A stretch of DNA of 64,000 nucleotides, from the NCBI RefSeq assembly GCF_900117415.1, contig NZ_FPEI01000006.1:1302001-1366000 (forward strand), given 5' to 3'. The notes beneath the pieces were generated by a model. That model made no database searches. It saw only the letters and a program-made list of their open reading frames with translations, and had not been told where the DNA came from. Position numbers and translations under genes: made by a program. Each line of letters opens with the position of its first letter. The first letter of the stretch is position 1. The stretch comes from Hyphomicrobium sp. CS1BSMeth3 (GTDB taxonomy: Bacteria; Pseudomonadota; Alphaproteobacteria; Rhizobiales; Hyphomicrobiaceae). Positions 1 through 64,000 of the stretch are shown here, piece after piece.

Positions 1-1
1 C

Positions 2-775
2 CACATCGATCCTGCGTGGCTCACCTTCGACCTCAACAAGGAAGCCGCTTGGGCCAACAAGCCGGCGGCAATGGCAGGTGCCTCGCCGGGTGCAGCGAGC
101 GCGTTCACGCCGCAGGAGACACAGAGCGCGATCGCCCGCGCGATCAAGTCCGGCTATTCGGTCGGCATCGAGGCCGACCAGCTCCCGGCCGAGATGAACC
201 GCGGATATGCCGTGTCGGACCGCTTCAAGGCGAGCGTCCGGGCGGGCTTCGATGCTCCCATGGGCGATGAAATGCGCATGACGGCGGCCGGTGCCGAAGC
301 CAGATATGCCCTGGGCCGCCTCGGCCCCGCCATTTCCTGGGGCTGGAACACCGGCGTCGATATGAGCGTCCAATCCGGCCGCGGCACGCACGCGATCGAA
401 TCCGGGCCACAGTTCAAGTTCGGCGACGATCGGCTCGCGCTGACGCTCAGCCCGAAGGTGGCACACAATTTCGGGACTCATAACGAAGGCGATGTCGCCT
501 TCGCCTATGCGGCCGGCCTCAAGAGCGAGATCGCCAAGGGTGTTTCGCTGGGCATCGAGGCCTTCGGATCGACATCCGATATTGCCTCGGTCCCCGGCAC
601 GGCCCTGCAGACGCACCGTGGAGCCCCCGGCCTCTATGTGGGCCTCGGCCTCCTGCCGACCCAGATGCCGGATCTGAATGGCTCCAAGCTCTCGCTCGAG
701 ATCGGCGCCCTGACGGGCATGAGCGAGACCAATTCGGACTGGGCGGGCAAGTTCAAGGCCGCGGTGACCTGGTAG
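2..775 (+). CDS. Outer-membrane beta-barrel-like protein, 5'-truncated by window edge
   Basis: The reading frame is open from base 2 with no start, so the N-terminus and any signal peptide lie outside the window. About 257 residues are visible. The C-terminal two thirds alternates polar and hydrophobic residues in short strands rich in Gly, Ala and aromatics, and the protein ends in an aromatic residue (AAVTW), as outer-membrane barrels usually do. I do not recognise a specific family. A neighbouring convergent gene also encodes an outer-membrane barrel. The barrel assignment is an inference from composition and the C-terminal residue. Confidence 0.6.
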   Translation, partial: HIDPAWLTFDLNKEAAWANKPAAMAGASPGAASAFTPQETQSAIARAIKSGYSVGIEADQLPAEMNRGYAVSDRFKASVRAGFDAPMGDEMRMTAAGAEARYALGRLGPAISWGWNTGVDMSVQSGRGTHAIESGPQFKFGDDRLALTLSPKVAHNFGTHNEGDVAFAYAAGLKSEIAKGVSLGIEAFGSTSDIASVPGTALQTHRGAPGLYVGLGLLPTQMPDLNGSKLSLEIGALTGMSETNSDWAGKFKAAVTW

Positions 776-832
776 CGCTGAAAGCTCCAGGAGCCGGGGC
801 GCGCGCCTTCAATCTACAGCTCCCAAAATGAA

Positions 833-855
833 AGCGGGACCCAGAGGGTCCCGCT
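833..855 (-). terminator. Hairpin terminator between convergent genes
   Basis: A perfect 10-bp stem (AGCGGGACCC / GGGTCCCGCT) with a 3-base loop AGA lies between two convergent stop codons. Read on the minus strand the stem is followed by a T-rich run (TTCATTTTGGG), so it best serves the minus-strand barrel gene, but it may act in both directions. Confidence 0.7.
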
Positions 856-884
856 CGCAATCTTGCTGCCGGGAAGCAGTCAGA

Positions 885-1685
885 TCAGAAGGTCATCTTG
901 GCGGTGCCGACGAAGCGCGAGCCGCTGTGGAACAGGCTCTGCGACTGGAAAATGTCCAGATCCGAGTCCCAGTACCGCAGGTCGAGTGAGACCCGGTCCG
1001 TGAAGGCGAGCGTCACACCCGCGTTCCAGTAGATGTAGCTGCTCGTATCGAAAGCCACCTTGTAGGCGGAGTCGCCACCGTGCTGGTAGCCGATGAGTGC
1101 GCTGAAGGTCGGCGTGATCGAGCCGAGCTTCGGCAGCTCCTGGGCAAGCGCGCCTTCCACGGTCCAGACGCTGCCGGTCTCGCCAGTGTAGTCAGGCGAC
1201 CAGAAGCCGGTGACGCCCACGGTGCCGCCCTTCCACGGCGCGACCGAGGCACCCGCCTTCACTTCGAAGAAGTTGAACTCTCCGGCCGAATCCCGCGCCC
1301 GGGGATAGGTGTAGTAGATCACGCCGAAGTCGAAGCTGACCGGCCCGAGGACAGGCTTGATGCCGGCGGAGAACGTCAGCTCTGCCCAAGCTGCATTCCG
1401 ACCACCGCTGACCTCACCGAAGTCGACATTCGACATGAACACGCTGCCGTAGAGGATGCCATAGGTGAGATCCAACGTGCCCTGAACGGCCGGATCCTTC
1501 GCCGTCTGGGACTGGCCGCGGAAGACGTAGTCGTTGGTGACGGCAAAGCTTGCCGCCCATGCCAGCGTCCGGTCGCTGGGCGCCGGCTCATCCTTGAGGC
1601 CGCCAGCGGCAGCCGGTCCTGCGAGAAACGCGAGAGCCATCGCCCCCGCGATGCACTTCGCCACCGTCCCGATCCTCGTGGTCAT
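885..1685 (-). CDS. TorF/Gcw_chp-family (TIGR02001-type) outer-membrane protein
   Basis: 266 residues from the ATG at 1685, chosen because it is preceded by a GAGGGG Shine-Dalgarno sequence and opens a typical signal peptide (basic start, hydrophobic core ending AGPAAA-GG near residue 27). The frame continues 28 codons upstream without a signal-like start. The mature protein begins with the characteristic WAASFAVTNDYVFRGQSQT stretch of the TIGR02001/Gcw_chp family of proteobacterial outer-membrane proteins and ends with F (TAKMTF), the usual barrel C-terminus. Function in the family is poorly defined. Identification rests on the N-terminal motif and length. Confidence 0.8.
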   Translation of the reverse strand: MTTRIGTVAKCIAGAMALAFLAGPAAAGGLKDEPAPSDRTLAWAASFAVTNDYVFRGQSQTAKDPAVQGTLDLTYGILYGSVFMSNVDFGEVSGGRNAAWAELTFSAGIKPVLGPVSFDFGVIYYTYPRARDSAGEFNFFEVKAGASVAPWKGGTVGVTGFWSPDYTGETGSVWTVEGALAQELPKLGSITPTFSALIGYQHGGDSAYKVAFDTSSYIYWNAGVTLAFTDRVSLDLRYWDSDLDIFQSQSLFHSGSRFVGTAKMTF

Positions 1686-1890
1686 TGTTATTCGTCCCCT
1701 CGTCGCTCGTCGAATGCCCTGAGAATTCCCTGTGACAGGAATGTTGCGGATGGGAGGTGTTCCGCGCAAGCCGCGCTTTGGGTTTTGAGTGATGTTGCAA
1801 AGCGTGCGTGGCGCTTCCGTAACACTTTGGTGTTTATGGGCATTTTGCCAGTCTGGAATGCCTGCAAATTAGTCACATTTGGCCTCCAAC

Positions 1891-1917
1891 CTGCCTCTTT
1901 TGGCGCCAATTAGGCAG
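1891..1917. promoter_or_regulatory. Nested palindrome in divergent intergenic region
   Basis: The gap of about 380 bases between the minus-strand barrel gene and the plus-strand SDR gene holds an outer inverted repeat CTGCCT / AGGCAG enclosing a perfect 10-base palindrome TTGGCGCCAA (1900-1909). Its position between divergent genes suits an operator. No regulator is adjacent, so this is a guess from symmetry alone. I see no other feature in this gap. Confidence 0.3.
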
Positions 1918-2063
1918 CCAACGTCCTTTTCTCGAAGACCTTGTCGGATTGTCCGACACGCGCGATCATCCGCCCATCGCTTCTCAGCGGCTCCGGTGCG
2001 CACGACTCAGCCGGGCCGCAGCCAGGGGCAGATTGCCGGCGTCGCGGGCTGACGGAGCAGACG

Positions 2064-2840
2064 GTGGGAGGATCTAACGGAGCGGGCGCCCGGACGGCAT
2101 TGGTCACGGGAGCCGGCCGCAGAATTGGCAGGGCCATCGCGCTCGACCTCGCCCGCAATGGCTGGCGTGTCGGCGTGCACTACGCCGCCTCGCGTGACGA
2201 CGCCGAAGGGGTGGTTGCCGAGATCCGGGCTGCAGGGGGCCATGCGACTGCCCTTCGCGCTGATCTGGCGAATGCCGAGCAGGCCGCATCGCTCCTGCCG
2301 CAATGCACCGAAGCGATCGGAACGCCCGAGCTTCTGGTGAACAGTGCCGCGCTCTTTCTGGATGACCGCCTCGAGACCCTCGATGCAGCACAGTGGGACC
2401 GCCAGCACGCGGTCAATCTTCGGGCCCCGGTCCTGCTCGCCAAGGCATTTGCAGCGCATCTACCCGCTGATCGCCCCGGGCTGATCGTCAACATCGTCGA
2501 CCAGCGCGTATGGCGCCTGACCCCCGAGTTCTTCTCCTACACCATCGCGAAGGCCGGCCTCTATGCAGCGACCCAGACGCTGGCCCAGGCGCTCGCACCG
2601 CGCATCCGGGTGAACGCCATCGGGCCAGGGCCGGTCCTGGCAAGCATCCACCAGTCAGCGGCTGCCTTCGCAGAGGAGGTCGCCAGCACCCCCCTCCAGC
2701 GCGCCACGCCCCCCGAGGAGATCGCCGCCGCAGTCCGCTTCATCCTTGACGCGCCGTCGATGACCGGCCAGATGATCGCCCTCGATGCGGGGCAGCACCT
2801 CGCCTGGCCGGCACCGCCGGCGCCGGACGGAACGGATTGA
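2064..2840 (+). CDS. SDR-family oxidoreductase, possible pteridine reductase (FolM-like)
   Basis: Short-chain dehydrogenase/reductase. The nucleotide motif TGAGRRIG follows the first strand, NSAALF replaces the usual NNAG region, and the catalytic YTIAK (YxxxK) is present. The frame is open from 1941, but that adds about 40 residues without family resemblance before the Rossmann fold. The GTG at 2064 gives 258 residues, the usual size, and has GGAG upstream. The TGAxRRIG form and the location directly upstream of folB suggest a dihydromonapterin/pteridine reductase role in folate or pterin metabolism, as in FolM-type SDRs. That specificity is inference from context; the SDR family is clear. 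Confidence 0.75.
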   Translation: MGGSNGAGARTALVTGAGRRIGRAIALDLARNGWRVGVHYAASRDDAEGVVAEIRAAGGHATALRADLANAEQAASLLPQCTEAIGTPELLVNSAALFLDDRLETLDAAQWDRQHAVNLRAPVLLAKAFAAHLPADRPGLIVNIVDQRVWRLTPEFFSYTIAKAGLYAATQTLAQALAPRIRVNAIGPGPVLASIHQSAAAFAEEVASTPLQRATPPEEIAAAVRFILDAPSMTGQMIALDAGQHLAWPAPPAPDGTD

Positions 2841-2919
2841 CCGTCTGCACGCTTGTACGGCGACCAGATCTCGACCGAGCAAATAACCCCGCGAGCACCA
2901 GCACCCCCGAGATCGCACC

Positions 2920-3339
2920 ATGACCGAGCCGCTCGCCCCTTCGAGCACTTGTGCTGACCGCACGCCGGCAAGTGGCCACCGGCCGCTCAGACGCGTGTTC
3001 GTGCGCGACCTCGAGCTGATGGCCTCCGTCGGCGTCTATGAGCTCGAGAAGCGCTACGAGCAGCGCCTCATCATCTCCGCTGATCTCATGGTCCTCGATG
3101 ACTACGACGGACAATCCGACAACCTCGGCGCCGTGCTCGACTACAGCTCCGTCGTCTCGGGCATTCGCTCGATCGTCGAAAGCGGACACACGAACCTGCT
3201 CGAGACGCTGGCCGAGCGCATCGCCACGCGCTGCCTCGCCGACCCGCGCGTCGTGCGCGTGGTCGTGCGGCTCGAGAAGCCCGACATCGTCCCCGGCTGC
3301 CGCACGGTCGGCATCGAGATCGTGCGGGATAGGGCTTAA
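2920..3339 (+). CDS. folB: Dihydroneopterin aldolase FolB
   Basis: 139 residues, slightly longer than the usual 120 because of an N-terminal extension of about 25 residues. It converts 7,8-dihydroneopterin to 6-hydroxymethyl-dihydropterin and glycolaldehyde in folate synthesis. Family marks are VRDLELMASVGVYELEK at the start of the fold, the LLETLAERIA helix, and the C-terminal VRLEKPDIVPGC carrying the conserved catalytic lysine. It lies 79 bases downstream of the SDR gene, which may belong to the same pterin pathway. Confidence 0.9.
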   Translation: MTEPLAPSSTCADRTPASGHRPLRRVFVRDLELMASVGVYELEKRYEQRLIISADLMVLDDYDGQSDNLGAVLDYSSVVSGIRSIVESGHTNLLETLAERIATRCLADPRVVRVVVRLEKPDIVPGCRTVGIEIVRDRA

Positions 3340-3431
3340 CCAAGCGCCGCCGGCTGCTGGAAAGAAGTCCCCTCAATCTATGTCGTGCCTGCCGGCGGCC
3401 GCCATTCGGCTAGCTCAGCATTCATCGCGAC

Positions 3432-4739
3432 CTAGAGGATGAACTTCGAGAGGTCCGCGTTGCGTGCGAGATCACCGACGCGTGAGCGCACATAGGCGCC
3501 ATCCACCACGACCGTGTTGCCGCCGCGATCGGACGCATCGAACGAGATGTCGTCCAGCACGCGCTCGACAACCGTATGCAGGCGCCGCGCACCGATATTC
3601 TCCACGGTCGAGTTCACGGCGACCGCGATGTCGGCAATGGCATCGATGGCATCGTCGGTAAAGCTGAGCGTCAGGCCTTCGGTTCCCATGAGCGCGATGG
3701 TTTGCTTGACGAGGCTCGCCTGCGGCTCGGTGAGAATGCGGCGGAAGTCCTCGCGCGTGAGCGGCTTCAGCTCGACGCGGATCGGCAGGCGACCCTGCAG
3801 CTCCGGGAGCAGGTCCGAGGGTTTGGCCAGATGGAAGGCACCCGAGGCGATGAACAGAATGTGGTCGGTTTTGATTGGGCCGTACTTGGTCGCGACCGTC
3901 GTTCCCTCGATGAGCGGCAGGAGATCGCGCTGCACGCCCTCACGGCTCACATCCGCCCCACCACGGCCCGCCCCATCGCTGCGCGAGCAGATCTTGTCGA
4001 TCTCGTCGAGGAACACGATGCCGTTGTTCTCGACGAGCTTCACCGCTTCCACGGCGATCTGGTCGCTGTCGAGCAGCTTGTCGCTCTCCTGGCCGATGAG
4101 CTGCTCATAGCTCTGGCCGACCGTCAGGCGCCGCGTCTTCATGCGCTGGCCAAAGGCCTTGCCGAGCATCTCGCTGATATTCACCATGCCGACCTGACCG
4201 CCCGGAATGTCGAAGGTCGGGAAGCCCGGACCGCTGTCGGCAACCTGGATCTCGATCTCCTTGTCGTTGAGCTCATTCCCCCGGAGCCGCTTGCGGAACA
4301 CCTCGCGCGTCGAGGGCTGCGCGCCGGGGCCGACGAGGGCATCGAGCACGCGCTCCTCGGCATTCTTCTCGGCGAGCGCCTTGACCTCGCGGCGCTTCGT
4401 ATCGCGGACGAGGCCGATGCCGACCTCGACGAGATCGCGCACGATGCTGTCGACGTCCCGGCCGACATAGCCGACCTCGGTGAACTTCGTCGCCTCGACC
4501 TTGAGGAAGGGCGCGCCCGCAAGCCGCGCCAGCCGGCGCGAGATCTCCGTCTTGCCGCACCCCGTCGGGCCGATCATGAGGATGTTCTTCGGCTGGACTT
4601 CCTCGCGCAGCTCGCCTTCGAGCTGCTGGCGCCGCCAGCGATTCCTGAGTGCGATCGCGACGGCCCGCTTGGCGTCCTGCTGGCCGACGATATAGCGATC
4701 GAGCTCGGAGACGATCTCGCGGGGGGAGAAATTCGACAT
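3432..4739 (-). CDS. hslU: ATP-dependent protease ATPase subunit HslU
   Basis: 435 residues, the usual length. HslU (ClpY) is the AAA+ unfoldase that feeds substrates to the HslV peptidase. Walker A is GPTGCGKTE, Walker B is [10 protein letters not shown], an intermediate I-domain lies between them, and the C-terminus ends LSKFIL, the tail that inserts into and activates HslV. The start is preceded by a divergent intergenic region. hslV, normally next to hslU, is not found on either side: downstream is folB on the opposite strand and upstream is boxC. Confidence 0.97.
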
Positions 4740-4989
4740 TCAGCGTGGTCCTTGTACCGCGGCAGCCCGAACGGCGCCGCCCGAGCTGTTATCTGGCGTT
4801 CTCCAGCCGTTCGGGCAAGCCCCTCGCGGCAAGCCTTCGCTCAAGAGCTGAACCGCGGACTGACGATTCCCGTTGCGTCGGGCACCACAAGGGTGGACTC
4901 TGCCCCGAGCGCGGCGGTAGGCCCAGGTTTGCCCCAAGGATCCCCTCCAAGAGGACCATGCCGCCAGCGAAGAACCCAGGGAGGACGAT

Positions 4990-6675
4990 GTGAGCGACAC
5001 GACGGACAAGCCGGCGGCGCCCGCGAGGATCGACTTCGAGACCGCGCCCGAGCGCTACAAGCACTGGCGCATTGCCGTCGACGGCCCCGTCGCCGAGCTG
5101 ATCCTCGACGTCGACGAGAACGCGACGCTCCGGCCCGGCTACCAGCTCAAGCTGAACTCCTATGATCTCGGCGTCGATATCGAGCTGGCCGACGCCGTCC
5201 AGCGCCTGCGCTTCGAGCATCCGGGCGTCAAGGTCGTGGTGCTGCGCTCGGGCAAGGACCGCGTGTTCTGCGCCGGCGCCAATATTCGAATGCTCGCGGG
5301 ATCGAGCCACGCCCACAAGGTGAACTTCTGCAAGTTCACGAACGAGACGCGCTTCGCCATGGAGGATGCAAGCGCGGGATCGGGCCAGCGCTATCTCTGC
5401 GCCATTCAGGGAACGGCCGCCGGTGGCGGTTACGAGCTGGCGCTCGCCTGCGACGAGATCATTCTCGCCGACGATGGGAATTCGAGCGTGTCGCTGCCGG
5501 AATTGCCGCTGCTCGCGGTGCTCCCGGGCACGGGTGGGCTTACGCGCGTCACCGACAAGCGCAAAGTGCGCCGCGATCGCGCGGATGTTCTGTGCACATT
5601 GGAGGAAGGCCTCAAGGGCAAGCGTGCGGCCGACTGGCGCGTTGTCGATCAGGTCGTGCCGCGCTCGCGTATGGACGCGGCCGTGCGGGAGGCTGCCGCA
5701 CGGCTGGCGGCGCAGTCGGATCGGCCGAGCGACGTCGAGGGCATCAAGCTGACGCCGCTCAAACGAGCGAGTGACGGCGGCACCGTCACGTATTCAAGCC
5801 TGCGCGTCGAGATCGATCGGCCGGCGCGACGCGCGACGCTTGTCATTCTTGGGCCGGAGGCCGCACCGCCGGCGGATGCTGCGGCCATGCAGTGCGAAGG
5901 TGCAGCCTTCTGGCCGTTGCGCCTCTCGCGCGAGCTGGATGATGCGCTCTTGGATCTGCGCACGAACGAGCGCGACCTCGGCACGCTCGTCTTCAAGTCG
6001 GCGGGCGATCCGGCACGCGTGCTCGCCTATGACGCATTTCTCGAAGCGAACAGCGCGCATTGGCTCGCACGCGAGATCCTGCACCAGTGGAAGCGCGTGC
6101 TGAAGCGGATCGACCTCACCTCGCGCTCGCTCGTCGCGCTTGTCGAGCCCGGCTCCTGCTTTGCCGGCACGCTGGCGGAGATCGTGCTCGCCTGTGACCG
6201 CTCCTTCATGCTGATCGGCACGGAAAAGGGCGACAACCGTGCGGCGACGACGATGGCGCTCTCGCCGCTCAACTTCGGCGCCTATCCCATGAGCAATGGG
6301 CTTACACGCCTCGCGACGCGCTTTCTCGGCGAGCCCGAAAGCGTCGAGGCCGCACGCGCCGCTATCGGCAGCACGCTCGATGCCGAAGCCTGCGAGGAAG
6401 CCGGCCTCGTCACGATCGCCTACGACACGATCGACTATGCCGACGAGGTGCGCATCTTTCTCGAGGAGCGCGCGAGCTTTTCCGCTGACGGCCTCACCGG
6501 CCTCGAAGCGAACCTGCGCTTTGCCGGCCCCGAAACCATGGAGACGAAGGTCTTCGGCCGTCTCACGGCATGGCAGAACTGGATATTCCAGCGCCCGAAC
6601 GCGATCGGACCGGATGGCGCACTGAAGCGCTACGGCAGCGGCGTGAAGGCCGACTTCGATCCCGAGCGGGTTTAG
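4990..6675 (+). CDS. boxC: 2,3-epoxybenzoyl-CoA dihydrolase BoxC
   Basis: 561 residues, matching BoxC. The enzyme opens the ring of 2,3-epoxybenzoyl-CoA hydrolytically, giving 3,4-dehydroadipyl-CoA semialdehyde and formate, in the aerobic CoA-dependent benzoate (box) pathway. The protein holds two enoyl-CoA-hydratase/crotonase-like halves, with the oxyanion-region motif VFCAGANIRM and AIQGTAAGGGYELALACD in the N-terminal half. The start is GTG with GGGAGG 6-7 bases upstream. An ATG two bases earlier is out of frame and stops at once. It is co-directional with boxB, separated by a palindromic repeat. boxA and a benzoate-CoA ligase are not in the window. Confidence 0.93.
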   Translation: MSDTTDKPAAPARIDFETAPERYKHWRIAVDGPVAELILDVDENATLRPGYQLKLNSYDLGVDIELADAVQRLRFEHPGVKVVVLRSGKDRVFCAGANIRMLAGSSHAHKVNFCKFTNETRFAMEDASAGSGQRYLCAIQGTAAGGGYELALACDEIILADDGNSSVSLPELPLLAVLPGTGGLTRVTDKRKVRRDRADVLCTLEEGLKGKRAADWRVVDQVVPRSRMDAAVREAAARLAAQSDRPSDVEGIKLTPLKRASDGGTVTYSSLRVEIDRPARRATLVILGPEAAPPADAAAMQCEGAAFWPLRLSRELDDALLDLRTNERDLGTLVFKSAGDPARVLAYDAFLEANSAHWLAREILHQWKRVLKRIDLTSRSLVALVEPGSCFAGTLAEIVLACDRSFMLIGTEKGDNRAATTMALSPLNFGAYPMSNGLTRLATRFLGEPESVEAARAAIGSTLDAEACEEAGLVTIAYDTIDYADEVRIFLEERASFSADGLTGLEANLRFAGPETMETKVFGRLTAWQNWIFQRPNAIGPDGALKRYGSGVKADFDPERV

Positions 6676-6679
6676 CAAT

Positions 6680-6802
6680 TCTCCTTCTCCCCGTCCTTAC
6701 GGGGAGAAGGTCGGGATGAGGGGCGGGAGCTTGCGTGACGTTCGACTATGCCGCCGCCCCTCACCCTAGCCCTCTCCCCGCAAGAGCGGGGAGAGGGGAA
6801 GA
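6680..6802. repeat. Dispersed RPE-like inverted-repeat element between boxC and boxB
   Basis: About 120 bases filling the boxC-boxB gap. It has two outer hairpins, TTCTCCCCG/CGGGGAGAA on the left and CTCTCCCCGC/GCGGGGAGAG on the right, joined by GGGATGAGGGGCGGGAG and GCCCCTCACCCTAGCCCTC. A second copy in reverse orientation lies after ilvC (59818-59941). Such CTCACCCTAGCCCTCTCCCC elements are widely dispersed in rhizobial genomes. In this operon it could form strong hairpins in the boxCB transcript and change the boxC:boxB ratio; that effect is inference. Confidence 0.8.
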
Positions 6803-6817
6803 GAACAGGAGGAACGG

Positions 6818-8275
6818 ATGACAACAAACGCCCAAGGCGCCGTCGATTACTCGACGAAGATCCCGAACAACGTCGGCCTCAATGACGACCAGCGCGTGCT
6901 GAAGGCGCTGGAGCAATGGCATCCCGGCTATATCGACTGGTGGATGACCATGGGGCCCGAGGGTTTCCAGACTTCCGACGTCTATCTGCGCACAGCGATC
7001 TCGATCGGTCCCAAGGGCTGGGCCAAGTTCGACTACGTGAAAATGCCAGAGTACCGCTGGGGCATCCTGCTCGCGCCGCAGGACGAGAGCCGCATGGTGA
7101 ACTTCGGCGCCCACAAAGGCGAGAAGGCCTGGCAGGAAGTGCCGGGCGAGTACCGCGCCATGCTCCGCCGCCTCGTCGTCATCCAGGGCGATACGGAGCC
7201 CGCGAGCGTCGAGCAGCAACGCCACCTCGGCAAGACCGCACCGTCGCTCTACGACATGCGCAATCTCTTCCAGGTGAATGTCGAGGAGGGCCGGCACCTC
7301 TGGGCCATGGTCTATCTCCTGCACAAGTACTTCGGCCGTGACGGGCGCGAGGAAGCGGACGGCTTGCTGCAACGCCGCTCGGGTGATCTGGACAAGCCGC
7401 GCATGCTCGGCGCCTTCAACGAGTCGACACCGGACTGGCTCTCGTTCTTCATGTTCACGTTCTTCACGGACCGCGACGGCAAGATGCAGCTCGAGAGCCT
7501 CGCACAATCGGGCTTCGATCCGCTCTCGCGCACCTGCCGCTTCATGTTGACGGAAGAAGCGCACCACATGTTCGTCGGCGAGACGGGCGTCGGGCGCACC
7601 ATCGAGCGCACGTGCGAGGCCATGAAAGCGGCCGGCATCGAGGACCCTTACGACATCAATCGCGTGCGGGCGCTCGGCGTCGTCGACCTGCCGACCCTGC
7701 AGAAGAAGGCGAACCTGCACTTCTCGCTCTCGCTCGACCTCTTCGGCTCCGAGGTCTCGACCAATGCCGCGAATTTCTACAACTCGGGCCTCAAAGGGCG
7801 CTTCAACGAAACGCGCCTCGATGACGATCACCTGCTGACGAGCGCGACCTATCCGGTGCTCAAGTTCGTCGATGGCGCCATCAGGATGGTGGACGAGCCG
7901 GCGCTGACGGCGATCAACATGCGGCTTCGTGACGACTACGTGAAAGACTGCCAGGGCGGCGTCTCGCGCTGGAACCGCATCATCGAGAAGGCCGGCATCA
8001 AGTTCCAGCTCACGCTGCCGTCGGTCGCGTTCAACCGCGCGATCGGCGAGTTCCGCAATATCCATGCCTCGCCCGAAGGCCAGCTCCTCTCGGACGGCGA
8101 ATGGGCCGCGCGCAAGGACGAATGGCTCCCCTCGAAGGATGATGGTGCCTTCATCGAGAGCCTCATGAAGCCTTGCTGGGATCGCGGAAAGTACGCGGGC
8201 TGGATATCGCCGCCCAAGGTCGGCATCGACAGCAAGCCCGGCGACTTCGAGTACGTGAAGATTGCGGTTTCGTAA
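6818..8275 (+). CDS. boxB: Benzoyl-CoA 2,3-epoxidase subunit BoxB
   Basis: 485 residues, the usual length. BoxB is the di-iron oxygenase component that epoxidises benzoyl-CoA to 2,3-epoxybenzoyl-CoA, using electrons from the BoxA reductase. Iron-ligand motifs are visible as EEGRH near residue 157-160 and EEAHH around residue 247-251 (paired ExxH). The start has AGGAGG at good spacing. Its product is the BoxC substrate, and the two genes are adjacent and co-directional. The reductase boxA and the ligase must be encoded elsewhere or be replaced by other proteins. Confidence 0.95.
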   Translation: MTTNAQGAVDYSTKIPNNVGLNDDQRVLKALEQWHPGYIDWWMTMGPEGFQTSDVYLRTAISIGPKGWAKFDYVKMPEYRWGILLAPQDESRMVNFGAHKGEKAWQEVPGEYRAMLRRLVVIQGDTEPASVEQQRHLGKTAPSLYDMRNLFQVNVEEGRHLWAMVYLLHKYFGRDGREEADGLLQRRSGDLDKPRMLGAFNESTPDWLSFFMFTFFTDRDGKMQLESLAQSGFDPLSRTCRFMLTEEAHHMFVGETGVGRTIERTCEAMKAAGIEDPYDINRVRALGVVDLPTLQKKANLHFSLSLDLFGSEVSTNAANFYNSGLKGRFNETRLDDDHLLTSATYPVLKFVDGAIRMVDEPALTAINMRLRDDYVKDCQGGVSRWNRIIEKAGIKFQLTLPSVAFNRAIGEFRNIHASPEGQLLSDGEWAARKDEWLPSKDDGAFIESLMKPCWDRGKYAGWISPPKVGIDSKPGDFEYVKIAVS

Positions 8276-8480
8276 CTCGTGATCGTCTCGTCGGAGTGGT
8301 ATGTGCTGCCCGTCGTATCGTGGCCGCCTTAACTAAGAGCGGTCACAATCGCGCCATTTCGCTGGCGCTTGGCTTGGCGAGAGGACAGCAACCGACTAAG
8401 GCTGAGCCGCCCCGAACCGCCGGGCGTACCGATTGCCCCGCGGTAGCGTTCGGGTTTCCGCCCCAACTGAGGATCGCACT

Positions 8481-9380
8481 GTGAACAAAGTGATGAAGGC
8501 CGTCATCGCCGCTGCGCTGCTCGCCGCACCGCTGCCCACCGCGATCCACATCGCGCAAACTGCCAAGGCCCAAGACAAAGCCCAAGAGAAGCTCGTCGCC
8601 AAGGTCAATGGCAAGGCCATCACCGAGTCCGACATGCAGCTCGCCGAGGCCGAGATCGGCAGCGAGCTCGGCAGCATCCCCCCCGAGGCGCGCCGGCGCG
8701 TGGTCCTCGAGTATGTCATCGAGAACCAGCTCTTTGCCGATGCCGCCGAAGCAGCCAAGCTCGGCAGTGGCGCAGCCTTCGACGAGCGCATGAACTACTG
8801 GCGGCGTCGGGCGCTGCGCGAATACTACTTCGAGGCCGAGCTGAACAAGTCCGTCAGCGACGCCGACGCGAAGAAGTTCTACGACCAGCAGGTCAGCGGC
8901 GCGAAGGCGCAGGAAGAAGTCCGTGCGCGCCACATCCTCGTCGAGACCGAAGCACAGGCGAAGGAGCTTCTGGAGCGGATCAACAAGGGCGAGGACTTCG
9001 TCGCGCTCGCCAAGGCGAACTCCAAGGATCCCGGCAGCAAGGGTGAAGGTGGCGACCTCGGATACTTCGGCAAAGGACAGATGGTGCCCGTGTTCGAGGA
9101 GACGGCTTTCAACCTGAAGCCCGGCCAGGTATCGGCACCCGTGCAGAGCCAGTTCGGCTGGCACCTCGTGAAGCTCGAGGATCGCCGCCAGCGCGGCGCG
9201 CCGCCGTTCGATGCCATCAAGGAGCGCATCATCGCCTCGATGATCCACCGCAAGGCGCAGGAAGTCGCGGCCGATCTGAGAGCCAAGGCGCAGCTCGAGT
9301 ACGTCGATCCGGCGATCAAGGCGCAGATTGACCAGGAGCGCGCCATCAAGCCGGTGCCCGCACCCGCGCCCAAGCAGTAA
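8481..9380 (+). CDS. Periplasmic parvulin-type peptidyl-prolyl isomerase
   Basis: 299 residues from GTG 8481 (AGGA upstream); an ATG at 8493 is also possible. A signal peptide spans about residues 5-30 (MKAVIAAALLAAPLP...AKA), followed by a SurA/PrsA-type N-terminal chaperone region (VNGKAITESDMQLAE) and a parvulin domain with RARHILVET, GGDLGYFGKGQMVP and FGWHLVKLED. It should catalyse prolyl isomerisation and assist folding of exported proteins, probably outer-membrane proteins. The C-terminal tail is Pro/Ala/Lys-rich. The gene is monocistronic and convergent with lipB, with 11 bases between the stops. Confidence 0.92.
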   Translation: MNKVMKAVIAAALLAAPLPTAIHIAQTAKAQDKAQEKLVAKVNGKAITESDMQLAEAEIGSELGSIPPEARRRVVLEYVIENQLFADAAEAAKLGSGAAFDERMNYWRRRALREYYFEAELNKSVSDADAKKFYDQQVSGAKAQEEVRARHILVETEAQAKELLERINKGEDFVALAKANSKDPGSKGEGGDLGYFGKGQMVPVFEETAFNLKPGQVSAPVQSQFGWHLVKLEDRRQRGAPPFDAIKERIIASMIHRKAQEVAADLRAKAQLEYVDPAIKAQIDQERAIKPVPAPAPKQ

Positions 9381-9391
9381 GAGACGCGCGG

Positions 9392-10078
9392 CTAGTCCGC
9401 CTTGGTCGGGCCGAAGCGCTGCTCGAAGGCCGCGCGCAAGGCCCGATCGACCTCCACCATCGTCGCGCTGATGCCGAGATCGGCGAGCGAGGTCACGCCG
9501 TGCGCGCTGACGCCGCACGGCACGATGCCCGAGAAGTGCTCGAGGTCGGGCGCGACATTCAGGCTGATGCCGTGGAAGCTGACCCAGCGCCTGAGGCGAA
9601 TGCCGATTGCCGCGATCTTATCCTCGACCGCTGGCCCGCGATCGGGCCGGCGCACCCAGACGCCGACGCGATCAGCGCGCGTCTCCCCGGTGACGCCGAA
9701 GGTCGCGAGCGTATCGATCAGCCAAGCCTCGAGGTCGTGCACGAAGGCGCGCACGTCGCTGCCACGCCGGCGCACGTCCAGCATGACATAGGCCACGCGC
9801 TGGCCGGGGCCATGATAGGTGTACTGCCCGCCGCGCCCCGCCGCGTAGACGGGAAAGCGGTCCGGCGCGACGAGGTCCGCTGGCTTGGCGCTGGTGCCGG
9901 CCGTGTAGAGCGGCGGATGCTCCAGCAGCCAGACGAGCTCGCCGGCTTCACCCTCGGCAATGGCCTTGGCACGCGCCTCCATGAAGGCGATGGCATCGGG
10001 ATAGGCCACCGGCTCGGGGCTCACGCGCCAGCCGACAGTGGGCTGAAGGCCGGAGAGATTGCGCGGATGTTGCGTCAT
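9392..10078 (-). CDS. lipB: Octanoyl-[acyl carrier protein]:protein octanoyltransferase LipB
   Basis: 228 residues. LipB transfers octanoyl from ACP to the lipoyl domains of 2-oxoacid dehydrogenases and GcvH, the first step of endogenous lipoate synthesis. Seen are the [12 protein letters not shown] signature, the [18 protein letters not shown] region with the catalytic lysine, and IVPCGV with the nucleophilic cysteine. The start ATG directly precedes a short AT-richer intergenic stretch. It is convergent with the parvulin gene and has no operon partner here. Confidence 0.96.
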
Positions 10079-10245
10079 GGGGCGCGATTTACACCAAATG
10101 ATGCGATTTCGCGAGTTGGGAGCACTATGCGCGCTACCACCTCAAGGTAGTGCGTCAACTTAGGTGATGACACCACCCTGGACCTCGCGGCCGCGCTGTG
10201 CGATTTCGGCAGCGCAGCACCCATCCTAGCCTAGGCCCGAAGCCC

Positions 10246-10689
10246 ATGTCCCAATCCGCGACCGAAACCCTCATCCGCCGCTACTACGACGCGTTCAACA
10301 GCGGCGACACCGCGTCGATGCTCGCCTGTCTCGCCGAGGACGTGGTGCACGACGTGAACCAGGGCGGACGCCGCACGGGCAAGGCCGCCTTCACCGACTT
10401 CTGCCGCCACATGAACGAGACCTACGAGGAGCGGCTCACGGACATCGCGGTCATGACGAGCGCCGACGGCAAGCGCGCCGCCGCCGAGTTCAACGTCCAC
10501 GGCACGTACCTCAAGACCGACGAGGGCCTGCCGCCCGCGACGGGGCAGAAGTACCAGCTCCCGGCCGGCACGTTCTTCACGGTCGCCAACGGGCGCATCA
10601 CGCGGGTCACGACGTACTACAATCTGACGGACTGGCTGCTGCAGGTGGCCGGCGAGGCCCTGGCGAAGGAGCTGGCGAGCAGGAGCTGA
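10246..10689 (+). CDS. Ketosteroid-isomerase-related SnoaL/NTF2-like protein
   Basis: 147 residues from the ATG at 10246; the frame runs 16 codons upstream but those do not resemble the fold. The opening ETLIRRYYDAFNSGDTASML and the EDVVHDVNQGGRRTGKAAF strand are typical of the ketosteroid-isomerase-related NTF2-like family. The catalytic role is unknown. It leads a tight three-gene operon with a GNAT acetyltransferase (10 bases on) and a nitrilase-type hydrolase (1 base on). This trio recurs in alphaproteobacteria as far as I recall, so the three probably act on one nitrogen-containing substrate; the substrate is not known. Confidence 0.8.
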   Translation: MSQSATETLIRRYYDAFNSGDTASMLACLAEDVVHDVNQGGRRTGKAAFTDFCRHMNETYEERLTDIAVMTSADGKRAAAEFNVHGTYLKTDEGLPPATGQKYQLPAGTFFTVANGRITRVTTYYNLTDWLLQVAGEALAKELASRS

Positions 10690-10699
10690 GGAGAGTGCC

Positions 10700-11290
10700 A
10701 TGGCGCTGCGCGTCGAGAGCTTGACCGGCGACGCCGTACGTGCCGCCATTCCCGAGCTGGCGCGCCTGCGTGTCGCCGTCTTTCGCGACTGGCCCTATCT
10801 CTATGACGGGACCGTCAACTACGAGACGGCCTACCTCCGTCGCTTTGCGGCGTCCAAGGACGCCGTGGTTATTGCCGCCTATGATGGTGACGCGGTTGTC
10901 GGTGTCGCGACCGGCGCACCGCTCAGCGATCATGCCGAGGCCTTCGCCAAAGCCTTCACCGAGCGCGGCTACGACATCGACAGGATTTTCTACTGCGGGG
11001 AGTCGGTCCTGCTCCCGGACTATCGCGGGCACGGACTCGGACACGCTTTCTTCGATGGCCGCGAGGCGCACGCACGCGCGCTCGGCCGTTTCGACAAGAT
11101 CACCTTCTGCGGCGTCGTCAGACCAGATGATCATCCGCGGAAACCCGCGGCCTACCGCCCTCTCGACGCATTCTGGATGAAGCGCGGCTACGCCAAAGTC
11201 GAAGGCCTGACCACAAAGTTCGCCTGGAAGGACATCGACCAGCCGGGCGAAACGGAGAAGCTCATGCAATTCTGGATGAAGGCGCTCTGA
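10700..11290 (+). CDS. GNAT-family N-acetyltransferase
   Basis: 196 residues with GGAGAG just before the ATG. The acetyl-CoA-binding motif A is visible as ESVLLPDYRGHGLGHAFF (the R/Q-x-x-G-x-G/A pattern reads RGHGLG). It lies between the NTF2-like gene and the nitrilase gene in a compact operon, with a single base between its stop and the nitrilase start, which suggests translational coupling. The acetyl acceptor is unknown. Confidence 0.85.
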   Translation: MALRVESLTGDAVRAAIPELARLRVAVFRDWPYLYDGTVNYETAYLRRFAASKDAVVIAAYDGDAVVGVATGAPLSDHAEAFAKAFTERGYDIDRIFYCGESVLLPDYRGHGLGHAFFDGREAHARALGRFDKITFCGVVRPDDHPRKPAAYRPLDAFWMKRGYAKVEGLTTKFAWKDIDQPGETEKLMQFWMKAL

Positions 11291-11291
11291 C

Positions 11292-12203
<912 letters not shown>

Positions 12204-12274
12204 GGCGCCCCGCGCTTCCATCACGAGCGGACTTTCTCTAGAACGGGCGGGCCGCTAACTCCTGCGAGGCTTCC

Positions 12275-13003
12275 ATGGCTAAAGGCACCCGTCTTGAAAA
12301 CCGCATTGCGCTCGTCACCGGCGCCTCACGCGGAATCGGGCGCGCGGTCGCGATCGGCCTCGCGCGGGAGGGGGCGCACGTCATCCTGCTCGCACGCACG
12401 GTCGGCGGGCTGGAAGAGGTGGACGACGAGATCCGCGCCTTCGGCGGCACGGCGACGCTCGTCAATCTGGACCTGAAGCAGAGTGACAAGGTCGACGCCC
12501 TCGGGCCGACGATCTACCAGCGCTGGGGTAAGCTCGACATTCTCGTCGCCAATGCCGGCGTGCTCGGGCCGCTTTCGCCGCTCGCCCACATCACGGGCGA
12601 TGCCTGGAACGAGGTCATCGAGATCAACCTCACGGCTAACTGGCGGCTCATCCGCTCGCTCGATCCGGTCCTCAGGCGATCCGAGGGGGCACGCGCCGTA
12701 TTCGTCTCCTCGGGTGCGGCCGCGGCCAAGAATGCCTACTGGGGCCCCTATTCCGTCTCCAAGGCGGGCCTCGAGGCGCTTGTGAAGACCTATGCGCATG
12801 AGGTTGCCAGCACGCCCATCAAGGTGAACCTGCTGAACCCAGGCCCGGTGCGTACAACTATGCGCCAGCGCGCCTTCCCTGGCGAGAACCCCGCGACGCT
12901 CCCCGAGCCCGAGGCTCTCGTGCCGCTCTTCCTCGATCTGGTCGATGCCGGCCAGACCGAAAGCGGCCGCGTGTATGACTTCAAGACCGGCACGAGCCGA
13001 TAG
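12275..13003 (+). CDS. SDR-family NAD(P)-dependent oxidoreductase
   Basis: 242 residues. Classical SDR features are TGASRGIG (cofactor loop, residues 15-22), NAGVLGP, the catalytic Ser in FVSSGAAA and YSVSK (YxxxK). The C-terminus (VYDFKTGTSR) lacks the usual DGG tail. The substrate is unknown. It lies 71 bases after the nitrilase gene, so it may be a separate unit. Confidence 0.88.
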   Translation: MAKGTRLENRIALVTGASRGIGRAVAIGLAREGAHVILLARTVGGLEEVDDEIRAFGGTATLVNLDLKQSDKVDALGPTIYQRWGKLDILVANAGVLGPLSPLAHITGDAWNEVIEINLTANWRLIRSLDPVLRRSEGARAVFVSSGAAAAKNAYWGPYSVSKAGLEALVKTYAHEVASTPIKVNLLNPGPVRTTMRQRAFPGENPATLPEPEALVPLFLDLVDAGQTESGRVYDFKTGTSR

Positions 13004-13135
13004 CCGTTTCCGATCAGTTGCATAGGGCCCATGCGCCGGCCGGGACCTTGCGGCCGACAGAGGCGCGAACTAGGTTGGCCGCAAAGCTCGGGCGCCTGCT
13101 TCGCCCGGAAATCAATCGAGGAGCCCGAAGCCACC

Positions 13136-14185
13136 GTGACCTTCGCTGAAGGCGTCGCCGCCGCTGTCGGCCGCACCCCCCTCATCAAGCTGCGCCGCGT
13201 CTCCGAGGAGACCGGCTGCACTATCCTCGGCAAGGCCGAGTTCATGAACCCGGGCCAGTCGGTCAAAGACCGCGCGGCCCTCTTCATCATCCAGGATGCC
13301 GTGGCCAAAGGCCGGCTGCGGCCCGGCGGCACGATCGTGGAAGGCACGGCGGGCAATACGGGCATCGGCATCACCGTGATCGGCAATGCGCTCGGCTACC
13401 GCTCGGTGATCGTCATTCCCGAGACTCAGGCCCAGGAGAAGAAGGACGCGCTGCGCCTTCTCGGCGCCGAGCTCGTCGAGGTGCCGGCCGTCCCCTACAA
13501 GAACCCGAACAACTACGTGAAGTACTCGGCCCGTCTTGCCGAAGCCCTCAACAAGTCGGAAGCGAACGGCGCCATCTGGGCCAATCAGTTCGACAACGTC
13601 GCCAACCGCGAGGGACACATCGAGACGACGGCGCCCGAGATCTGGAACGACACGGACGGCAAGGTTGATGCGTTCGTCTCCGCCGTGGGATCGGGTGGCA
13701 CGCTCGCGGGCGTCGCCATGGGCCTCAGGGCCAAGAACCCGAAAATCCAGATCGCCCTCGCCGACGTACCGGGCGCGGCGCTGCACAGCTACTACACGAC
13801 GGGCGTCCTCAAGGCCGAGGGTTCGTCCATCACCGAGGGCATCGGCCAGGGGCGCATTACGGCGAACCTCGAAGGCCTCACGGTCGATCACTCCTTTCTC
13901 ATTCCCGATGCCGAGAGCGTGGCGATCGTCTTCCAGCTTCTGGAGGAAGAGGGCCTGTGCGTCGGCTCGTCCTCGGGCGTGAACATCGCAGGCGCCGTGC
14001 GCCTCGCGCGCGAGATGGGGCCGGGCCACACCATCGTGACGCTGCTCTGCGATTACGGCACGCGCTATCAGTCCAAGCTCTTCAATCCCGAGTTCCTGCG
14101 CTCGAAGAACCTTCCCGTGCCGAACTGGCTCGCGAACCCGCGCGCGCCGGTGCCGACCGTGTTCGAGCCCGTCGAGGGAAGCTAG
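13136..14185 (+). CDS. cysK: Cysteine synthase A (O-acetylserine sulfhydrylase)
   Basis: 349 residues from GTG 13136. The frame is open back to 13031, but the upstream residues are Arg-rich and unlike the family. This PLP enzyme makes L-cysteine from O-acetylserine and sulfide. The PLP lysine lies in NPGQSVKDRAAL, the substrate loop is EGTAGNTGIG, and the phosphate-binding Gly loop is AVGSGGTLAG. It belongs to the longer (about 345 residue) cysteine synthase subgroup with the C-terminal YGTRYQSKLFNPEFLRSKNL segment. Its TAG stop codon is part of the terminal CTAG of the composite repeat that follows. Confidence 0.93.
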   Translation: MTFAEGVAAAVGRTPLIKLRRVSEETGCTILGKAEFMNPGQSVKDRAALFIIQDAVAKGRLRPGGTIVEGTAGNTGIGITVIGNALGYRSVIVIPETQAQEKKDALRLLGAELVEVPAVPYKNPNNYVKYSARLAEALNKSEANGAIWANQFDNVANREGHIETTAPEIWNDTDGKVDAFVSAVGSGGTLAGVAMGLRAKNPKIQIALADVPGAALHSYYTTGVLKAEGSSITEGIGQGRITANLEGLTVDHSFLIPDAESVAIVFQLLEEEGLCVGSSSGVNIAGAVRLAREMGPGHTIVTLLCDYGTRYQSKLFNPEFLRSKNLPVPNWLANPRAPVPTVFEPVEGS

Positions 14186-14348
14186 TGTGATGATCGAGAA
14201 ATTCGCCACGTCTCGCGGTTCAGCATCGAGCGAATTTCTCGATCTGAATCACACTAGCAAACCTACGATTCTAGTGTCCCTCTTGATTCCGAAGTTCGCT
14301 CGGGACGCCAGCATCGAGGTCAAGCGAACTTCGGAATCGGGACACTAG
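14182..14348. repeat. Composite CTAG-bounded palindromic element, copy 1 (167 bp)
   Basis: Hairpin A spans 14182-14257 (76 bp), a 13-bp spacer follows, and hairpin B spans 14271-14348 (78 bp). All four ends read CTAG. A has arms around GATCGAGAAATTCG / CGAATTTCTCGATC, with an extra TCA in the distal arm that gives it a direction. B has arms TTCCGAAGTTCGC / GCGAACTTCGGAA. The first CTAG supplies the cysK stop codon; the last ends four bases before the next start codon, and GGGA in the B arm is the only Shine-Dalgarno candidate for that gene. Copies of the same build lie at 26866 and 62618. Confidence 0.92.
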
Positions 14349-14352
14349 GCGC

Positions 14353-15072
14353 ATGACTGAAACAATTTTCCGTTCGGATGCCTACACGCGCGCGTGCGAT
14401 GCCAAAGTCCTCGCCATCAACGAGCGTGGCGGCATCGTGCTCGATCGCACCATCTGCTACGCGAGCGCCGGCGGACAGCCGGGCGATACGGGCACATTGA
14501 GCTGGGATGGCGGCACCTGCCCGATCGCCACCACTGTCTATGACGCCGACAAGACGACGATCGTGCACGTGCCGGCAGCGGGCGCCACGGCGCCACCCGT
14601 CGGCGCACCCGTGAGCCTCGCGCTCGATTGGGATACGCGACACCGCCATATGCGCGTGCACACGGCGCTGCATCTTCTCTGCGCGCTCGTGAAGTGGCCC
14701 GTGACCGGTGGTCAGATCGGCGCCGAGGAAGGCCGCCTGGATTTCGATATTGCCGATATGACCGGCATCGACAAGGAGACGCTGACGGCGGCGCTCAATG
14801 CGCTCGTCGAGGCGGATCACCCCGTGACGACGCGCTGGATCACGGATGCCGAGCTGGAGGCCGCACCCCACCTCGTTCGCACCATGAGCGTGAAGCCGCC
14901 CATGGGCTCGGGCAAAGTGCGCCTCGTCGCCATCGGCGAGGACGGCTCAGTCGACCTCCAGCCCTGCGGCGGCACGCACGTCGCACGTACGAGCGAGATC
15001 GGTCGTCTCGCCGTGGTCAAAATCGAGAGCAAGGGCAAGCAGAACCGGCGCATTCGCGTCGCGCTCGTCTAG
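14353..15072 (+). CDS. Alanyl-tRNA editing protein (AlaX-M type)
   Basis: 239 residues, the size of the AlaX-M class. These free-standing editing domains hydrolyse Ser-tRNA(Ala) mischarged by alanyl-tRNA synthetase. The zinc site is visible as HTALH (HxxxH) and CGGTH (CxxxH), and the N-terminal YASAGGQPGDTG segment matches the AlaX/AlaRS class II editing fold. The ATG follows a composite palindromic element by four bases, so its ribosome-binding site (GGGA) must lie inside the repeat. An AlaRS catalytic domain is absent. Confidence 0.92.
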   Translation: MTETIFRSDAYTRACDAKVLAINERGGIVLDRTICYASAGGQPGDTGTLSWDGGTCPIATTVYDADKTTIVHVPAAGATAPPVGAPVSLALDWDTRHRHMRVHTALHLLCALVKWPVTGGQIGAEEGRLDFDIADMTGIDKETLTAALNALVEADHPVTTRWITDAELEAAPHLVRTMSVKPPMGSGKVRLVAIGEDGSVDLQPCGGTHVARTSEIGRLAVVKIESKGKQNRRIRVALV

Positions 15073-15104
15073 ATTTGCCCGCCAGCATCCCAGAGGAAAT
15101 GCCC

Positions 15105-15959
15105 ATGCCCACGAGCCCCTCCAAATGGATCGTCGAGACCGAGTGGCTCGCCGATCGCCTCGGCTCGCCCGATCTCGTCATCCTCGACGGCACCATGCAC
15201 CTGCCGACCTCGGGCCGGAATGCACGCGCGGAGTATGAGGCGGAGCACATTCCCGAGGCGCTCTTCTTCGACATCGATGTCGTTGCGGACAAATCGAACC
15301 CGCTGCCGCACATGCTGCCCTCGACCGTACAGTTCGCCTCGCAAGTGAAGAAAATGGGCATCGGCGATGGCGCGCAGATCGTCGTGTACGACACAGAGGG
15401 GCTCTACTCGGCGGCGCGCGTGTGGTGGATGTTCTGCATCATGGGGCACGACGACGTCGCAGTGCTCAATGGCGGCCTCAAGAAGTGGAAGGCCGAGGGA
15501 CGCACCCTCACCGATGAGCCGCCGCGGCCACGCCAGCCGCGCCACTTCACGCCGCGCTTCAATTCCGCGCTCGTACGCGAGGCCGCCGAGGTGAAGGCCC
15601 TCATCGGTCATGCGACGACGCAGATTGTGGATGCGCGTGCAGCCCCCCGCTTCAAGGGCAGTGTGCCGGAGCCGCGCGCGGGCTTGCGCTCGGGTCATAT
15701 TCCAAGCTCGCGCAACGTGCCCTTCACGAATCTGCTCAACGCCGATGGCACGCTCAAGGACGAGGCCGGCTTGCGCGCGGTGTTCGCGGAAGCCGGTGTG
15801 GACATCAACCGCCCGGTCGTCGCGAGCTGCGGCTCGGGTGTAACCGCGGGCGTCATCGCCTTTGCACTGGCGCAGCTCGGCCGACCCGACACGGCCGTCT
15901 ATGACGGCTCGTGGACGGAATGGGGCGCGCGCGCAGACTTGCCCATCGAGACAGGTTGA
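15105..15959 (+). CDS. sseA: 3-mercaptopyruvate sulfurtransferase
   Basis: 284 residues from the second of two in-frame ATGs (15099 and 15105); the latter is best spaced from AGAGGA. There are two rhodanese domains. The N-terminal one is inactive, and the C-terminal one carries the active-site loop SCGSGVTAG, the CGSGVT/A form that marks mercaptopyruvate rather than thiosulfate sulfurtransferases. It transfers sulfur from 3-mercaptopyruvate to thiols or cyanide. It starts 32 bases after the AlaX gene, and the cysteine synthase gene is nearby, so the cluster has a sulfur/cysteine theme. Confidence 0.93.
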   Translation: MPTSPSKWIVETEWLADRLGSPDLVILDGTMHLPTSGRNARAEYEAEHIPEALFFDIDVVADKSNPLPHMLPSTVQFASQVKKMGIGDGAQIVVYDTEGLYSAARVWWMFCIMGHDDVAVLNGGLKKWKAEGRTLTDEPPRPRQPRHFTPRFNSALVREAAEVKALIGHATTQIVDARAAPRFKGSVPEPRAGLRSGHIPSSRNVPFTNLLNADGTLKDEAGLRAVFAEAGVDINRPVVASCGSGVTAGVIAFALAQLGRPDTAVYDGSWTEWGARADLPIETG

Positions 15960-15974
15960 GCGGGAGGCCACGCG

Positions 15975-16928
15975 ATGGTGGAGAAGCCTCTCGTCCCGTT
16001 GTCCGCAATCTCCTGGGTCGGCAGCGGCCTCAAGCGGCCCGAATGCGTGCTGACGACCGCCAAGGGCGAGATCTTCGTCGGCGATCATGAAGCCGGCATC
16101 GCGGAGATCGGCAAAGCAAAGCGCACGCTCGTCGGCGCACCGCCGGGCTTCGTGCCGAACGGCGTCGCCATGCGCCCCGACCGCCAGTTCCTGATCGCCA
16201 ACCTCGGTCCCGGCGGCGGCCTATGGCGGCTCGATCATGACTGGCGGCTGTGGCCGGAGCTCTTCGAGGTCGAGGGCGAGGCACTCCGCGTGTGCAACTT
16301 CGTCGGGCTTGACGCCGATCACAACGAGTGGATCTCGGTCTCGACGCGCCAGTACCCACGCGAGCGCGCCATGAAACCCGACTTCGGCGATGGCTTCATC
16401 GTGCGGCGTGACAAGCACGGCGCGCGCATCGTCGCCGGCGACCTCGCCTACACGAACGAGTGCCACGTCGATCCGAGCGGGCAGTGGCTCTGGGTGAACG
16501 AGACCTTCGGCAGCCGCATCACGCGCTTCCCCATCACCAGGCACGGCCTCGGCCGGCGCGAGGTCATGCACGAGTTCGGTCCCGGCGAGCTGCCGGATGG
16601 TTTCGCCTTCGACGCCGAAGGTGCGGCCTGGGTGGCGTGCGTCGTCTCGAACCGCGTCATTCGCATCGAGACGAACGGCCGGCGCACGCTCATCCTCGAC
16701 GACTCCGACCAGGACGTGGTCGATCGCGCGGAGGCGCAGTATCAGCGCGGTCTCGGCGGCCGCGAAGGCCTTGAGGGTGGCGCCACACGCTCGCTCAAAA
16801 ACATCGCCAGTGTCGCGTTCGGCGGCCCGGATTTGAAGACGGTCTATCTCGGCTGCCTCAATGGGACAGGCGTCGTCTCCTTCCCATCGCCGATTGCGGG
16901 CGCCGAACCCGTGCAGTGGCACTGGTAG
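15975..16928 (+). CDS. SMP-30/gluconolactonase/LRE-family protein
   Basis: 317 residues forming a probable six-bladed beta-propeller, with repeats such as ECVLTTAKGEIFVGDHEAGI, PNGVAMRPDRQFLIANLG and LPDGFAFDAEGAAWVACVV. Family members are calcium- or zinc-dependent lactonases acting on sugar or aromatic lactones. It follows sseA by 15 bases, so it is probably in the same transcript. The substrate is unknown; the neighbouring enolase-superfamily and MBL genes could be pathway partners. Confidence 0.85.
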   Translation: MVEKPLVPLSAISWVGSGLKRPECVLTTAKGEIFVGDHEAGIAEIGKAKRTLVGAPPGFVPNGVAMRPDRQFLIANLGPGGGLWRLDHDWRLWPELFEVEGEALRVCNFVGLDADHNEWISVSTRQYPRERAMKPDFGDGFIVRRDKHGARIVAGDLAYTNECHVDPSGQWLWVNETFGSRITRFPITRHGLGRREVMHEFGPGELPDGFAFDAEGAAWVACVVSNRVIRIETNGRRTLILDDSDQDVVDRAEAQYQRGLGGREGLEGGATRSLKNIASVAFGGPDLKTVYLGCLNGTGVVSFPSPIAGAEPVQWHW

Positions 16929-17041
16929 CCGAACGTTCCCGGTCGGCAGCCATGCGCGACGCACGCTGGCGGCGGCAGCGCCGGTGCGCTACGTCGAGCC
17001 ACCAGAGGGCTGGGGCCCATTGATCAGGAGCGCGATACCGC

Positions 17042-18115
17042 ATGACAACAGCGGCAGCCGAAATCCGCTATCTGCATGAGAGCCACCCTCAGGGCACCGA
17101 GACATACCAGATCGCCCCCGGCATTCTCTGGGCCCGTCTGCCGCTCCCCTTCCGGCTCAATCACGTCAATGTGTGGCTGCTGCGCGATGCCGACGGCTGG
17201 ACGATCATCGACACCGGCGCTGATACGGCTGACGCCCGCGCCGTGTGGGAAGCGCTGTTCACCGGACCGCTCGCCGATGCGCGTGTCAATCGCCTCGTTG
17301 CAACCCACGGTCACACGGACCACGTGGGTCTTTCCGGCTGGCTGACCGAGCGCGCGGGCGATGTGCCCTTCGTCTCGACGCTCGGCGAATGGATGTCGGC
17401 ACAGGTCCGCATCTGGGATGCGCAGTCGAAATCGGCAACCGATGGCGCCCAGCGCTTTCTGACGGCCCATGGCTGCGACGACGACACGCTCGCCTCCTAC
17501 CGCGCCGATCGCGAGCGGACGCACGCGCTGCTCGGCCCATTGCCGATCACGCTTACGCGCCTGCGCGATGGCGATACCATCCGCTTTGGCGAGCGCGACT
17601 GGGAGGTGATCGTCGCCGGCGGACACGCCATCGAGCACGCTTCCTTCTGGTGTGCCGAGGATCGCATTCTCATCGCAGGCGATCAGATCCTCTCGCGCAT
17701 CTCGCCCATGATCGGCGTGTTCCCGGCCATGCCGGAAGCCGATCCGCTCGCCGACTATCTCGCCTCGCTTCCGCGCTTCAAGGCCCTTCCGGCGGATGCG
17801 CTAGTGCTCCCCTCGCACGGCCTCCCGTTCTACGGCCTGCACGCGCGCGCCGATCAACTCGCGCGCCATCACGAGTTGCGCCTCGACGACCTCGGCCGCC
17901 TCATGGACCGGCCGCGTGTTGCCATGGAGCTGGCTCGTGGGCTCTTCGCCCGGGCTGTGGCTGAAGGCCAGGGTCGCCTCGCGCTCGCGGAGACACTGGC
18001 CCACGCCAATTATCTCGTCGGCCGGGGCCGCGCCGTCCGCACCAAGGCACCGGACGGTCGCATTCTCTATGGCCGCGCCGAAGAGCCCGACAGCGAGCTC
18101 ATGGCCGCGCATTGA
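17042..18115 (+). CDS. MBL-fold metallo-hydrolase
   Basis: 357 residues. The metallo-beta-lactamase signature THGHTDHVG (HxHxDH) binds two metals; further ligands are GGHAIEHASFW and AGDQILSRISP, and a last His lies in PSHGLPF. A C-terminal helical region of about 90 residues (LDRLMDRPR...) resembles the winged-helix tail of the LACTB2/flavin-independent hydrolase subgroup. It is likely a thioester or lactone hydrolase. The start ATG lies 12 bases after GGAG. It lies between the SMP-30 gene and the enolase-superfamily gene. Confidence 0.87.
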   Translation: MTTAAAEIRYLHESHPQGTETYQIAPGILWARLPLPFRLNHVNVWLLRDADGWTIIDTGADTADARAVWEALFTGPLADARVNRLVATHGHTDHVGLSGWLTERAGDVPFVSTLGEWMSAQVRIWDAQSKSATDGAQRFLTAHGCDDDTLASYRADRERTHALLGPLPITLTRLRDGDTIRFGERDWEVIVAGGHAIEHASFWCAEDRILIAGDQILSRISPMIGVFPAMPEADPLADYLASLPRFKALPADALVLPSHGLPFYGLHARADQLARHHELRLDDLGRLMDRPRVAMELARGLFARAVAEGQGRLALAETLAHANYLVGRGRAVRTKAPDGRILYGRAEEPDSELMAAH

Positions 18116-18183
18116 GGCTTGCGCTCTCTGCCTCGACCGCGCGAACCTGGAGCAAAGAAAACACCTGCCTGGGGGAATGCGCC

Positions 18184-19272
18184 ATGCGCGTCACGGATCT
18201 GCGCACGATCATCGTCGAGCTGCCACTCGCGCGGCCGACGCTCAACTCGAGCGGCGTCGGCCATGACCGCATTCGCTGCGTGCTCGTGTTCCTCGACACG
18301 GACGTCGGCGTCACGGGCGAGAGCTTTCTCTTCACGAACGGCGGACGACGCATCGAAGTGCTCGAGACCATGGTGCAGAGCCTCAAGCCCGCGGTGGTCG
18401 GCTCGGATGTGCGTCATGCCGAGCGCATTTGGGACAAGCTCTGGCGCGAGCTCTACTTCCTCGGCCACAAGGGCGTGACCATCTTCGGCCTCGCGGCGAT
18501 CGACACCGCGCTCTGGGATGCCAAAGGCAAGGCGCTCAATGCATCCTTCACCAGCATGCTCGGCAGCGCCCACGACCGCATTCCCGTCTATTCGAGCGCA
18601 GGCCTCTGGCTCTCGGCGACGCCGGATGAGCTCGCCAAGGAGGCTGCCGGCTATGTCGCGCAGGGTTTTGCGGGCGTGAAGATGCGCGTCGGCAAGAAGC
18701 ACATCGAGGAGGATGTCGAGCGCGTCGCCGCCGTGCGCAAGGCCATCGGCCCGAAGGTATCGCTCATGTGCGATGCGAGCCGCGGCTTCACGGCCGATCA
18801 CGCGATCCGCCTCGGCCGCAAGCTCGAAGCCTTCGACCTCACGTGGTACGAGGAGCCGGTGCCGCCCTATGACCACCGTGGATCGGGTCGTGTCGCAGCC
18901 GCGATCGACACGCCGATCGCGAGCGGTGAGACGGAGGCGACGCGCTACGGTTTCCGCGAGATGCTGGCGCATGGCTCGGCCGATATCTGGATGGCGGATC
19001 TCGGTCGCGTCGGCGGCGTGAGCGAATTCATCAAGGTCGCGCACCTCGCCGCCGCGCACGATATTGCGATCTCCAATCACCTCTTCACGGAGCCGAGCCT
19101 CTCGATCCTCGGCGCCTTCGCCAACGCGACGTGGCTGGAATACATGCCGTGGACGGCCATGCTCTATCGCGAGCGCATGGTCATCGAGGACGGCCATGCC
19201 GTGGTTCCCGACCGTCCCGGCCTCGGCTTCACGTTCGATCCTGATGCGATCGAACGCTATCGCGTGCGCTGA
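18184..19272 (+). CDS. Mandelate racemase/muconate lactonizing enzyme family protein
   Basis: 362 residues from ATG 18184 with GGGGA upstream. This is an enolase-superfamily barrel. Metal ligands are visible as Asp in MCDASRGF, Glu in WYEEPVPPYD and Glu in ASGETEATR. The first catalytic motif is KMR in GVKMRVGK, so Arg stands where many members have the second Lys of KxK. The His base lies in ISNHLF, preceded by ADLGRVGG, and a late Glu in LEYMPW. It abstracts a proton alpha to a carboxylate; dehydratase or epimerase activity on a sugar acid is plausible, but the substrate is not predictable from motifs alone. Confidence 0.87.
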   Translation: MRVTDLRTIIVELPLARPTLNSSGVGHDRIRCVLVFLDTDVGVTGESFLFTNGGRRIEVLETMVQSLKPAVVGSDVRHAERIWDKLWRELYFLGHKGVTIFGLAAIDTALWDAKGKALNASFTSMLGSAHDRIPVYSSAGLWLSATPDELAKEAAGYVAQGFAGVKMRVGKKHIEEDVERVAAVRKAIGPKVSLMCDASRGFTADHAIRLGRKLEAFDLTWYEEPVPPYDHRGSGRVAAAIDTPIASGETEATRYGFREMLAHGSADIWMADLGRVGGVSEFIKVAHLAAAHDIAISNHLFTEPSLSILGAFANATWLEYMPWTAMLYRERMVIEDGHAVVPDRPGLGFTFDPDAIERYRVR

Positions 19273-19274
19273 AA

Positions 19275-19408
19275 GTCCATAAAGGCGGGTGGGTTCGGGA
19301 GGGTGTCCCCCGGGCGGAGCGCGAGGCTGGCCTCGCTCGCGCTGAAAGCGCGAACAGGGCTGCCGCCTCGCGCTCCGCCCGGGGGACACCCCCGAACCCC
19401 CGTCTTTT
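19275..19408. repeat. GC-rich gene-end repeat, paired inverted copy acting as bidirectional terminator
   Basis: Two arms (GGGTGTCCCCCGGGCGGAGC ... and its complement GCTCCGCCCGGGGGACACCC) face each other between convergent stop codons and would form a very long hairpin. An AAAGG tract is on the left and CTTTTATT on the right, so it fits a terminator for both genes. The core CGGGGGTGTCCCCCG recurs at 25590, 35413 and 53424, each time near a stop codon. Confidence 0.8.
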
Positions 19409-20654
19409 ATTGATTTCGCACGACAGGCCGCGCGGTCTGCTCGAGGTACACGACGATGGCCTCGGAAATTGCCGCGCCTGTGACGCGCTCGGCGAGCGAG
19501 ATCGCGGGCGATGCCGTCACACCGACGACGATCGGCCCCTGGGGCCCGGCGATCGCGTCAACACCTGCAAGTTCCAGCCCGAGCACACGCGCCGCACGCT
19601 CGGCAACGGCGCGCGTCGCCTCGATTGCCGCCGCGTCGTCCGTGCGCCATTCGGCTTCGGCGTGGATGTCATCGCGTTCACGTGACGTGCGCGACATCGC
19701 CGCCACGGCACGGTTGCCGACGATCGTGTGGCGAACGAGCGGGCCCAGCGCATGACTGCTGAAGCCATCGGCGAAGAGATGCCGGTCGGCAGCGTCTGGA
19801 TTTGTCGCAGCACTGCTGACGGCAGCGGCCGGAACAGGAATGCCCGCGCGCGCGAGAAGCTGGCGCGTCGCGAGCGGATCGGACACGCGCAGCAGCGGAT
19901 CGGGTCCATTGATGACGACCGCGCCGAGCGTCTCGAACTGGCGCGCCACGGCTGCCGAGAAAGTCGGCGTGCCGCGACCAGGCCGCACAATCAGCGCGTC
20001 GCAATGCGGCGCGGTCTCGCCATCGAGCAGGATCGCCGGTTCGTTCGTGTCGATGAAGAGCGAGACGCGGTCGCGGTCGACCATGACGAGCTTGTGGCCA
20101 CGTCGCTCAGCAACACGCTGGATGCGCCGGTTGGTGGCATTGTCGGGGCGGCGCGTGAGAAGGCCGATGGTGAGCGGGCGGCGATCCTCGGCCGTGCGCG
20201 TCGGAATGTCGTATCGACGATAGCTGAGGCGCGGCTGGCGAAAGGACGTCGCAGGATCGACGAGCATGTCGTCCTGGATGGCCTGGCGGCCGATCAGCAT
20301 GCGGTAGCTCATGGTCTCGCGGTTGGCGAGCGTGAGCTCGACCGGCCACGTGCGCTCGCCGAGCTTGAGAGCCGTGCGGATGACGTAGCGCATCTCGCTC
20401 TCGCCATTCGAGCTCGTCACCTCGCGATGATCGATCACCTCGGCCGTGCAAATGACCTTCACGTCATTGCGGCCAGGAATGGGATGAACGCCGAAGCGCA
20501 CCATGCGACGGGATGCGGATCCGAAGGGCTCGACGAAGAAGGCGTGCAGCGCCGAGGTTTTGGCGCCGGTGTCGACCTTCGCCTTGATCGCGGGCAGATC
20601 CAGATCGGGCAGGCCGACCCATTCCTCCCAGCCGAGCACGAAGGCCTCAGACAC
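19407..20654 (-). CDS. Retropepsin-like (PF05618) domain fused to degenerate RimK-type ATP-grasp
   Basis: 415 residues from GTG 20654, chosen for its GAGGAAAGGGA ribosome site. Residues 1-150 form the PF05618 domain (annotated as ATP-dependent zinc protease, related to RimB and retropepsins), with the DTGAKTSAL motif at residues 28-36. From residue 160 the sequence follows RimK (IGLLTRRPDNATNRRIQRVA, then VGNRAVAAMSR). The glycine-rich ATP loop region is about 40 residues shorter than in RimK as I recall it, and the metal-binding ExN motif near the end reads VVGVTASP, lacking both Glu and Asn. The second domain is therefore probably a non-catalytic RimK relative. RimK adds Glu tails to ribosomal protein S6 and RimB modulates it. 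Confidence 0.8.
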   Translation of the reverse strand: MSEAFVLGWEEWVGLPDLDLPAIKAKVDTGAKTSALHAFFVEPFGSASRRMVRFGVHPIPGRNDVKVICTAEVIDHREVTSSNGESEMRYVIRTALKLGERTWPVELTLANRETMSYRMLIGRQAIQDDMLVDPATSFRQPRLSYRRYDIPTRTAEDRRPLTIGLLTRRPDNATNRRIQRVAERRGHKLVMVDRDRVSLFIDTNEPAILLDGETAPHCDALIVRPGRGTPTFSAAVARQFETLGAVVINGPDPLLRVSDPLATRQLLARAGIPVPAAAVSSAATNPDAADRHLFADGFSSHALGPLVRHTIVGNRAVAAMSRTSRERDDIHAEAEWRTDDAAAIEATRAVAERAARVLGLELAGVDAIAGPQGPIVVGVTASPAISLAERVTGAAISEAIVVYLEQTARPVVRNQ

Positions 20655-20799
20655 GTCCCTTTCCTCGCATTGGCAGTTGCCGGATCGATCCTGCGAGCAG
20701 GTAGCCCAGTCGGGGCCCGAGCGCAATGCCGTCCCGGATGCTGAGCATACGACCGGAATGACAATTGACCAGCACGGCGCGGTTGCCTATCTGAGCGGC

Positions 20800-21318
20800 A
20801 TGGCCAAGCTACCGATCATTATCCTCCCCGACCCCATTCTCCGCCAGCCGTCTGCGCCAATTGAACGCGTCGACGACGAGCTGAATAGGTTGGTCGACGA
20901 CATGCTGGAAACCATGTACGCGGCGCCGGGCGTGGGGCTCGCCGCCGTGCAGGTGGGCGTGCCGCGCCGCCTGCTGGTCCTCGACGTCAGCGACAAGGAC
21001 GACGAGAAGCAGCCGATCGCCATGATCAATCCCGAGATCCTGTCACTCGGCGGCGAGATGCGCGTGCACGAGGAAGGCTGCCTCTCCATTCCCGATGTGC
21101 GGATCGAGATCGAGCGGCCATCATCGCTGACCGTGCGCTACACGGACCGGACGGGCGCGCGCCAGGAGCTGACGGCAGACGGCCTGCTCGCGACCGCCAT
21201 CCAGCACGAGATGGATCATCTCGACGGCAAGCTGATCATCGACTTTCTGACCCGCCTGAAGCGTGACATGATCGTCCGCCGCTTCCGCAAGCAGGCGAAG
21301 GACGGCCCTGCGGTCTGA
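20800..21318 (+). CDS. def: Peptide deformylase
   Basis: 172 residues from ATG 20800; an in-frame ATG at 20758 would add 14 residues not typical of the family. It removes the formyl group from N-terminal Met of nascent proteins. All three signature motifs are present: GVGLAAVQVG, EGCLSIP (Cys metal ligand) and HEMDHLDG (HExxH). It is followed closely by fmt, the usual def-fmt pairing. It is divergent from the retropepsin/RimK gene, overlapping only upstream codons. Confidence 0.96.
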   Translation: MAKLPIIILPDPILRQPSAPIERVDDELNRLVDDMLETMYAAPGVGLAAVQVGVPRRLLVLDVSDKDDEKQPIAMINPEILSLGGEMRVHEEGCLSIPDVRIEIERPSSLTVRYTDRTGARQELTADGLLATAIQHEMDHLDGKLIIDFLTRLKRDMIVRRFRKQAKDGPAV

Positions 21319-21357
21319 GTGACGGCCGTTGGCTCAGTCGGGCGCTCTTGGAGCTCA

Positions 21358-22314
21358 ATGGACATGCTGCGCATTGTGTTCATGGGCACGCCGGACTTCT
21401 CCGTGCCGACGCTGGCGGCGATCGCCGAAGCTGGCCATAAGGTCGTTGCCGTCTACTCCCAGCCGCCGCGACCTGCCGGGCGCGGGATGCACGAGCAGAA
21501 ATCACCCGTCCACAAATTTGCGGACAATGCGGGGATAGCGGTTCTGACACCGCGCACGCTCCGCGATCCGGCGGCGCAGGAAACTTTCAGGGCGCACCGG
21601 GCCGATGCCGCTGTCGTGGTTGCCTACGGCCTCATTCTGCCGCGCACGATCCTCGACGCGCCGCGCTTCGGCTGCTTCAATCTTCATGCCTCGGCGCTCC
21701 CGCGCTGGCGCGGCGCAGCGCCCATCCAGCGCGCGGTCATGGCCGGCGACACCGAGACGGCAGCCAGCATCATGCGTATGGATGAGGGCCTCGATACAGG
21801 TCCCGTCTGCGCGACCGCGCCGATCGCCATTGGTCCGGAGATGACGGCTGGCGAACTCCACGATCTGATGGCCGCGCGCGGAGCTGCGCTCATGGTCGAG
21901 GCGCTGGCGGCTCTCGAGAAGAACACGCTCGCGTGCACGCCGCAGCCGTCGGACGGCGTGACCTATGCCGCCAAGATCGAAAAGGCCGAGGCCCGCATCG
22001 ACTGGGCTCGATCTGCCGCCGAAGTGCACAACCAGATCCGCGGGCTCTCGCCGTGGCCCGGCGCCTTCTTCGAAGTACGGCACGAGGGCCGCGTCGAACG
22101 CCTGAAGGTGCTTCGCGCGACACAGGTCCAAGGCTCCGGTGCTGCGGGCACTCTCCTCGATGACACCGGCACGATCGCCTGTGCGACCGGCGCCGTCCGC
22201 CTCATCGAAGTGCAGCGCGCCGGCAAAAAGCCCATGAGCCTCGCCGAACTGCTGCGCGGCTTCAGCCTTCCTGCCGGCACGTGCGTGCTCGCTACACAGG
22301 CCGACGAACGTTAA
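21358..22314 (+). CDS. fmt: Methionyl-tRNA formyltransferase
   Basis: 318 residues from ATG 21358 (GGAG upstream); the frame also opens at GTG 21319, overlapping the def stop region. It formylates initiator Met-tRNA using 10-formyl-THF. Seen are [14 protein letters not shown], the catalytic region [19 protein letters not shown] with the conserved Asn/His, and DEGLDTGPV, plus the C-terminal OB-like domain. It forms an operon with def. truA, often third in rhizobial def-fmt operons, is not here; a small secreted-protein gene follows instead. Confidence 0.96.
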
Positions 22315-22397
22315 GCATCGTTACCAAATTCTTAAGAAGATCTTCACGGCTCGGGTAGTATAGCCCCCGAATGCGTTCCTGCCGGAGTTGTACCATC

Positions 22398-22895
22398 ATG
22401 CGTCGCGCGCTGCTGTCCACCTCGTTTCTCAGCCTCGCCCTGCTGCTCGGCGGCGCCACAGCCGCAGCAGCAGCCTCCCTCACGCGCATCGAGACGCGCC
22501 CGTTCTATGGTGCATCGGTCACGATCGAGGAAGGCGTTCGCGTGTACCGCGCCTTACCGGCGGAGCGCCACGTCATCATCAATCCGGATGGCAAGACGCC
22601 GCTGAACCTCACCATCGAAGAGCGCAACATCACCGTCAACCAGCACCAGTATCTGTATCAGTACTCGGAGAACGGGGGCGGCAACGGCGGCGACTACTAC
22701 GATGGTGGCTACTACGACGGCTACTACGGCTATGGCCTCGGCGGCTACATCGTCGACGGCCGGCGCGGACGCGGCCAGTTTCACCGCGGCCGCGGACATG
22801 GTGGCCACATGATCCACGTCCCGGGCGCCGGGCGCGGCGGCTTTGGACCCTTCGGCAGTCGCGCCGGTGGTGGCGGCGGTGGTCGCGGACGCTAA
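22398..22895 (+). CDS. Secreted Gly/Tyr-rich protein of unknown function
   Basis: 165 residues from ATG 22398, with GGAG 11 bases upstream; an in-frame ATG at 22371 would add nine residues. A clear signal peptide (RRALLSTSFLSLALLLGGATAAAA) is followed by about 70 residues of ordinary sequence and then a low-complexity C-terminal half with DYYDGGYYDGYYGYGLGG and a Gly/Arg/His-rich tail ending GGGGGGRGR. No family recognised. The tail suggests an extracytoplasmic, perhaps metal- or polymer-binding, disordered region. Confidence 0.7.
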   Translation: MRRALLSTSFLSLALLLGGATAAAAASLTRIETRPFYGASVTIEEGVRVYRALPAERHVIINPDGKTPLNLTIEERNITVNQHQYLYQYSENGGGNGGDYYDGGYYDGYYGYGLGGYIVDGRRGRGQFHRGRGHGGHMIHVPGAGRGGFGPFGSRAGGGGGGRGR

Positions 22896-22919
22896 GCGGC
22901 GGCGCCGGCCTCAACGCTT

Positions 22920-23402
22920 CTACTTGAACATGCCCTCGCGCAGATTGATGCCGTACTCGATGTACGCCTTCATCGCGCAGAGCATTTGCGTCCAGCCCTG
23001 GCAGTTGCCGTAAGAGGCCTTGAGACCGCCGGGCGTCTGGCGCCAGCCTTCCTCTGCAATCGAGACGAGCGTGCGGCCGTCCTCGAGCGCCTCGAAGGTC
23101 ATGGTCACCATCGTCTTGTATCCGGCCGAGGCTGTCACCGCGGCGTCACCGTCCGAAGGCGCACCGTCGTTCGCTTCCCAGCGCAGCACGATCCGCTGAT
23201 CCTTCACGACCTCGACCACCTCGACCGGGAATGCACCCGGAAAGTCGTGGAAATCCCACATCACCGTGGCGCCGGTCTCGAGCCGGCCTTTGGCGCCGCC
23301 CGTCGTGAAATAGCGGGAGAGCTCGGCCGGATTGGCGACCGCCTCGAAGACTTCCGACACCGGCCTCGCGATATGCGCAGCAACCTTGAACTTCAGCTCC
23401 AT
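22920..23402 (-). CDS. SRPBCC (AHSA1-like) family protein
   Basis: 160 residues from the ATG at 23402, which has GGAGG at 7 bases; eight upstream codons are in frame but less well placed. The START/AHSA1 fold is evident from HIARPVSEVFEAVANPAELSRYF at the start and GWTQMLCAMKAYIEYG at the end. Such proteins bind hydrophobic ligands in a cavity. It is divergent from an ArsR-type regulator with a shared 22-base palindrome between them; this pairing is common, and the regulator probably controls both genes. Confidence 0.85.
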   Translation of the reverse strand: MELKFKVAAHIARPVSEVFEAVANPAELSRYFTTGGAKGRLETGATVMWDFHDFPGAFPVEVVEVVKDQRIVLRWEANDGAPSDGDAAVTASAGYKTMVTMTFEALEDGRTLVSIAEEGWRQTPGGLKASYGNCQGWTQMLCAMKAYIEYGINLREGMFK

Positions 23403-23430
23403 GGGGCATCCTCCTTGTACGCCCACCCAT

Positions 23431-23452
23431 CATGTTATATTTATATAACATG
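23431..23452. promoter_or_regulatory. Operator palindrome of the ArsR/SRPBCC divergent pair
   Basis: Perfect 9-base arms CATGTTATA / TATAACATG separated by TTTA. The right arm includes the ATG start codon of the ArsR gene, and the palindrome contains TATATT-like -10 sequences for both directions. Binding here would block both promoters, which fits autoregulation by the ArsR protein. The symmetry is observed; the role is inferred. Confidence 0.75.
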
Positions 23453-23773
23453 TCAACCGACGATTCGGCCGATCGCATTTTCAAGGCGCTAGCCGCTCAG
23501 ACGCGGCGCTCCATACTGGATGCATTGAAGGACGATCCGCAGACGACAGGCGCGCTCTGCGCGCGATTCCCGGCCCTCGACCGTTGCACGGTCATGCAAC
23601 ACCTCAAGGTGCTCGAGGACGCCGACCTCGTGATCGTGCGGCGCCAGGGCCGCGTCCGCTGGAACGTCCTCAACCCCTTGCCAATCAAGCATATTCACGA
23701 CCGCTGGATCGGCCCCTACGCGTCCCGCAGCGTCGAAATGCTGGATCGCCTCAAGTCGGATCTCGAGGGCTGA
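23450..23773 (+). CDS. ArsR-family winged-helix transcriptional regulator
   Basis: 107 residues starting at the ATG inside the operator palindrome; no ribosome-binding site precedes it, so the message may be leaderless or start at the palindrome. The ArsR-type helix-turn-helix reads ALAAQTRRSILDALK ... CTVMQHLKVLEDADLVIVRRQGR. No ArsR metal-binding Cys pair (CxC) is present, so it belongs to the non-metal subgroup that commonly accompanies SRPBCC genes. It likely represses itself and the SRPBCC gene. Confidence 0.88.
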   Translation: MSTDDSADRIFKALAAQTRRSILDALKDDPQTTGALCARFPALDRCTVMQHLKVLEDADLVIVRRQGRVRWNVLNPLPIKHIHDRWIGPYASRSVEMLDRLKSDLEG

Positions 23774-23840
23774 GCGGCGGACCTCCTCACCGCCTTGCCA
23801 TCATTGTGGTGATAAGGGTATCCGAGCGACTGGGGGGATC

Positions 23841-25577
23841 ATGGCATCCGGAACGAGGTCGATGATCAAGCTGACGCCGGGCGAGCGCCTTCATCTGGCG
23901 CGGCTCGCCTTGGCGCGCACGCGTCGCCGCGCCCTGAGCCGCGCCATGCGCACGCGGGCCCTGCGCTGGCTCGCGGGGCCCGGCATCGCCGACGAGTTGC
24001 TGATCGTCCCGCCGGATCTGCGCACGCCCGATCCCAGCCTCTTCGAGGAGCTGGCAGCCGGCCAGCTCGGGCTCGGGGGCGCCATCGTCGATCTCAATGG
24101 GCACTCACCCTTTGCCCTGCTGCCGCCGTCTCCAGCCTGGGCACGCGAGCTCAATGGCTTTGGCTGGCTGCGCGACCTGCGCGCGGCAAACAGCGATGCG
24201 GCCTATGCCATGGCGCGCCGGCTCGTCGCGGAATGGGTCCAGCGCAATGCCCTGACGTTCCCGCGGACAGATCCTCACGCGGTCATCGCACGCCGGATCA
24301 TCTCGTGGATCAGTCACGCGAGCCTCATTCTGGAGGGCGTTTCACCCCGCGCCTATGAAGCGACGACGGACAGCCTCGGCCAGCAGATCCAGTTTCTTGC
24401 AACCTCCTGGCGTGACGCGCCGGCGGGCCACGAGCGCCTGCTCACGCTGACCGCGCTCGTGCTCGCGGACCTCTGTGTGGCCGGCCATGACCGCCAACTT
24501 CGGCGCATGCAGCGCCTCTTCGGCGATGAGCTCAATCGCCAGATCCTCCCGGACGGTGGGCACATCAGCCGCAATCCCGGCATTCCGGTGGAGATCCTGC
24601 TCGATCTCATGCCGCTCCGCCAATGCTACGTCGCGCGCGGGCGCGCTGCGCCACGTGCCCTGGTGGACGCCATCGACCGCATGATCGCCTTCCTGAAGGC
24701 CATGCGGCTCGGCAACGGCACGCTCGCCCGCTTCAACGGCATGGGGCGAACCGAAGCCGATGCCCTTGCGACAGTGATCGCCTATGATCCAGCGCCGGAT
24801 GCGCCGCTGCCGGCAATGCTGCAATCGCGCTATGTCCGCCTCGAACATGGCGGAACGGTCCTGATCATGGATGTCGGCGCGCCGCCGCCGCTGGAGCTTG
24901 CGGGACACGCGCACGCCGGCTGCCTTTCATTCGAGCTGAGCGTCGGCACATGCCTGCTGTTTGCGAACTGCGGCTCGCCGGGCCAGGCACATGAAGCCAT
25001 GCGCGCAGCCTCGCGCGCGACGGCGAGCCACAACACGCTTTGCTTGGCCGATCGCTCCTCATCCCGGCTCGTGCGGGCGCGGCTCCTGGAGAAGTGGGCG
25101 GGCGCGCCGCCCATCCGCCAGCAGGGCGAGGTCCGCTATGGCGTGAGCACGAGCCCCGAGGGATCGGGCGTGCGGGCGAGCCATGACGGCTACGTCAAAG
25201 ATTTCGGCCCGCGCTACACACGTCGACTGTTCATTTCCGCCAATGGCGCGCGCATCGAAGGCGAGGATCGGCTCGGGGCGCCGAGCGGTACGCTCCGGCT
25301 CAACCGCGACCTGCCATTTGCGATCCACTTTCACCTGCATCCAGACACGCTCTGCCGGCTCGGTGAAACCGCGGGGACGGCGCACATCGAAACATTGGAC
25401 GGCCGTCAATGGCGCTTCAGCGCCGAAGGTGCAGCCCTCGTGCTCGAGCAGAGCTTCGACTACGCGCACTACTCGGGGCCCCGGCTCAGCCAGCAAATCG
25501 TGCTGCGCGGCGCGACGCCCGGCGAGAGCATCGTGCGCTGGCGCCTGGAACGTGCGGATGTGGATCGCGAAACCTGA
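23841..25577 (+). CDS. Heparinase II/III-family protein
   Basis: 578 residues. An N-terminal alpha-helical toroid includes PDGGHISRNPGIPVEILLDL and a beta-sheet C-terminal half includes GHAHAGCLSFELSVG and ASHNTLCLADRSSS, both hallmarks of alphaproteobacterial heparinase II/III-like proteins. The family cleaves uronate-containing polysaccharides by beta-elimination; the substrate here is unknown, perhaps a cell-surface or capsule polymer. No signal peptide is evident: the start is basic and amphipathic. The stop codon is followed by a GC-rich gene-end repeat. Confidence 0.88.
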   Translation: MASGTRSMIKLTPGERLHLARLALARTRRRALSRAMRTRALRWLAGPGIADELLIVPPDLRTPDPSLFEELAAGQLGLGGAIVDLNGHSPFALLPPSPAWARELNGFGWLRDLRAANSDAAYAMARRLVAEWVQRNALTFPRTDPHAVIARRIISWISHASLILEGVSPRAYEATTDSLGQQIQFLATSWRDAPAGHERLLTLTALVLADLCVAGHDRQLRRMQRLFGDELNRQILPDGGHISRNPGIPVEILLDLMPLRQCYVARGRAAPRALVDAIDRMIAFLKAMRLGNGTLARFNGMGRTEADALATVIAYDPAPDAPLPAMLQSRYVRLEHGGTVLIMDVGAPPPLELAGHAHAGCLSFELSVGTCLLFANCGSPGQAHEAMRAASRATASHNTLCLADRSSSRLVRARLLEKWAGAPPIRQQGEVRYGVSTSPEGSGVRASHDGYVKDFGPRYTRRLFISANGARIEGEDRLGAPSGTLRLNRDLPFAIHFHLHPDTLCRLGETAGTAHIETLDGRQWRFSAEGAALVLEQSFDYAHYSGPRLSQQIVLRGATPGESIVRWRLERADVDRET

Positions 25578-25589
25578 CGCGATAAAATC

Positions 25590-25665
25590 TCAAAAAGACG
25601 GGGGATCCGGGGGTGTCCCCCGGACGGAGCGCGAGGCCGTGGCCTCGCTCGCGCCAAAGGCGCGA
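25590..25665. repeat. GC-rich gene-end repeat, single copy
   Basis: Lies 12 bases after the heparinase stop. It begins with an A-rich stretch, then GACGGGGGATCCGGGGGTGT and CCCCCGGACGGAGCGCGAGG, and finishes with GCGCCAAAGGCGC, a small hairpin. It shares its core with the copies at 19275, 35413 and 53424. It probably ends the heparinase transcript. Confidence 0.75.
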
Positions 25666-25803
25666 TCGCACGCCCTCACATGCATTGCAGGACCGCTCAA
25701 ATAGGCCCCTCCGGCACTAGCCATCACTGCCCTTGCGTGAAATATTAGTGCTGTAGATTCATGGGCGAGAGCGGCCGAAGCCGCCGAGTGGGAGAGACGC
25801 GCA

Positions 25804-26874
25804 TTGTCAGCCGACTGGAAGGGCGCCATCGACTGCGACGTGCATCCGCACGTCCCGAATATCGATGCGCTCAAGAAGCACATGAACGAGTACTGGCGCG
25901 AGACCGTCGAGGTGCGCGGCATTACGGCGTTCGAGTCGGTTGCTTATCCGCCGAATGCGCCCATCACGCTGCGGCCTGACTGGCGCGCCGACAAGGCCAA
26001 GGGCCGTGCGCGCGCCGATACGGATGCCGGACGCACCGCTGCTGCGCTCATGGACCGGCACGGCTTTGCCCATTCGATCCTGAACTGCCTCTACGCGGTC
26101 CAGCTCATCCGCGACGAGCACATGGCCGCGGCCTTCTGCAGCGCCGTCAACGACTGGATGCGCGCCGAATGGCTCGACCGCGATCCGCGCTATCGGGCTT
26201 CAATCGTGCTGCCGCTGCAGAACCCGGAACTGGCCGTCGAGGAAATCGAGCGTTGCGCTGCCGACAAGCGCTTCGTGCAGGTGCTCGCGCTCGCCATGGG
26301 CGAACAGCCGCTCGGCAAGAGCCACTTCTGGCCGGTTTGGAAGGCCGCCGAGAAGCACGGCCTCGCGATCGGCATCCACGCAGGCTCGAGCTACCATCAC
26401 GCGACGACCGGCTCCGGCTGGCCGAGCTATTACCTCGAAGACTATGCCGCGCAGTCGCTCGCCTTTCACACGCAGCTCGGCTCGTTCATCGCCGAGGGCG
26501 TGTTCGTCAAGTTCCCGAAGCTGAAGCTCGTGCTGATCGAGTCCGGCGTGACGTGGATCGGCCCCTACCTCTGGCGGCTTTCGAAATTCTGGCGCGGCGT
26601 TCGCCTTGAAGTGCCATGGATCGATCGCTCGCCCATCGAGTTCGTGCGCGATCATGTGCGCCTGACCATCCAGCCGTTCGACGCCCCGGCTTCGGGCGAA
26701 ACCGTCGGGCGGCTCATGGACCAGCTTCAATCCGATGAGATGCTGCTCTTTGCGAGCGACTTCCCGCACTGGCAGTTCGACAACGACGACATGATGCCCG
26801 TCGGCATCGATGCGACGCTGCGCAAGAAGATCCTGATCGACAATCCTCTCGCAACCTACGCGCGACTAGTGTGA
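25804..26874 (+). CDS. Amidohydrolase-family protein (PF04909-type)
   Basis: 356 residues from TTG 25804 with GGGAGAG upstream. A TIM-barrel metal hydrolase/decarboxylase: the first metal site is DCDVHPHVP (DxH), later His in IGIHAGSS and Asp in LLFASDFPHWQFD. The family includes ACMSD-like and dihydroxybenzoate decarboxylases as well as hydrolases. Its last two codons and TGA stop (CTA GTG TGA) come from the composite palindromic repeat that follows. It precedes a second amidohydrolase and a Rieske protein, suggesting a small aromatic or cyclic-acid catabolic operon. Confidence 0.87.
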   Translation: MSADWKGAIDCDVHPHVPNIDALKKHMNEYWRETVEVRGITAFESVAYPPNAPITLRPDWRADKAKGRARADTDAGRTAAALMDRHGFAHSILNCLYAVQLIRDEHMAAAFCSAVNDWMRAEWLDRDPRYRASIVLPLQNPELAVEEIERCAADKRFVQVLALAMGEQPLGKSHFWPVWKAAEKHGLAIGIHAGSSYHHATTGSGWPSYYLEDYAAQSLAFHTQLGSFIAEGVFVKFPKLKLVLIESGVTWIGPYLWRLSKFWRGVRLEVPWIDRSPIEFVRDHVRLTIQPFDAPASGETVGRLMDQLQSDEMLLFASDFPHWQFDNDDMMPVGIDATLRKKILIDNPLATYARLV

Positions 26875-27032
26875 TGATCGAGAAATTCGTCACATGTCGC
26901 GGCACGGTACAGAACGAATTTCTCGATCTGAATCACACTAGCAAAGCTATGACTCTAGTGTGGTTCAAATTCCGAAGTCCGCCTCCGACGCCCGCCGCGA
27001 TGTGGTGGCGGACTTCGGAATTAGCACACTAG
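26866..27032. repeat. Composite CTAG-bounded palindromic element, copy 2 (167 bp)
   Basis: Hairpin A at 26866-26941 (76 bp), 13-bp spacer CAAAGCTATGACT, hairpin B at 26955-27032 (78 bp): the same lengths as copy 1. The B arms read GTCCGC / GCGGAC where copy 1 has GTTCGC / GCGAAC, a paired change that keeps the stem. The left end encodes the last codons and stop of the amidohydrolase gene before it. The right end abuts AGGAGG, the ribosome site of the next gene. Confidence 0.92.
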
Positions 27033-27041
27033 GAGGCTCTC

Positions 27042-28172
27042 ATGCCGCTTGACGACCCGATGGGCCCCGCAATCACGACCGCCAACGGCAAGGGCAGCGC
27101 GGCGCCGAACCGCCTCGCCGTGATCGACGGCGATATTCACCCAGCCGTTCGCTCGATGGCCGATTTCAAGCCGTACCTGAGCAAGCGCTGGTGGGACCAC
27201 TACGAAACGTACGGGATGCGCCGCAAGCACGGCAGCTCCAACGGCGAGCCCTATCCGAAGTCGGCGCCGCTCGCCTGCCGGCGCGACGCCTGGCCCGAGG
27301 AAGGTGGACGCCCCGGCTCGTCCCTCAGGCTCATGCAGGAGCAGCACCTCGATGCTTATGGCGTCGAGCACGGCATTCTCGGGCCGCTCGGCAATACGGG
27401 CCAGGGCGAGATGAACCTCGAGCTTTCGGCGGCCATGTGCTCGGCGACGAACGACTGGCAGCGCGATACGTTCACGCGGCCGGAGAAGCGGCTCAAGGGC
27501 GGCCTCGTCGTGCCCTACGAGGACGGCGTCGCCTCGGCGAAGGAAATCGAGCGCTGCGGCGCCGACACGGATTTCGGGCAGGTCTTCCTGCTGACGCGCT
27601 CCTCGGAGCCTCTCGGCAGCCGGCGCTACTGGCCGATCTACGAAGCGGCCGAGCGCTACAACCTGCCGATCGGCTTCCACGTGTTCGGCACGAGCGGGCA
27701 TCCGGTCTCGGGTGCCGGCTGGCCCTCGTATTACATCGAGGAAGGCGCGGGGCATTCCACCTCGTGCCAGACGGTCGTGACGAGCCTCGTCATCGAGGGC
27801 GTGTTCGAGCGCTTCCCGAAGCTCAAGGTCGTGATGATCGAGGGCGGCTTCGCATGGGCGCCAGCGCTCGCCTTCCGTCTCGACAAGGTCTTCGAGCGGC
27901 TGCGGAGTGAAGTGCCCCACCTCAAGCGCCGCCCCTCGGAGTACATCCGCGATCACGTGTACTTCACGACGCAGCCCATGGAAGAGCCGGACGATCGCCG
28001 CCACGTGCTCGACATCATGGATTGGATCGGCTGGGACAAGCTGCTGTTCGCCTCGGACTACCCGCATTGGGATTTCGACGATCCCTTCCGCGCGTTCCCG
28101 GCCGGCGTCACCACCGAGCAGCACCGCCGCATCGTCGCCGAGAACGGGAAGTCGGTTTTCCGGCTGAACTGA
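27042..28172 (+). CDS. Amidohydrolase-family protein (PF04909-type), second copy
   Basis: 376 residues with AGGAGG well placed. Same fold as the preceding gene: IDGDIHPAVRS gives the DxH site, GFHVFGTSGHP a further His, and LLFASDYPHWDFDDP the C-terminal Asp. The two are clearly paralogous but diverged. The tandem arrangement with a Rieske protein just downstream suggests linked steps, or two subunits, of one pathway. The substrate is unknown. Confidence 0.87.
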   Translation: MPLDDPMGPAITTANGKGSAAPNRLAVIDGDIHPAVRSMADFKPYLSKRWWDHYETYGMRRKHGSSNGEPYPKSAPLACRRDAWPEEGGRPGSSLRLMQEQHLDAYGVEHGILGPLGNTGQGEMNLELSAAMCSATNDWQRDTFTRPEKRLKGGLVVPYEDGVASAKEIERCGADTDFGQVFLLTRSSEPLGSRRYWPIYEAAERYNLPIGFHVFGTSGHPVSGAGWPSYYIEEGAGHSTSCQTVVTSLVIEGVFERFPKLKVVMIEGGFAWAPALAFRLDKVFERLRSEVPHLKRRPSEYIRDHVYFTTQPMEEPDDRRHVLDIMDWIGWDKLLFASDYPHWDFDDPFRAFPAGVTTEQHRRIVAENGKSVFRLN

Positions 28173-28215
28173 TGCCGCGCAAAGTGCAGGCCCGAACGCT
28201 GGAGCATTCGAGACC

Positions 28216-28632
28216 GTGACCCGTCATGTCGTGGCCCGCGCTGCGGACCTGCCGCCCGGCACGCGCAAGAAAGTCAGCGTCGAGAACCGCGACATCGTGG
28301 TGCTCAACATCAAGGGCGAGCTGTTCGCGCTGTCCGACAAGTGTCCGCACAAGGGCGCGAGCCTGTGCGGCGGTCTCCTCACCGGGCTCGTGCGCTCGGA
28401 TGGCCCTGGCGACTATCAGTATGAGCGCAAGGGCGAGATCCTGCGCTGTCCCTGGCATCAGTGGGAGTTCGACGTGCGCACGGGGCGCTCCTACTGCGAT
28501 CCCCGGCGCATGCGGCTCATGCAGTTCCCGGTCGCGGTCGAGGCCGGCGCAAGCGTCGTCGAGGGACCGTACAAGGCCGAGACGTTCAACGTCAGTGTCG
28601 AGGATGACTACATCGTGCTCGATGTGCCCTGA
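28216..28632 (+). CDS. Rieske (2Fe-2S) domain protein
   Basis: 138 residues from GTG 28216. A complete Rieske cluster site is present: CPHKGAS (CxH) and CPWHQWEF (CxxH), spaced about 45 residues apart. The size suits a stand-alone Rieske ferredoxin of an aromatic-ring oxygenase or a small electron carrier. It follows the amidohydrolase pair by 43 bases and likely shares their transcript. Its last 25 bases overlap the 3' end of the convergent patatin gene. Confidence 0.9.
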   Translation: MTRHVVARAADLPPGTRKKVSVENRDIVVLNIKGELFALSDKCPHKGASLCGGLLTGLVRSDGPGDYQYERKGEILRCPWHQWEFDVRTGRSYCDPRRMRLMQFPVAVEAGASVVEGPYKAETFNVSVEDDYIVLDVP

Positions 28633-29495
28633 GCGGCACCGGCAAGAACACGCTCGGCGAGGAACTGTTTCAGGCGCGCCTTCTCGGGCGCGCATCTCGC
28701 GAGAATTTCGTCCATCTTCGGGAAATCCATGGTGCGGTAGAGCCCGACATCAGGGCGCAGCATCAGGTCCGGCGCGCGCCGCGCTTCCTTCTCGCGCACG
28801 ATGGCATTGAAGAGCGCGAAAAAGGCGCCATCCCACAGCTCCTCTTTCCCGTGAGAAGCAACCGGCCTGCGAAGGTCGGGCCGGCCGCCGACATCGACGG
28901 CGATGGTGATATCGGCCTTGTCCTGGACGACGTCGAACGGCGTGGGATTGGCGAAGCCGCCGTCGAACAGCACGCGACCGTCGATCTCCACCGGCCGCAT
29001 GAGCGAAGGCAATGACGAGCTGGCCGTGATGGCTGGGATGACCGGCCCCTTGCTGAGCACGACCGACTCCATGGTGGCGTAGTCGACAGCCATGAGATGC
29101 AGCGGGATGGTGAGGCGCGCGAAGTCAGTATTAACGGCCTTGGGGAGGAGGATCTCCAAGAGCGTCGGCCCGTCCACAATAGTCGGATAGCGCGGGCTCC
29201 AGAGCTTGAACAGCTTGGATGGATGGCCGAGGATACGCTTCACGACGGCGCTGCGGCCGACGACGAGCGGCGCAAGGTGCGCGCGTATGTCCTTCGCCGA
29301 AAGCCCCGCTGCGTAGCAGGCGCCCATCACGGCGCCGATCGAGCAGCCTGCAATGACCTTCGGGCGGATGCCGAGCTCGTCGAAGGCTTCGAGCATCGCG
29401 ATGTGCGCGGTGCCGCGTGCGGCCCCGCCGCCAAGAGCGAGCGCCACAGTCGGACGCGTAGACGGGCTGGAGAGGGGCTGCGCGTCCATGCTCAT
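28608..29495 (-). CDS. Patatin-like phospholipase
   Basis: 295 residues. The patatin Ser-Asp dyad is intact: oxyanion loop GGGAARG, nucleophile elbow GCSIG and DGG in LFDGGFANP. It is a predicted cytoplasmic acyl hydrolase acting on phospholipids. Its start codon overlaps the stop of the upstream patatin gene by four bases (ATGA), so the two are translationally coupled. The two proteins are paralogues, as shown by LEAFDELGIRP in both. Confidence 0.92.
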   Translation of the reverse strand: MSMDAQPLSSPSTRPTVALALGGGAARGTAHIAMLEAFDELGIRPKVIAGCSIGAVMGACYAAGLSAKDIRAHLAPLVVGRSAVVKRILGHPSKLFKLWSPRYPTIVDGPTLLEILLPKAVNTDFARLTIPLHLMAVDYATMESVVLSKGPVIPAITASSSLPSLMRPVEIDGRVLFDGGFANPTPFDVVQDKADITIAVDVGGRPDLRRPVASHGKEELWDGAFFALFNAIVREKEARRAPDLMLRPDVGLYRTMDFPKMDEILARCAPEKARLKQFLAERVLAGAAQGTSSTM

Positions 29496-30505
29496 TCCTT
29501 GCGTTTACGCGATTTGAGGCCAAGCGAAAGACGGCGACGCTTGGGCGGCGGCGTCTCCATTGCTTGCGGTGACTGATCGGTGATGGCGGGCACCGGCTCG
29601 GCAGCGGGAACCGTGTGGCTGACCATGAGCAGGTCGAGCTTGCGCTTGAGAAGGTCCTTTGCCGGCGCCGCGGCGGCGAGGATCTCGCGAAAGCGGTGGA
29701 ACTCGAGCACGTGAAAAGCATCGACATCGACGTCGATGTAGATATCGGGCTGCTGGCGCTTGAGCTTCTCGCGCACGAGCGAGCGTTGCAGGATCTGCGA
29801 GCACGCGACAATGGCCTCGACCGCGCCCGGGCCCATCTCGCGCGGATCCGATCGCGGCGCGCCCGAAACGTCCACCGCAACACTGATATCCGCAGCCGCC
29901 GAGGCGAGATCGAAAGGCAGCGGATCGACGAGCCCGCCATCCATGAGCGCGCGGTTATTGACGATCACCGGCTGGAAAATGACGGGCAGCGCAATGCTCG
30001 CGGCGATCGCCTGGCGCAGGTCGCCTTCGGTGAAGACGATGCTGTCCTGCGCGTAGAAATCCGTCGCGACAACGGCGAGCGGGATGCGCAGATCCTCGAA
30101 GCGGCGCGGCACGCGCGAGGGCAGGATGTGCTCGAGCAGCGTTTCGGGCTTCAGCAGCGAGGAGCGCAGCGAGAAGAGGCGAAAGAGCTTCTGCACCGGA
30201 TCGGAGCGCGCCGCGATCAGATTGCGCGCAAGGTCGAGGCGCTGGGCGAGGATCTCCTCGGTGTGGGCGCGGATGAGCGCCGCCGAGAGCCCGGCGGCAT
30301 AGGCAGCCCCATAGATGGCGCCGATCGACGTGCCGGTGATGAAGGTCGGCCGGATGCCGAGCTCGTCGAAGGCTTCGAGAATGAGCACATGCGCGAGCCC
30401 GCGCGCACCGCCACCCCCGAGCGCGAGCCCAATGCTCGGCTCCCGCGACACCGCCACCGGCCGCCGCGCTTCAGAAGGTTTGCTCGTGACGATACTCTTA
30501 CGCAT
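29492..30505 (-). CDS. Patatin-like phospholipase, longer paralogue
   Basis: 337 residues from ATG 30505; the frame is open to 30967 but that region is antisense to the next gene. Catalytic features are GGGGARG, GTSIG (elbow) and DGGLVDP. Compared with its neighbour it has a C-terminal basic tail (PPPKRRRLSLGLKSRKRKE) that could bind membranes or nucleic acid. It starts 20 bases after the alpha/beta hydrolase stop in a leftward operon that begins with purD. Confidence 0.92.
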   Translation of the reverse strand: MRKSIVTSKPSEARRPVAVSREPSIGLALGGGGARGLAHVLILEAFDELGIRPTFITGTSIGAIYGAAYAAGLSAALIRAHTEEILAQRLDLARNLIAARSDPVQKLFRLFSLRSSLLKPETLLEHILPSRVPRRFEDLRIPLAVVATDFYAQDSIVFTEGDLRQAIAASIALPVIFQPVIVNNRALMDGGLVDPLPFDLASAAADISVAVDVSGAPRSDPREMGPGAVEAIVACSQILQRSLVREKLKRQQPDIYIDVDVDAFHVLEFHRFREILAAAAPAKDLLKRKLDLLMVSHTVPAAEPVPAITDQSPQAMETPPPKRRRLSLGLKSRKRKE

Positions 30506-30525
30506 GTCGCGCGCGTGCGCCCCCG

Positions 30526-31443
30526 TCAGGTGGCAAGCAGAAACGGTATCAGATGCGAGAGCGTGGCTGCCGGCTGCTCCTCGGGCAGGAAATGGCCTGA
30601 CACGACGCCGGCGCCTTGGATATGCGGGCACCACGGCTCCCAAGCCTTGAGCGGCGTGTTGATCGCGCCCTGCCCGCGCTCGACACCCCAGAGTGCCAGC
30701 ATGGGACATGCGATCTGGCGGCCCGCGGCCTTGTCCGCAGTATCGAACGCGACATCGCTCGTCGCGCCCGCGCGATAATCCTCGCAGCTCGCATGAATGA
30801 CCTCGGGCTTCATGAAGGCCGCGCGATAATGTGCAAGCGCTGCCGGGTCGAACGCGGAGAGGTCGCCGCTCGCCGTCCACTGCGTCAGCAGATACTCGAG
30901 GAAGTACACGGGATCGCGCCCGATGAGCGTCTCCGGAAATGGTGCCGGCCGCGCGAGGAAGCTCCAATGGAAGCGCCCGATCACGGTCTCCCTGCGTGTA
31001 TCTGCCCAGGCATCGAGCGTCGTGACGATGTCGAGGACGGCAAGGCGCGAAACGCTGTCGGGATGGTCGAGGGCGAGGCGATATCCAACCCGCGCCCCGC
31101 GATCGTGACTGACGACGGCAAAGCGATCGTGACCGAGCACGCGCATGAGCGCCACGAAGTCAGCGGCCATGGCGCGCTTCGAGTAGGCCAGATGCTGCGC
31201 GTCGACCTCCTCCGAGTCGCCCGGGCCCCGGCTCGCGCCATATCCGCGCAGATCCGGGATGACGAGCGTGAAGTGGCGCGCAAGCTCCGGCGCGACCTTG
31301 TGCCAGCAGACATGTGTCTGCGGATAGCCGTGCAGCAACAGGAGCGGCGGCCCGTTGCCCCCAACGCGGGCGAAGATCTCGGCACCAGGCACGTCGATGA
31401 CGTGCGTCTCGAAACCCGGAAAGAGGTCCGGCAGGTCGGCCAT
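30526..31443 (-). CDS. Alpha/beta hydrolase, predicted haloacetate (fluoroacetate) dehalogenase
   Basis: 305 residues from ATG 31443, with GGAGG at 7 bases; the frame extends upstream into the next gene's 3' end. The residues known from Rhodopseudomonas palustris fluoroacetate dehalogenase are all present at a constant offset of +4: nucleophile Asp114 in SHDRGAR, Arg115, Arg118, acid Asp138, halide-site His159-Trp160 (FHWSFLARPAP), Tyr223 (CEDYRAG) and His284 (SGHFLPEE). This strongly predicts hydrolytic C-F/C-Cl cleavage of haloacetates, or of a closely similar 2-halo acid. Part of the purD-hydrolase-hydrolase-patatin operon. Numbering of the reference enzyme is from memory. Confidence 0.88.
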   Translation of the reverse strand: MADLPDLFPGFETHVIDVPGAEIFARVGGNGPPLLLLHGYPQTHVCWHKVAPELARHFTLVIPDLRGYGASRGPGDSEEVDAQHLAYSKRAMAADFVALMRVLGHDRFAVVSHDRGARVGYRLALDHPDSVSRLAVLDIVTTLDAWADTRRETVIGRFHWSFLARPAPFPETLIGRDPVYFLEYLLTQWTASGDLSAFDPAALAHYRAAFMKPEVIHASCEDYRAGATSDVAFDTADKAAGRQIACPMLALWGVERGQGAINTPLKAWEPWCPHIQGAGVVSGHFLPEEQPAATLSHLIPFLLAT

Positions 31444-31445
31444 GC

Positions 31446-32357
31446 TCACGCCTCCTTTGCACGCAGGAACGGCAGAGCCCGCTCGATCAGCGCCGCCGGA
31501 TTTTCCTCGGGAATGAAATGTCCGCTCTCGATCGGACCGCCGGAAAGATGCGCGCACCACGGCGCCCATACGGCGAGCGGATCCGCAATCTCCGCGAGCG
31601 ATCCTTCCGTCGCCCAGAGCACCTGAACAGGGCACGAGATGCGCGTGCCGGCATCCCGGTCGTTCTGGTCCAAAACCAGATCGACGCGATGTTCCGAGCG
31701 ATAGTCCTCGCAGGTGGCGTGAACGCGATCCGCGTGCGCCAGCATATCGATGTAGTCAGCCATGGCCACAGGATGGATCACATCCGATGATTTCGCCAGT
31801 GTCGCGCGGCGAAAGCGGCTTTCGACCCAATCCTGCGGGTTCTGCATGATCAGGCTCTCGGGGAGCGGGGCCGGCTGTGACAGGAACACGCCGTGCAGCA
31901 TCCCGAACTTGAAGCCCTCCTCCCGGAGCCGCGCAATATCGCTCGTTGCGATGATGTCGAGGAGAACGAGGCGTTCGACGCGCTTTGGCGCATCGAGCGC
32001 GAGGCGGAAGCCGACGCGCGCGCCGCGGTCGTGTCCCATGACGCTGAAATGCTCGTAGCCGAGGGCCGTCATAAGCGCGGCAATATCGAGGGCCATCGTG
32101 CGCTTGGAGTAGGCCCGGTGATTGCCGTCGGACGACGGGCAACCGCTACGGCCATACCCGCGCAGATCAGGCGCGATGACGGTGAAGTGCTGGGCCAGAG
32201 CGGGCGCCACGCGATGCCAGCAGGCGTGCGTCTCAGGATAGCCGTGCAGAAGAAGGAGCGGTGGACCGCGGCCGCCGATCCGCGCGAAGATTTCAACGCC
32301 GCGCGCAATCATGCGCTCGTCGGTGAAGCCCGGAAAGAGCTCGTCCAGAACGGTCAT
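31446..32357 (-). CDS. Alpha/beta hydrolase, dehalogenase paralogue with Trp-to-Gly change
   Basis: 303 residues, starting in a four-base ATGA overlap with the purD stop. It aligns with fluoroacetate dehalogenase without offset: Asp110 (GHDRGAR), Arg111, Arg114, Asp134, His155, Tyr219 (CEDYRSE) and His280 (SGHFIPEE). However, position 156 is Gly ([12 protein letters not shown]) where the dehalogenases have a halide-binding Trp. The hydrolytic machinery is intact but fluoride stabilisation should be weaker, so the substrate may differ (another halo acid, or an ester). It precedes the Trp-containing paralogue by two bases. Confidence 0.85.
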
Positions 32358-33646
32358 CCGCCCGCTTTCTCCTGCCGCTCCCGTGCAATGGCCCTCCAGC
32401 CAATGTCGCGTCGGCAAAAACCGCCGGGCCAGTCGATCTTGTCCACCGCCGCATACGCGCGCGCCTGCGCGTCGCTGACAGTGCGCCCGAGCGCCGTCAC
32501 ATTGAGAACGCGGCCGCCAGTCGCTTGGATCCGCCCGTCGCGCCGCTCGGTGCCCGCATGGAAGATCTGCACGCCGTCGACAGCCGCCGCGGCATCGAGA
32601 CCACGGATCTCCGTGCCCTTGGTGTACTCGCCGGGATAACCCTTCGAGGCCATGACGACCGTGAGCGCCACGTCGTCCGACCAGCGAAGATCGAAGTTGT
32701 CGAGCACGCCGTCCGCTGTCGCGAGCAGCGCGGCGAGCAGATCGGACTTCAGGCGCATCATGAGCACCTGCGTCTCGGGATCGCCAAAGCGCACGTTGTA
32801 TTCAATGAGCTTCGGACCGTCCGCCGTCAGCATGAGGCCCGCAAACAGCACGCCGCGGAAAGGCGTGCCGCGCGCCACCATGCCGCGCACGGTCGGCAGG
32901 ATGATCTCGTCCATGGTGCGCCGGACGAGAGCGGGCGTCATGACCGGCGCCGGTGAATAAGCCCCCATGCCGCCCGTGTTCGGGCCGGTATCGCCGTCGC
33001 CGACGCGCTTGTGATCCTGGGCCGTCGCCAGCGCGAGCGCGTTCTTGCCGTCGACGAGCGCGAAGAAACTCGCTTCCTCGCCATCGAGGAATTCCTCGAC
33101 GACGACCTCATGACCTGCAGCGCCGAACGCACCGGCAAAGCAGGTGTCGATGGCGGCATCGGCCTCGGCGCGCGTCATCGCGATCGTCACGCCTTTACCG
33201 GCCGCGAGGCCATCGGCCTTGATCACGATGGGCAGGGATTGCGATGCCGCATACGCCTTGGCAGACGCCGCATCCGTGAAGCGGCGATAGGCCCCCGTCG
33301 GAATATTGAACTCGGCACAGAGATCCTTGGTGAAGCCCTTGGAGCCCTCGAGCTGAGCTGCCGCACGCGAGGGGCCGAAGACCTTGATGCCTGCCGCACC
33401 GAGATCGTCAGCAAGGCCCGCGACAAGCGGGGCTTCGGGGCCGACGACGACGAAATCGACAGCCTTCTCGCGCGCAAAACGGATGACGGCAGCATGATCG
33501 TCCGTCTTGAGAGGGACGCATTCGGCGACCTCGGCGATGCCGGCATTTCCGGGCGCGCAGTAGAGGCGGCTCAGCAGCGGGCTCGCCGCCAGCGCCCAGG
33601 CGAGCGCATGCTCGCGCCCGCCGGAACCGATCAGTAGGACGTTCAT
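32354..33646 (-). CDS. purD: Phosphoribosylamine-glycine ligase
   Basis: 430 residues, full length. PurD condenses 5-phosphoribosylamine with glycine using ATP to make GAR in purine synthesis. Marks are [20 protein letters not shown] at the start, the ATP-grasp loop [13 protein letters not shown], and [16 protein letters not shown] near the metal site. It is the first gene of a leftward five-gene operon with two dehalogenase-like hydrolases and two patatins, and is divergent from xseA. Confidence 0.97.
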
Positions 33647-33807
33647 CCGCCTGCCCCTTATTATGCAGCGCCCATGACGCGCCGGGCCGCCCCCGAATTA
33701 TAGCGCCGTGGCCTATCCCGCCGGGTCGCTGCGTCGCAAGAATATCGCACCGCGCAGCCCTTGCTGCGGCCAAGTTCATGTAGCATGAACAGCGTTGTAA
33801 CAAACGG

Positions 33808-35409
33808 GTGCGATTCGTGGCAGAGCCAGTCCGCGCCGGCCGCGCCGGCGCCAGCAACAACCCGGAACTGACCGTTACCGAGCTCTCCAATGCCATCAAG
33901 CGGGCACTGGAGGACAACTTCGGCTTTGTCCGGCTCCGGGGTGAGATTTCAGGCTATCGGGGACCGCACGCCTCGGGCCACTGCTACTTCGCGCTCAAGG
34001 ACGACAAGTCCAAGATCGAGGCTGTCATCTGGCGCGGTGTCTTCCAGAAGCTCCGCTTCAAGCCCGAGGAAGGCCTCGAGGTCATCGCAACGGGCAAGGT
34101 GACGAGCTATCCCGGCTCGTCGAAATATCAGATCGTCATCGAGGCGCTGGAGCCCGCGGGCGTCGGCGCGCTCATGGCGCTACTCGAAGAGCGCCGGCGC
34201 AAGCTCGCCGCCGAGGGGCTCTTCGCGGAGGAGCGCAAGCGGCCGCTGCCGTTCCTGCCGCGCGTCGTCGGCATCGTCACCTCGCCGACCGGCGCCGTCA
34301 TCCGCGACATGCTTCACGGCTTCGAGGAGCGCTATCCGGCGCACGTCATCGTGTGGCCCGTGCGCGTGCAGGGCGAGACGAGCGCCAAGGAAGTGGCGGC
34401 GGCCATCCGCGGCTTCAATGGTCTGCCGGTCGATGGCCCCGTGCCGCGCCCTGACGTGCTGATCGTCGCGCGCGGCGGCGGCAGCCTCGAGGATCTCTGG
34501 GGCTTCAACGAGGAAATCGTCGTTCGCGCCGCGGCCGAGAGCGCTATTCCGCTCATCTCGGCGGTCGGCCACGAGACGGACTGGACACTCATCGATCTCG
34601 CCGCAGATGCGCGCGCGCCGACGCCGACGAAGGCCGCCGAATGGGCCGTGCCAAAACACGGCGAGCTCGTCGAGCGCATCGGCGATCTCGCGCTGCGGCT
34701 CAGAAAATGCATCAATCGCACCATCGAAGCTGCGCGCACGCATTTGAAGGCCGCCGCACGCGGCATTCCTCGTCTCGAAGACCTGCTCGCACTGCCGCGC
34801 CAGCGCTTCGATGCCGTGGAGCGTCGCCTTGCGCGCGCGCTCGATGCCAATACGCAGGCGCACGGCAAGCGCCTTGCGCGCGTCGAAGCCCGCTTCCAGC
34901 CGCGTCTCGTCACGCAACTCCTCGAGCGCGATCGCCAGCGTCTGGAACGCGCCCAGCGCGCCGGCCTCACGGCACTGGCACGACGTACATCGACGCAGCG
35001 CACGCGCTTCGAGCGCTTTGCTGCGCGTCTGACGCCGCACCCGCTCCGCCATCGCGTCGTGCGTCTCGACGAGCGCCTCGTAGATCTGTCGGGGCGCCTG
35101 CGGCAAGGATTTGCGAGCCGACTGGTACTCGAGCGGCGCGCGCTGGATGCGCAAGCGCAGATGCTCGCCTCGCTGAGCTATCAGAGCGTGCTCAAGCGCG
35201 GCTTTGCGGTCGTGCGTGACGCAGAGGGACGTGCCGTGCGCAGCGTTTCCACTCTCGCGATCGATGCACGCGTGGGCCTTGAGCTTGCCGATGGACGCGC
35301 GAGCGCCAGCATCACAGCGGTGGATGCCGCTGAGAGCAAGCCCGCAGAGACGCCGAAGCCGCGCGCACCGAAACGCAGCGGCCCGGATGGGCAAGGCTCG
35401 CTCTTCTGA
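33808..35409 (+). CDS. xseA: Exodeoxyribonuclease VII large subunit
   Basis: 533 residues from GTG 33808; a GTG at 33817 is possible. The N-terminal OB fold (LTVTELSNAIKRALEDNFG, VRGEISGYRGPHASGHCYF) is followed by the catalytic region VGIVTSPTGAVIRDMLH and ARGGGSLEDLWGFNEE, then a long coiled-coil region rich in Arg/Leu and a C-terminal YQSVLKRGFAVVRD segment. It forms the nuclease that degrades single-stranded DNA to oligonucleotides, together with the small subunit XseB, which is not adjacent. The tail after residue 490 is Pro/Lys-rich. The divergent purD-xseA arrangement is familiar from Rhizobiales. Confidence 0.96.
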   Translation: MRFVAEPVRAGRAGASNNPELTVTELSNAIKRALEDNFGFVRLRGEISGYRGPHASGHCYFALKDDKSKIEAVIWRGVFQKLRFKPEEGLEVIATGKVTSYPGSSKYQIVIEALEPAGVGALMALLEERRRKLAAEGLFAEERKRPLPFLPRVVGIVTSPTGAVIRDMLHGFEERYPAHVIVWPVRVQGETSAKEVAAAIRGFNGLPVDGPVPRPDVLIVARGGGSLEDLWGFNEEIVVRAAAESAIPLISAVGHETDWTLIDLAADARAPTPTKAAEWAVPKHGELVERIGDLALRLRKCINRTIEAARTHLKAAARGIPRLEDLLALPRQRFDAVERRLARALDANTQAHGKRLARVEARFQPRLVTQLLERDRQRLERAQRAGLTALARRTSTQRTRFERFAARLTPHPLRHRVVRLDERLVDLSGRLRQGFASRLVLERRALDAQAQMLASLSYQSVLKRGFAVVRDAEGRAVRSVSTLAIDARVGLELADGRASASITAVDAAESKPAETPKPRAPKRSGPDGQGSLF

Positions 35410-35412
35410 AAG

Positions 35413-35546
35413 TCATAAAAGACGGGGGTTCGGGGGTGTCCCCCGAGCCGGGTTACAGGGCGGCAGCCCTGTTCGCGCCTTCGGCGCGACGGGGGCTAGC
35501 CCCCACACCCCTACTGGGAGGGACACCCTCCCAGACCCGCCCGTCC
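35413..35546. repeat. GC-rich gene-end repeat, extended multi-hairpin copy
   Basis: Fills the gap between the convergent xseA and DMT transporter genes. It starts AAAGTCATAAAAGAC, then a run of hairpins: CGGGGGTGTCCCCCG (35431-35445), GGGCGGCAGCCC, GCGCCTTCGGCGC, GGGGGCTAGCCCCC and TGGGAGGGACACCCTCCCA, ending in TTATTTTGTTTTTG inside the last codons of the transporter gene. It is likely to stop transcription in both directions. Confidence 0.8.
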
Positions 35547-36491
35547 TTATTTTGTTTTTGTCGCGGGCCGGTTCACGAGCCAAAGGCCCAGCACGACGAC
35601 GACCAGACCGACGCCGAGATAGATCGTCAGCGGCTCTCCGAGCAGAAGCACACCGGCGGCGACGCCGAATGCCGGCGTGATCATCAGGAAAGCCATGACA
35701 CGCGAGGCGGGGTAGCGCGTCATGAGCCAGAGACTTGTTGTGAACGTGATGAAGGCGACGAAGACGACGGTATAGCCGAATGCGCCCAGCACAAGCGGCG
35801 AGGGATCGGTGATCCCGCGTTCACCGAGTGCGAGTGAAATGATTGGAAGCAGAAGGCCCGATATCAGGAGCTGCATGAAGATCACGCGCTCGGGCCGCTC
35901 GGCTGCCAGACGCGTCGCACGGATGCTGAGCGTCAGCAGGCCCCACGAGATACCTCCCGCGAGGCAGAGCAGATCACCCGTGAGCGAGCTGATGCCTGTT
36001 GTCTCGCGCCCAGCGAGCACGACCATGATACCGGCAAGCGCAGCGAGCAGGCCTGCCGCCTTCGACCATGTCAGACGATCGCCCGGAATGAGGAAGTGCG
36101 CACCCGCCGCGACGACGAACGGCGACGTATAGAGAAAGATCACCGCCCGCGAGGCTGTCGTGCGATCGAGGCCGGGATAAAGGAAGGCGAATTCGGCCGT
36201 GAAGAAGAGGGCCGAGATGATCATCGGCAGGATCGCGACCCGGCTCACGCGGAGCGATATGCCGCGCACCGCACAGAGAAGTCCGACGAGCGCCGCAGCG
36301 AGCAGCGAGCGGAGCCCTCCCTGCAGGATCGGCGAGATGCCGGCGTTCGCGACCTTCATCGCCACCTGGCCGATGCCGAGGAAGATGCACAGCAAGGTCA
36401 GGATGGAAACAGCGAAGACGTCGAGGCGATCATGCGCGACCTTGATCGCCGCGCGCCGCGCCAGCTCAGCGTCTGCGTTTCCGTCCTGCAT
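35547..36491 (-). CDS. EamA/DMT-family transporter
   Basis: 314 residues from ATG 36491; the frame is open to 36782 but the upstream part is polar and unlike the family. About ten hydrophobic segments form two EamA repeats, for example VFAVSILTLLCIFLGIG, AAGLLAALAGIMVVLAG and LGVGLVVVVLGLWLV. Family members export small metabolites such as amino acids or import solutes; the substrate is unknown. It is convergent with xseA, and its 3' end is embedded in the repeat between them. Confidence 0.87.
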   Translation of the reverse strand: MQDGNADAELARRAAIKVAHDRLDVFAVSILTLLCIFLGIGQVAMKVANAGISPILQGGLRSLLAAALVGLLCAVRGISLRVSRVAILPMIISALFFTAEFAFLYPGLDRTTASRAVIFLYTSPFVVAAGAHFLIPGDRLTWSKAAGLLAALAGIMVVLAGRETTGISSLTGDLLCLAGGISWGLLTLSIRATRLAAERPERVIFMQLLISGLLLPIISLALGERGITDPSPLVLGAFGYTVVFVAFITFTTSLWLMTRYPASRVMAFLMITPAFGVAAGVLLLGEPLTIYLGVGLVVVVLGLWLVNRPATKTK

Positions 36492-36603
36492 GGGCTTTTG
36501 CACTGTGTTGTGCCGGCGCTCTTCTGATCGGAGGGCGCACAAGACCACGAGCGGCGCCGGCAATCCAGCACCAATACGCGCGGAGCTATGCAGGGTTCCG
36601 AGA

Positions 36604-37563
36604 TTACGCGAGCGCGAGGTGGCGCTGCGTCGCCGCTTCACGGGCGGCAATCTCGCGGCGAATGTCCTCGGCTTCGCGTTGTGCAGCCGCCATCCCGCGC
36701 GAGATGAGCGCATCGGCAGCGTGGAAGTCGAAGAGGCCGATACCGGCGAGGCGCGGATTGATGATTGCATCCGGCGGGTCACCAGCGAGACGCGAGCGCG
36801 CGATGCGGTCCTGGACGATGTTGAAGGCGTCGACCATGACGCTCGAAATGCCGGGGCCGCTGTCGCCGCCGCCGAAGAGCTGGCGCTTGATCAGGTTGCG
36901 GGCGCCGAAGCCGTTGGCGAGCGTACGTGCGGGCGCCGGTTCCGGCTCCGGTTCGGGCAGCCGCTCGATCAGGCCACCGTCGAGCTCTGGGAACTGATTG
37001 CCGCGTCCGCAGGCATCCGAATTGAGATTGACCGCGATGACATAGCGGGCGCCGAGGGCACGGCAGACCGAGGCCGGCACGGGGTTGCAGAGCGCACCAT
37101 CCATCAGCCAGCGGTTGTTGACGCGAACGGGCTTGAAGATGCCGGGGAGCGCATAGGAGGCGCGCATCGCCTCGACGAGCGGCCCACGCGTGATCCAGGT
37201 CTCCTGCCCGGTCCCGAACTCGGTGGCGACCGCGGCGAAACGCGACTGCATTTCCTCGATCTGAAGACCCTTGAGGTGGCCTTCGAGGCGCTCCACGACC
37301 CGCTGGCCGGTGATGAGACCGGAGCCGGAGAGGTTGAAGTCCAGGTATCCGAAGATTTTGCGCTTGGTCAGATCGCGGGCAAAGCCCTCGAGCTCGTCCA
37401 GCCGGCCAGCGGCAAAACAACCACCGACCACCGCGCCGATCGACGTGCCTGCGATAATGTCCGGGACGACCCCGACCTGAGCGAGCGCCCTGAGCACACC
37501 GATGTGCGCCCAACCGCGTGCTGCGCCACCCCCAAGTGCAATGCCGACCTTACCGCGTGCCAT
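36604..37563 (-). CDS. Patatin-like phospholipase, RssA type
   Basis: 319 residues from ATG 37563 with GGGAG upstream; a GTG at 37599 would add 12 residues. Motifs are GGGAARG, GTSIG and DGA (LMDGALCNP), the DGA variant typical of the RssA/YlbK subgroup, distinct from the pair at 28608-30505. The middle holds a run of alternating Pro and Glu (LPEPEPEPAPAR), probably a linker. It is a predicted cytoplasmic lipid acyl hydrolase and is transcribed alone. Confidence 0.9.
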   Translation of the reverse strand: MARGKVGIALGGGAARGWAHIGVLRALAQVGVVPDIIAGTSIGAVVGGCFAAGRLDELEGFARDLTKRKIFGYLDFNLSGSGLITGQRVVERLEGHLKGLQIEEMQSRFAAVATEFGTGQETWITRGPLVEAMRASYALPGIFKPVRVNNRWLMDGALCNPVPASVCRALGARYVIAVNLNSDACGRGNQFPELDGGLIERLPEPEPEPAPARTLANGFGARNLIKRQLFGGGDSGPGISSVMVDAFNIVQDRIARSRLAGDPPDAIINPRLAGIGLFDFHAADALISRGMAAAQREAEDIRREIAAREAATQRHLALA

Positions 37564-37988
37564 ATTCGGACTCCCCGAGCGGCCGCCGGCAGCGGACACT
37601 CCGAGCCTCTGCTCGTGCTTCTGGTCTGCAAACCTCGTGCCGGAGGAGCTGTACTCCCCTCGGCATGGGCCGTTTCCCTATCCAGAGGCCGAGTATAGGC
37701 GAGCCGTATTAAGGTTTACCTACGGCGGCGCGGGATGCGTCGTCAGGCGGCCGGGGACCTGCCGGAGGCCGCCAGCACTTGCTTCAACAACGCAGCGAAT
37801 TGAATCGTTCCGTCGCCTGCATATGCTATCCGGCAATTGTCGTAAGCCAATCAGTAACATCACTCTATCCGCGGTCGGCTGGCCCTGACTGCCGTGGCAC
37901 ACGCGCCACGCGCGGCTCCCAGATTTCCCGGTGGCCGTACTCAGATCATCAGTCGCGTGTTACGCTTTCTCCATTCAGGAGAAAGTGG
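37564..37988. other. 425-base intergenic region without recognised gene
   Basis: Between the divergent patatin and lipoprotein genes. I find no tRNA, no credible ORF and no strong terminator. AT-richer stretches around 37700-37720 and 37790-37870 may hold promoters for the two flanking genes, but no clear -35/-10 pair stands out. Confidence 0.5.
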
Positions 37989-38450
37989 ATGAACAGGCAC
38001 CGGTCGTTGTTCTGGTTATTCGTCTCGAGCGTGTTCGGTTTGATCCTGGGTGGCTGCGCCAATAATGACGCCGCGGGCATCGAGACCGCTGCCGTACCTC
38101 CCTCGACGGCCGTGCCTGCAAACTATCGAGCGATCATAGCGCGCAACGTCCGCGCAAAGGCAGCTCCCAGCAGCATTGTCCATGCCGAGATCTCCCCGCC
38201 GGGACTTTGGGTCGGGCCGATGGGTCTGGGTACGCCGAGGCCTATCGCCTGTGTGAAATGGCGGTCGAGCGGAACGTTCGGCCAGGAGGAGCACAACATC
38301 GGCTATACGTTCGCGGATGGGCACATCGATGAAGTCATCGGGTTCAATCCGTTGACTTCGGGCGGCCTGGTGGCAGCCGCGGCGAAGCACGCCTACACGT
38401 GCGGCAAGCTTTCCTACGGACCCTTTCCCGAAGTCATGCGTGCGCGATAG
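37989..38450 (+). CDS. Predicted lipoprotein of unknown function
   Basis: 153 residues from ATG 37989 with AGGAGAAAG upstream; the frame is open to 37779 but that is not signal-like. The N-terminus is a lipoprotein signal (MNRHRSLFWLFVSSVFGLIL) with lipobox LGGC, cysteine 22 being the predicted lipidation site. The mature part contains two further Cys and no recognised family. Length and composition suggest a small envelope protein, anchored in the inner or outer membrane. Confidence 0.75.
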   Translation: MNRHRSLFWLFVSSVFGLILGGCANNDAAGIETAAVPPSTAVPANYRAIIARNVRAKAAPSSIVHAEISPPGLWVGPMGLGTPRPIACVKWRSSGTFGQEEHNIGYTFADGHIDEVIGFNPLTSGGLVAAAAKHAYTCGKLSYGPFPEVMRAR

Positions 38451-38495
38451 GAAAGCAGCGCGCGACGCCGCGATTGCACTTGTCGATTGGCGGGA

Positions 38496-39053
38496 ATGCA
38501 AAGCAAGGACGAGATCGTATCGTTCCTCGGCCAGCAGGCCAGTATCATGCGCCTGCTGACGGCGGTCGCCGCACTCAACATCAAAGATTGCTGGATCGGA
38601 GCGGGAACGATCCGCAACGCCATCTGGGATCAGTTGCACGGCTTCCCCGCGAGGCCCATCCCGGGCAGCGATGTCGATGTCGTCTTCCACGATCCGAGTG
38701 ACGTGAGCCCTGCGCGGGACCTCGAGTTGCAGAGGCGGCTGTTTGCGGACATGCCAGACGCCGCCTGGGAGGTGCACAATCAAGCCCGCATGTGGAGTAC
38801 GAACGGTGACCCTCCCTACGGGAATACGGCTGATGCCCTCCGATGCTGGCCCGAGACCGCCACGGCCATCGCGGCGCGCCTTGAGGATGGGTGCGTGGAG
38901 ATCCTCGCCCCGCACGGTCTGCAGGATCTGCTCGGGCTGATCGTTCGCCCTACGCCGGCGTTCGCCGCCAGACGCGAAGAATATTGCGCGCGCCAGGCTG
39001 CCAAGAAGTGGTGTGAGCGCTGGCCCAAGCTGCGGTTCATCACCCCATGCTAG
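38496..39053 (+). CDS. Nucleotidyltransferase-family protein (PF06042-type)
   Basis: 185 residues from ATG 38496; an in-frame TTG at 38487 is less likely. Family marks are IGAGTIRNAIWDQLHGFP and GSDVDVVFHDP, the GS...DxD nucleotidyltransferase signature of the PF06042 family. Biological role unknown. The TAG stop codon is part of the CTAG that opens the solo palindromic element immediately after the gene. Confidence 0.85.
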   Translation: MQSKDEIVSFLGQQASIMRLLTAVAALNIKDCWIGAGTIRNAIWDQLHGFPARPIPGSDVDVVFHDPSDVSPARDLELQRRLFADMPDAAWEVHNQARMWSTNGDPPYGNTADALRCWPETATAIAARLEDGCVEILAPHGLQDLLGLIVRPTPAFAARREEYCARQAAKKWCERWPKLRFITPC

Positions 39054-39125
39054 CGTGATTCAGATCGAGAAATTCGCTCGGTACCGCGCCCCGAGATCTG
39101 GCGAATTTCTCGATCATCACACTAG
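39050..39125. repeat. Solo hairpin A of the CTAG-bounded element family, copy 3 (76 bp)
   Basis: A 76-bp hairpin of the same length and arms as hairpin A of copies 1, 2 and 4 (GATCGAGAAATTCG / CGAATTTCTCGATC), with CTAG at both ends but without the spacer and hairpin B. The TCA-bearing arm is on the left here, the reverse orientation relative to the upstream gene compared with copies 1, 2 and 4. It still provides the TAG stop codon of that gene. Confidence 0.9.
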
Positions 39126-39264
39126 AGGCACACAGCTCTGCCCCCTCCCCTTTGTCCGTCGCCGATCCTGAAGAGTCGATCTTTCGGGCATTCGGTGTAC
39201 ATTCCCGGCAACATGTGGCCAGCAGCAAGCAGGCGCGGACGACACACGACGACCGGGAGGCAAA

Positions 39265-40881
39265 ATGCCAGTTGGGAAGGATGAAGGCAGCTACGACTAC
39301 GTCATCGTGGGAGCCGGCTCGGCGGGCTGCGTACTCGCCAACAGGCTGAGCGAGCAGGCGGGCGTGACGGTCGCGCTGCTGGAGGCCGGCGGCAAAGACA
39401 CCAACCCCTGGATCCACATTCCCGGCGGCTATTTCCGCACGATGTACAATCCCGACATCACCTGGCAGTACGCGGCAGGCCCCGAGCCTCATCTCGGCGG
39501 CCGCTACGTCCCCTGGCCGCGCGGACGCGTCCTCGGCGGCTCGAGCGCGATCAACGGGCTGCTCTACGTACGCGGTCAGGCGCGCGACTACGACGTATGG
39601 CGCCAGCTCGGCAATGTCGGCTGGTCCTTCGCGGACGTGCTGCCGTACTTCAAGAAGGCGGAGGGCCAGGAGCGCGGCGAAAGCGAGCTGCACGGCGCCA
39701 GCGGCCCCCTCTCGGTCACGGACGTGCACGTCGACAATCCGCTGTGCTCCGCGTTCGTCGCGGCCTGTATCGAGGCGGGCATCCCCCCGACGGACGACTT
39801 CAACGGCGCCTCGCAGGAGGGTGCCGGCTACTACCAGGCCACCATCCGCAATGGCAGGCGCGGTTCGACGGCGGTCACCTATCTCAAGGACGCTGCGGGG
39901 CGCCCCAACCTGCGCGTCATCACGCACGCCGAGGTCGAGGCCATCGCGCTCGACGACAAGCGCGCCTCGGGCGTGCGCTACTCGGTCGGTGGCGAGAAGC
40001 GGTTCATCAAGGCGCGACGCGAAGTGCTGCTGGCAGCAGGCGCCATCGGCAGCCCGCAGATCCTCGAACTCTCGGGGATCGGTCAGGGCGAGGTGCTGAA
40101 GAAGGCGGGCGTCGAGGTTCGCCATGAGCTCAAGGGCGTCGGCGAGAACCTGCAGGATCACTATCAGGTGCGGACCGTCTACGAGGTCACGCTGCCTTAC
40201 AGTCTCAATGCCGTGTGGCACAGCCCCATGCTGCAGTTCAAGACGGGCCTGCAGTACGCCTTCAATCGGCAGGGTATCCTCGCGACGGGCGCGGCCGTGG
40301 CGGGCGTCTTTGCGAAATCATCGCCCGAGCTCGACGAGCCCGACATCCAGTTTCACTTCATACCGTTCTCAGCCGACGCACCGGGCAAGGGCTTGCACAA
40401 GTATCCCGGCGTGTCCTCGACGATCTGCGTGCTGAGGCCCGACAGCCGCGGGCACCAGCACATCGTCTCGTCCGATCCGAAGGAGAAGCCCTCGATCATC
40501 GCGAACTATCTTGCTGCTGAAAGCGACCGCCGCGTCACGCTCGCCGGTCTGAAGCTCGCCCGGCGCATTGCCGAGCAGCCCTCGTTCAAGCCCCTCATCA
40601 AGACCGAGACCATCCCCGGATTGCAGTGCCAGAGCGATGAAGAGTTCATGCAGTTCGCCATGGAGCGCGGCACCACGGTCTTTCACCCGTGCGGCACGTG
40701 CAAGATGGGGAGCGACCCGATGGCTGTCGTGGATACGCGGCTGCGCGTGCACGGCATTGGCGGGCTCAGGGTGATCGATGCCTCGATCATGCCGAACCTG
40801 ATCTCGGGCAATACGAACGCGCCGACGATCATGATCGCGGAGAAAGCGGCCGACATGATCAAGGTCGACGCGCGCGCCTGA
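39265..40881 (+). CDS. GMC-family oxidoreductase (choline dehydrogenase-like)
   Basis: 538 residues with GGGAGG before the ATG. The FAD-binding site [17 protein letters not shown] opens the protein; the GMC signatures [18 protein letters not shown] and [16 protein letters not shown] follow, and the C-terminal catalytic region [18 protein letters not shown] carries the active-site His. It oxidises primary or secondary alcohols to aldehydes or ketones. The substrate is unknown. It has a paralogue at 45013. It is convergent with nuoC, 43 bases away. Confidence 0.93.
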
Positions 40882-40924
40882 CAAGTGGGCGCGGTGCTGC
40901 AGCCGCTCGGCAAAAGCCGCGGGA

Positions 40925-41569
40925 TCAGTTCTTCGCCGGAGGCGGCGGCGCGGGCGGCGGGGCTGCCGCCTTCTCGTCACCGGGGAGGACGTAGTCGACG
41001 CCTTCCCAGGGGCTCTCGAAGTCGAAGTTGCGAAATTCCTGCGTGAGCCGTACGCGGTCGTAGACGACGCGCTTCAGCTCGTCGTCGTAGCGCACCTCGA
41101 CATAGCCCGTGAGGGGGAAGTCCTTCCTCAGGGGATAGCCTTCGAAGCCGTAGTCGGTCAGAAGCCGGCGGAGGTCCGGGTGCCCCGAGAAGGGCATCCC
41201 GTACATGTCATAGGCCTCGCGCTCATACCAGTTGGCGGCAGGAAAGACGTTGACGACGCTCGGGACGGGCGTTGTCTCGTCGGTCTCGAGCGTGACGCGG
41301 ATCCGCTGGTTCTGGCGCACCGAAAGCAGGTGGTACACGACATCGAAACGCCGCTCGCGCGCGGGATAATCGACGCCGCAGATGTCAATGAGCACCTCGA
41401 ACTGGCAACGCCCATTGTCGCGGAGGTACGTCAGCACAGGCACGATCTGCTCGCGCGGCACGACCAGCGTGAGCTCGCTGTAGGCGATGCGCACGTCGCG
41501 CAGCCTGTCGCCGAGCCCGGCAGCAATATGCTCCTTGAGATCCTCAAGGCTCTCGATGGTCGTCTGCAT
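40925..41569 (-). CDS. nuoC: NADH-quinone oxidoreductase subunit C
   Basis: 214 residues from ATG 41569. NuoC is the 30-kDa subunit in the peripheral arm of complex I. The family signature [18 protein letters not shown] and the [18 protein letters not shown] segment are intact. Beyond the usual end it has a low-complexity tail ([15 protein letters not shown]). It is last in a leftward nuoA-nuoB-nuoC cluster; nuoD does not follow, because the next gene is a convergent GMC oxidoreductase. Confidence 0.96.
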
Positions 41570-41585
41570 GGTGCTCCGCCCGCGC

Positions 41586-42152
41586 CTAGCGCTCGATGGT
41601 GCCGGTTCGCCGGATCTTCTTCTGCAAAAGCAGAATACCGTACACGAGTGCTTCCGCCGTCGGCGGGCAACCTGGCACGTAGATATCGACCGGCACGATG
41701 CGGTCGCAGCCGCGCACAACAGCGTAACTGTAGTGGTAGTAACCGCCACCGTTGGCGCACGAGCCCATGGAGATCACGTAGCGCGGCTCGGGCATCTGGT
41801 CATAGACCTTGCGCAGCGCCGGCGCCATCTTGTTGGTGAGCGTGCCGGCGACGATCATAACGTCCGACTGGCGGGGCGAAGCGCGCGGCGCGAAGCCGAA
41901 CCGCTCGACATCGTAGCGCGGCATGGACGCCTGCATCATCTCGACCGCGCAGCAGGCGAGGCCGAACGTCATCCACATGAGCGAGCCGGTGCGCGCCCAG
42001 TTGATGAGATCGTCGGTCGTAGTGACGAGGAAGCCCTTGTCGGCGAGCTCGTTCGAAAGCTCGGTGAAACCGCGGTCGCCGGGCTTCACGATGCCACCGG
42101 CGCCCTCGCGCGGCTTGTCGAAGACAGGAACTGGCGGCACGATCAATCCCAT
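41586..42152 (-). CDS. nuoB: NADH-quinone oxidoreductase subunit B
   Basis: 188 residues from ATG 42152, overlapping the nuoA stop by ten bases. NuoB carries the N2 iron-sulfur cluster that passes electrons to quinone. The cluster ligands are seen in [10 protein letters not shown] (tandem Cys), [11 protein letters not shown] and [11 protein letters not shown]. Upstream codons of the same frame belong to the nuoA overlap and are not used. It lies between nuoA and nuoC, 16 bases from the latter. Confidence 0.97.
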
Positions 42153-42508
42153 TCGAGCGCTCCTTTGCGCCACTCGTAGATGAAGCCGATGGTGAGCACG
42201 CCGAGGAAGATCATCATCGACCAGAAGCCGAAGGCGCCCACTTCCTTGAAGGCGACGGCCCAGGGAAAGAGGAAGGCCACCTCGAGATCGAAGATGATGA
42301 ACAGGATGGCGACAAGGTAGAAGCGCACGTCGAATTTCATGCGCGCGTCGTCGAAGGCATTGAAGCCGCACTCGTAGGCCGAGACCTTCTCGGGATCTGG
42401 ATTGCGGACGGCGACCAGGAACGGCGCGATCATCAGCGCCAATCCGATCACGAGCGCGACACCGATGAAGATGGCGATCGGCAGATAGGTCATCAGCAAT
42501 TCAGGCAT
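42143..42508 (-). CDS. nuoA: NADH-quinone oxidoreductase subunit A
   Basis: 121 residues with three membrane helices, the usual NuoA size. The conserved loop [20 protein letters not shown] and [20 protein letters not shown] are typical. It is the first gene of the nuoABC cluster; its promoter should lie in the 42509-42710 gap, which contains no gene. Confidence 0.97.
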
Positions 42509-42710
42509 CGGTTCGTCCCGGGTGGCTGACGTCAGGCGCTTGGAGCGAGGTTGAATTCGGAATCATACCCGCTAGACCAGCATCATTTTGGGGTGTTAGC
42601 GCAGCCCGCAGGCCGGCGCAAGGGGCGAGCCTAGCCCCCGAACGCGTTTGGGTGCGGCATTCCAGGTATCCCTGGATTTAGCAGCGCAATTACAGGTCTT
42701 CAGGCGTGAG

Positions 42711-42740
42711 AAAGGGCCGCTTTGCGGGCGGCCCTTCCTA
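42711..42740 (-). terminator. Intrinsic terminator of the porin gene
   Basis: Perfect 8-bp stem AGGGCCGC (42713-42720) / GCGGCCCT (42728-42735) with a 7-base loop, followed on the minus strand by TTTCTC. It lies 26 bases beyond the porin stop. The hairpin is clear, the T-tract short. Confidence 0.75.
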
Positions 42741-42766
42741 TTCTGTGCGTCTCGATCTTGTTCAGA

Positions 42767-44179
42767 TCAGAAGCGGATGCGGGTACCAGCCGTAAACATG
42801 TGGAGGTCTTCCGCACCGCCGACGCCAGCGCGATTGAACGCCGCTGCATCGAGCGAGTAGGTCTTGTAGGCCAGCCAGAACTCCATCGCGGCTGCATCGA
42901 CGTTCTGGACGATGCCAACACCCCAATGGGTGACCTTGTCGCCAGACAGACCAACCGCTGTGCTATTGCCGGCACCCAGAGGGCCGACGACAGTGGTGAC
43001 GCCGGTATCCTGGCTCGTGCCCTTCCACTCGCTGTACTCGCCGTACGCCACCGTGTCGCCGATCCCGAAGAAGTTCCGCGCAACACCGCCCGAGAGATAG
43101 AAGAAGCTCGCGCTGAAATCGCGCGCACCGGCAAAGCCGCCACTGATGCTAGCCTGGGTGTTCTCATAGTCGCGCTCACCGAACGCACCCGTGAAGAACA
43201 GGCCCGTCGGCATGTGGCGGACGGAGAGGGCACCAACGAGCTGACGGAGCTCCTTGTCGCAGTTTGCCGTGCACACGATCGTCCCAGCACCCACGCCAGT
43301 CGTCGGCATCGAGTTTTCGCCAGTCGGGTTATTGTACTCCGAGCGCACGCTGTAGCCGAGGCCAGCGGCGATGCGGATGCCGTTGAACTCACCCGCGTAG
43401 CGCAGCGCCACATCCCAGTAGTTGTCCTCACCGAACGAGGCGCCGAGCGTGAAGCCGGCGATCGTCGGCGTACGATACGAGATGTGATCGAGGCGCTCGT
43501 TCAGCCAGTCACCCGAGCCGCCCTGGAAGTACGTGCCCCAGGTCGCGCTGGAGTAGAGGCCGTTGCCCTGAGCGATACGCATGCTCGAGTTGTGCAGGCG
43601 CACGTCGTTCGACGCTGCCATGCCCTTGCCGGACAGGTCGATCAGGATGATGTTGTTGGCTTCCGAGCCACCGAAGCCCATTTGCACGCGGCCGAGGCGT
43701 GCGTGCTCGACGTAGGCCCAGTGCTGACGCAGGTTGGCGCTCGTCGCGCCACCGTCGTCACCGAAGCCGCTGCCAACCGTATTCGACGGCCCGGTGCCGT
43801 TCATCTGGTTCTGGCTGGCCGAGCTGCTGCCGAAGGCCTCGAACTCGTACATGAAGCCGGCGGTGATCTCGGGCGAGATCTTGGCCGAGCCCGTGATGCG
43901 CCAGCGCGAGTTCGACGAGGTCGGACCCGAGATGTAGACGTCCTTGCTGACGCCGTCGTCCCAGAACAGCAGCTGCTGCGAGATCTGGCCCGAGATGGTC
44001 ACCGAGACCTTGCGCGTGCCTTTGCGTACCGTCGTCGCCTCGAGTTCGGCGACCCGCTCTTCGAGGTCGGCGCAGCAATCACCACCGAGATCGGCAGCCG
44101 ACGCTGAGCTAACGCCATACAGACCAGCGGCAGCGACGATCGCCAGCGCGCTAGCTGATTTCAACAGTCCCCCATACAT
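42767..44179 (-). CDS. Rhizobial-type porin
   Basis: 470 residues with GGGAG before the ATG. A signal peptide (residues 1-28, ending VSSASA-ADLGG) is followed by a short Cys- and Glu-rich segment (CCADLEERVAELE), a coiled-coil-like neck typical of alphaproteobacterial porins, and then a beta-barrel starting VSVTISGQISQQLLFWDDG and ending with F (TRIRF). It is probably an abundant general porin. It has its own terminator and a long upstream region; transcription runs leftward toward nuoA but is probably independent. Confidence 0.9.
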   Translation of the reverse strand: MYGGLLKSASALAIVAAAGLYGVSSASAADLGGDCCADLEERVAELEATTVRKGTRKVSVTISGQISQQLLFWDDGVSKDVYISGPTSSNSRWRITGSAKISPEITAGFMYEFEAFGSSSASQNQMNGTGPSNTVGSGFGDDGGATSANLRQHWAYVEHARLGRVQMGFGGSEANNIILIDLSGKGMAASNDVRLHNSSMRIAQGNGLYSSATWGTYFQGGSGDWLNERLDHISYRTPTIAGFTLGASFGEDNYWDVALRYAGEFNGIRIAAGLGYSVRSEYNNPTGENSMPTTGVGAGTIVCTANCDKELRQLVGALSVRHMPTGLFFTGAFGERDYENTQASISGGFAGARDFSASFFYLSGGVARNFFGIGDTVAYGEYSEWKGTSQDTGVTTVVGPLGAGNSTAVGLSGDKVTHWGVGIVQNVDAAAMEFWLAYKTYSLDAAAFNRAGVGGAEDLHMFTAGTRIRF

Positions 44180-45012
44180 ATGACACCACTCCCATTTCGC
44201 TAACGCTACTCTACGTCACTATGACGCGAGAAACCGCCCCTGGCCGATCAAGCCCTTCGACTGCCACTGATACGGCCATCGACCCCTTGCCGGTCACCAA
44301 GGATTAACGCAGGGCCTAACGGGCGGTAAACAGTTAATGCCCAGACATCGGCCGTTTCAAAGGGCTCAGTGGCGAATCAGGCACATACACGCATAGCGTG
44401 CAATGTGCGATCGGCTTCAATTAAGTAAATATTCCTTTTATTCCAGAATATTATGCATTTGAGCTTAGAATGAATGATCGATCGCGAGAAGTAGCAATTT
44501 CCCTTCGCACACCAGCATTTCTTGGCCTGCGCTGCACAATCCGAGCAAGTTTCCCCACCGGTCCTTGCCCGACGGCTCTCGAGAGCGTCTCCGACGGCCG
44601 AGAGGACAGCCCGCCCCGAGGTCCGCTCGCTGCGGCGGATCTGGGTAAAACCACCATAAACAGGGCATTTCTTCGACATTACGGCGGACTTGTCGGGGCG
44701 TTCACGGGACGACGCCGATCGCCTGTCCGATACCGCGCCCGCGCGCTGTTCGCTGCTATCTCCACGGTGCCGGAAAACCCCCTGATGCAAGCGCGCCACG
44801 ATGACGTTGCGAGAGCGACACGACGATCCGTACAATTACAGGTTGCTTACTGATTTATTACAATCTAAGATTGCATAATCATCACTTCTCACCCGCCCCG
44901 CCGTCGCGTCATGCCTGCCCCGCGGAGGCGCCAGACCCGTCGTCGCCAATCTTGACGAGCCCGCCTCCGCTCGTGCACCTGCACGGGGGCCCGGCAGGCG
45001 GAGGGACAAAGC
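44180..45012. other. About 830-base intergenic region, no confident gene
   Basis: Lies between the divergent porin and GMC genes. Two overlapping ORFs on opposite strands (44377-44835 minus, 44470-44853 plus) have no recognisable family or ribosome site and are probably chance ORFs. The stretch at 44410-44480 is unusually AT-rich for this genome and may hold the upstream regulatory region of the porin. Confidence 0.5.
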
Positions 45013-46647
45013 TTGGAGACGTTCGACTACATCATCGTCGGCGCCGGTTCGGCCGGCTCGGTGCTCGCCAACCGGCTGAGCGAGGACCAGGGATGCCGCG
45101 TCGCCGTGCTCGAGGCCGGCCCCACGGACTGGCATCCCTACATCCATATCCCCGCAGGTTTCATCAAGACCTTCTACGATAAGCGGGTGAATTGGCTCTA
45201 TGACATGGAGCCGAGCGCGTGGACGGGCGGCCGCCGGATCCTCGCCCCGCGCGGCAAGACGCTCGGCGGCTCGAGCTCGATCAACGGGCACGTCTACAAC
45301 CGCGGCCAGCGCGGTGACTTCGACACCTGGGCGCAGTACGGCAATCGCGGCTGGGGCTATGCCGATGTACTCCCCTACTTCAAGCGCCTCGAGCGCCGTA
45401 TCGGCGACGGCGACGACACGTACCGCGGCCGTGATGGCGCGCTGACCGTCACGGACATCGACTACCATCACCCGCTCTGCGAGGCCTTCATTCAGGGCTG
45501 TGTGGAGGCCGGAATCCCGCGCAATCCCGACTACAACGGTCGCATCCAGGAAGGCGTCTCCTACGCCCAGCGCACGATCTACAAAGGTCGGCGCATGAGC
45601 GCGGCCCGCGCATTCCTGCACCCAGCCATGAAGCGGCCGAACCTCGATGTGCGCACGGGCGTTCATGTGACGAGCATCGACTTCGACGGCCGGCGCGCAA
45701 CCGGCATCACCTATCGCAAGGGCGGCCGCAACGGCGCTCGCCACACGCTGAAAGCCAGCCGCGAAGTCATCCTGTGCGGCGGCTCGTACAATTCGCCGCA
45801 GCTCCTGCAGATTTCCGGCATTGGACCGCCGGAGGTGCTCGGCAGCCTGGGCATCCAAGTGCGCCACGCGCTCGCTGGCGTCGGCGAGAATCTCAAGGAT
45901 CACTACGCGCCGCGCTTTGCCGCCCGCGTGAAGAACATCGAGACGATCAACGAGCGTACGCGCGGCCTCAAGCTCGCGACCGAGGTCGCCAAATGGGCCT
46001 TCCAGCGCAAGGGCATTCTCGCGCTGAGCCCGACGCTCGTTTATGCCTTCTGGCACTCCGGGGAGACGGCCGAGAGCTCCGACGTCCAGCTCACGTTCAC
46101 GCCGGCGAGCTACATGGAAGGCGTACAGGGCCAGCTCGAGCGCGAGCCGGGTATGACGGTGGCCTCCTGGCAGCAGCGCCCGGAAAGCCGCGGCACGGTT
46201 CGCGCGCGCTCCGCCGATCCCTTCGACGCCCCGATCATCAATCCGAACTACCTCGCCGAGGAGATCGACCGTCGCGTTCTGCTCGGCGCCATGAAGCTCG
46301 CGCGGCGCCTGCTGCAGAGCCGGCCGCTCGCACCCTACTTCGAGCGCGAGGATTTCCCGGGCCCGAGCGTCCAGAGCGACGACGAACTGCTCGGCGCCGC
46401 CAAGGAGCGCGGCACGACGACCTTCCATCCGGCCGGCACGTGCCGCATGGGACCGGCGAATGACCCGCTCGCCGTCGTCGACGACCAGCTCCGCGTCCGC
46501 GGCCTCGAAGGCCTGCGCGTCGTCGATGCCTCGATCATGCCGACCATGCTGTCCGCCAACCTCAATGCCGCGACCATGATGCTTGCCGACAAGGCATCCG
46601 ATCTCATTCGTGGCAAGACAGCGCCGGAAGCGATCGTGGTGGCTTAG
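45013..46647 (+). CDS. GMC-family oxidoreductase, second copy
   Basis: 544 residues from TTG 45013 with GAGGGAC upstream. Motifs are [18 protein letters not shown] (FAD), GKTLGGSSSINGHVYNRG and CGGSYNSPQLLQISGIG, and a C-terminal TFHPAGTCRMGPANDPLAVV with the catalytic His. A paralogue of the gene at 39265. It probably oxidises an alcohol; substrate unknown. Its stop overlaps the convergent YcjF-like gene by four bases. Confidence 0.92.
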   Translation: METFDYIIVGAGSAGSVLANRLSEDQGCRVAVLEAGPTDWHPYIHIPAGFIKTFYDKRVNWLYDMEPSAWTGGRRILAPRGKTLGGSSSINGHVYNRGQRGDFDTWAQYGNRGWGYADVLPYFKRLERRIGDGDDTYRGRDGALTVTDIDYHHPLCEAFIQGCVEAGIPRNPDYNGRIQEGVSYAQRTIYKGRRMSAARAFLHPAMKRPNLDVRTGVHVTSIDFDGRRATGITYRKGGRNGARHTLKASREVILCGGSYNSPQLLQISGIGPPEVLGSLGIQVRHALAGVGENLKDHYAPRFAARVKNIETINERTRGLKLATEVAKWAFQRKGILALSPTLVYAFWHSGETAESSDVQLTFTPASYMEGVQGQLEREPGMTVASWQQRPESRGTVRARSADPFDAPIINPNYLAEEIDRRVLLGAMKLARRLLQSRPLAPYFEREDFPGPSVQSDDELLGAAKERGTTTFHPAGTCRMGPANDPLAVVDDQLRVRGLEGLRVVDASIMPTMLSANLNAATMMLADKASDLIRGKTAPEAIVVA

Positions 46648-47681
46648 GTCGTGGGCTTGGTGGCGCCTTCCGTACCGGGCGCGCGGCGCATGATCTCGCC
46701 GAGAAAATCGCGGACCCGCACGGGCGGTGCCTCGATGAACGGCAGTGGACGCGTCACCTCGACGGCAGCCGCGCCGATGCGTGCGGTGAGCGCGCCATTG
46801 AACACGCCCTCGCCGAGCCGTCGCGAAACGCGTCTCAGCAGATCCTGCCCGAGGAACTGACCGATCAGATCGTCGGTAAGCGCGATGCTACCGGTCGCAA
46901 CGATGTGCGTCAGCACCATGCGCGCGAGACGTGCCGTGCCAGCAAATCCAGGACGGCCGCCATAGAGGCCCGCAAGATTACGCAACAGGCGCAGGTTTTC
47001 GATCAGTACATAACCGACAGACACAAATGCTGCCGGACTGATTGCCGTGACGACCGTCACGCGCTTAGCCGCCTTGGCAACGAGCCGGCGCGCCTCGCCG
47101 TCGAGAACGAGCATGAGGTCTCGATCGGCAAGGCGCATGAGATCGCCTGGATCGCGCACATCGCGCGCGTGCTCATCCAGACGCGCGAGGTGCCAGCGCA
47201 GCTCGGCGCGGCCCGCGAGCAGGCGCTTGATCGCCTGAATGGTCTCGCGCTCCTCGGCCACATTGCGCTCGCGCAGTGCCTTCTCCGCGGCGGCCTTGAT
47301 CTTGCCGAGGCGACGCAGGCGCACGAAGCCGATGAGCTCGCGCAAGATCAGCATGAGAAGGGTGACGAGAATGACGATCGCGAGACCGAACGAGATCCAG
47401 CCGATCCAATCCTCGCGCGCGACGGCGACGGAGACGAAGCGCGAGAACCAGACGCCGAAGGCAATACTGGCGAGCGCACCCATGGCCGAGAGGAGCCATG
47501 TGCCCCAGCGCACGCCGCGGCCGATGTCACCGAACGTCGGCATCTGCAGGCCGGCCGGCAATGTGGGCTGGGCCGGCGCGCCCTCGCCTGCGGTCTCTGC
47601 CTGTGGCGCTGCCGGCTCGATGATCTCGGCCTCGGAAGGCGAGAAAGCGCGCGGGCGGCGAGGATCGGACGTCGCGTTCAT
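46644..47681 (-). CDS. YcjF-like DUF697/TIGR01620-family membrane protein
   Basis: 345 residues from ATG 47681, overlapping the YcjX stop by four bases (ATGA). An N-terminal Pro/Ala/Glu-rich cytoplasmic segment is followed by two adjacent hydrophobic helices (WGTWLLSAMGALASIAFGVW and SFGLAIVILVTLLMLILREL) and then a C-terminal domain with ISPAAFVSVGYVLIENLRLL and a further hydrophobic stretch. The pair YcjX-YcjF is conserved in proteobacteria and linked to stress or phage-shock functions in E. coli; the biochemical role is unknown. Confidence 0.87.
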   Translation of the reverse strand: MNATSDPRRPRAFSPSEAEIIEPAAPQAETAGEGAPAQPTLPAGLQMPTFGDIGRGVRWGTWLLSAMGALASIAFGVWFSRFVSVAVAREDWIGWISFGLAIVILVTLLMLILRELIGFVRLRRLGKIKAAAEKALRERNVAEERETIQAIKRLLAGRAELRWHLARLDEHARDVRDPGDLMRLADRDLMLVLDGEARRLVAKAAKRVTVVTAISPAAFVSVGYVLIENLRLLRNLAGLYGGRPGFAGTARLARMVLTHIVATGSIALTDDLIGQFLGQDLLRRVSRRLGEGVFNGALTARIGAAAVEVTRPLPFIEAPPVRVRDFLGEIMRRAPGTEGATKPTT

Positions 47682-49156
47682 GCGAGATGATCTCCGATCA
47701 GAAACTCGAGCGCACGATCGAGGCGGACGTGCGGCCATGGCGCGGCGAGACCGGAAGGCGTCTCGGTGATGATCCGCGGCGGCGCGAAGCGCACGACATG
47801 CACATCGTGCTTGAAGGTGCCGCCGGCAACCTCGCCAGTCACGACGTCGGGTGATGGCAGATCGCCGGGAAAGACCGCCGCTGAGCGCCGCCCGTCGAAC
47901 GTCTCCCCGCCGATCTTCTCGCCGGCAAGCGGCGTGCCGATGATGCAGGGAAGGCGCTGGCCATCGCGCATGACCTCGCCTTCCTTGGTCGCGCGAAGGG
48001 CGGCAATCGCGAAAGCCTTGATATCGGCGCCGGCACTCGCGGCTCGGGCTTCAGCGCGCGCGGTCAGCGCTCCGAGGATGGCTTCGAGGCGATCGTGATT
48101 GGCGCTGTGCAGATGGTCGGCCTTGGTCGCCGCAAAAGCAATGCGGTCAATGCGCGGCGAGAAGAGCTGGCCGAGCCAGCTCGCGCGACCTGGGCGGAAG
48201 GCTCCCAGCACAGCGGTGAGCGTCGCTTCGAGATCAGCAATGCCTTCAGGGCCGCTGTTGAGTGCGGAAAGCACATCGACGAGCACGATCTGGCGATCGA
48301 GGCGACTGAAATGATCGCGGAAGAAGGGTCGCACGACATGCGTCTTGTAGGACTCGAAGCGACGCTCGAGCATCTGCGCAAGACCGCTGCGCTTCTCGCC
48401 ATCGAGCGGGAGCGGGAAGAAGGTCAGCAGCGGCGAGCCTTCGAGATCGCCGGGGAGCAGAAAGCGGCCCGGCCCTGTAATGGAGAGCGTCGGATCGGCG
48501 GCGCGTGCGGCGAGCAGATAGTCCGTGAAGAGGCGTGCGCCGCGGATCGCAACCTGCTCGTCCTGCGGCGCGCCGCGGTCCAGCGCGCGCACGAAAGATA
48601 GAAATGCCGCGGCTGGCGCTGAACGCCGCGGCGCAGAGGCCAGCGCCAGCGCTTCTGCAGACCAAGCCGCATAGCTTTGCGCCATGAGAGGCAGGTCGAT
48701 CAGCCACTCGCCAGGATAGTCGACGATGTCGAGGTGCAGGCGGTTCGGCAGGAGCGCGCGGCGCATGGCACTCGCCGACGCATACTCCATGGTCACGCGA
48801 AGCTGGCTGATGCGGCGCGTGCTCTCCGGCCACTGCGGCGGATCGCGCGAGAGCGCGGCCAGATGCTCCTCGTAGGCAAAGCGCGGCACGCTGTCGTCAG
48901 GCTGCGGCTCGAGATAGGCGCGCACGAGCCGCTGCTCGCTCGCGACCGAGAAGAACGGGAGCCGCCCGCCGAGCGTCAGATTGCGCACGAGCGCGGCGAT
49001 GAAAACCGTCTTGCCCGAGCGCGCGAGCCCCGTCACGCCGAGCCGCACGGTCGGCGTCACGAGATCGGCGAGATAGCCCGAGGCCTCACGGAGCGCCGCG
49101 CCGGTCGCCTGAGTGACGGAAGAAAGGGGCAAGAGGCGTCCTTGTTCTGCTGCCAC
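47678..49156 (-). CDS. YcjX-family GTPase-like protein
   Basis: 492 residues. The P-loop GLARSGKTVF lies in the N-terminal third (near residue 45), and the family region LDIVDYPGEWLIDLPL (likely switch/Walker B, DxPG) follows. YcjX proteins are P-loop NTPases conserved with YcjF and, in E. coli, induced under stress. It is translationally coupled to the YcjF-like gene. The substrate nucleotide and target are unknown. Confidence 0.9.
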   Translation of the reverse strand: MAAEQGRLLPLSSVTQATGAALREASGYLADLVTPTVRLGVTGLARSGKTVFIAALVRNLTLGGRLPFFSVASEQRLVRAYLEPQPDDSVPRFAYEEHLAALSRDPPQWPESTRRISQLRVTMEYASASAMRRALLPNRLHLDIVDYPGEWLIDLPLMAQSYAAWSAEALALASAPRRSAPAAAFLSFVRALDRGAPQDEQVAIRGARLFTDYLLAARAADPTLSITGPGRFLLPGDLEGSPLLTFFPLPLDGEKRSGLAQMLERRFESYKTHVVRPFFRDHFSRLDRQIVLVDVLSALNSGPEGIADLEATLTAVLGAFRPGRASWLGQLFSPRIDRIAFAATKADHLHSANHDRLEAILGALTARAEARAASAGADIKAFAIAALRATKEGEVMRDGQRLPCIIGTPLAGEKIGGETFDGRRSAAVFPGDLPSPDVVTGEVAGGTFKHDVHVVRFAPPRIITETPSGLAAPWPHVRLDRALEFLIGDHLA

Positions 49157-49254
49157 GCGGACCGCATAGCCCGCGTGCGCAGAGAATAGATCGGCCCGCG
49201 CCCTGAAAGGTCAAGGGCGACCGATCGCGCCGACCGGAGTTGCAGAGGCGTCCG

Positions 49255-50487
49255 TCAACCGGCCTTGTCGGCCTTGGAGCCCTTCGCGCGCAGCCGCGCG
49301 GCGACCTCCGCCGGCAGACCGCGCTCGACCAGTTCGTCGAGCACCTCCCGCTGATGCTCGCCAATGCGCGGACCAGCGTGCTTGATGCGTCCGGGTGTGC
49401 GCAGCATCCGCGGGAACACGTTCTGCATCTTGAGCGGACCGAGATCGGCATCCTGAACGGTCGTGATGCTCTCGCGCGCGAGGTACTGGGGATCCTCGAA
49501 GATCTGGGCAATGTCGTAGACGGGCCCGATCGCGGCCTCCGCCTTCTCGAAGGCATCGAGCACCTCCGTGAGCGTGTGCCTGGCAATCCAGCCGCCGACA
49601 ATGGCGTCCACCTCATCGACGTGCCGAATACGATCGGCATTCGTGCGGAAGCGCGGATCGTCAGCCGTTCCGGGACCGCCAGTCAGCTCGAGCACACGCC
49701 GCGTGATGCTCGGCGAAGCAGCCGAAAGCGAGACCCAGCGCCCGTCTTTGGTCATGTAGGCATTGCGCGGCACATTGTTGGCCGAGCGGTTCCCCAAGCG
49801 CTGCTGGATGAGGCCGAGTTGGTCGTACGTGGAGGCCTGGCCACCGAGCAGCGAAAAGAGCGGCTCGTAGAGCGAGAGGTCGATGACCTGGCCCTTGCCG
49901 CTGCCCTGCACGTCGCGCTCGTAGATCGCGAACATGATCGAGAAGGCACCGTGGTAGGCTGCGACGCCATCGGCAAGGCCAAAGGGCGGCAAAGTCGGAG
50001 GCCCATTCGCCTCGCCCGTGATGTGGGCAAAACCCGAGAAAGCTTCCGCGATGGTGCCGAAGCCCGCGCGATGCTTGTAGGGACCCGTCTGGCCGAAGCC
50101 CGTAACGCGCAGCATGACGAGGCGCGGATTGAGCTCCGAGAGCACATCCCAGCCGAGGCCCCAGCGCTCGAGCGTGCCCGTGCGGAAGTTCTCGATGAGA
50201 ACGTCCGCGTCCTTGATCATGGCGAGGAAGGCCGCCTTGCCGTCGTCCTCATGCAGGTCGAGCACGATAGCGCGCTTGTTGCGCCCGGTGACCTTGAACC
50301 AGAGGCCGTGGCCGTCCTTCAACTTGCTCATTTTGCGGAGTGGATCGCCGTCCGGGTGCTCGATCTTGATGACGTCGGCGCCGAAATCGGCGAGCACCAT
50401 GGCCGTCAGCGGTCCCGCGAACACGGTCGCGCAGTCGATCACCTTGAGGCCGGCGAGGGGGCCCTCGCGCTCCGTGTCATGCTTCAT
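49255..50487 (-). CDS. CaiB/BaiF-family (class III) CoA-transferase
   Basis: 410 residues from ATG 50487, overlapping the upstream transporter stop by four bases. Class III fold marks are LKVIDCATVFAGPLTAMVLADFGADVIKIE, GTLERWGLGWDVL and GKGQVIDLSLYEP. The position matching the catalytic Asp of formyl-CoA transferase reads Glu here, as in a common subgroup. It moves CoA between carboxylic acids. Donor and acceptor are unknown. It is coupled to two transporter genes, suggesting activation of an imported acid. Confidence 0.92.
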   Translation of the reverse strand: MKHDTEREGPLAGLKVIDCATVFAGPLTAMVLADFGADVIKIEHPDGDPLRKMSKLKDGHGLWFKVTGRNKRAIVLDLHEDDGKAAFLAMIKDADVLIENFRTGTLERWGLGWDVLSELNPRLVMLRVTGFGQTGPYKHRAGFGTIAEAFSGFAHITGEANGPPTLPPFGLADGVAAYHGAFSIMFAIYERDVQGSGKGQVIDLSLYEPLFSLLGGQASTYDQLGLIQQRLGNRSANNVPRNAYMTKDGRWVSLSAASPSITRRVLELTGGPGTADDPRFRTNADRIRHVDEVDAIVGGWIARHTLTEVLDAFEKAEAAIGPVYDIAQIFEDPQYLARESITTVQDADLGPLKMQNVFPRMLRTPGRIKHAGPRIGEHQREVLDELVERGLPAEVAARLRAKGSKADKAG

Positions 50488-51398
50488 CTTTTCGTGCCTT
50501 TCCGAGCTGCGAGCGCCTTCACCTTGCGCTCGCGCATGAACGTGTAGAGACCTGCCGCCACGACGACGACCGTGCCGATGAGTGCGGGGGCATCGGGCCA
50601 TTCTCCCCACAAGAGGATGCCGGCGAGGACTGCCCAGATTATCACCGAGTAGCGGAACGGCGCGACCACGGCTACCTCGCCGTAGCGCATCGCGTGCACC
50701 ATGAAGTAGTAGCCGCAGAGCAGGAAGACCGCCGAGCCGAACAGCAGCAGAAGGCTTTTTGGAGCCGGGACGATCCATGTCTCGACGAGCGCGAAGCCGG
50801 CCGCTGACATCGTCACGGTGATCGAGGAGATGGTCACCAGGAGGATGGCCGGAACCTGAAGGCCGATGCGGCGCGTCGACAGATCGCGCAGGACGGAGAA
50901 GGCGACGCCGCCCAGCGCGAACAGCGACCAGGCATTGAACGCGTCGCTGCCGGGCCGGATGACGATCATGACGCCGATGAAACCCACGAATGCCGCGAGC
51001 CAGCGCCGCCAGCCCACCGGCTCGGCCAGGAACAGCGCAGCGCCGGCCGTGATCGCGAGGGGCGTCAACTGCAGGATCGCGGTCGCCGTCGCGATCGGCA
51101 TGTGAAAGAGCGCGAACAGGAAGAAGAACGTCGCGCCGATCTCGCCGATGTTGCGCAGCGTCAGAATGCGCCCCTGGCCGCGCAGCGGCGCGAAGTTGAA
51201 GGCGCCGAAGGCCAGACAAACCGAAAGCGAAACCAGGATCGCCATCACGCCGCGCATGAAGATGGCCTGTCCGCCCGGAAGACCGGCGGCCGCAAGCTTG
51301 ATCAGCGCATCGTTGAACGTGAAGCTCGCCTGGCCGATGAGCATGGCGGCGATGGCGCGCAGGTTCGACGCCGCGTGGTGGTCGCCGGGGGCACTCAT
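50484..51398 (-). CDS. EamA/DMT-family transporter (tandem copy 1)
   Basis: 304 residues, about ten membrane segments in two EamA repeats, for example LTPLAITAGAALFLAEPVGW and PLALIGTVVVVAAGLYTF-like C-terminal helix. Its start overlaps the stop of the next transporter by four bases, and its own stop overlaps the CoA-transferase start. It resembles the two transporters upstream, so the three arose by duplication. The substrate is unknown; S-adenosylmethionine and amino-acid exporters belong to this family. Confidence 0.9.
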   Translation of the reverse strand: MSAPGDHHAASNLRAIAAMLIGQASFTFNDALIKLAAAGLPGGQAIFMRGVMAILVSLSVCLAFGAFNFAPLRGQGRILTLRNIGEIGATFFFLFALFHMPIATATAILQLTPLAITAGAALFLAEPVGWRRWLAAFVGFIGVMIVIRPGSDAFNAWSLFALGGVAFSVLRDLSTRRIGLQVPAILLVTISSITVTMSAAGFALVETWIVPAPKSLLLLFGSAVFLLCGYYFMVHAMRYGEVAVVAPFRYSVIIWAVLAGILLWGEWPDAPALIGTVVVVAAGLYTFMRERKVKALAARKGTKR

Positions 51399-52342
51399 GA
51401 CGACTTCCGTGCCTCGCCGAGCCGCGCCCGCATGAGCCGGCGCTCATGAGCGAGCATGGCCAGGCCCGCTGCGACCACGACGAGGATGCCGAAGACGGCG
51501 AGCAGGTTCGGCGTCTCGCCCCAGAGCAAAATACCGATGAGCAACGCCCAGAGCATGGTGCCATAGCGGAAGGGCGCCACGGCCGAAATTTCACCGAGGC
51601 GCATGGCCTGGACCATGCAATAGAAGCCGCCGGCGACGAACACGCCGCTTGCGACGACGAGCAGCGCCGCGTGCCCCGACGGCCATGGCCAAGGCGCCAA
51701 GGGCAAGAGCGCGAAACCACCGACCGCGACACCGGCCGCCGAAGCCGTTCCGACGAGCAGCGTCGGGACGCTGCGATCGATGCGTGTCGTCGCGAGATCG
51801 CGCAGCGACATGCAGAGCATGGCGGCGACCGCGAGCAGCGACCACCACGTGAACCCGCTCGTCCCCGGCTGCAGCACGAGCAGCACGCCGACGAGACCGA
51901 CAGCACCGGCAAGCCAACGCTGCCAGCCGACGCGCTCGGCAAATAGCCAGGCCGCCACAACCGTCGTGACAAGCGGAATGAACTGGAGGATCGCGGCCGC
52001 ATTGGCAAAGGGCATGCGCAAGATGGCCGCGATGAAAAGCAGCGCCGCGCCGACCTCGCCGAGCACGCGCAAGCCCATAGCGGGCGTCAGAATGGCAGGA
52101 TGCCAGCGAAGGGCCGACTGCGTCCACGCGGCAAAGCCGAGCAAGGCACAACCGACGATACTGCGCCCGGCAACGACCTGCCCGAGCGGCAACTCGGCGG
52201 ACGCGATCCTCAGGCAAGCATCCGAGCAGATGAGGAAGAAGCCGGCGCCGATGACGGCCGCAATCGCCAGCAGATTGTTGCGCGGCGCAGCGTGCGCGAG
52301 AGCAGGCGCACGGATGCTCCCCTCGGACGGACCGCTCCCCAC
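51395..52342 (-). CDS. EamA/DMT-family transporter (tandem copy 2)
   Basis: 315 residues from GTG 52342. Ten hydrophobic segments with LQFIPLVTTVVAAWLFAERV and VAPFRYGTMLWALLIGILLW are closely similar to the corresponding regions of the genes on either side. It forms part of a leftward operon transporter-transporter-CoA-transferase with four-base overlaps throughout. It starts 84 bases after the third copy's stop. Confidence 0.88.
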   Translation of the reverse strand: MGSGPSEGSIRAPALAHAAPRNNLLAIAAVIGAGFFLICSDACLRIASAELPLGQVVAGRSIVGCALLGFAAWTQSALRWHPAILTPAMGLRVLGEVGAALLFIAAILRMPFANAAAILQFIPLVTTVVAAWLFAERVGWQRWLAGAVGLVGVLLVLQPGTSGFTWWSLLAVAAMLCMSLRDLATTRIDRSVPTLLVGTASAAGVAVGGFALLPLAPWPWPSGHAALLVVASGVFVAGGFYCMVQAMRLGEISAVAPFRYGTMLWALLIGILLWGETPNLLAVFGILVVVAAGLAMLAHERRLMRARLGEARKSS

Positions 52343-52426
52343 GTCGCAACCTCCCTCACCAGCCTTGCGGCCGGCCTTTCATGTTTCCGGATCGCACTCG
52401 TCCGGATTGCCACGTCACTTCTGCCG

Positions 52427-53365
52427 TCAGGATTGCCGCGCTGCCAGCCGGCGTAGCTTCTGCTCCCGATAGAAGGTGTAGAGGCCGGCAAGGACGACGA
52501 TCGCGATCCCGAGAAAGGTCAGTGCATCGGGGAGATGCCCGAAGACGACCACGCTCGAGACGATCGAGAACAGAATGATCGTATAGCGGAAAGGCACGAC
52601 CGCCGACACCTCGCCCGTGCGCATGGCTATGATGACGCCGAGCTGGCCGAGCAGGCTGAACATCGCCGCGCCGGAAAGCTTGAGCATGAGTGCCTGATCG
52701 GGCCACTGCCAGTTCGAGAATGGCGCGACCGCGAGAGCAGCGACGGTTACGGCGCCCGCCGACAGCGTCATGATCAGGATGGCCGGAACGCGGCGGTTGA
52801 TGCCTCGGGTCGAGAGATCGCGCAACGTCGTGCAGCAGACCGAGGCGATCCCCACCAATGCCCACCAACTGAACGTGGACCCGCCTGGCCGGACGATGAT
52901 CAGGATGCCAAGGAGGCCGACGGCCGTCGCGGTCCAGCGTCGCCAGCCGACGCGCTCAGCGAGAAAGATGGCGGAGGCTGCCGTCAGCATCATGGGGCTC
53001 AGTTGCCCGATGGCCGTGAGGTCGGCGTAAGGCAAGCGGGCGAGCGCGCTTTGGAAGAGCCATCCGCTGCTGACGTCGCCGACAATGCGCCCGCCCATGG
53101 CACGCTCGAAGACGTGGCGGAGTTCTCGAAGCGCGCCGGTGAAGAACGCCACGCTCAGCGAGACGACGAAGATGACGGCCCCGCGGATGAAAAGAAGCTC
53201 ACTGGTCGGCACGCTCGTCGACGCGAGCTTCATGAGCGTGTCGCCGCAGGCAAAAGAGCCCATGGCGAGCGACATCGCCACGATGGCCCTGAGGTTGGCT
53301 GCTGCAACCGTCGCCCCGCCGTCGTCCACAGCCGGACGCAGACTGCGCCCCTCGGGCTCGTTCAC
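52427..53365 (-). CDS. EamA/DMT-family transporter (tandem copy 3)
   Basis: 312 residues from ATG 53365. Again two EamA repeats: MLTAASAIFLAERVGWRRW and VVPFRYTIILFSIVSSVVVF. Sequence similarity to the two downstream copies is clear by eye. It is first in the row and separated from moaA by a GC-rich repeat, so a promoter of its own is expected there. Confidence 0.9.
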   Translation of the reverse strand: MNEPEGRSLRPAVDDGGATVAAANLRAIVAMSLAMGSFACGDTLMKLASTSVPTSELLFIRGAVIFVVSLSVAFFTGALRELRHVFERAMGGRIVGDVSSGWLFQSALARLPYADLTAIGQLSPMMLTAASAIFLAERVGWRRWTATAVGLLGILIIVRPGGSTFSWWALVGIASVCCTTLRDLSTRGINRRVPAILIMTLSAGAVTVAALAVAPFSNWQWPDQALMLKLSGAAMFSLLGQLGVIIAMRTGEVSAVVPFRYTIILFSIVSSVVVFGHLPDALTFLGIAIVVLAGLYTFYREQKLRRLAARQS

Positions 53366-53423
53366 CCCCTCGGCCTCCCCAGCCGCATTCCTTGGCGCCG
53401 CCAGTCCCAGCTACCACCCAGTC

Positions 53424-53500
53424 TCAGAAAAACGGGGGTTCGGGGGTGTCCCCCGAGCGGGGTGAAGGGGCGGCAGCCCCTCTCGTGCCGGAGGCACGAA
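53424..53500. repeat. GC-rich gene-end repeat, single copy
   Basis: AAAAACGGGGGTTCGGGGGT followed by GTCCCCCGAGCGGGGTG, then the hairpins GGGGCGGCAGCCCC and CGTGCCGGAGGCACG. It lies just beyond the moaA stop, but here the shared core has the opposite orientation to moaA transcription, unlike the copies at 25590 and 35413, which read with the gene they follow. Confidence 0.75.
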
Positions 53501-53509
53501 CTGCTTGTC

Positions 53510-54538
53510 TTAGCCCCCAGTCACGCTCATGTGCCGCTGGACGGCCGGGCGCTTGCTGCGCCGATCGATCACGAAGTCGTGACCTTTAGGCTTGCGTGAG
53601 ATGGCCTCGTCGATCGCGGTTTGCAGGAGCGCATCGTCGGATGAGGCCCGGAGCGGTGTCCTCAGGTCGGCCGCATCCTCCTGGCCGAGGCACATGTAGA
53701 GCGTACCCGTGCAGGTAAGGCGCACACGATTGCAGCTCTCGCAGAAGTTGTGGGTCATCGGCGTGATGAAGCCTAGCCGGCCACCCGTCTCCTGCACCTC
53801 AACATAGCGGGCCGGCCCGCCGGTCCGATAGGGAATGTCGCGCAGGGTGAAGGTATCCATCAGCCGGGCGCGAACGATCGAAAGCGGCAGGTACTGATCC
53901 GTGCGATCGCCGTCGATGTCACCGAGCGGCATGGTCTCGATCAAGGTCAGGTCGGCGCCGCGGCCATGGGCGAAGCGCACGAGATTTGCGATTTCGTGCT
54001 CGTTGACGTCCTTGAGCGCCACGGCATTGATCTTGACCTGGAGCCCCGCCTTCTCCGCCGCCTCGATGCCCTGCATGACATTGGCGAAATCGCCCCAGCG
54101 GGTGATCCGGCGGAATGTTTCGGGATCGAGCGTATCGAGCGAAACGTTAATGCGACGGACGCCGCAATCGGCCAGCGCCTGAGCATATTTCGGAAGCTGA
54201 CTGCCGTTGGTGGTCAGTGTCAGCTCCTCGAGGGCCCCGCTCTTGAGATGGCGCGAGAGAGCTTCGAACAGCCAGAGGATATTCTTGCGTACAAGCGGCT
54301 CACCGCCCGTGATGCGGAGCTTGCGCACGCCACGGTCCACGAAGGCCGAGCACAGGCGATCGAGCTCCTCGAGCGTCAGAAGATCCCGCTTGGGCAGGAA
54401 CGTCATGTGCTCGGACATACAGTACACGCATCTGAAGTCGCAGCGGTCTGTCACGGACACGCGAAGGTAGCTGACGTGGCGCCCGAAGGGGTCGATCAGT
54501 TCGCCCGCCGGCATGTGCAGCGCTTGGTCGGTAGCCAT
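53510..54538 (-). CDS. moaA: GTP 3',8-cyclase MoaA
   Basis: 342 residues. This radical-SAM enzyme makes 3',8-cyclo-GTP in molybdenum cofactor synthesis with MoaC. The SAM cluster motif is CDFRCVYC (CxxxCxxC), the second cluster is in [20 protein letters not shown], and the protein ends in the required GG. AGGAAC lies upstream of the ATG. moaC is not adjacent. Confidence 0.97.
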
Positions 54539-54736
54539 TGCAGTTCCTGAGCCCGCACTGGCGGGCCTTGTGTTGCAGACGCCGCCATACAGCCGGCGCC
54601 CGATCTGCCCGAATACTTAGCACATATAGTGTACGTGCACGAGCCGCCGAACCTTGCGTAGACGGAGCGTCGCGGATTAACCGATGCTTATGCTCTCGCC
54701 CCTATTCTCTACTCATTCATTCATGAGTGAGAGGGC

Positions 54737-55594
54737 GTGTCCGCGATGCTGAACGCGGTTATCGGAGCAGGTCAGGGCAGTTCCCTCATGGGATCCTACG
54801 CCATCAGCCTCAGCGAGGCTGTGCTGCGTCAGCGCACCCGGGAGGCAGAGCGGGCGGCCAAACTCGAAGCCCAGCTCGCGAACAAGATCAAGTCCGAGTT
54901 CATTGCGAACATGAGCCACGAGTTGCGCACCCCGCTCAACTCCGTGCTCGGCTTCTCGAAGCTGCTCACCGAGCACGAGCATCGCAAGCTCACCGATGAA
55001 GACATCGTCGAGTACGCGCGTCTCGTCCAGGACGCGGCAACGCACCTCCTCACGGTCATCAACAACATCCTCGACATTTCGAAGCTGCACAGCGGCAGCT
55101 TCATGCTCGATCCTGCCGAGGTCCAGGTTGCCGATGCGCTCGACGACTGTCTCATGAGCTTCGGGAAATCGATCAGCGACCACGGGCTGAACCTCGTCTG
55201 CAACATCGCCTCGAACCTGCCGATCATCCAGGGTGACGAGCAGAAGCTCCGCCAGACGTTCTCCAATCTCGTCGGCAACGCGATCAAGTTCACGCCGCCC
55301 GGCGGCAGCATCAACGTCGAAGCGGCAAACGCGCCCAACGGCGACATCGTGGTCACGATCCGCGACACGGGCGTCGGCATGAGCGAGGAAGAAATCCGCA
55401 TCGCGCTTGCCCCATTCGGCCAGGCCGATGCCAGCCGTACGCGCTGGCGGGAAGGCTCCGGCCTCGGCCTGCCGATCGCAAAGGCCCTCGTAGACCTTCA
55501 TGGCGGCACGATCGAAATCCGAAGCACCAAGGGCCAAGGAACAGAGGTGACCGTCAAGCTGCCGACTGTCCCACTCGAGCTTTCCACCTACTGA
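54737..55594 (+). CDS. Soluble sensor-less histidine kinase
   Basis: 285 residues from GTG 54737; an ATG at 54746 is an alternative. It has no membrane segment and only about 45 residues, coiled-coil-like (RTREAERAAKLEAQLANKIK), before the HisKA domain. The H box is FIANMSHELRTPLNSVLGFS, the N box SNLVGNAIKFTPPGG, G1 is RDTGVGMSEEE and G2 GSGLGLPIAKAL, so the kinase core is complete. No response regulator lies beside it. It is divergent from moaA and precedes a HerA-type ATPase gene by 59 bases. Confidence 0.9.
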   Translation: MSAMLNAVIGAGQGSSLMGSYAISLSEAVLRQRTREAERAAKLEAQLANKIKSEFIANMSHELRTPLNSVLGFSKLLTEHEHRKLTDEDIVEYARLVQDAATHLLTVINNILDISKLHSGSFMLDPAEVQVADALDDCLMSFGKSISDHGLNLVCNIASNLPIIQGDEQKLRQTFSNLVGNAIKFTPPGGSINVEAANAPNGDIVVTIRDTGVGMSEEEIRIALAPFGQADASRTRWREGSGLGLPIAKALVDLHGGTIEIRSTKGQGTEVTVKLPTVPLELSTY

Positions 55595-55653
55595 CGCCGA
55601 CACGACCACACCGCGACCGAACCGACACCACTGCACGAGCCGAGGCAAATCCG

Positions 55654-57603
55654 ATGGCGCTGATGTCCCCCACCACCGAACAGACCGCACCTGCCGCGGA
55701 CGTCTCCATCGGCCGCATCGTCTCGGTTACCGGTGCAAAGGCGATCGTCCTCCTGGACAACGACGGACGCGGACCGCGCGAGACGGCGAGCCGCCCCGAC
55801 ATGGGCACGCTGCTCGCGATCGAAACGAGCGAAACGATCGTGCTCGCGATCATCTCCGCCCTCAGCGTGCCGGTACCGGCACAGCGCGAGAGCGACAGCG
55901 AGATCTGGATTGCCGAGCTCGGCCTCGTCGGCGAGCTCCGGCTCGGCAGCGGCGGCTCTCCCGGATATTTCAATCGCGGCGTCACGATCTATCCCGGTCT
56001 CGGCGACCGCGTGCGCGTCGCCTCGAAGATGGAACTCAATCAGGCCTTCTGCGGCGATATCGAGCGCTCCGTCCGTGTCGGCTGCCTGCGCCAGGACAAC
56101 ACCATTCCGGCAATGGTCCGGGTCGACGACCTGCTCGGCAAGCACTTCGCCGTGCTCGGCACCACGGGCACCGGCAAGTCCTGCACGACCGCGCTGCTGC
56201 TGCGCTCCATTCTCGAAAAGAATCCGCAGGCGCACATCGTGCTGCTCGATCCGCACAACGAGTACGCGACGGCATTCCCCGAGTGGGGCGAGGTCATCTC
56301 GCCGCGCAATATGCAGCTCCCGTTCTGGCTCCTCACGTTCGACGAGCTCATCGAGGTGCTGATCGGCGACCCCGCCGAAAGGAAGCAGGAGATCGAAATT
56401 CTCCAGGAGCTGATCCCGGTCGCCAAGGGTCGCTATAGCGCCGGACGCAGCAAAGAGAGCCAGGGCGTGCGCACGCGCGACTCGGGCCGCTTCACCGTCG
56501 ACACGCCCGTTCCCTATCGCCTCTCGGACCTCACCTCGCTCATCGACGAGCGCATGGGCAAGCTCGAGAACAAGCGCGATATTGCGCCCTACCGCAATCT
56601 CAAGACCCGCATCGAGACGCTGTCGCTCGATCCGCGCTACGCCTTCATGTTCGGCTCGCTCACCGTCTATGACGGCATGGCGCAGATCCTCGGTCGCATC
56701 TTCCGCGTCCCGGTCGAGGGCAAGCCGATCACCATCCTCGAGCTGACGGGCCTGCCGACGGAGATCGTCAACGTCGTCGTGTCGGTGCTCTGCCGCATGA
56801 CCTTCGACTTCGCGCTCTGGGGCGAGGGCAAGGTGCCGGTCACCATCGTGTGCGAGGAGGCGCACCGCTACGTGCCCGCCAACCCCGCGCTCGGCTTCGA
56901 GCCCTGCAAGCGCGCGATCGCCAAGATCGCCAAGGAAGGCCGCAAGTACGGCGCATCGCTCGCCATCGTGACCCAGCGCCCGGCCGAGATCGATCCGACG
57001 ATCCTCTCCCAGTGCAATACCGTCTTCGCGCTGCGCATGTCGAACGATCGCGACCAGGAGATCGTCAAGTCGGCCATCTCCGACACGGGCTCGGGCCTCC
57101 TCGAGTTCCTCTCCGCGCTCGGCCAGCGCGAGGCCATCGCTTTCGGCGACGGCGTGACGCTGCCGGTCCGCATCCGCTTCGACGACCTGCCGAAGCACGC
57201 CATGCCGAGAAGCTCCTCGGCCATGTTCACGACCATGTGGCAGCAGCCGAGCACCGATACGGGCTTCCTGGAGCAGATCGTCGAGAAGTGGCGCCTCTCG
57301 GTCAGCGGATCGGCGGCGACCGAGACCAGCCAGACGGCCCTCTTCGCCGATGCCATGGGTCTGACGAATTCCGCCGAGCCCGCGCAAGCGCCACGCCCGG
57401 CAGCGCCTGCGACCCCAGCAGACCCCGCAGCGCGACGCTATCCGACGCCGGCGGGAGCAGAGGGCGCGAGCCAGCGGCCGCGCGTTCCCGAGCCGGCGGG
57501 CTACAGCCAGGCGGCTCCGGCCGGCGCATCGCCGCAGCAGCCTGCGCAGGCGTCGAACGCGCTCAGGAACCTTCGCGATCGGCTGAACCGCAGCGGGCGG
57601 TGA
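55654..57603 (+). CDS. HerA-type ATPase (DUF87)
   Basis: 649 residues. The N-terminal HAS-barrel-like region (SIGRIVSVTGAKAIVLLD, residues 18-35) precedes an FtsK/HerA P-loop domain with Walker A GTTGTGKSC near residue 171 and Walker B VTIVCEEAHRYVPA. The C-terminal 80 residues are Pro/Ala-rich and end in a basic RDRLNRSGR. HerA proteins are hexameric DNA translocases, in archaea paired with NurA nuclease, and in bacteria often tied to DNA end-processing or defence. No nuclease gene accompanies it here, and it may be a conserved alphaproteobacterial housekeeping form. Confidence 0.88.
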   Translation: MALMSPTTEQTAPAADVSIGRIVSVTGAKAIVLLDNDGRGPRETASRPDMGTLLAIETSETIVLAIISALSVPVPAQRESDSEIWIAELGLVGELRLGSGGSPGYFNRGVTIYPGLGDRVRVASKMELNQAFCGDIERSVRVGCLRQDNTIPAMVRVDDLLGKHFAVLGTTGTGKSCTTALLLRSILEKNPQAHIVLLDPHNEYATAFPEWGEVISPRNMQLPFWLLTFDELIEVLIGDPAERKQEIEILQELIPVAKGRYSAGRSKESQGVRTRDSGRFTVDTPVPYRLSDLTSLIDERMGKLENKRDIAPYRNLKTRIETLSLDPRYAFMFGSLTVYDGMAQILGRIFRVPVEGKPITILELTGLPTEIVNVVVSVLCRMTFDFALWGEGKVPVTIVCEEAHRYVPANPALGFEPCKRAIAKIAKEGRKYGASLAIVTQRPAEIDPTILSQCNTVFALRMSNDRDQEIVKSAISDTGSGLLEFLSALGQREAIAFGDGVTLPVRIRFDDLPKHAMPRSSSAMFTTMWQQPSTDTGFLEQIVEKWRLSVSGSAATETSQTALFADAMGLTNSAEPAQAPRPAAPATPADPAARRYPTPAGAEGASQRPRVPEPAGYSQAAPAGASPQQPAQASNALRNLRDRLNRSGR

Positions 57604-58242
57604 GCTTTCCGGCACGCGCCGCACTGAGATCGTGACAAGCTGAACGCCCACGGATTATGAACAAGTAGTGCTGCGTGTGATTCTGCCGTCGCGCAATCCA
57701 CCAGGGTGGCCACTGCAACGTGGCCTGCCCGAATTGTGCGTCGTGTAGCGGCGTGCGTGTCTTTGCCCTCTGCTCCGGACGGTCCAACCGACCGGCATTC
57801 CGGGGCGAGCTGCAGTGCACGCCGGACAACGCTGCAGGACGTGCGAGCGGCTCCGCTGCTCGGGTCCGTGGCTCGGGCTCGCGAGAGGAACTTCTCGAGA
57901 GCTTATGAGCCGTAGTGAACAGACTGTTCTGCGTTCCAGGATGCGTCGGTCATCGAGCCGGTCGAGCGATTGAGCACCGTTCCTCCGTTCTCATGTCTGT
58001 ATCCACACACCCGACGGAAAGGCTGGAGCAGCCGCTTGCTCCAGCCTTTCTGCTTTTTGCAATCCGCTCGCCGCCCCCCGAAGCTCGAATCGCGCTTCCG
58101 CGGCCACACCTTCCTGCTGATCGTCCGAGCCTACTCGCGCCCTCGTCGCTGGGCTGCTAGACAGTCCACCTGAGCGACCGGCCGCCCGAGGCGCCGCGCG
58201 GCGGCGGCCGAGGCGGGAGGCCGAAATCAGGGGAATAGCGGC
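57604..58242. other. Gene-poor region ending in a terminator
   Basis: About 640 bases without a recognisable CDS or tRNA. Short ORFs here overlap each other and lack family resemblance. The strong hairpin at 58018-58060 ends something transcribed rightward, more than 400 bases after the HerA stop, so an unannotated small RNA or a long 3' UTR is possible. Confidence 0.45.
58018..58060 (+). terminator. Strong intrinsic terminator without upstream gene
   Basis: A perfect 13-bp stem, AAAGGCTGGAGCA (58018-58030) / TGCTCCAGCCTTT (58037-58049), 6-base loop GCCGCT, followed four bases on by TTTTT (58054-58058). It is the most canonical terminator I see in the window. Confidence 0.85.
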
Positions 58243-58605
58243 ATGCTCGGATACATCATCCTCATCATTCTTCAGATGGGCGGCGCCTGGGTCATTGCGC
58301 CTCACATCAAACGCTACCTTCCCGCCATCCCGCAGTTCGGCGGCTACAACGTCGAGATCTTCGTCTGGGCGGTACTTTTCGCCATCATCGTCTTCGTGAT
58401 CGGCTTCGTCGGATCGATCGTCCTCAAGGGTGTCCGCACGCCCGGCCCCGGGACGCTGACGGTATCGCTCATCGTGGCGCTCATATTCGCTGCGCTGACG
58501 TTCGTTCCGCCGATCACCCAGGCCGTGGCTCAGATCGTTCCGCGCCTCGAGATCCTCCTCTGGCCCTTGATCGGTGCCGCGATCGGCTATTTCATCAAGC
58601 GCTGA
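58243..58605 (+). CDS. Small integral membrane protein, function unknown
   Basis: 120 residues. Four hydrophobic segments are visible: MLGYIILIILQMGGAWVIAP, FVWAVLFAIIVFVIGFVGSI, LTVSLIVALIFAALTFV and LEILLWPLIGAAIGYFI. There are few charged residues and the protein ends in a basic IKR. No family recognised, but the ORF has an ATG start after a GGGG-rich stretch and good codon use. It lies 185 bases upstream of ilvC. Confidence 0.75.
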   Translation: MLGYIILIILQMGGAWVIAPHIKRYLPAIPQFGGYNVEIFVWAVLFAIIVFVIGFVGSIVLKGVRTPGPGTLTVSLIVALIFAALTFVPPITQAVAQIVPRLEILLWPLIGAAIGYFIKR

Positions 58606-58646
58606 GCGGCGCTCAGAACGCGTACGGATCGACCCCTTTCTGGTAA

Positions 58647-59810
<1,164 letters not shown>

Positions 59811-59817
59811 AAGCTTG

Positions 59818-59941
59818 CCATCCCCTCTCCCCGCTTGCGGGGAGAGGGCTAGGGTGAGGGGCGGCGGCATACGCCGACGTTGCGCAAGCTCCCGCCCCTC
59901 ATCCCGACCTTCTCCCCGTAAGCACGGGGAGAAGGGGAAGT
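59818..59941. repeat. Dispersed RPE-like inverted-repeat element after ilvC
   Basis: Same element as at 6680-6802 but in opposite orientation: CCCCTCTCCCCGCTTGCGGG, then GGGCTAGGGTGAGGGGCGG, a variable middle, GCCCCTCATCCCGACCTTCT and a closing hairpin CTCCCCGTAAGCACGGGGAG. It starts seven bases after the ilvC stop and probably terminates or stabilises that transcript. Confidence 0.8.
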
Positions 59942-60041
59942 GGGTGCCCCACGCTGACGCTGTCCGTATGGCGGACGCGGGCATGGCACTACCGCAGAAG
60001 GCGATAGCACCTCTTCCCAGCAGCCCGCGGCAACAAAAGAA

Positions 60042-61385
60042 TCAGGCCGCCACGTGCCCGGGCACGTCCGACACGAAACCCTTGAAGTTCTCGAGACCGC
60101 GCGGGACGGGGCCGCCATAGGCCCAGTCGAGGAGCTCGACCGTGTGCACGATCGGCAGGTGCGTGCCGAGGCCGATCTGAGTGATGCAGCCGAGATTGCC
60201 TGCCGCAACAATATCCGGTCGCACGCTCTCGATATTGGCGACCTTGCGCGTGCGCAGCTCGCCGGCAAGCTCGGGCTGGAGAATGTTGTAGACGCCCGCC
60301 GAGCCGCAGCAGATGTGCCCCTCCGGCGGCTCGAGCACCGTGAAGCCCGCCTTCTTCAGCAGCGTCTTCGGCTCGCTCGTGATGCGCTGGCCGTGCTGCA
60401 TGGAGCAGGCGGAATGATAGGCGACGCGCAGGCTCGACCAGCGATGCGGCGCGCCGAGATCGAAGCGGGTCAGGAACTCGGTGATGTCGAGGGCGAGCGC
60501 GGCAAGCTTGGCCGCTTTCTCGGCATACTCCGGCTCGTGGCGCAGGAGGTGGCCGTAGTCCTTGACGGTGGTCCCACAGCCCGAGGCATTGATGATGATC
60601 GCGTCGATGGGCTCGCGCTCCGTCACCTTCCACCAGGCATCGACGTTTTTCTTGGCCTGCGCGACGGCCTCGCTCTCGCGGCCCATATGATGGACGAGCG
60701 CGCCGCAGCAGCCGGCGCCCGCCGGCACGATGACATCGACGCCATTGCGCGCGAGCAGACGGATGGTCGCGTCGTTGATCTCGGGCCGGAGAACCTGCTG
60801 CGCGCATCCGGCCAGCAGCAGCACGCGCTTCATGCGCTTGTCGCTCGTCACGGCGGTGCCAGGGCCCCTGAAACGCCCCTCCGGTACGCGCTCGCGCGGC
60901 GCCAGCGCCAGCATGGCAGCAAGCTCCGGGAAGCCCGCACGCTTCATCAATCCAGCAAAGGGGCGGCCGAGCGGCGCCAGTGCGAGCACCTTGCGGAAGC
61001 GCTCGGGATAGGGGATCAGGCGCGCGAGCAGCCCGCGCACGAAGCGTTCTTTTGCCGTGCGCTTGCCGGTTTCCTCGATATGTGAGCGCGCCAGGTCGAC
61101 GAGGTGCATGTAGTCGACGCCGCCGGGGCAGGTCGTCATGCAGGAGAGACAGGACAGGCAGCGGTCGACGTGGAACTGCACCTCGGGGCTCGCGTCGCGG
61201 TCGCGCTCGAACATGTCCTTCATGAGGTAGATGCGCCCGCGCGGGGAATCGCGCTCATCCCCGAGCAGGACATAGGTCGAGCAGGTCGCTGTGCAGAGAC
61301 CGCAGTGCACGCAGCGCTTGAGGATGCTGTCCGCTTCCGCAAGGCGCGGGTCCTGGAGCTGCTCCGGTGTGAAATTGGTTTGCAT
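60042..61385 (-). CDS. glcF: Glycolate oxidase iron-sulfur subunit GlcF
   Basis: 447 residues. Two ferredoxin-type motifs bind 4Fe-4S clusters: CVHCGLCTATCSTY and CLSCLSCMTTCPGGVDY. Two CCG domains follow (GAGCCGALVHHMG and HICCGSAGVYNI). It is the electron-transfer subunit of the membrane-associated GlcDEF complex that oxidises glycolate to glyoxylate. It is third in the leftward glcD-glcE-glcF cluster, 12 bases after glcE. Confidence 0.96.
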   Translation of the reverse strand: MQTNFTPEQLQDPRLAEADSILKRCVHCGLCTATCSTYVLLGDERDSPRGRIYLMKDMFERDRDASPEVQFHVDRCLSCLSCMTTCPGGVDYMHLVDLARSHIEETGKRTAKERFVRGLLARLIPYPERFRKVLALAPLGRPFAGLMKRAGFPELAAMLALAPRERVPEGRFRGPGTAVTSDKRMKRVLLLAGCAQQVLRPEINDATIRLLARNGVDVIVPAGAGCCGALVHHMGRESEAVAQAKKNVDAWWKVTEREPIDAIIINASGCGTTVKDYGHLLRHEPEYAEKAAKLAALALDITEFLTRFDLGAPHRWSSLRVAYHSACSMQHGQRITSEPKTLLKKAGFTVLEPPEGHICCGSAGVYNILQPELAGELRTRKVANIESVRPDIVAAGNLGCITQIGLGTHLPIVHTVELLDWAYGGPVPRGLENFKGFVSDVPGHVAA

Positions 61386-61397
61386 CGGGATCTGCGT

Positions 61398-62615
61398 CTA
61401 CAGGTTGGCGAGCAGGCGCCCGCGATTGAGAATGTCGGCTGGATCGAAGACCGCCTTGATGCCGCGCGTGATCGCATCGAGATCGGGCTCGAGCGGCTGA
61501 AAGACGTCGATGCCGGCTCGCACCGCCGGCGCCGCACGAACAAGCGTGGCATGACCGCCGTGGCTCGCGATCACACGGCGGACATCGCCGGCGCCGGCAT
61601 CGGCCGTATCGAGCACCTCGGCCCAAATGAGCCCGCCCGACCAGTCATAGAAGGCGCGACATTCCATGTAGCGCGCAATGGCGGCGACGACAGTGGGACC
61701 CGAACGCGGCGCCGTCGAAATACGCCAGAGCGGCGCGGCATTGCCCTGCAAGACCGAGAGCTGGCGAAGCTCCTTCCAGAAGGCCAGCGAGCTGGCATCA
61801 TCGAGCTCGTGGATCTCGCCGAATGCGCGGAGCGCTTCCTTGAGACGGTCGAGGCGGTAGCGCAGCGAGCTCTCGAAAGTCTCGATGCGCACAGCGGTGA
61901 CGGCCTTCTGCGTGGCAGCGAGCCCCGCGTGCTTCAGCCGTGCGGCGAGCGGCGCCTGCAGATGGATCGCACCCGAAACCTCGAAGGGCGTGCCGAGTGC
62001 GGCACAAAGCGCCTCGATGGCCGAGGTATCATCGAGGCCGAGGAAGATGAGCGTGCCCGTGCGCTCGGGCCGCGGCAGCACTTTGAAGATAACGCTCGTC
62101 ATAACTGCGAGCGTGCCCCAGCTCCCGCACACGGCGCGGCAGAGGTCATAGCCCGTGACGTTCTTCATGACGCGTCCGCCACCGCGGAAAGCCTGCCCCG
62201 CGCCGGTGATCGCTTCGATGCCGAGCAGGTGATCGCGTGCGCCACCCGACATGACGCGACGGCTGCCCGAGAGGTTCGTCGCAAAGACCGCGCCGATCGT
62301 GCCGCTGCCCGCCGCGCCGCCGAGCACGGGCCCGAGATCGATCGGCTCGAATGCGAGCATCTGGCCCTTGACGGCGAGGCGCTCCTCGATATCGGCGAGC
62401 GGCGTGCCGGCGCGGGCCCCCATGACGAGCTCGGTCGGCTCATAGAGCGTGACACCGCGCAGCGAGGCCGTCGTGATGGCGAGGCCCGCATTGACCGGAC
62501 GCCCGATATTGCGCTTCGTGCCGGCACCGAGCACTTCGACGGGCATCTCGGCGCGCACCGCATCTATGATCAGACGCTGAAGCTCGCGCTCACTCCCAGG
62601 GCGGGCGCTCTTCAC
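61398..62615 (-). CDS. glcE: Glycolate oxidase FAD-binding subunit GlcE
   Basis: 405 residues from GTG 62615. The FAD-binding PCMH fold is seen in AVRAEMPVEVLGAGTKRNIG and FATNLSGSRRVMSGGARDHLLG. It is shorter than GlcD and lacks its C-terminal cap, as expected for GlcE. The start codon lies two bases after the palindromic repeat that separates it from glcD. GGGA of the repeat arm, eight bases before the GTG, is the only ribosome-site candidate. Confidence 0.95.
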   Translation of the reverse strand: MKSARPGSERELQRLIIDAVRAEMPVEVLGAGTKRNIGRPVNAGLAITTASLRGVTLYEPTELVMGARAGTPLADIEERLAVKGQMLAFEPIDLGPVLGGAAGSGTIGAVFATNLSGSRRVMSGGARDHLLGIEAITGAGQAFRGGGRVMKNVTGYDLCRAVCGSWGTLAVMTSVIFKVLPRPERTGTLIFLGLDDTSAIEALCAALGTPFEVSGAIHLQAPLAARLKHAGLAATQKAVTAVRIETFESSLRYRLDRLKEALRAFGEIHELDDASSLAFWKELRQLSVLQGNAAPLWRISTAPRSGPTVVAAIARYMECRAFYDWSGGLIWAEVLDTADAGAGDVRRVIASHGGHATLVRAAPAVRAGIDVFQPLEPDLDAITRGIKAVFDPADILNRGRLLANL

Positions 62616-62617
62616 GG

Positions 62618-62784
62618 CTAGTGTCCCGCTTCCGAAGTTCGCCGGTATCCGATGCTAGTGTCCCAAGCGAACTTCGGAAGCAGAAGGGACACTAGAATCA
62701 CAATCTCGCTAGTGTGATTCAGATCGAGAAATTCGCTCGATACCGTGCCGCGACATGTGGCGAATTTCTCGATCATCACACTAG
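62618..62784. repeat. Composite CTAG-bounded palindromic element, copy 4 (167 bp), inside glcDEF
   Basis: Read on the minus strand: hairpin A (62709-62784, 76 bp), a 13-bp spacer and hairpin B (62618-62695, 78 bp), the same build and direction relative to transcription as copies 1 and 2. It fills the whole glcD-glcE gap. Its outer CTAG gives the TAG stop of glcD, and its other end lies two bases before the glcE start. Hairpin B carries an extra internal CTAGTGTCCC, possibly a trace of recombination between arms. Confidence 0.92.
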
Positions 62785-64000
62785 TGCTCCCAGGCCTGAT
62801 GCTCGATCTCGCGCCCTTCGAGCGGAAAGACCTTGTGCGGGTTGAGCAGCCACTGCGGGTCGAACACGGTCTTGATGCGCATCTGCAGAGCAAGCTCACC
62901 GGACGTGAACTGGCTCGGCATGAGGTCGCGCTTCTCGACGCCGACGCCATGCTCGCCGGTGAGACAGCCGCCGACCTCAACGCACAGCTTCAGGATGTCG
63001 GCACCAGCCTGCTCCGCGCGGCGAAGCTGATCGGCGTCATTGGCATTGAACAGGATCAGCGGATGCAGGTTGCCGTCGCCGGCATGGAAGATGTTCGCGA
63101 CCTTGAGGCCATGTCCCGTGCAGATCTCGCCAATACGGACCAGCACCTCCGGCAGTCGTCCGAGCGGGATCGTGCCGTCCATGCAGAAATAATCGGAGAT
63201 GCGGCCGAGCGCGCCGAAGGCCGACTTGCGCCCGCGCCAGATGGCGGCGCTTTCCTCCGCGCTTTGGCTGACGCGCACGCCCCTTGGCTTGAAGGGCTTG
63301 GCGATGTCGACGATGCGCGCGAGCAGCGTCGAGATCTCCTCCTCCGAGCCCTCGACCTCGACGATGAGCAGGGCCTCGACGTCAAGGGGATAGCCCGCCT
63401 TGGCAAAGGCCTCGCAGACGTGGATCGCCGGCTTGTCCATGAACTCGATGGCGACGGGAATGATGCCCGACGCAATGATCGCCGAGACGCAGCGCCCGGC
63501 GATCTCGCTCGAGTCGAAGCCGAGCAGCATGGGACGCGCCGCTTCGGCCGCGCGCAGGATGCGGACCGTCGCCTCGGTCACGATGCCGAATTGCCCCTCC
63601 GAGCCTATGATCAATCCGAGCAGGTCATAGCCGGAGGCGTCCAGATGCGCGCCGCCGATCTCGACGACGCGGCCGTCGACGAGCACCATCTTGATGCCGA
63701 GCACGTTGTTGGTCGTGACGCCGTATTTGAGGCAGTGGGCGCCGCCCGAGTTCATGGCGATGTTGCCGGCGAGCGTGCAGGCGAGCTGGCTCGAGGGATC
63801 GGGCGCATAGAAGAAGCCGTGCGGTTGCACAGCCCCGGAAATGCCGAGGTTGGTGATGCCGGTCTCGACGCGCGCCGTGCGGTTCTCGAGATCGACATCG
63901 AGGACGCGGTTCATGCGCGAGACGCCGATCACGATTGCATCCTCCGCCGGCAGAGCACCGCCGCAGAGCGACGTGCCGGCTCCTCGCGGGATGACCGTGA
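62781..64000 (-). CDS. glcD: Glycolate oxidase subunit GlcD, 5'-truncated by window edge
   Basis: About 406 residues of the C-terminal part are visible; the start lies beyond the window. The visible N-terminal end is PRGAGTSLCGGALP, the FAD-phosphate loop of the PCMH domain, and the middle holds LACTLAGNIAMNSGGAHCLK, also FAD-binding. The FAD-oxidase C-terminal cap contains VANIFHAGDGNLHPLILFN and GGCLTGEHGVGVEK. This is the catalytic subunit oxidising glycolate (or D-lactate). The stop codon TAG is supplied by the adjacent repeat. Confidence 0.96.
   Translation of the reverse strand, partial: TVIPRGAGTSLCGGALPAEDAIVIGVSRMNRVLDVDLENRTARVETGITNLGISGAVQPHGFFYAPDPSSQLACTLAGNIAMNSGGAHCLKYGVTTNNVLGIKMVLVDGRVVEIGGAHLDASGYDLLGLIIGSEGQFGIVTEATVRILRAAEAARPMLLGFDSSEIAGRCVSAIIASGIIPVAIEFMDKPAIHVCEAFAKAGYPLDVEALLIVEVEGSEEEISTLLARIVDIAKPFKPRGVRVSQSAEESAAIWRGRKSAFGALGRISDYFCMDGTIPLGRLPEVLVRIGEICTGHGLKVANIFHAGDGNLHPLILFNANDADQLRRAEQAGADILKLCVEVGGCLTGEHGVGVEKRDLMPSQFTSGELALQMRIKTVFDPQWLLNPHKVFPLEGREIEHQAWEH

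Follow-up and report, generated by a model that had tools for sequence, protein, structure and literature searches.

Paired CTAG-footed hairpins of Hyphomicrobium sp. CS1BSMeth3 look like a new variety of miniature mobile element

Architecture of the window copies

The 64,000-nucleotide stretch of Hyphomicrobium sp. CS1BSMeth3 DNA analyzed here (the window) contains 167-bp palindromic units with CTAG at their ends, which raises the question of whether they are a defined mobile element and, if so, how such an element is moved. A first-pass annotation had reported three copies with an identical layout of a 76-bp hairpin (A), a 13-bp spacer, and a 78-bp hairpin (B), each hairpin bounded by CTAG, and this layout holds for all three (Table 1), with CTAG at four of the four hairpin feet in each copy. 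A fourth element of the window, a solo A hairpin, was absent from that list. CTAG is scarce, as had been supposed, with 37 occurrences in the window versus 86.5 expected from dinucleotide shuffles; 15 of the 37 fall in the four elements (three composites and solo A), and the frequency outside them is 0.35 per kb.

Table 1. Coordinates of the composite elements and the solo hairpin in the window
Feature	Position	Strand	Detail
Copy 1	14182-14348	+	76 + 13 + 78 bp
Copy 1 hairpin A	14182..14257	+	outer arm 14182-14205, loop 14206-14230, inner arm 14231-14257
Copy 1 hairpin A extra bases	14245-14247	+	TGA, on inner arm
Copy 1 spacer, 13 bp	14258..14270	+	own-genome consensus CAAGATTATGATT
Copy 1 hairpin B	14271..14348	+	inner arm 14271-14298, loop 14299-14324, outer arm 14325-14348
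Copy 1 hairpin B extra bases	14281-14284	+	TCTT, on inner arm
Copy 2	26866-27032	+	76 + 13 + 78 bp
Copy 2 hairpin A	26866..26941	+	
Copy 2 spacer	26942..26954	+	
Copy 2 hairpin B	26955..27032	+	subtype B2 (CTAGTGTGGT..)
Copy 3	62618-62784	-	76 + 13 + 78 bp
Copy 3 hairpin B	62618..62695	-	
Copy 3 spacer	62696..62708	-	
Copy 3 hairpin A	62709..62784	-	
Solo hairpin A	39050..39125	-	fourth element of the window

Hairpin A is organized as a 24-nt outer arm, a 25-nt loop, and a 27-nt inner arm, and hairpin B as a 28-nt inner arm, a 26-nt loop, and a 24-nt outer arm. Copy 1 has a predicted RNA folding energy of -86.3 kcal/mol versus a shuffle mean of -45.7 (sd 4.1, n = 200), with none of the 200 shuffles as stable, and it folds into two separate hairpins with a z score of about -10 with both RNA and DNA parameters. 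An Rfam search of the window gave no matches above the gathering score. The arms of A and B had been regarded as unrelated apart from the outer CTAGTG, but this is incorrect: the outer arms align gap-free and are identical at 17 of 24 positions, and both hairpins have a 24-nt outer arm and a 27- to 28-nt inner arm. Beyond CTAGTGT, 10 of 17 positions are identical, a value reached by a fraction of 0.00135 of 20,000 shuffles, and the outward-facing ends read TGT..ACA adjoining CTAG. Given the gap-free match, A and B resemble paralogous hairpins in a face-to-face arrangement.

The elements sit close to gene ends, as judged from ORF lists for the window. Copy 1 ends a PALP-family gene (13031-14185) and lies 4 bp before an alanyl-tRNA-editing-like gene (14353); an Amidohydro_2 gene ends inside copy 2 (at 26874), with a second Amidohydro_2 gene 9 bp beyond the element (27042); copy 3 provides the end of an FAD-oxidase gene (62781), with an FAD_binding_4 gene following after 2 bp, both on the minus strand; and an NTP_transf_6 gene terminates in solo A, at 39053. 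Genome-wide, the terminal CTAG supplies the stop codon of a neighboring gene in 23 of 86 composites, according to rough codon-based ORF calls that misassigned at least copy 1. None of the 86 was scored inside an open frame, a weak result, since an insertion that splits a gene would leave two apparent neighbors. The window also carries another inverted-repeat family (6676-6796 and 59822-59942; 121 nt, 89% complementary, with CCCCGC-type hairpins and one CTAG each) and a G+C-rich repeat family beginning AAAGACGGGGGTTCGGGGGTGTCCCCCGAGC.. (19301-19417, 25594-25668, 35408-35489, and 53428-53499).

Copy number, range, and insertion sites

From the constant length and the divergent loops, the first-pass annotation had proposed a defined unit, perhaps mobile, that should be present in dozens of same-layout copies in this genome. 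The genome (6.02 Mb in six contigs) does hold at least 86 distinct composites of one layout after removal of double fetches. The mobile unit is supported by copy number, by sites that are empty in congeners, and by CTAG as the clearest target, but the loops are not free sequence. They are about 80% identical to their own consensus, so that the constant length partly reflects common descent. A profile search of the stretches fetched around pattern matches, double fetches included, gave 96 rows, of which 84 are hairpin A, spacer, and hairpin B in one polarity (44 A+B+ and 40 B-A-), together with four pairs with one hairpin turned, five solo A hairpins, and three solo B hairpins; the polarity of A and B is therefore fixed in 84 of 88 pairs. 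Pattern searches of the genome with up to three mismatches found 80 places for A (81 rows, a single palindromic place being entered twice) and 68 for B (69 rows, one double), and the reversed control patterns gave no matches for either hairpin. BLAST with copy 1, for which 40 of 149 first-look candidates were scored, gave at least 41 matches of 165 to 167 query bases among the 83 own-genome matches listed.

Composites of this genome share a mean identity of 84%, the closest pair being 95.8% identical. In G006 (JAIEQJ01), identical composite copies sit at different loci, and movement there is therefore more recent. A search of related genomes, also proposed earlier, gave matches in 18 of 59 relatives (19 of 60 genomes counting the source genome), comprising 18 of the 35 relatives of the same genus or family, and the 24 relatives belonging to different families of the order have none; in four of the matching relatives (G013, G017, G023, and G025), the match is single and weak. 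Among the matches listed, the exact A pattern occurs in records titled Hyphomicrobiaceae (JALHOW01 and JALHMB01) and Hyphomonadaceae (JAIEQJ01), with other titles naming Hyphomicrobium, Rhizobiales/Hyphomicrobiales, Xanthobacter, and Pseudomonadota MAGs. The composite has no match in plasmid and phage records (distant mode), and the exact A-hairpin pattern has none in viral contigs; the exact B pattern found four viral contigs with related hairpins, one of which is an array. On the IMG/VR contig L208, positions 3844-4172 hold a run of four hairpins built on the same plan, of which two share one CTAG, with spacers in both orientations.

Ten of the 12 tested sites are empty in at least one congener (copy 1 and nine of 11 further sites, the latter taken from 16 prepared sites and compared in G002-G004, with 20 regions out of 33 matching rows examined). 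The copy 1 flanks are matched also in G011 and G018, and the junctions were read in G001-G004, where the site is empty, with CTAG in G002 and CTGA in G001, G003, and G004. The site orthologous to solo A in G002 is a single CTAG, and the empty sites of L002 in G002 and L016 in G003 are exactly CTAG, giving, with copy 1, four clear cases; L008 is also empty, and its CTAG in G002 is equally readable as an upstream stop codon plus a 7-nt gap and hence ambiguous. Other empty junctions are CTCG, CTCG, and TTAG for copy 2, CTGC for L003, and CTTA for L023, and the L013 junction has diverged, with no clear 4-mer. For copy 3, two relatives are empty without CTAG or a clear 4-mer and G003 is occupied; L022 was found occupied only (G002-G004), and L005 has no match in G002-G004. 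The clear empty sites carry one CTAG and the source genome's copies carry two, the net insert being 163 bp. There is thus good evidence that the element is mobile, and CTAG is its target where the junction is clear; relatives with non-CTAG empty junctions may have drifted.

Hairpin plan, feet, and covariation

The spacer-side arm has extra bases (mostly three or four), roughly 10 nt away from its CTAG foot, in 356 of the 361 hairpins of types A and B, and none of the 361 has extra bases on the outer arm. Among 185 distinct A hairpins, 178 have three extra inner-arm bases, three have six, and four are symmetrical; the 176 B hairpins have four extra bases in 121 cases, three in 46, five in seven, and two in one, with one symmetrical. 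These numbers come from a scan of CT/CC-footed hairpins across all of the DNA examined, with strand taken from the profile match, and because the extra bases themselves influence that match, what supports their side independently is that A and B keep a fixed polarity. Another 14 hairpins in the scan include nine that follow the same plan with clearly different sequences: two each in L054, L199, and L208, and one each in L076, L205, and L209. They include a CTAAAGC hairpin pair in L054, found again in L199, which in L054 is embedded in an A-B composite where A meets the spacer; a G002 composite matching L054 on one flank is without the pair. The CTAAAGC arm has GAAATTC in common with A, and these different-sequence hairpins may be related to A by descent, so that a shared plan is not necessarily a sign that shape is recognized. 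Hairpins of 80 to 88 bp of the GTGGGGGAGGTTAGG type (L055 8572-8651, L064 4346-4427, and L146 3571-3658) form a further repeat family.

Among 82 copies in the source genome, the A foot is CTAG in 55 and the B foot in 64, with GTAG in two A feet and one B foot. The A foot deviates from CTAG in 27 copies; it complements the inner foot of the same hairpin in 20 of them and equals the B foot in three, and the corresponding numbers in relatives are 7 and 1 of 22, symmetrised copies being left out of the comparison. The own-genome figures argue for feet that belong to the hairpins, and those of the relatives less so. The foot figures are not decisive, because ten own copies have CTAG outside and CGAG inside, and these could be target-derived feet awaiting correction.

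The arms diverge less than the loops. Within the source genome, identity to the consensus is 95 to 97% for the arms and about 80 to 81% for the loops and spacer; in 11 orthologous comparisons, differences amount to 96/1,120 positions (8.6%) in arms, 37/141 (26.2%) in spacers, 423/3,199 (13.2%) in flanks, and 127/556 (22.8%) in loops, the last being inflated because L211/L199 has a reversed A loop. The orthologue set is 11 of 18 rows, with L105, L120, and L157 dropped as second fetches of L215, L211, and L214, and with L108 (one flank), L246 (a nested case), L258/L081 (a weak one-sided match), and L266 (solo A) also dropped; it keeps L214/L081 on one matching flank and uses L077 twice. One orthologous insertion in two species (L035 1501-1667 and L048 6309-6472) has identical loops with flanks that are 14% different, a pair that does not fit a simple clock.

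Changes in the arms are often paired. The orthologous comparisons contain 11 double Watson-Crick changes, where chance would give about 1.2; two further double changes are of other kinds, and 40 cells are broken on one side. Among the 86 own copies, double compensated changes number 29 in A (300 shuffles: mean, 6.1; maximum, 12) and 32 in B (300 shuffles: mean, 3.0; maximum, 8), and broken-pair cells number 52 in A (85 in shuffles) and 77 in B (119 in shuffles), with column shuffles that do not keep the relatedness among copies. From the excess of double compensated changes over shuffles, pairing tends to be maintained after insertion, through either selection or arm-to-arm repair; some selection is favored, because repair without bias would not by itself be expected to lower the rate of change in the arms. 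The covariation could also stem from template switching in palindromes, of which reversed spacers and loops and symmetrised copies would be expected products. The spacer is in reverse orientation in a G006 copy and in the L076 pair, the B loop is reversed in L201, and like arms are found in A of L048, L049, and L199 and in B of L014 and L053.

Mode of mobilization and relation to known elements

An IS630-type mobilizer had been suggested, but PF13358 (DDE_3) is undetected in the source genome at an E value of ≤0.001, as are PF01797 (Y1) and PF00665 (rve), with positive controls. PF01797 is also undetected in 9 of 10 element-bearing relatives, G006 among them, the exception being G007. Nor was an insertion sequence with ends like A or B found: no autonomous copy (A, gene, B) was seen, and the solo hairpins are without a partner within the stretches examined. 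The Y1 gene of G007 has an internal TAG and is part of an ISMex34-like IS200 (L205 1356-2010, G007:C23), whose left flank is CTAG and whose right end abuts a composite-like hairpin pair. In the ISMex34-like group, the left-flank 4-mer scored by eye is CTAG in five copies, CTAA in one, and CTTA in one (seven scorable copies, L272 and L278 having no readable left flank), and a CTAR-targeting Y1 system therefore exists in related bacteria. That this transposase is the mobilizer is very improbable despite the shared CTAG target and its position beside a composite, as by eye the IS ends are unlike the A and B hairpins and show no sequence shared with the composite ends, its gene has the internal TAG, and it is the only Y1 detected in the 10 element-bearing relatives. 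Because 15 of the 37 window CTAGs sit in elements, any CTAG-targeting IS would be expected to land there, and an IS200 next to a composite is no evidence of mobilizing it.

We consider it somewhat probable that the composite is a non-autonomous REPIN/BIME-like element with an anatomy of its own, probably recognized as folded hairpins. It consists of two mirror-image imperfect hairpins flanking the 13-bp spacer, each with a 10-bp foot starting with CTAG, (mostly) three or four extra spacer-side bases, a further stem of about 14 bp, and a loop of about 25 nt. At the clear empty sites it has entered CTAG, leaving the 163-bp net insert flanked on both sides by a CTAG foot; copies would be kept where little harm is done, often with the terminal TAG as the stop codon of a neighboring gene. 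An enzyme acting in trans may recognize the folded hairpins (the extra bases and the CTAG foot) in single-stranded DNA and cut beside CTAG, as Y1 enzymes do at REP and IS200 ends; it would now be absent from the source genome or belong to a family other than Y1, DDE_3, or rve. Retained hairpins may benefit the host, for instance through protection of mRNA 3' ends, or may be repaired arm against arm. Recognition of folded hairpins is favored because hairpins of different sequence share one plan, but the absence of a detected Y1 gene in the source genome and in nine relatives counts against this reading, all the more in G006, where the identical copies imply recent movement. Also against it are the non-CTAG empty junctions, the broken pairs, and the inverted arrangement of A and B, which the ends of canonical IS200/IS605 elements do not have.

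One CTAG before insertion and two after fit both the single-strand (REP/IS200-like) route and a double-strand DDE route, and it is quite possible, though on balance doubtful, that the element is a classical MITE. A DDE transposase would then treat the two outer arms as terminal inverted repeats and bind them in double-stranded form, with the hairpin shape only a by-product and the duplicated target being either the 4-bp CTAG or TA within C-TA-G. The inverted, similar outer arms and the TGT..ACA ends adjoining CTAG agree with this, the one CTAG at clear empty sites and two in own copies would be a 4-bp or TA duplication, and the deviating A feet of relatives are mostly unmatched by the inner foot. 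IS630 prefers CTAG, IS481 uses NCTAGN, and the IS5 and IS701 groups use YTAR. Against it, DDE_3 and rve are undetected in the source genome, and duplicated 4-mers should agree at both ends, whereas a deviating A foot seldom equals the B foot in either the own copies or those of relatives. Most deviating own A feet are instead complementary to A's inner foot, although arm-to-arm correction after insertion could yield the same. Nor would binding of terminal repeats call for the extra bases to stay on one side in hairpins of different sequence, as they do. An old, vertically inherited, and immobile functional element (a terminator, mRNA-end, or nucleoid site) would account for the constraint on arms between orthologues, the lack of any own composite pair above 95.8% identity, and the stop codons supplied to neighboring genes; it is very improbable, being contradicted by the sites empty in congeners, and the identical copies at different G006 loci need copying and insertion.

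Several known systems are similar in part. As described in excerpts of PMC3116915, REPINs are likewise inverted palindrome pairs with a conserved spacer, many copies, and compensatory changes, are non-autonomous, and occur mostly as doublets, and the inverted doublet with a conserved spacer is found here too. Unlike the REPINs of those excerpts, each palindrome here is its own 76- to 78-nt hairpin with CTAG feet and extra spacer-side bases, the usual foot is not the GTAG of REPIN/RAYT systems or the CGTC of the second REP superfamily, and a RAYT (Y1_Tnp) gene is undetected in the source genome. The element behaves like a REPIN or BIME but, for want of a GTAG/CGTC foot as the rule and of a detected RAYT, is not filed as one. 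REP/BIME sequences with TnpA_REP, in the portions of PMC8266576 and PMC3733652 consulted, share the bulged hairpin, a foot tetranucleotide, polarity, hetero-dimers, and mosaic arrays (compare L208), but the present element differs in size and tetranucleotide, and no Y1 enzyme was detected here. In the same portions, CGTC REPs are common in alphaproteobacteria, lack a dedicated transposase, and have 8- to 9-bp stems; the strings "CTAG" and "Hyphomicrob" are absent from PMC3733652. RUP, NEMIS, and ERIC are named in an excerpt of PMC3733652. Bacterial MITEs such as these are similar in length, palindromic ends, short target, and often intergenic location, but the present element has two separate hairpins in fixed polarity, non-identical ends, and no parent IS found. 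It is a MITE in the broad sense: short, non-autonomous, and precisely inserted, with empty sites in relatives. Correia elements are also bacterial MITEs, and the RIME mosaic elements of Rhizobium are intergenic, with large palindromes, in Hyphomicrobiales, a general description that the present element resembles. Three short arm strings have no match in the open-licence PMC papers searched, and no paper describing the element was found among the matches listed in that literature; the element looks like a new variety of miniature mobile element.

A more tentative suggestion is a superfamily defined by shape more than by sequence, with widely different arms but a CTAG-type foot, a 10-bp stem, extra spacer-side bases, and mirror pairing in common. 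In bacteria in which the known hairpin transposases were not detected, it would be moved by an enzyme of a kind not yet described that reads structure, perhaps the product of a host gene, and would come under host constraint later. The prevailing view is that REPINs require RAYT transposases, and here hairpin pairs with good evidence of mobility are abundant in genomes in which no Y1 was detected. G006, where identical copies occupy different loci, would be a natural genome in which to seek the enzyme, and the several arm sequences with one bulged anatomy are a natural experiment on what a mobilizing enzyme reads.
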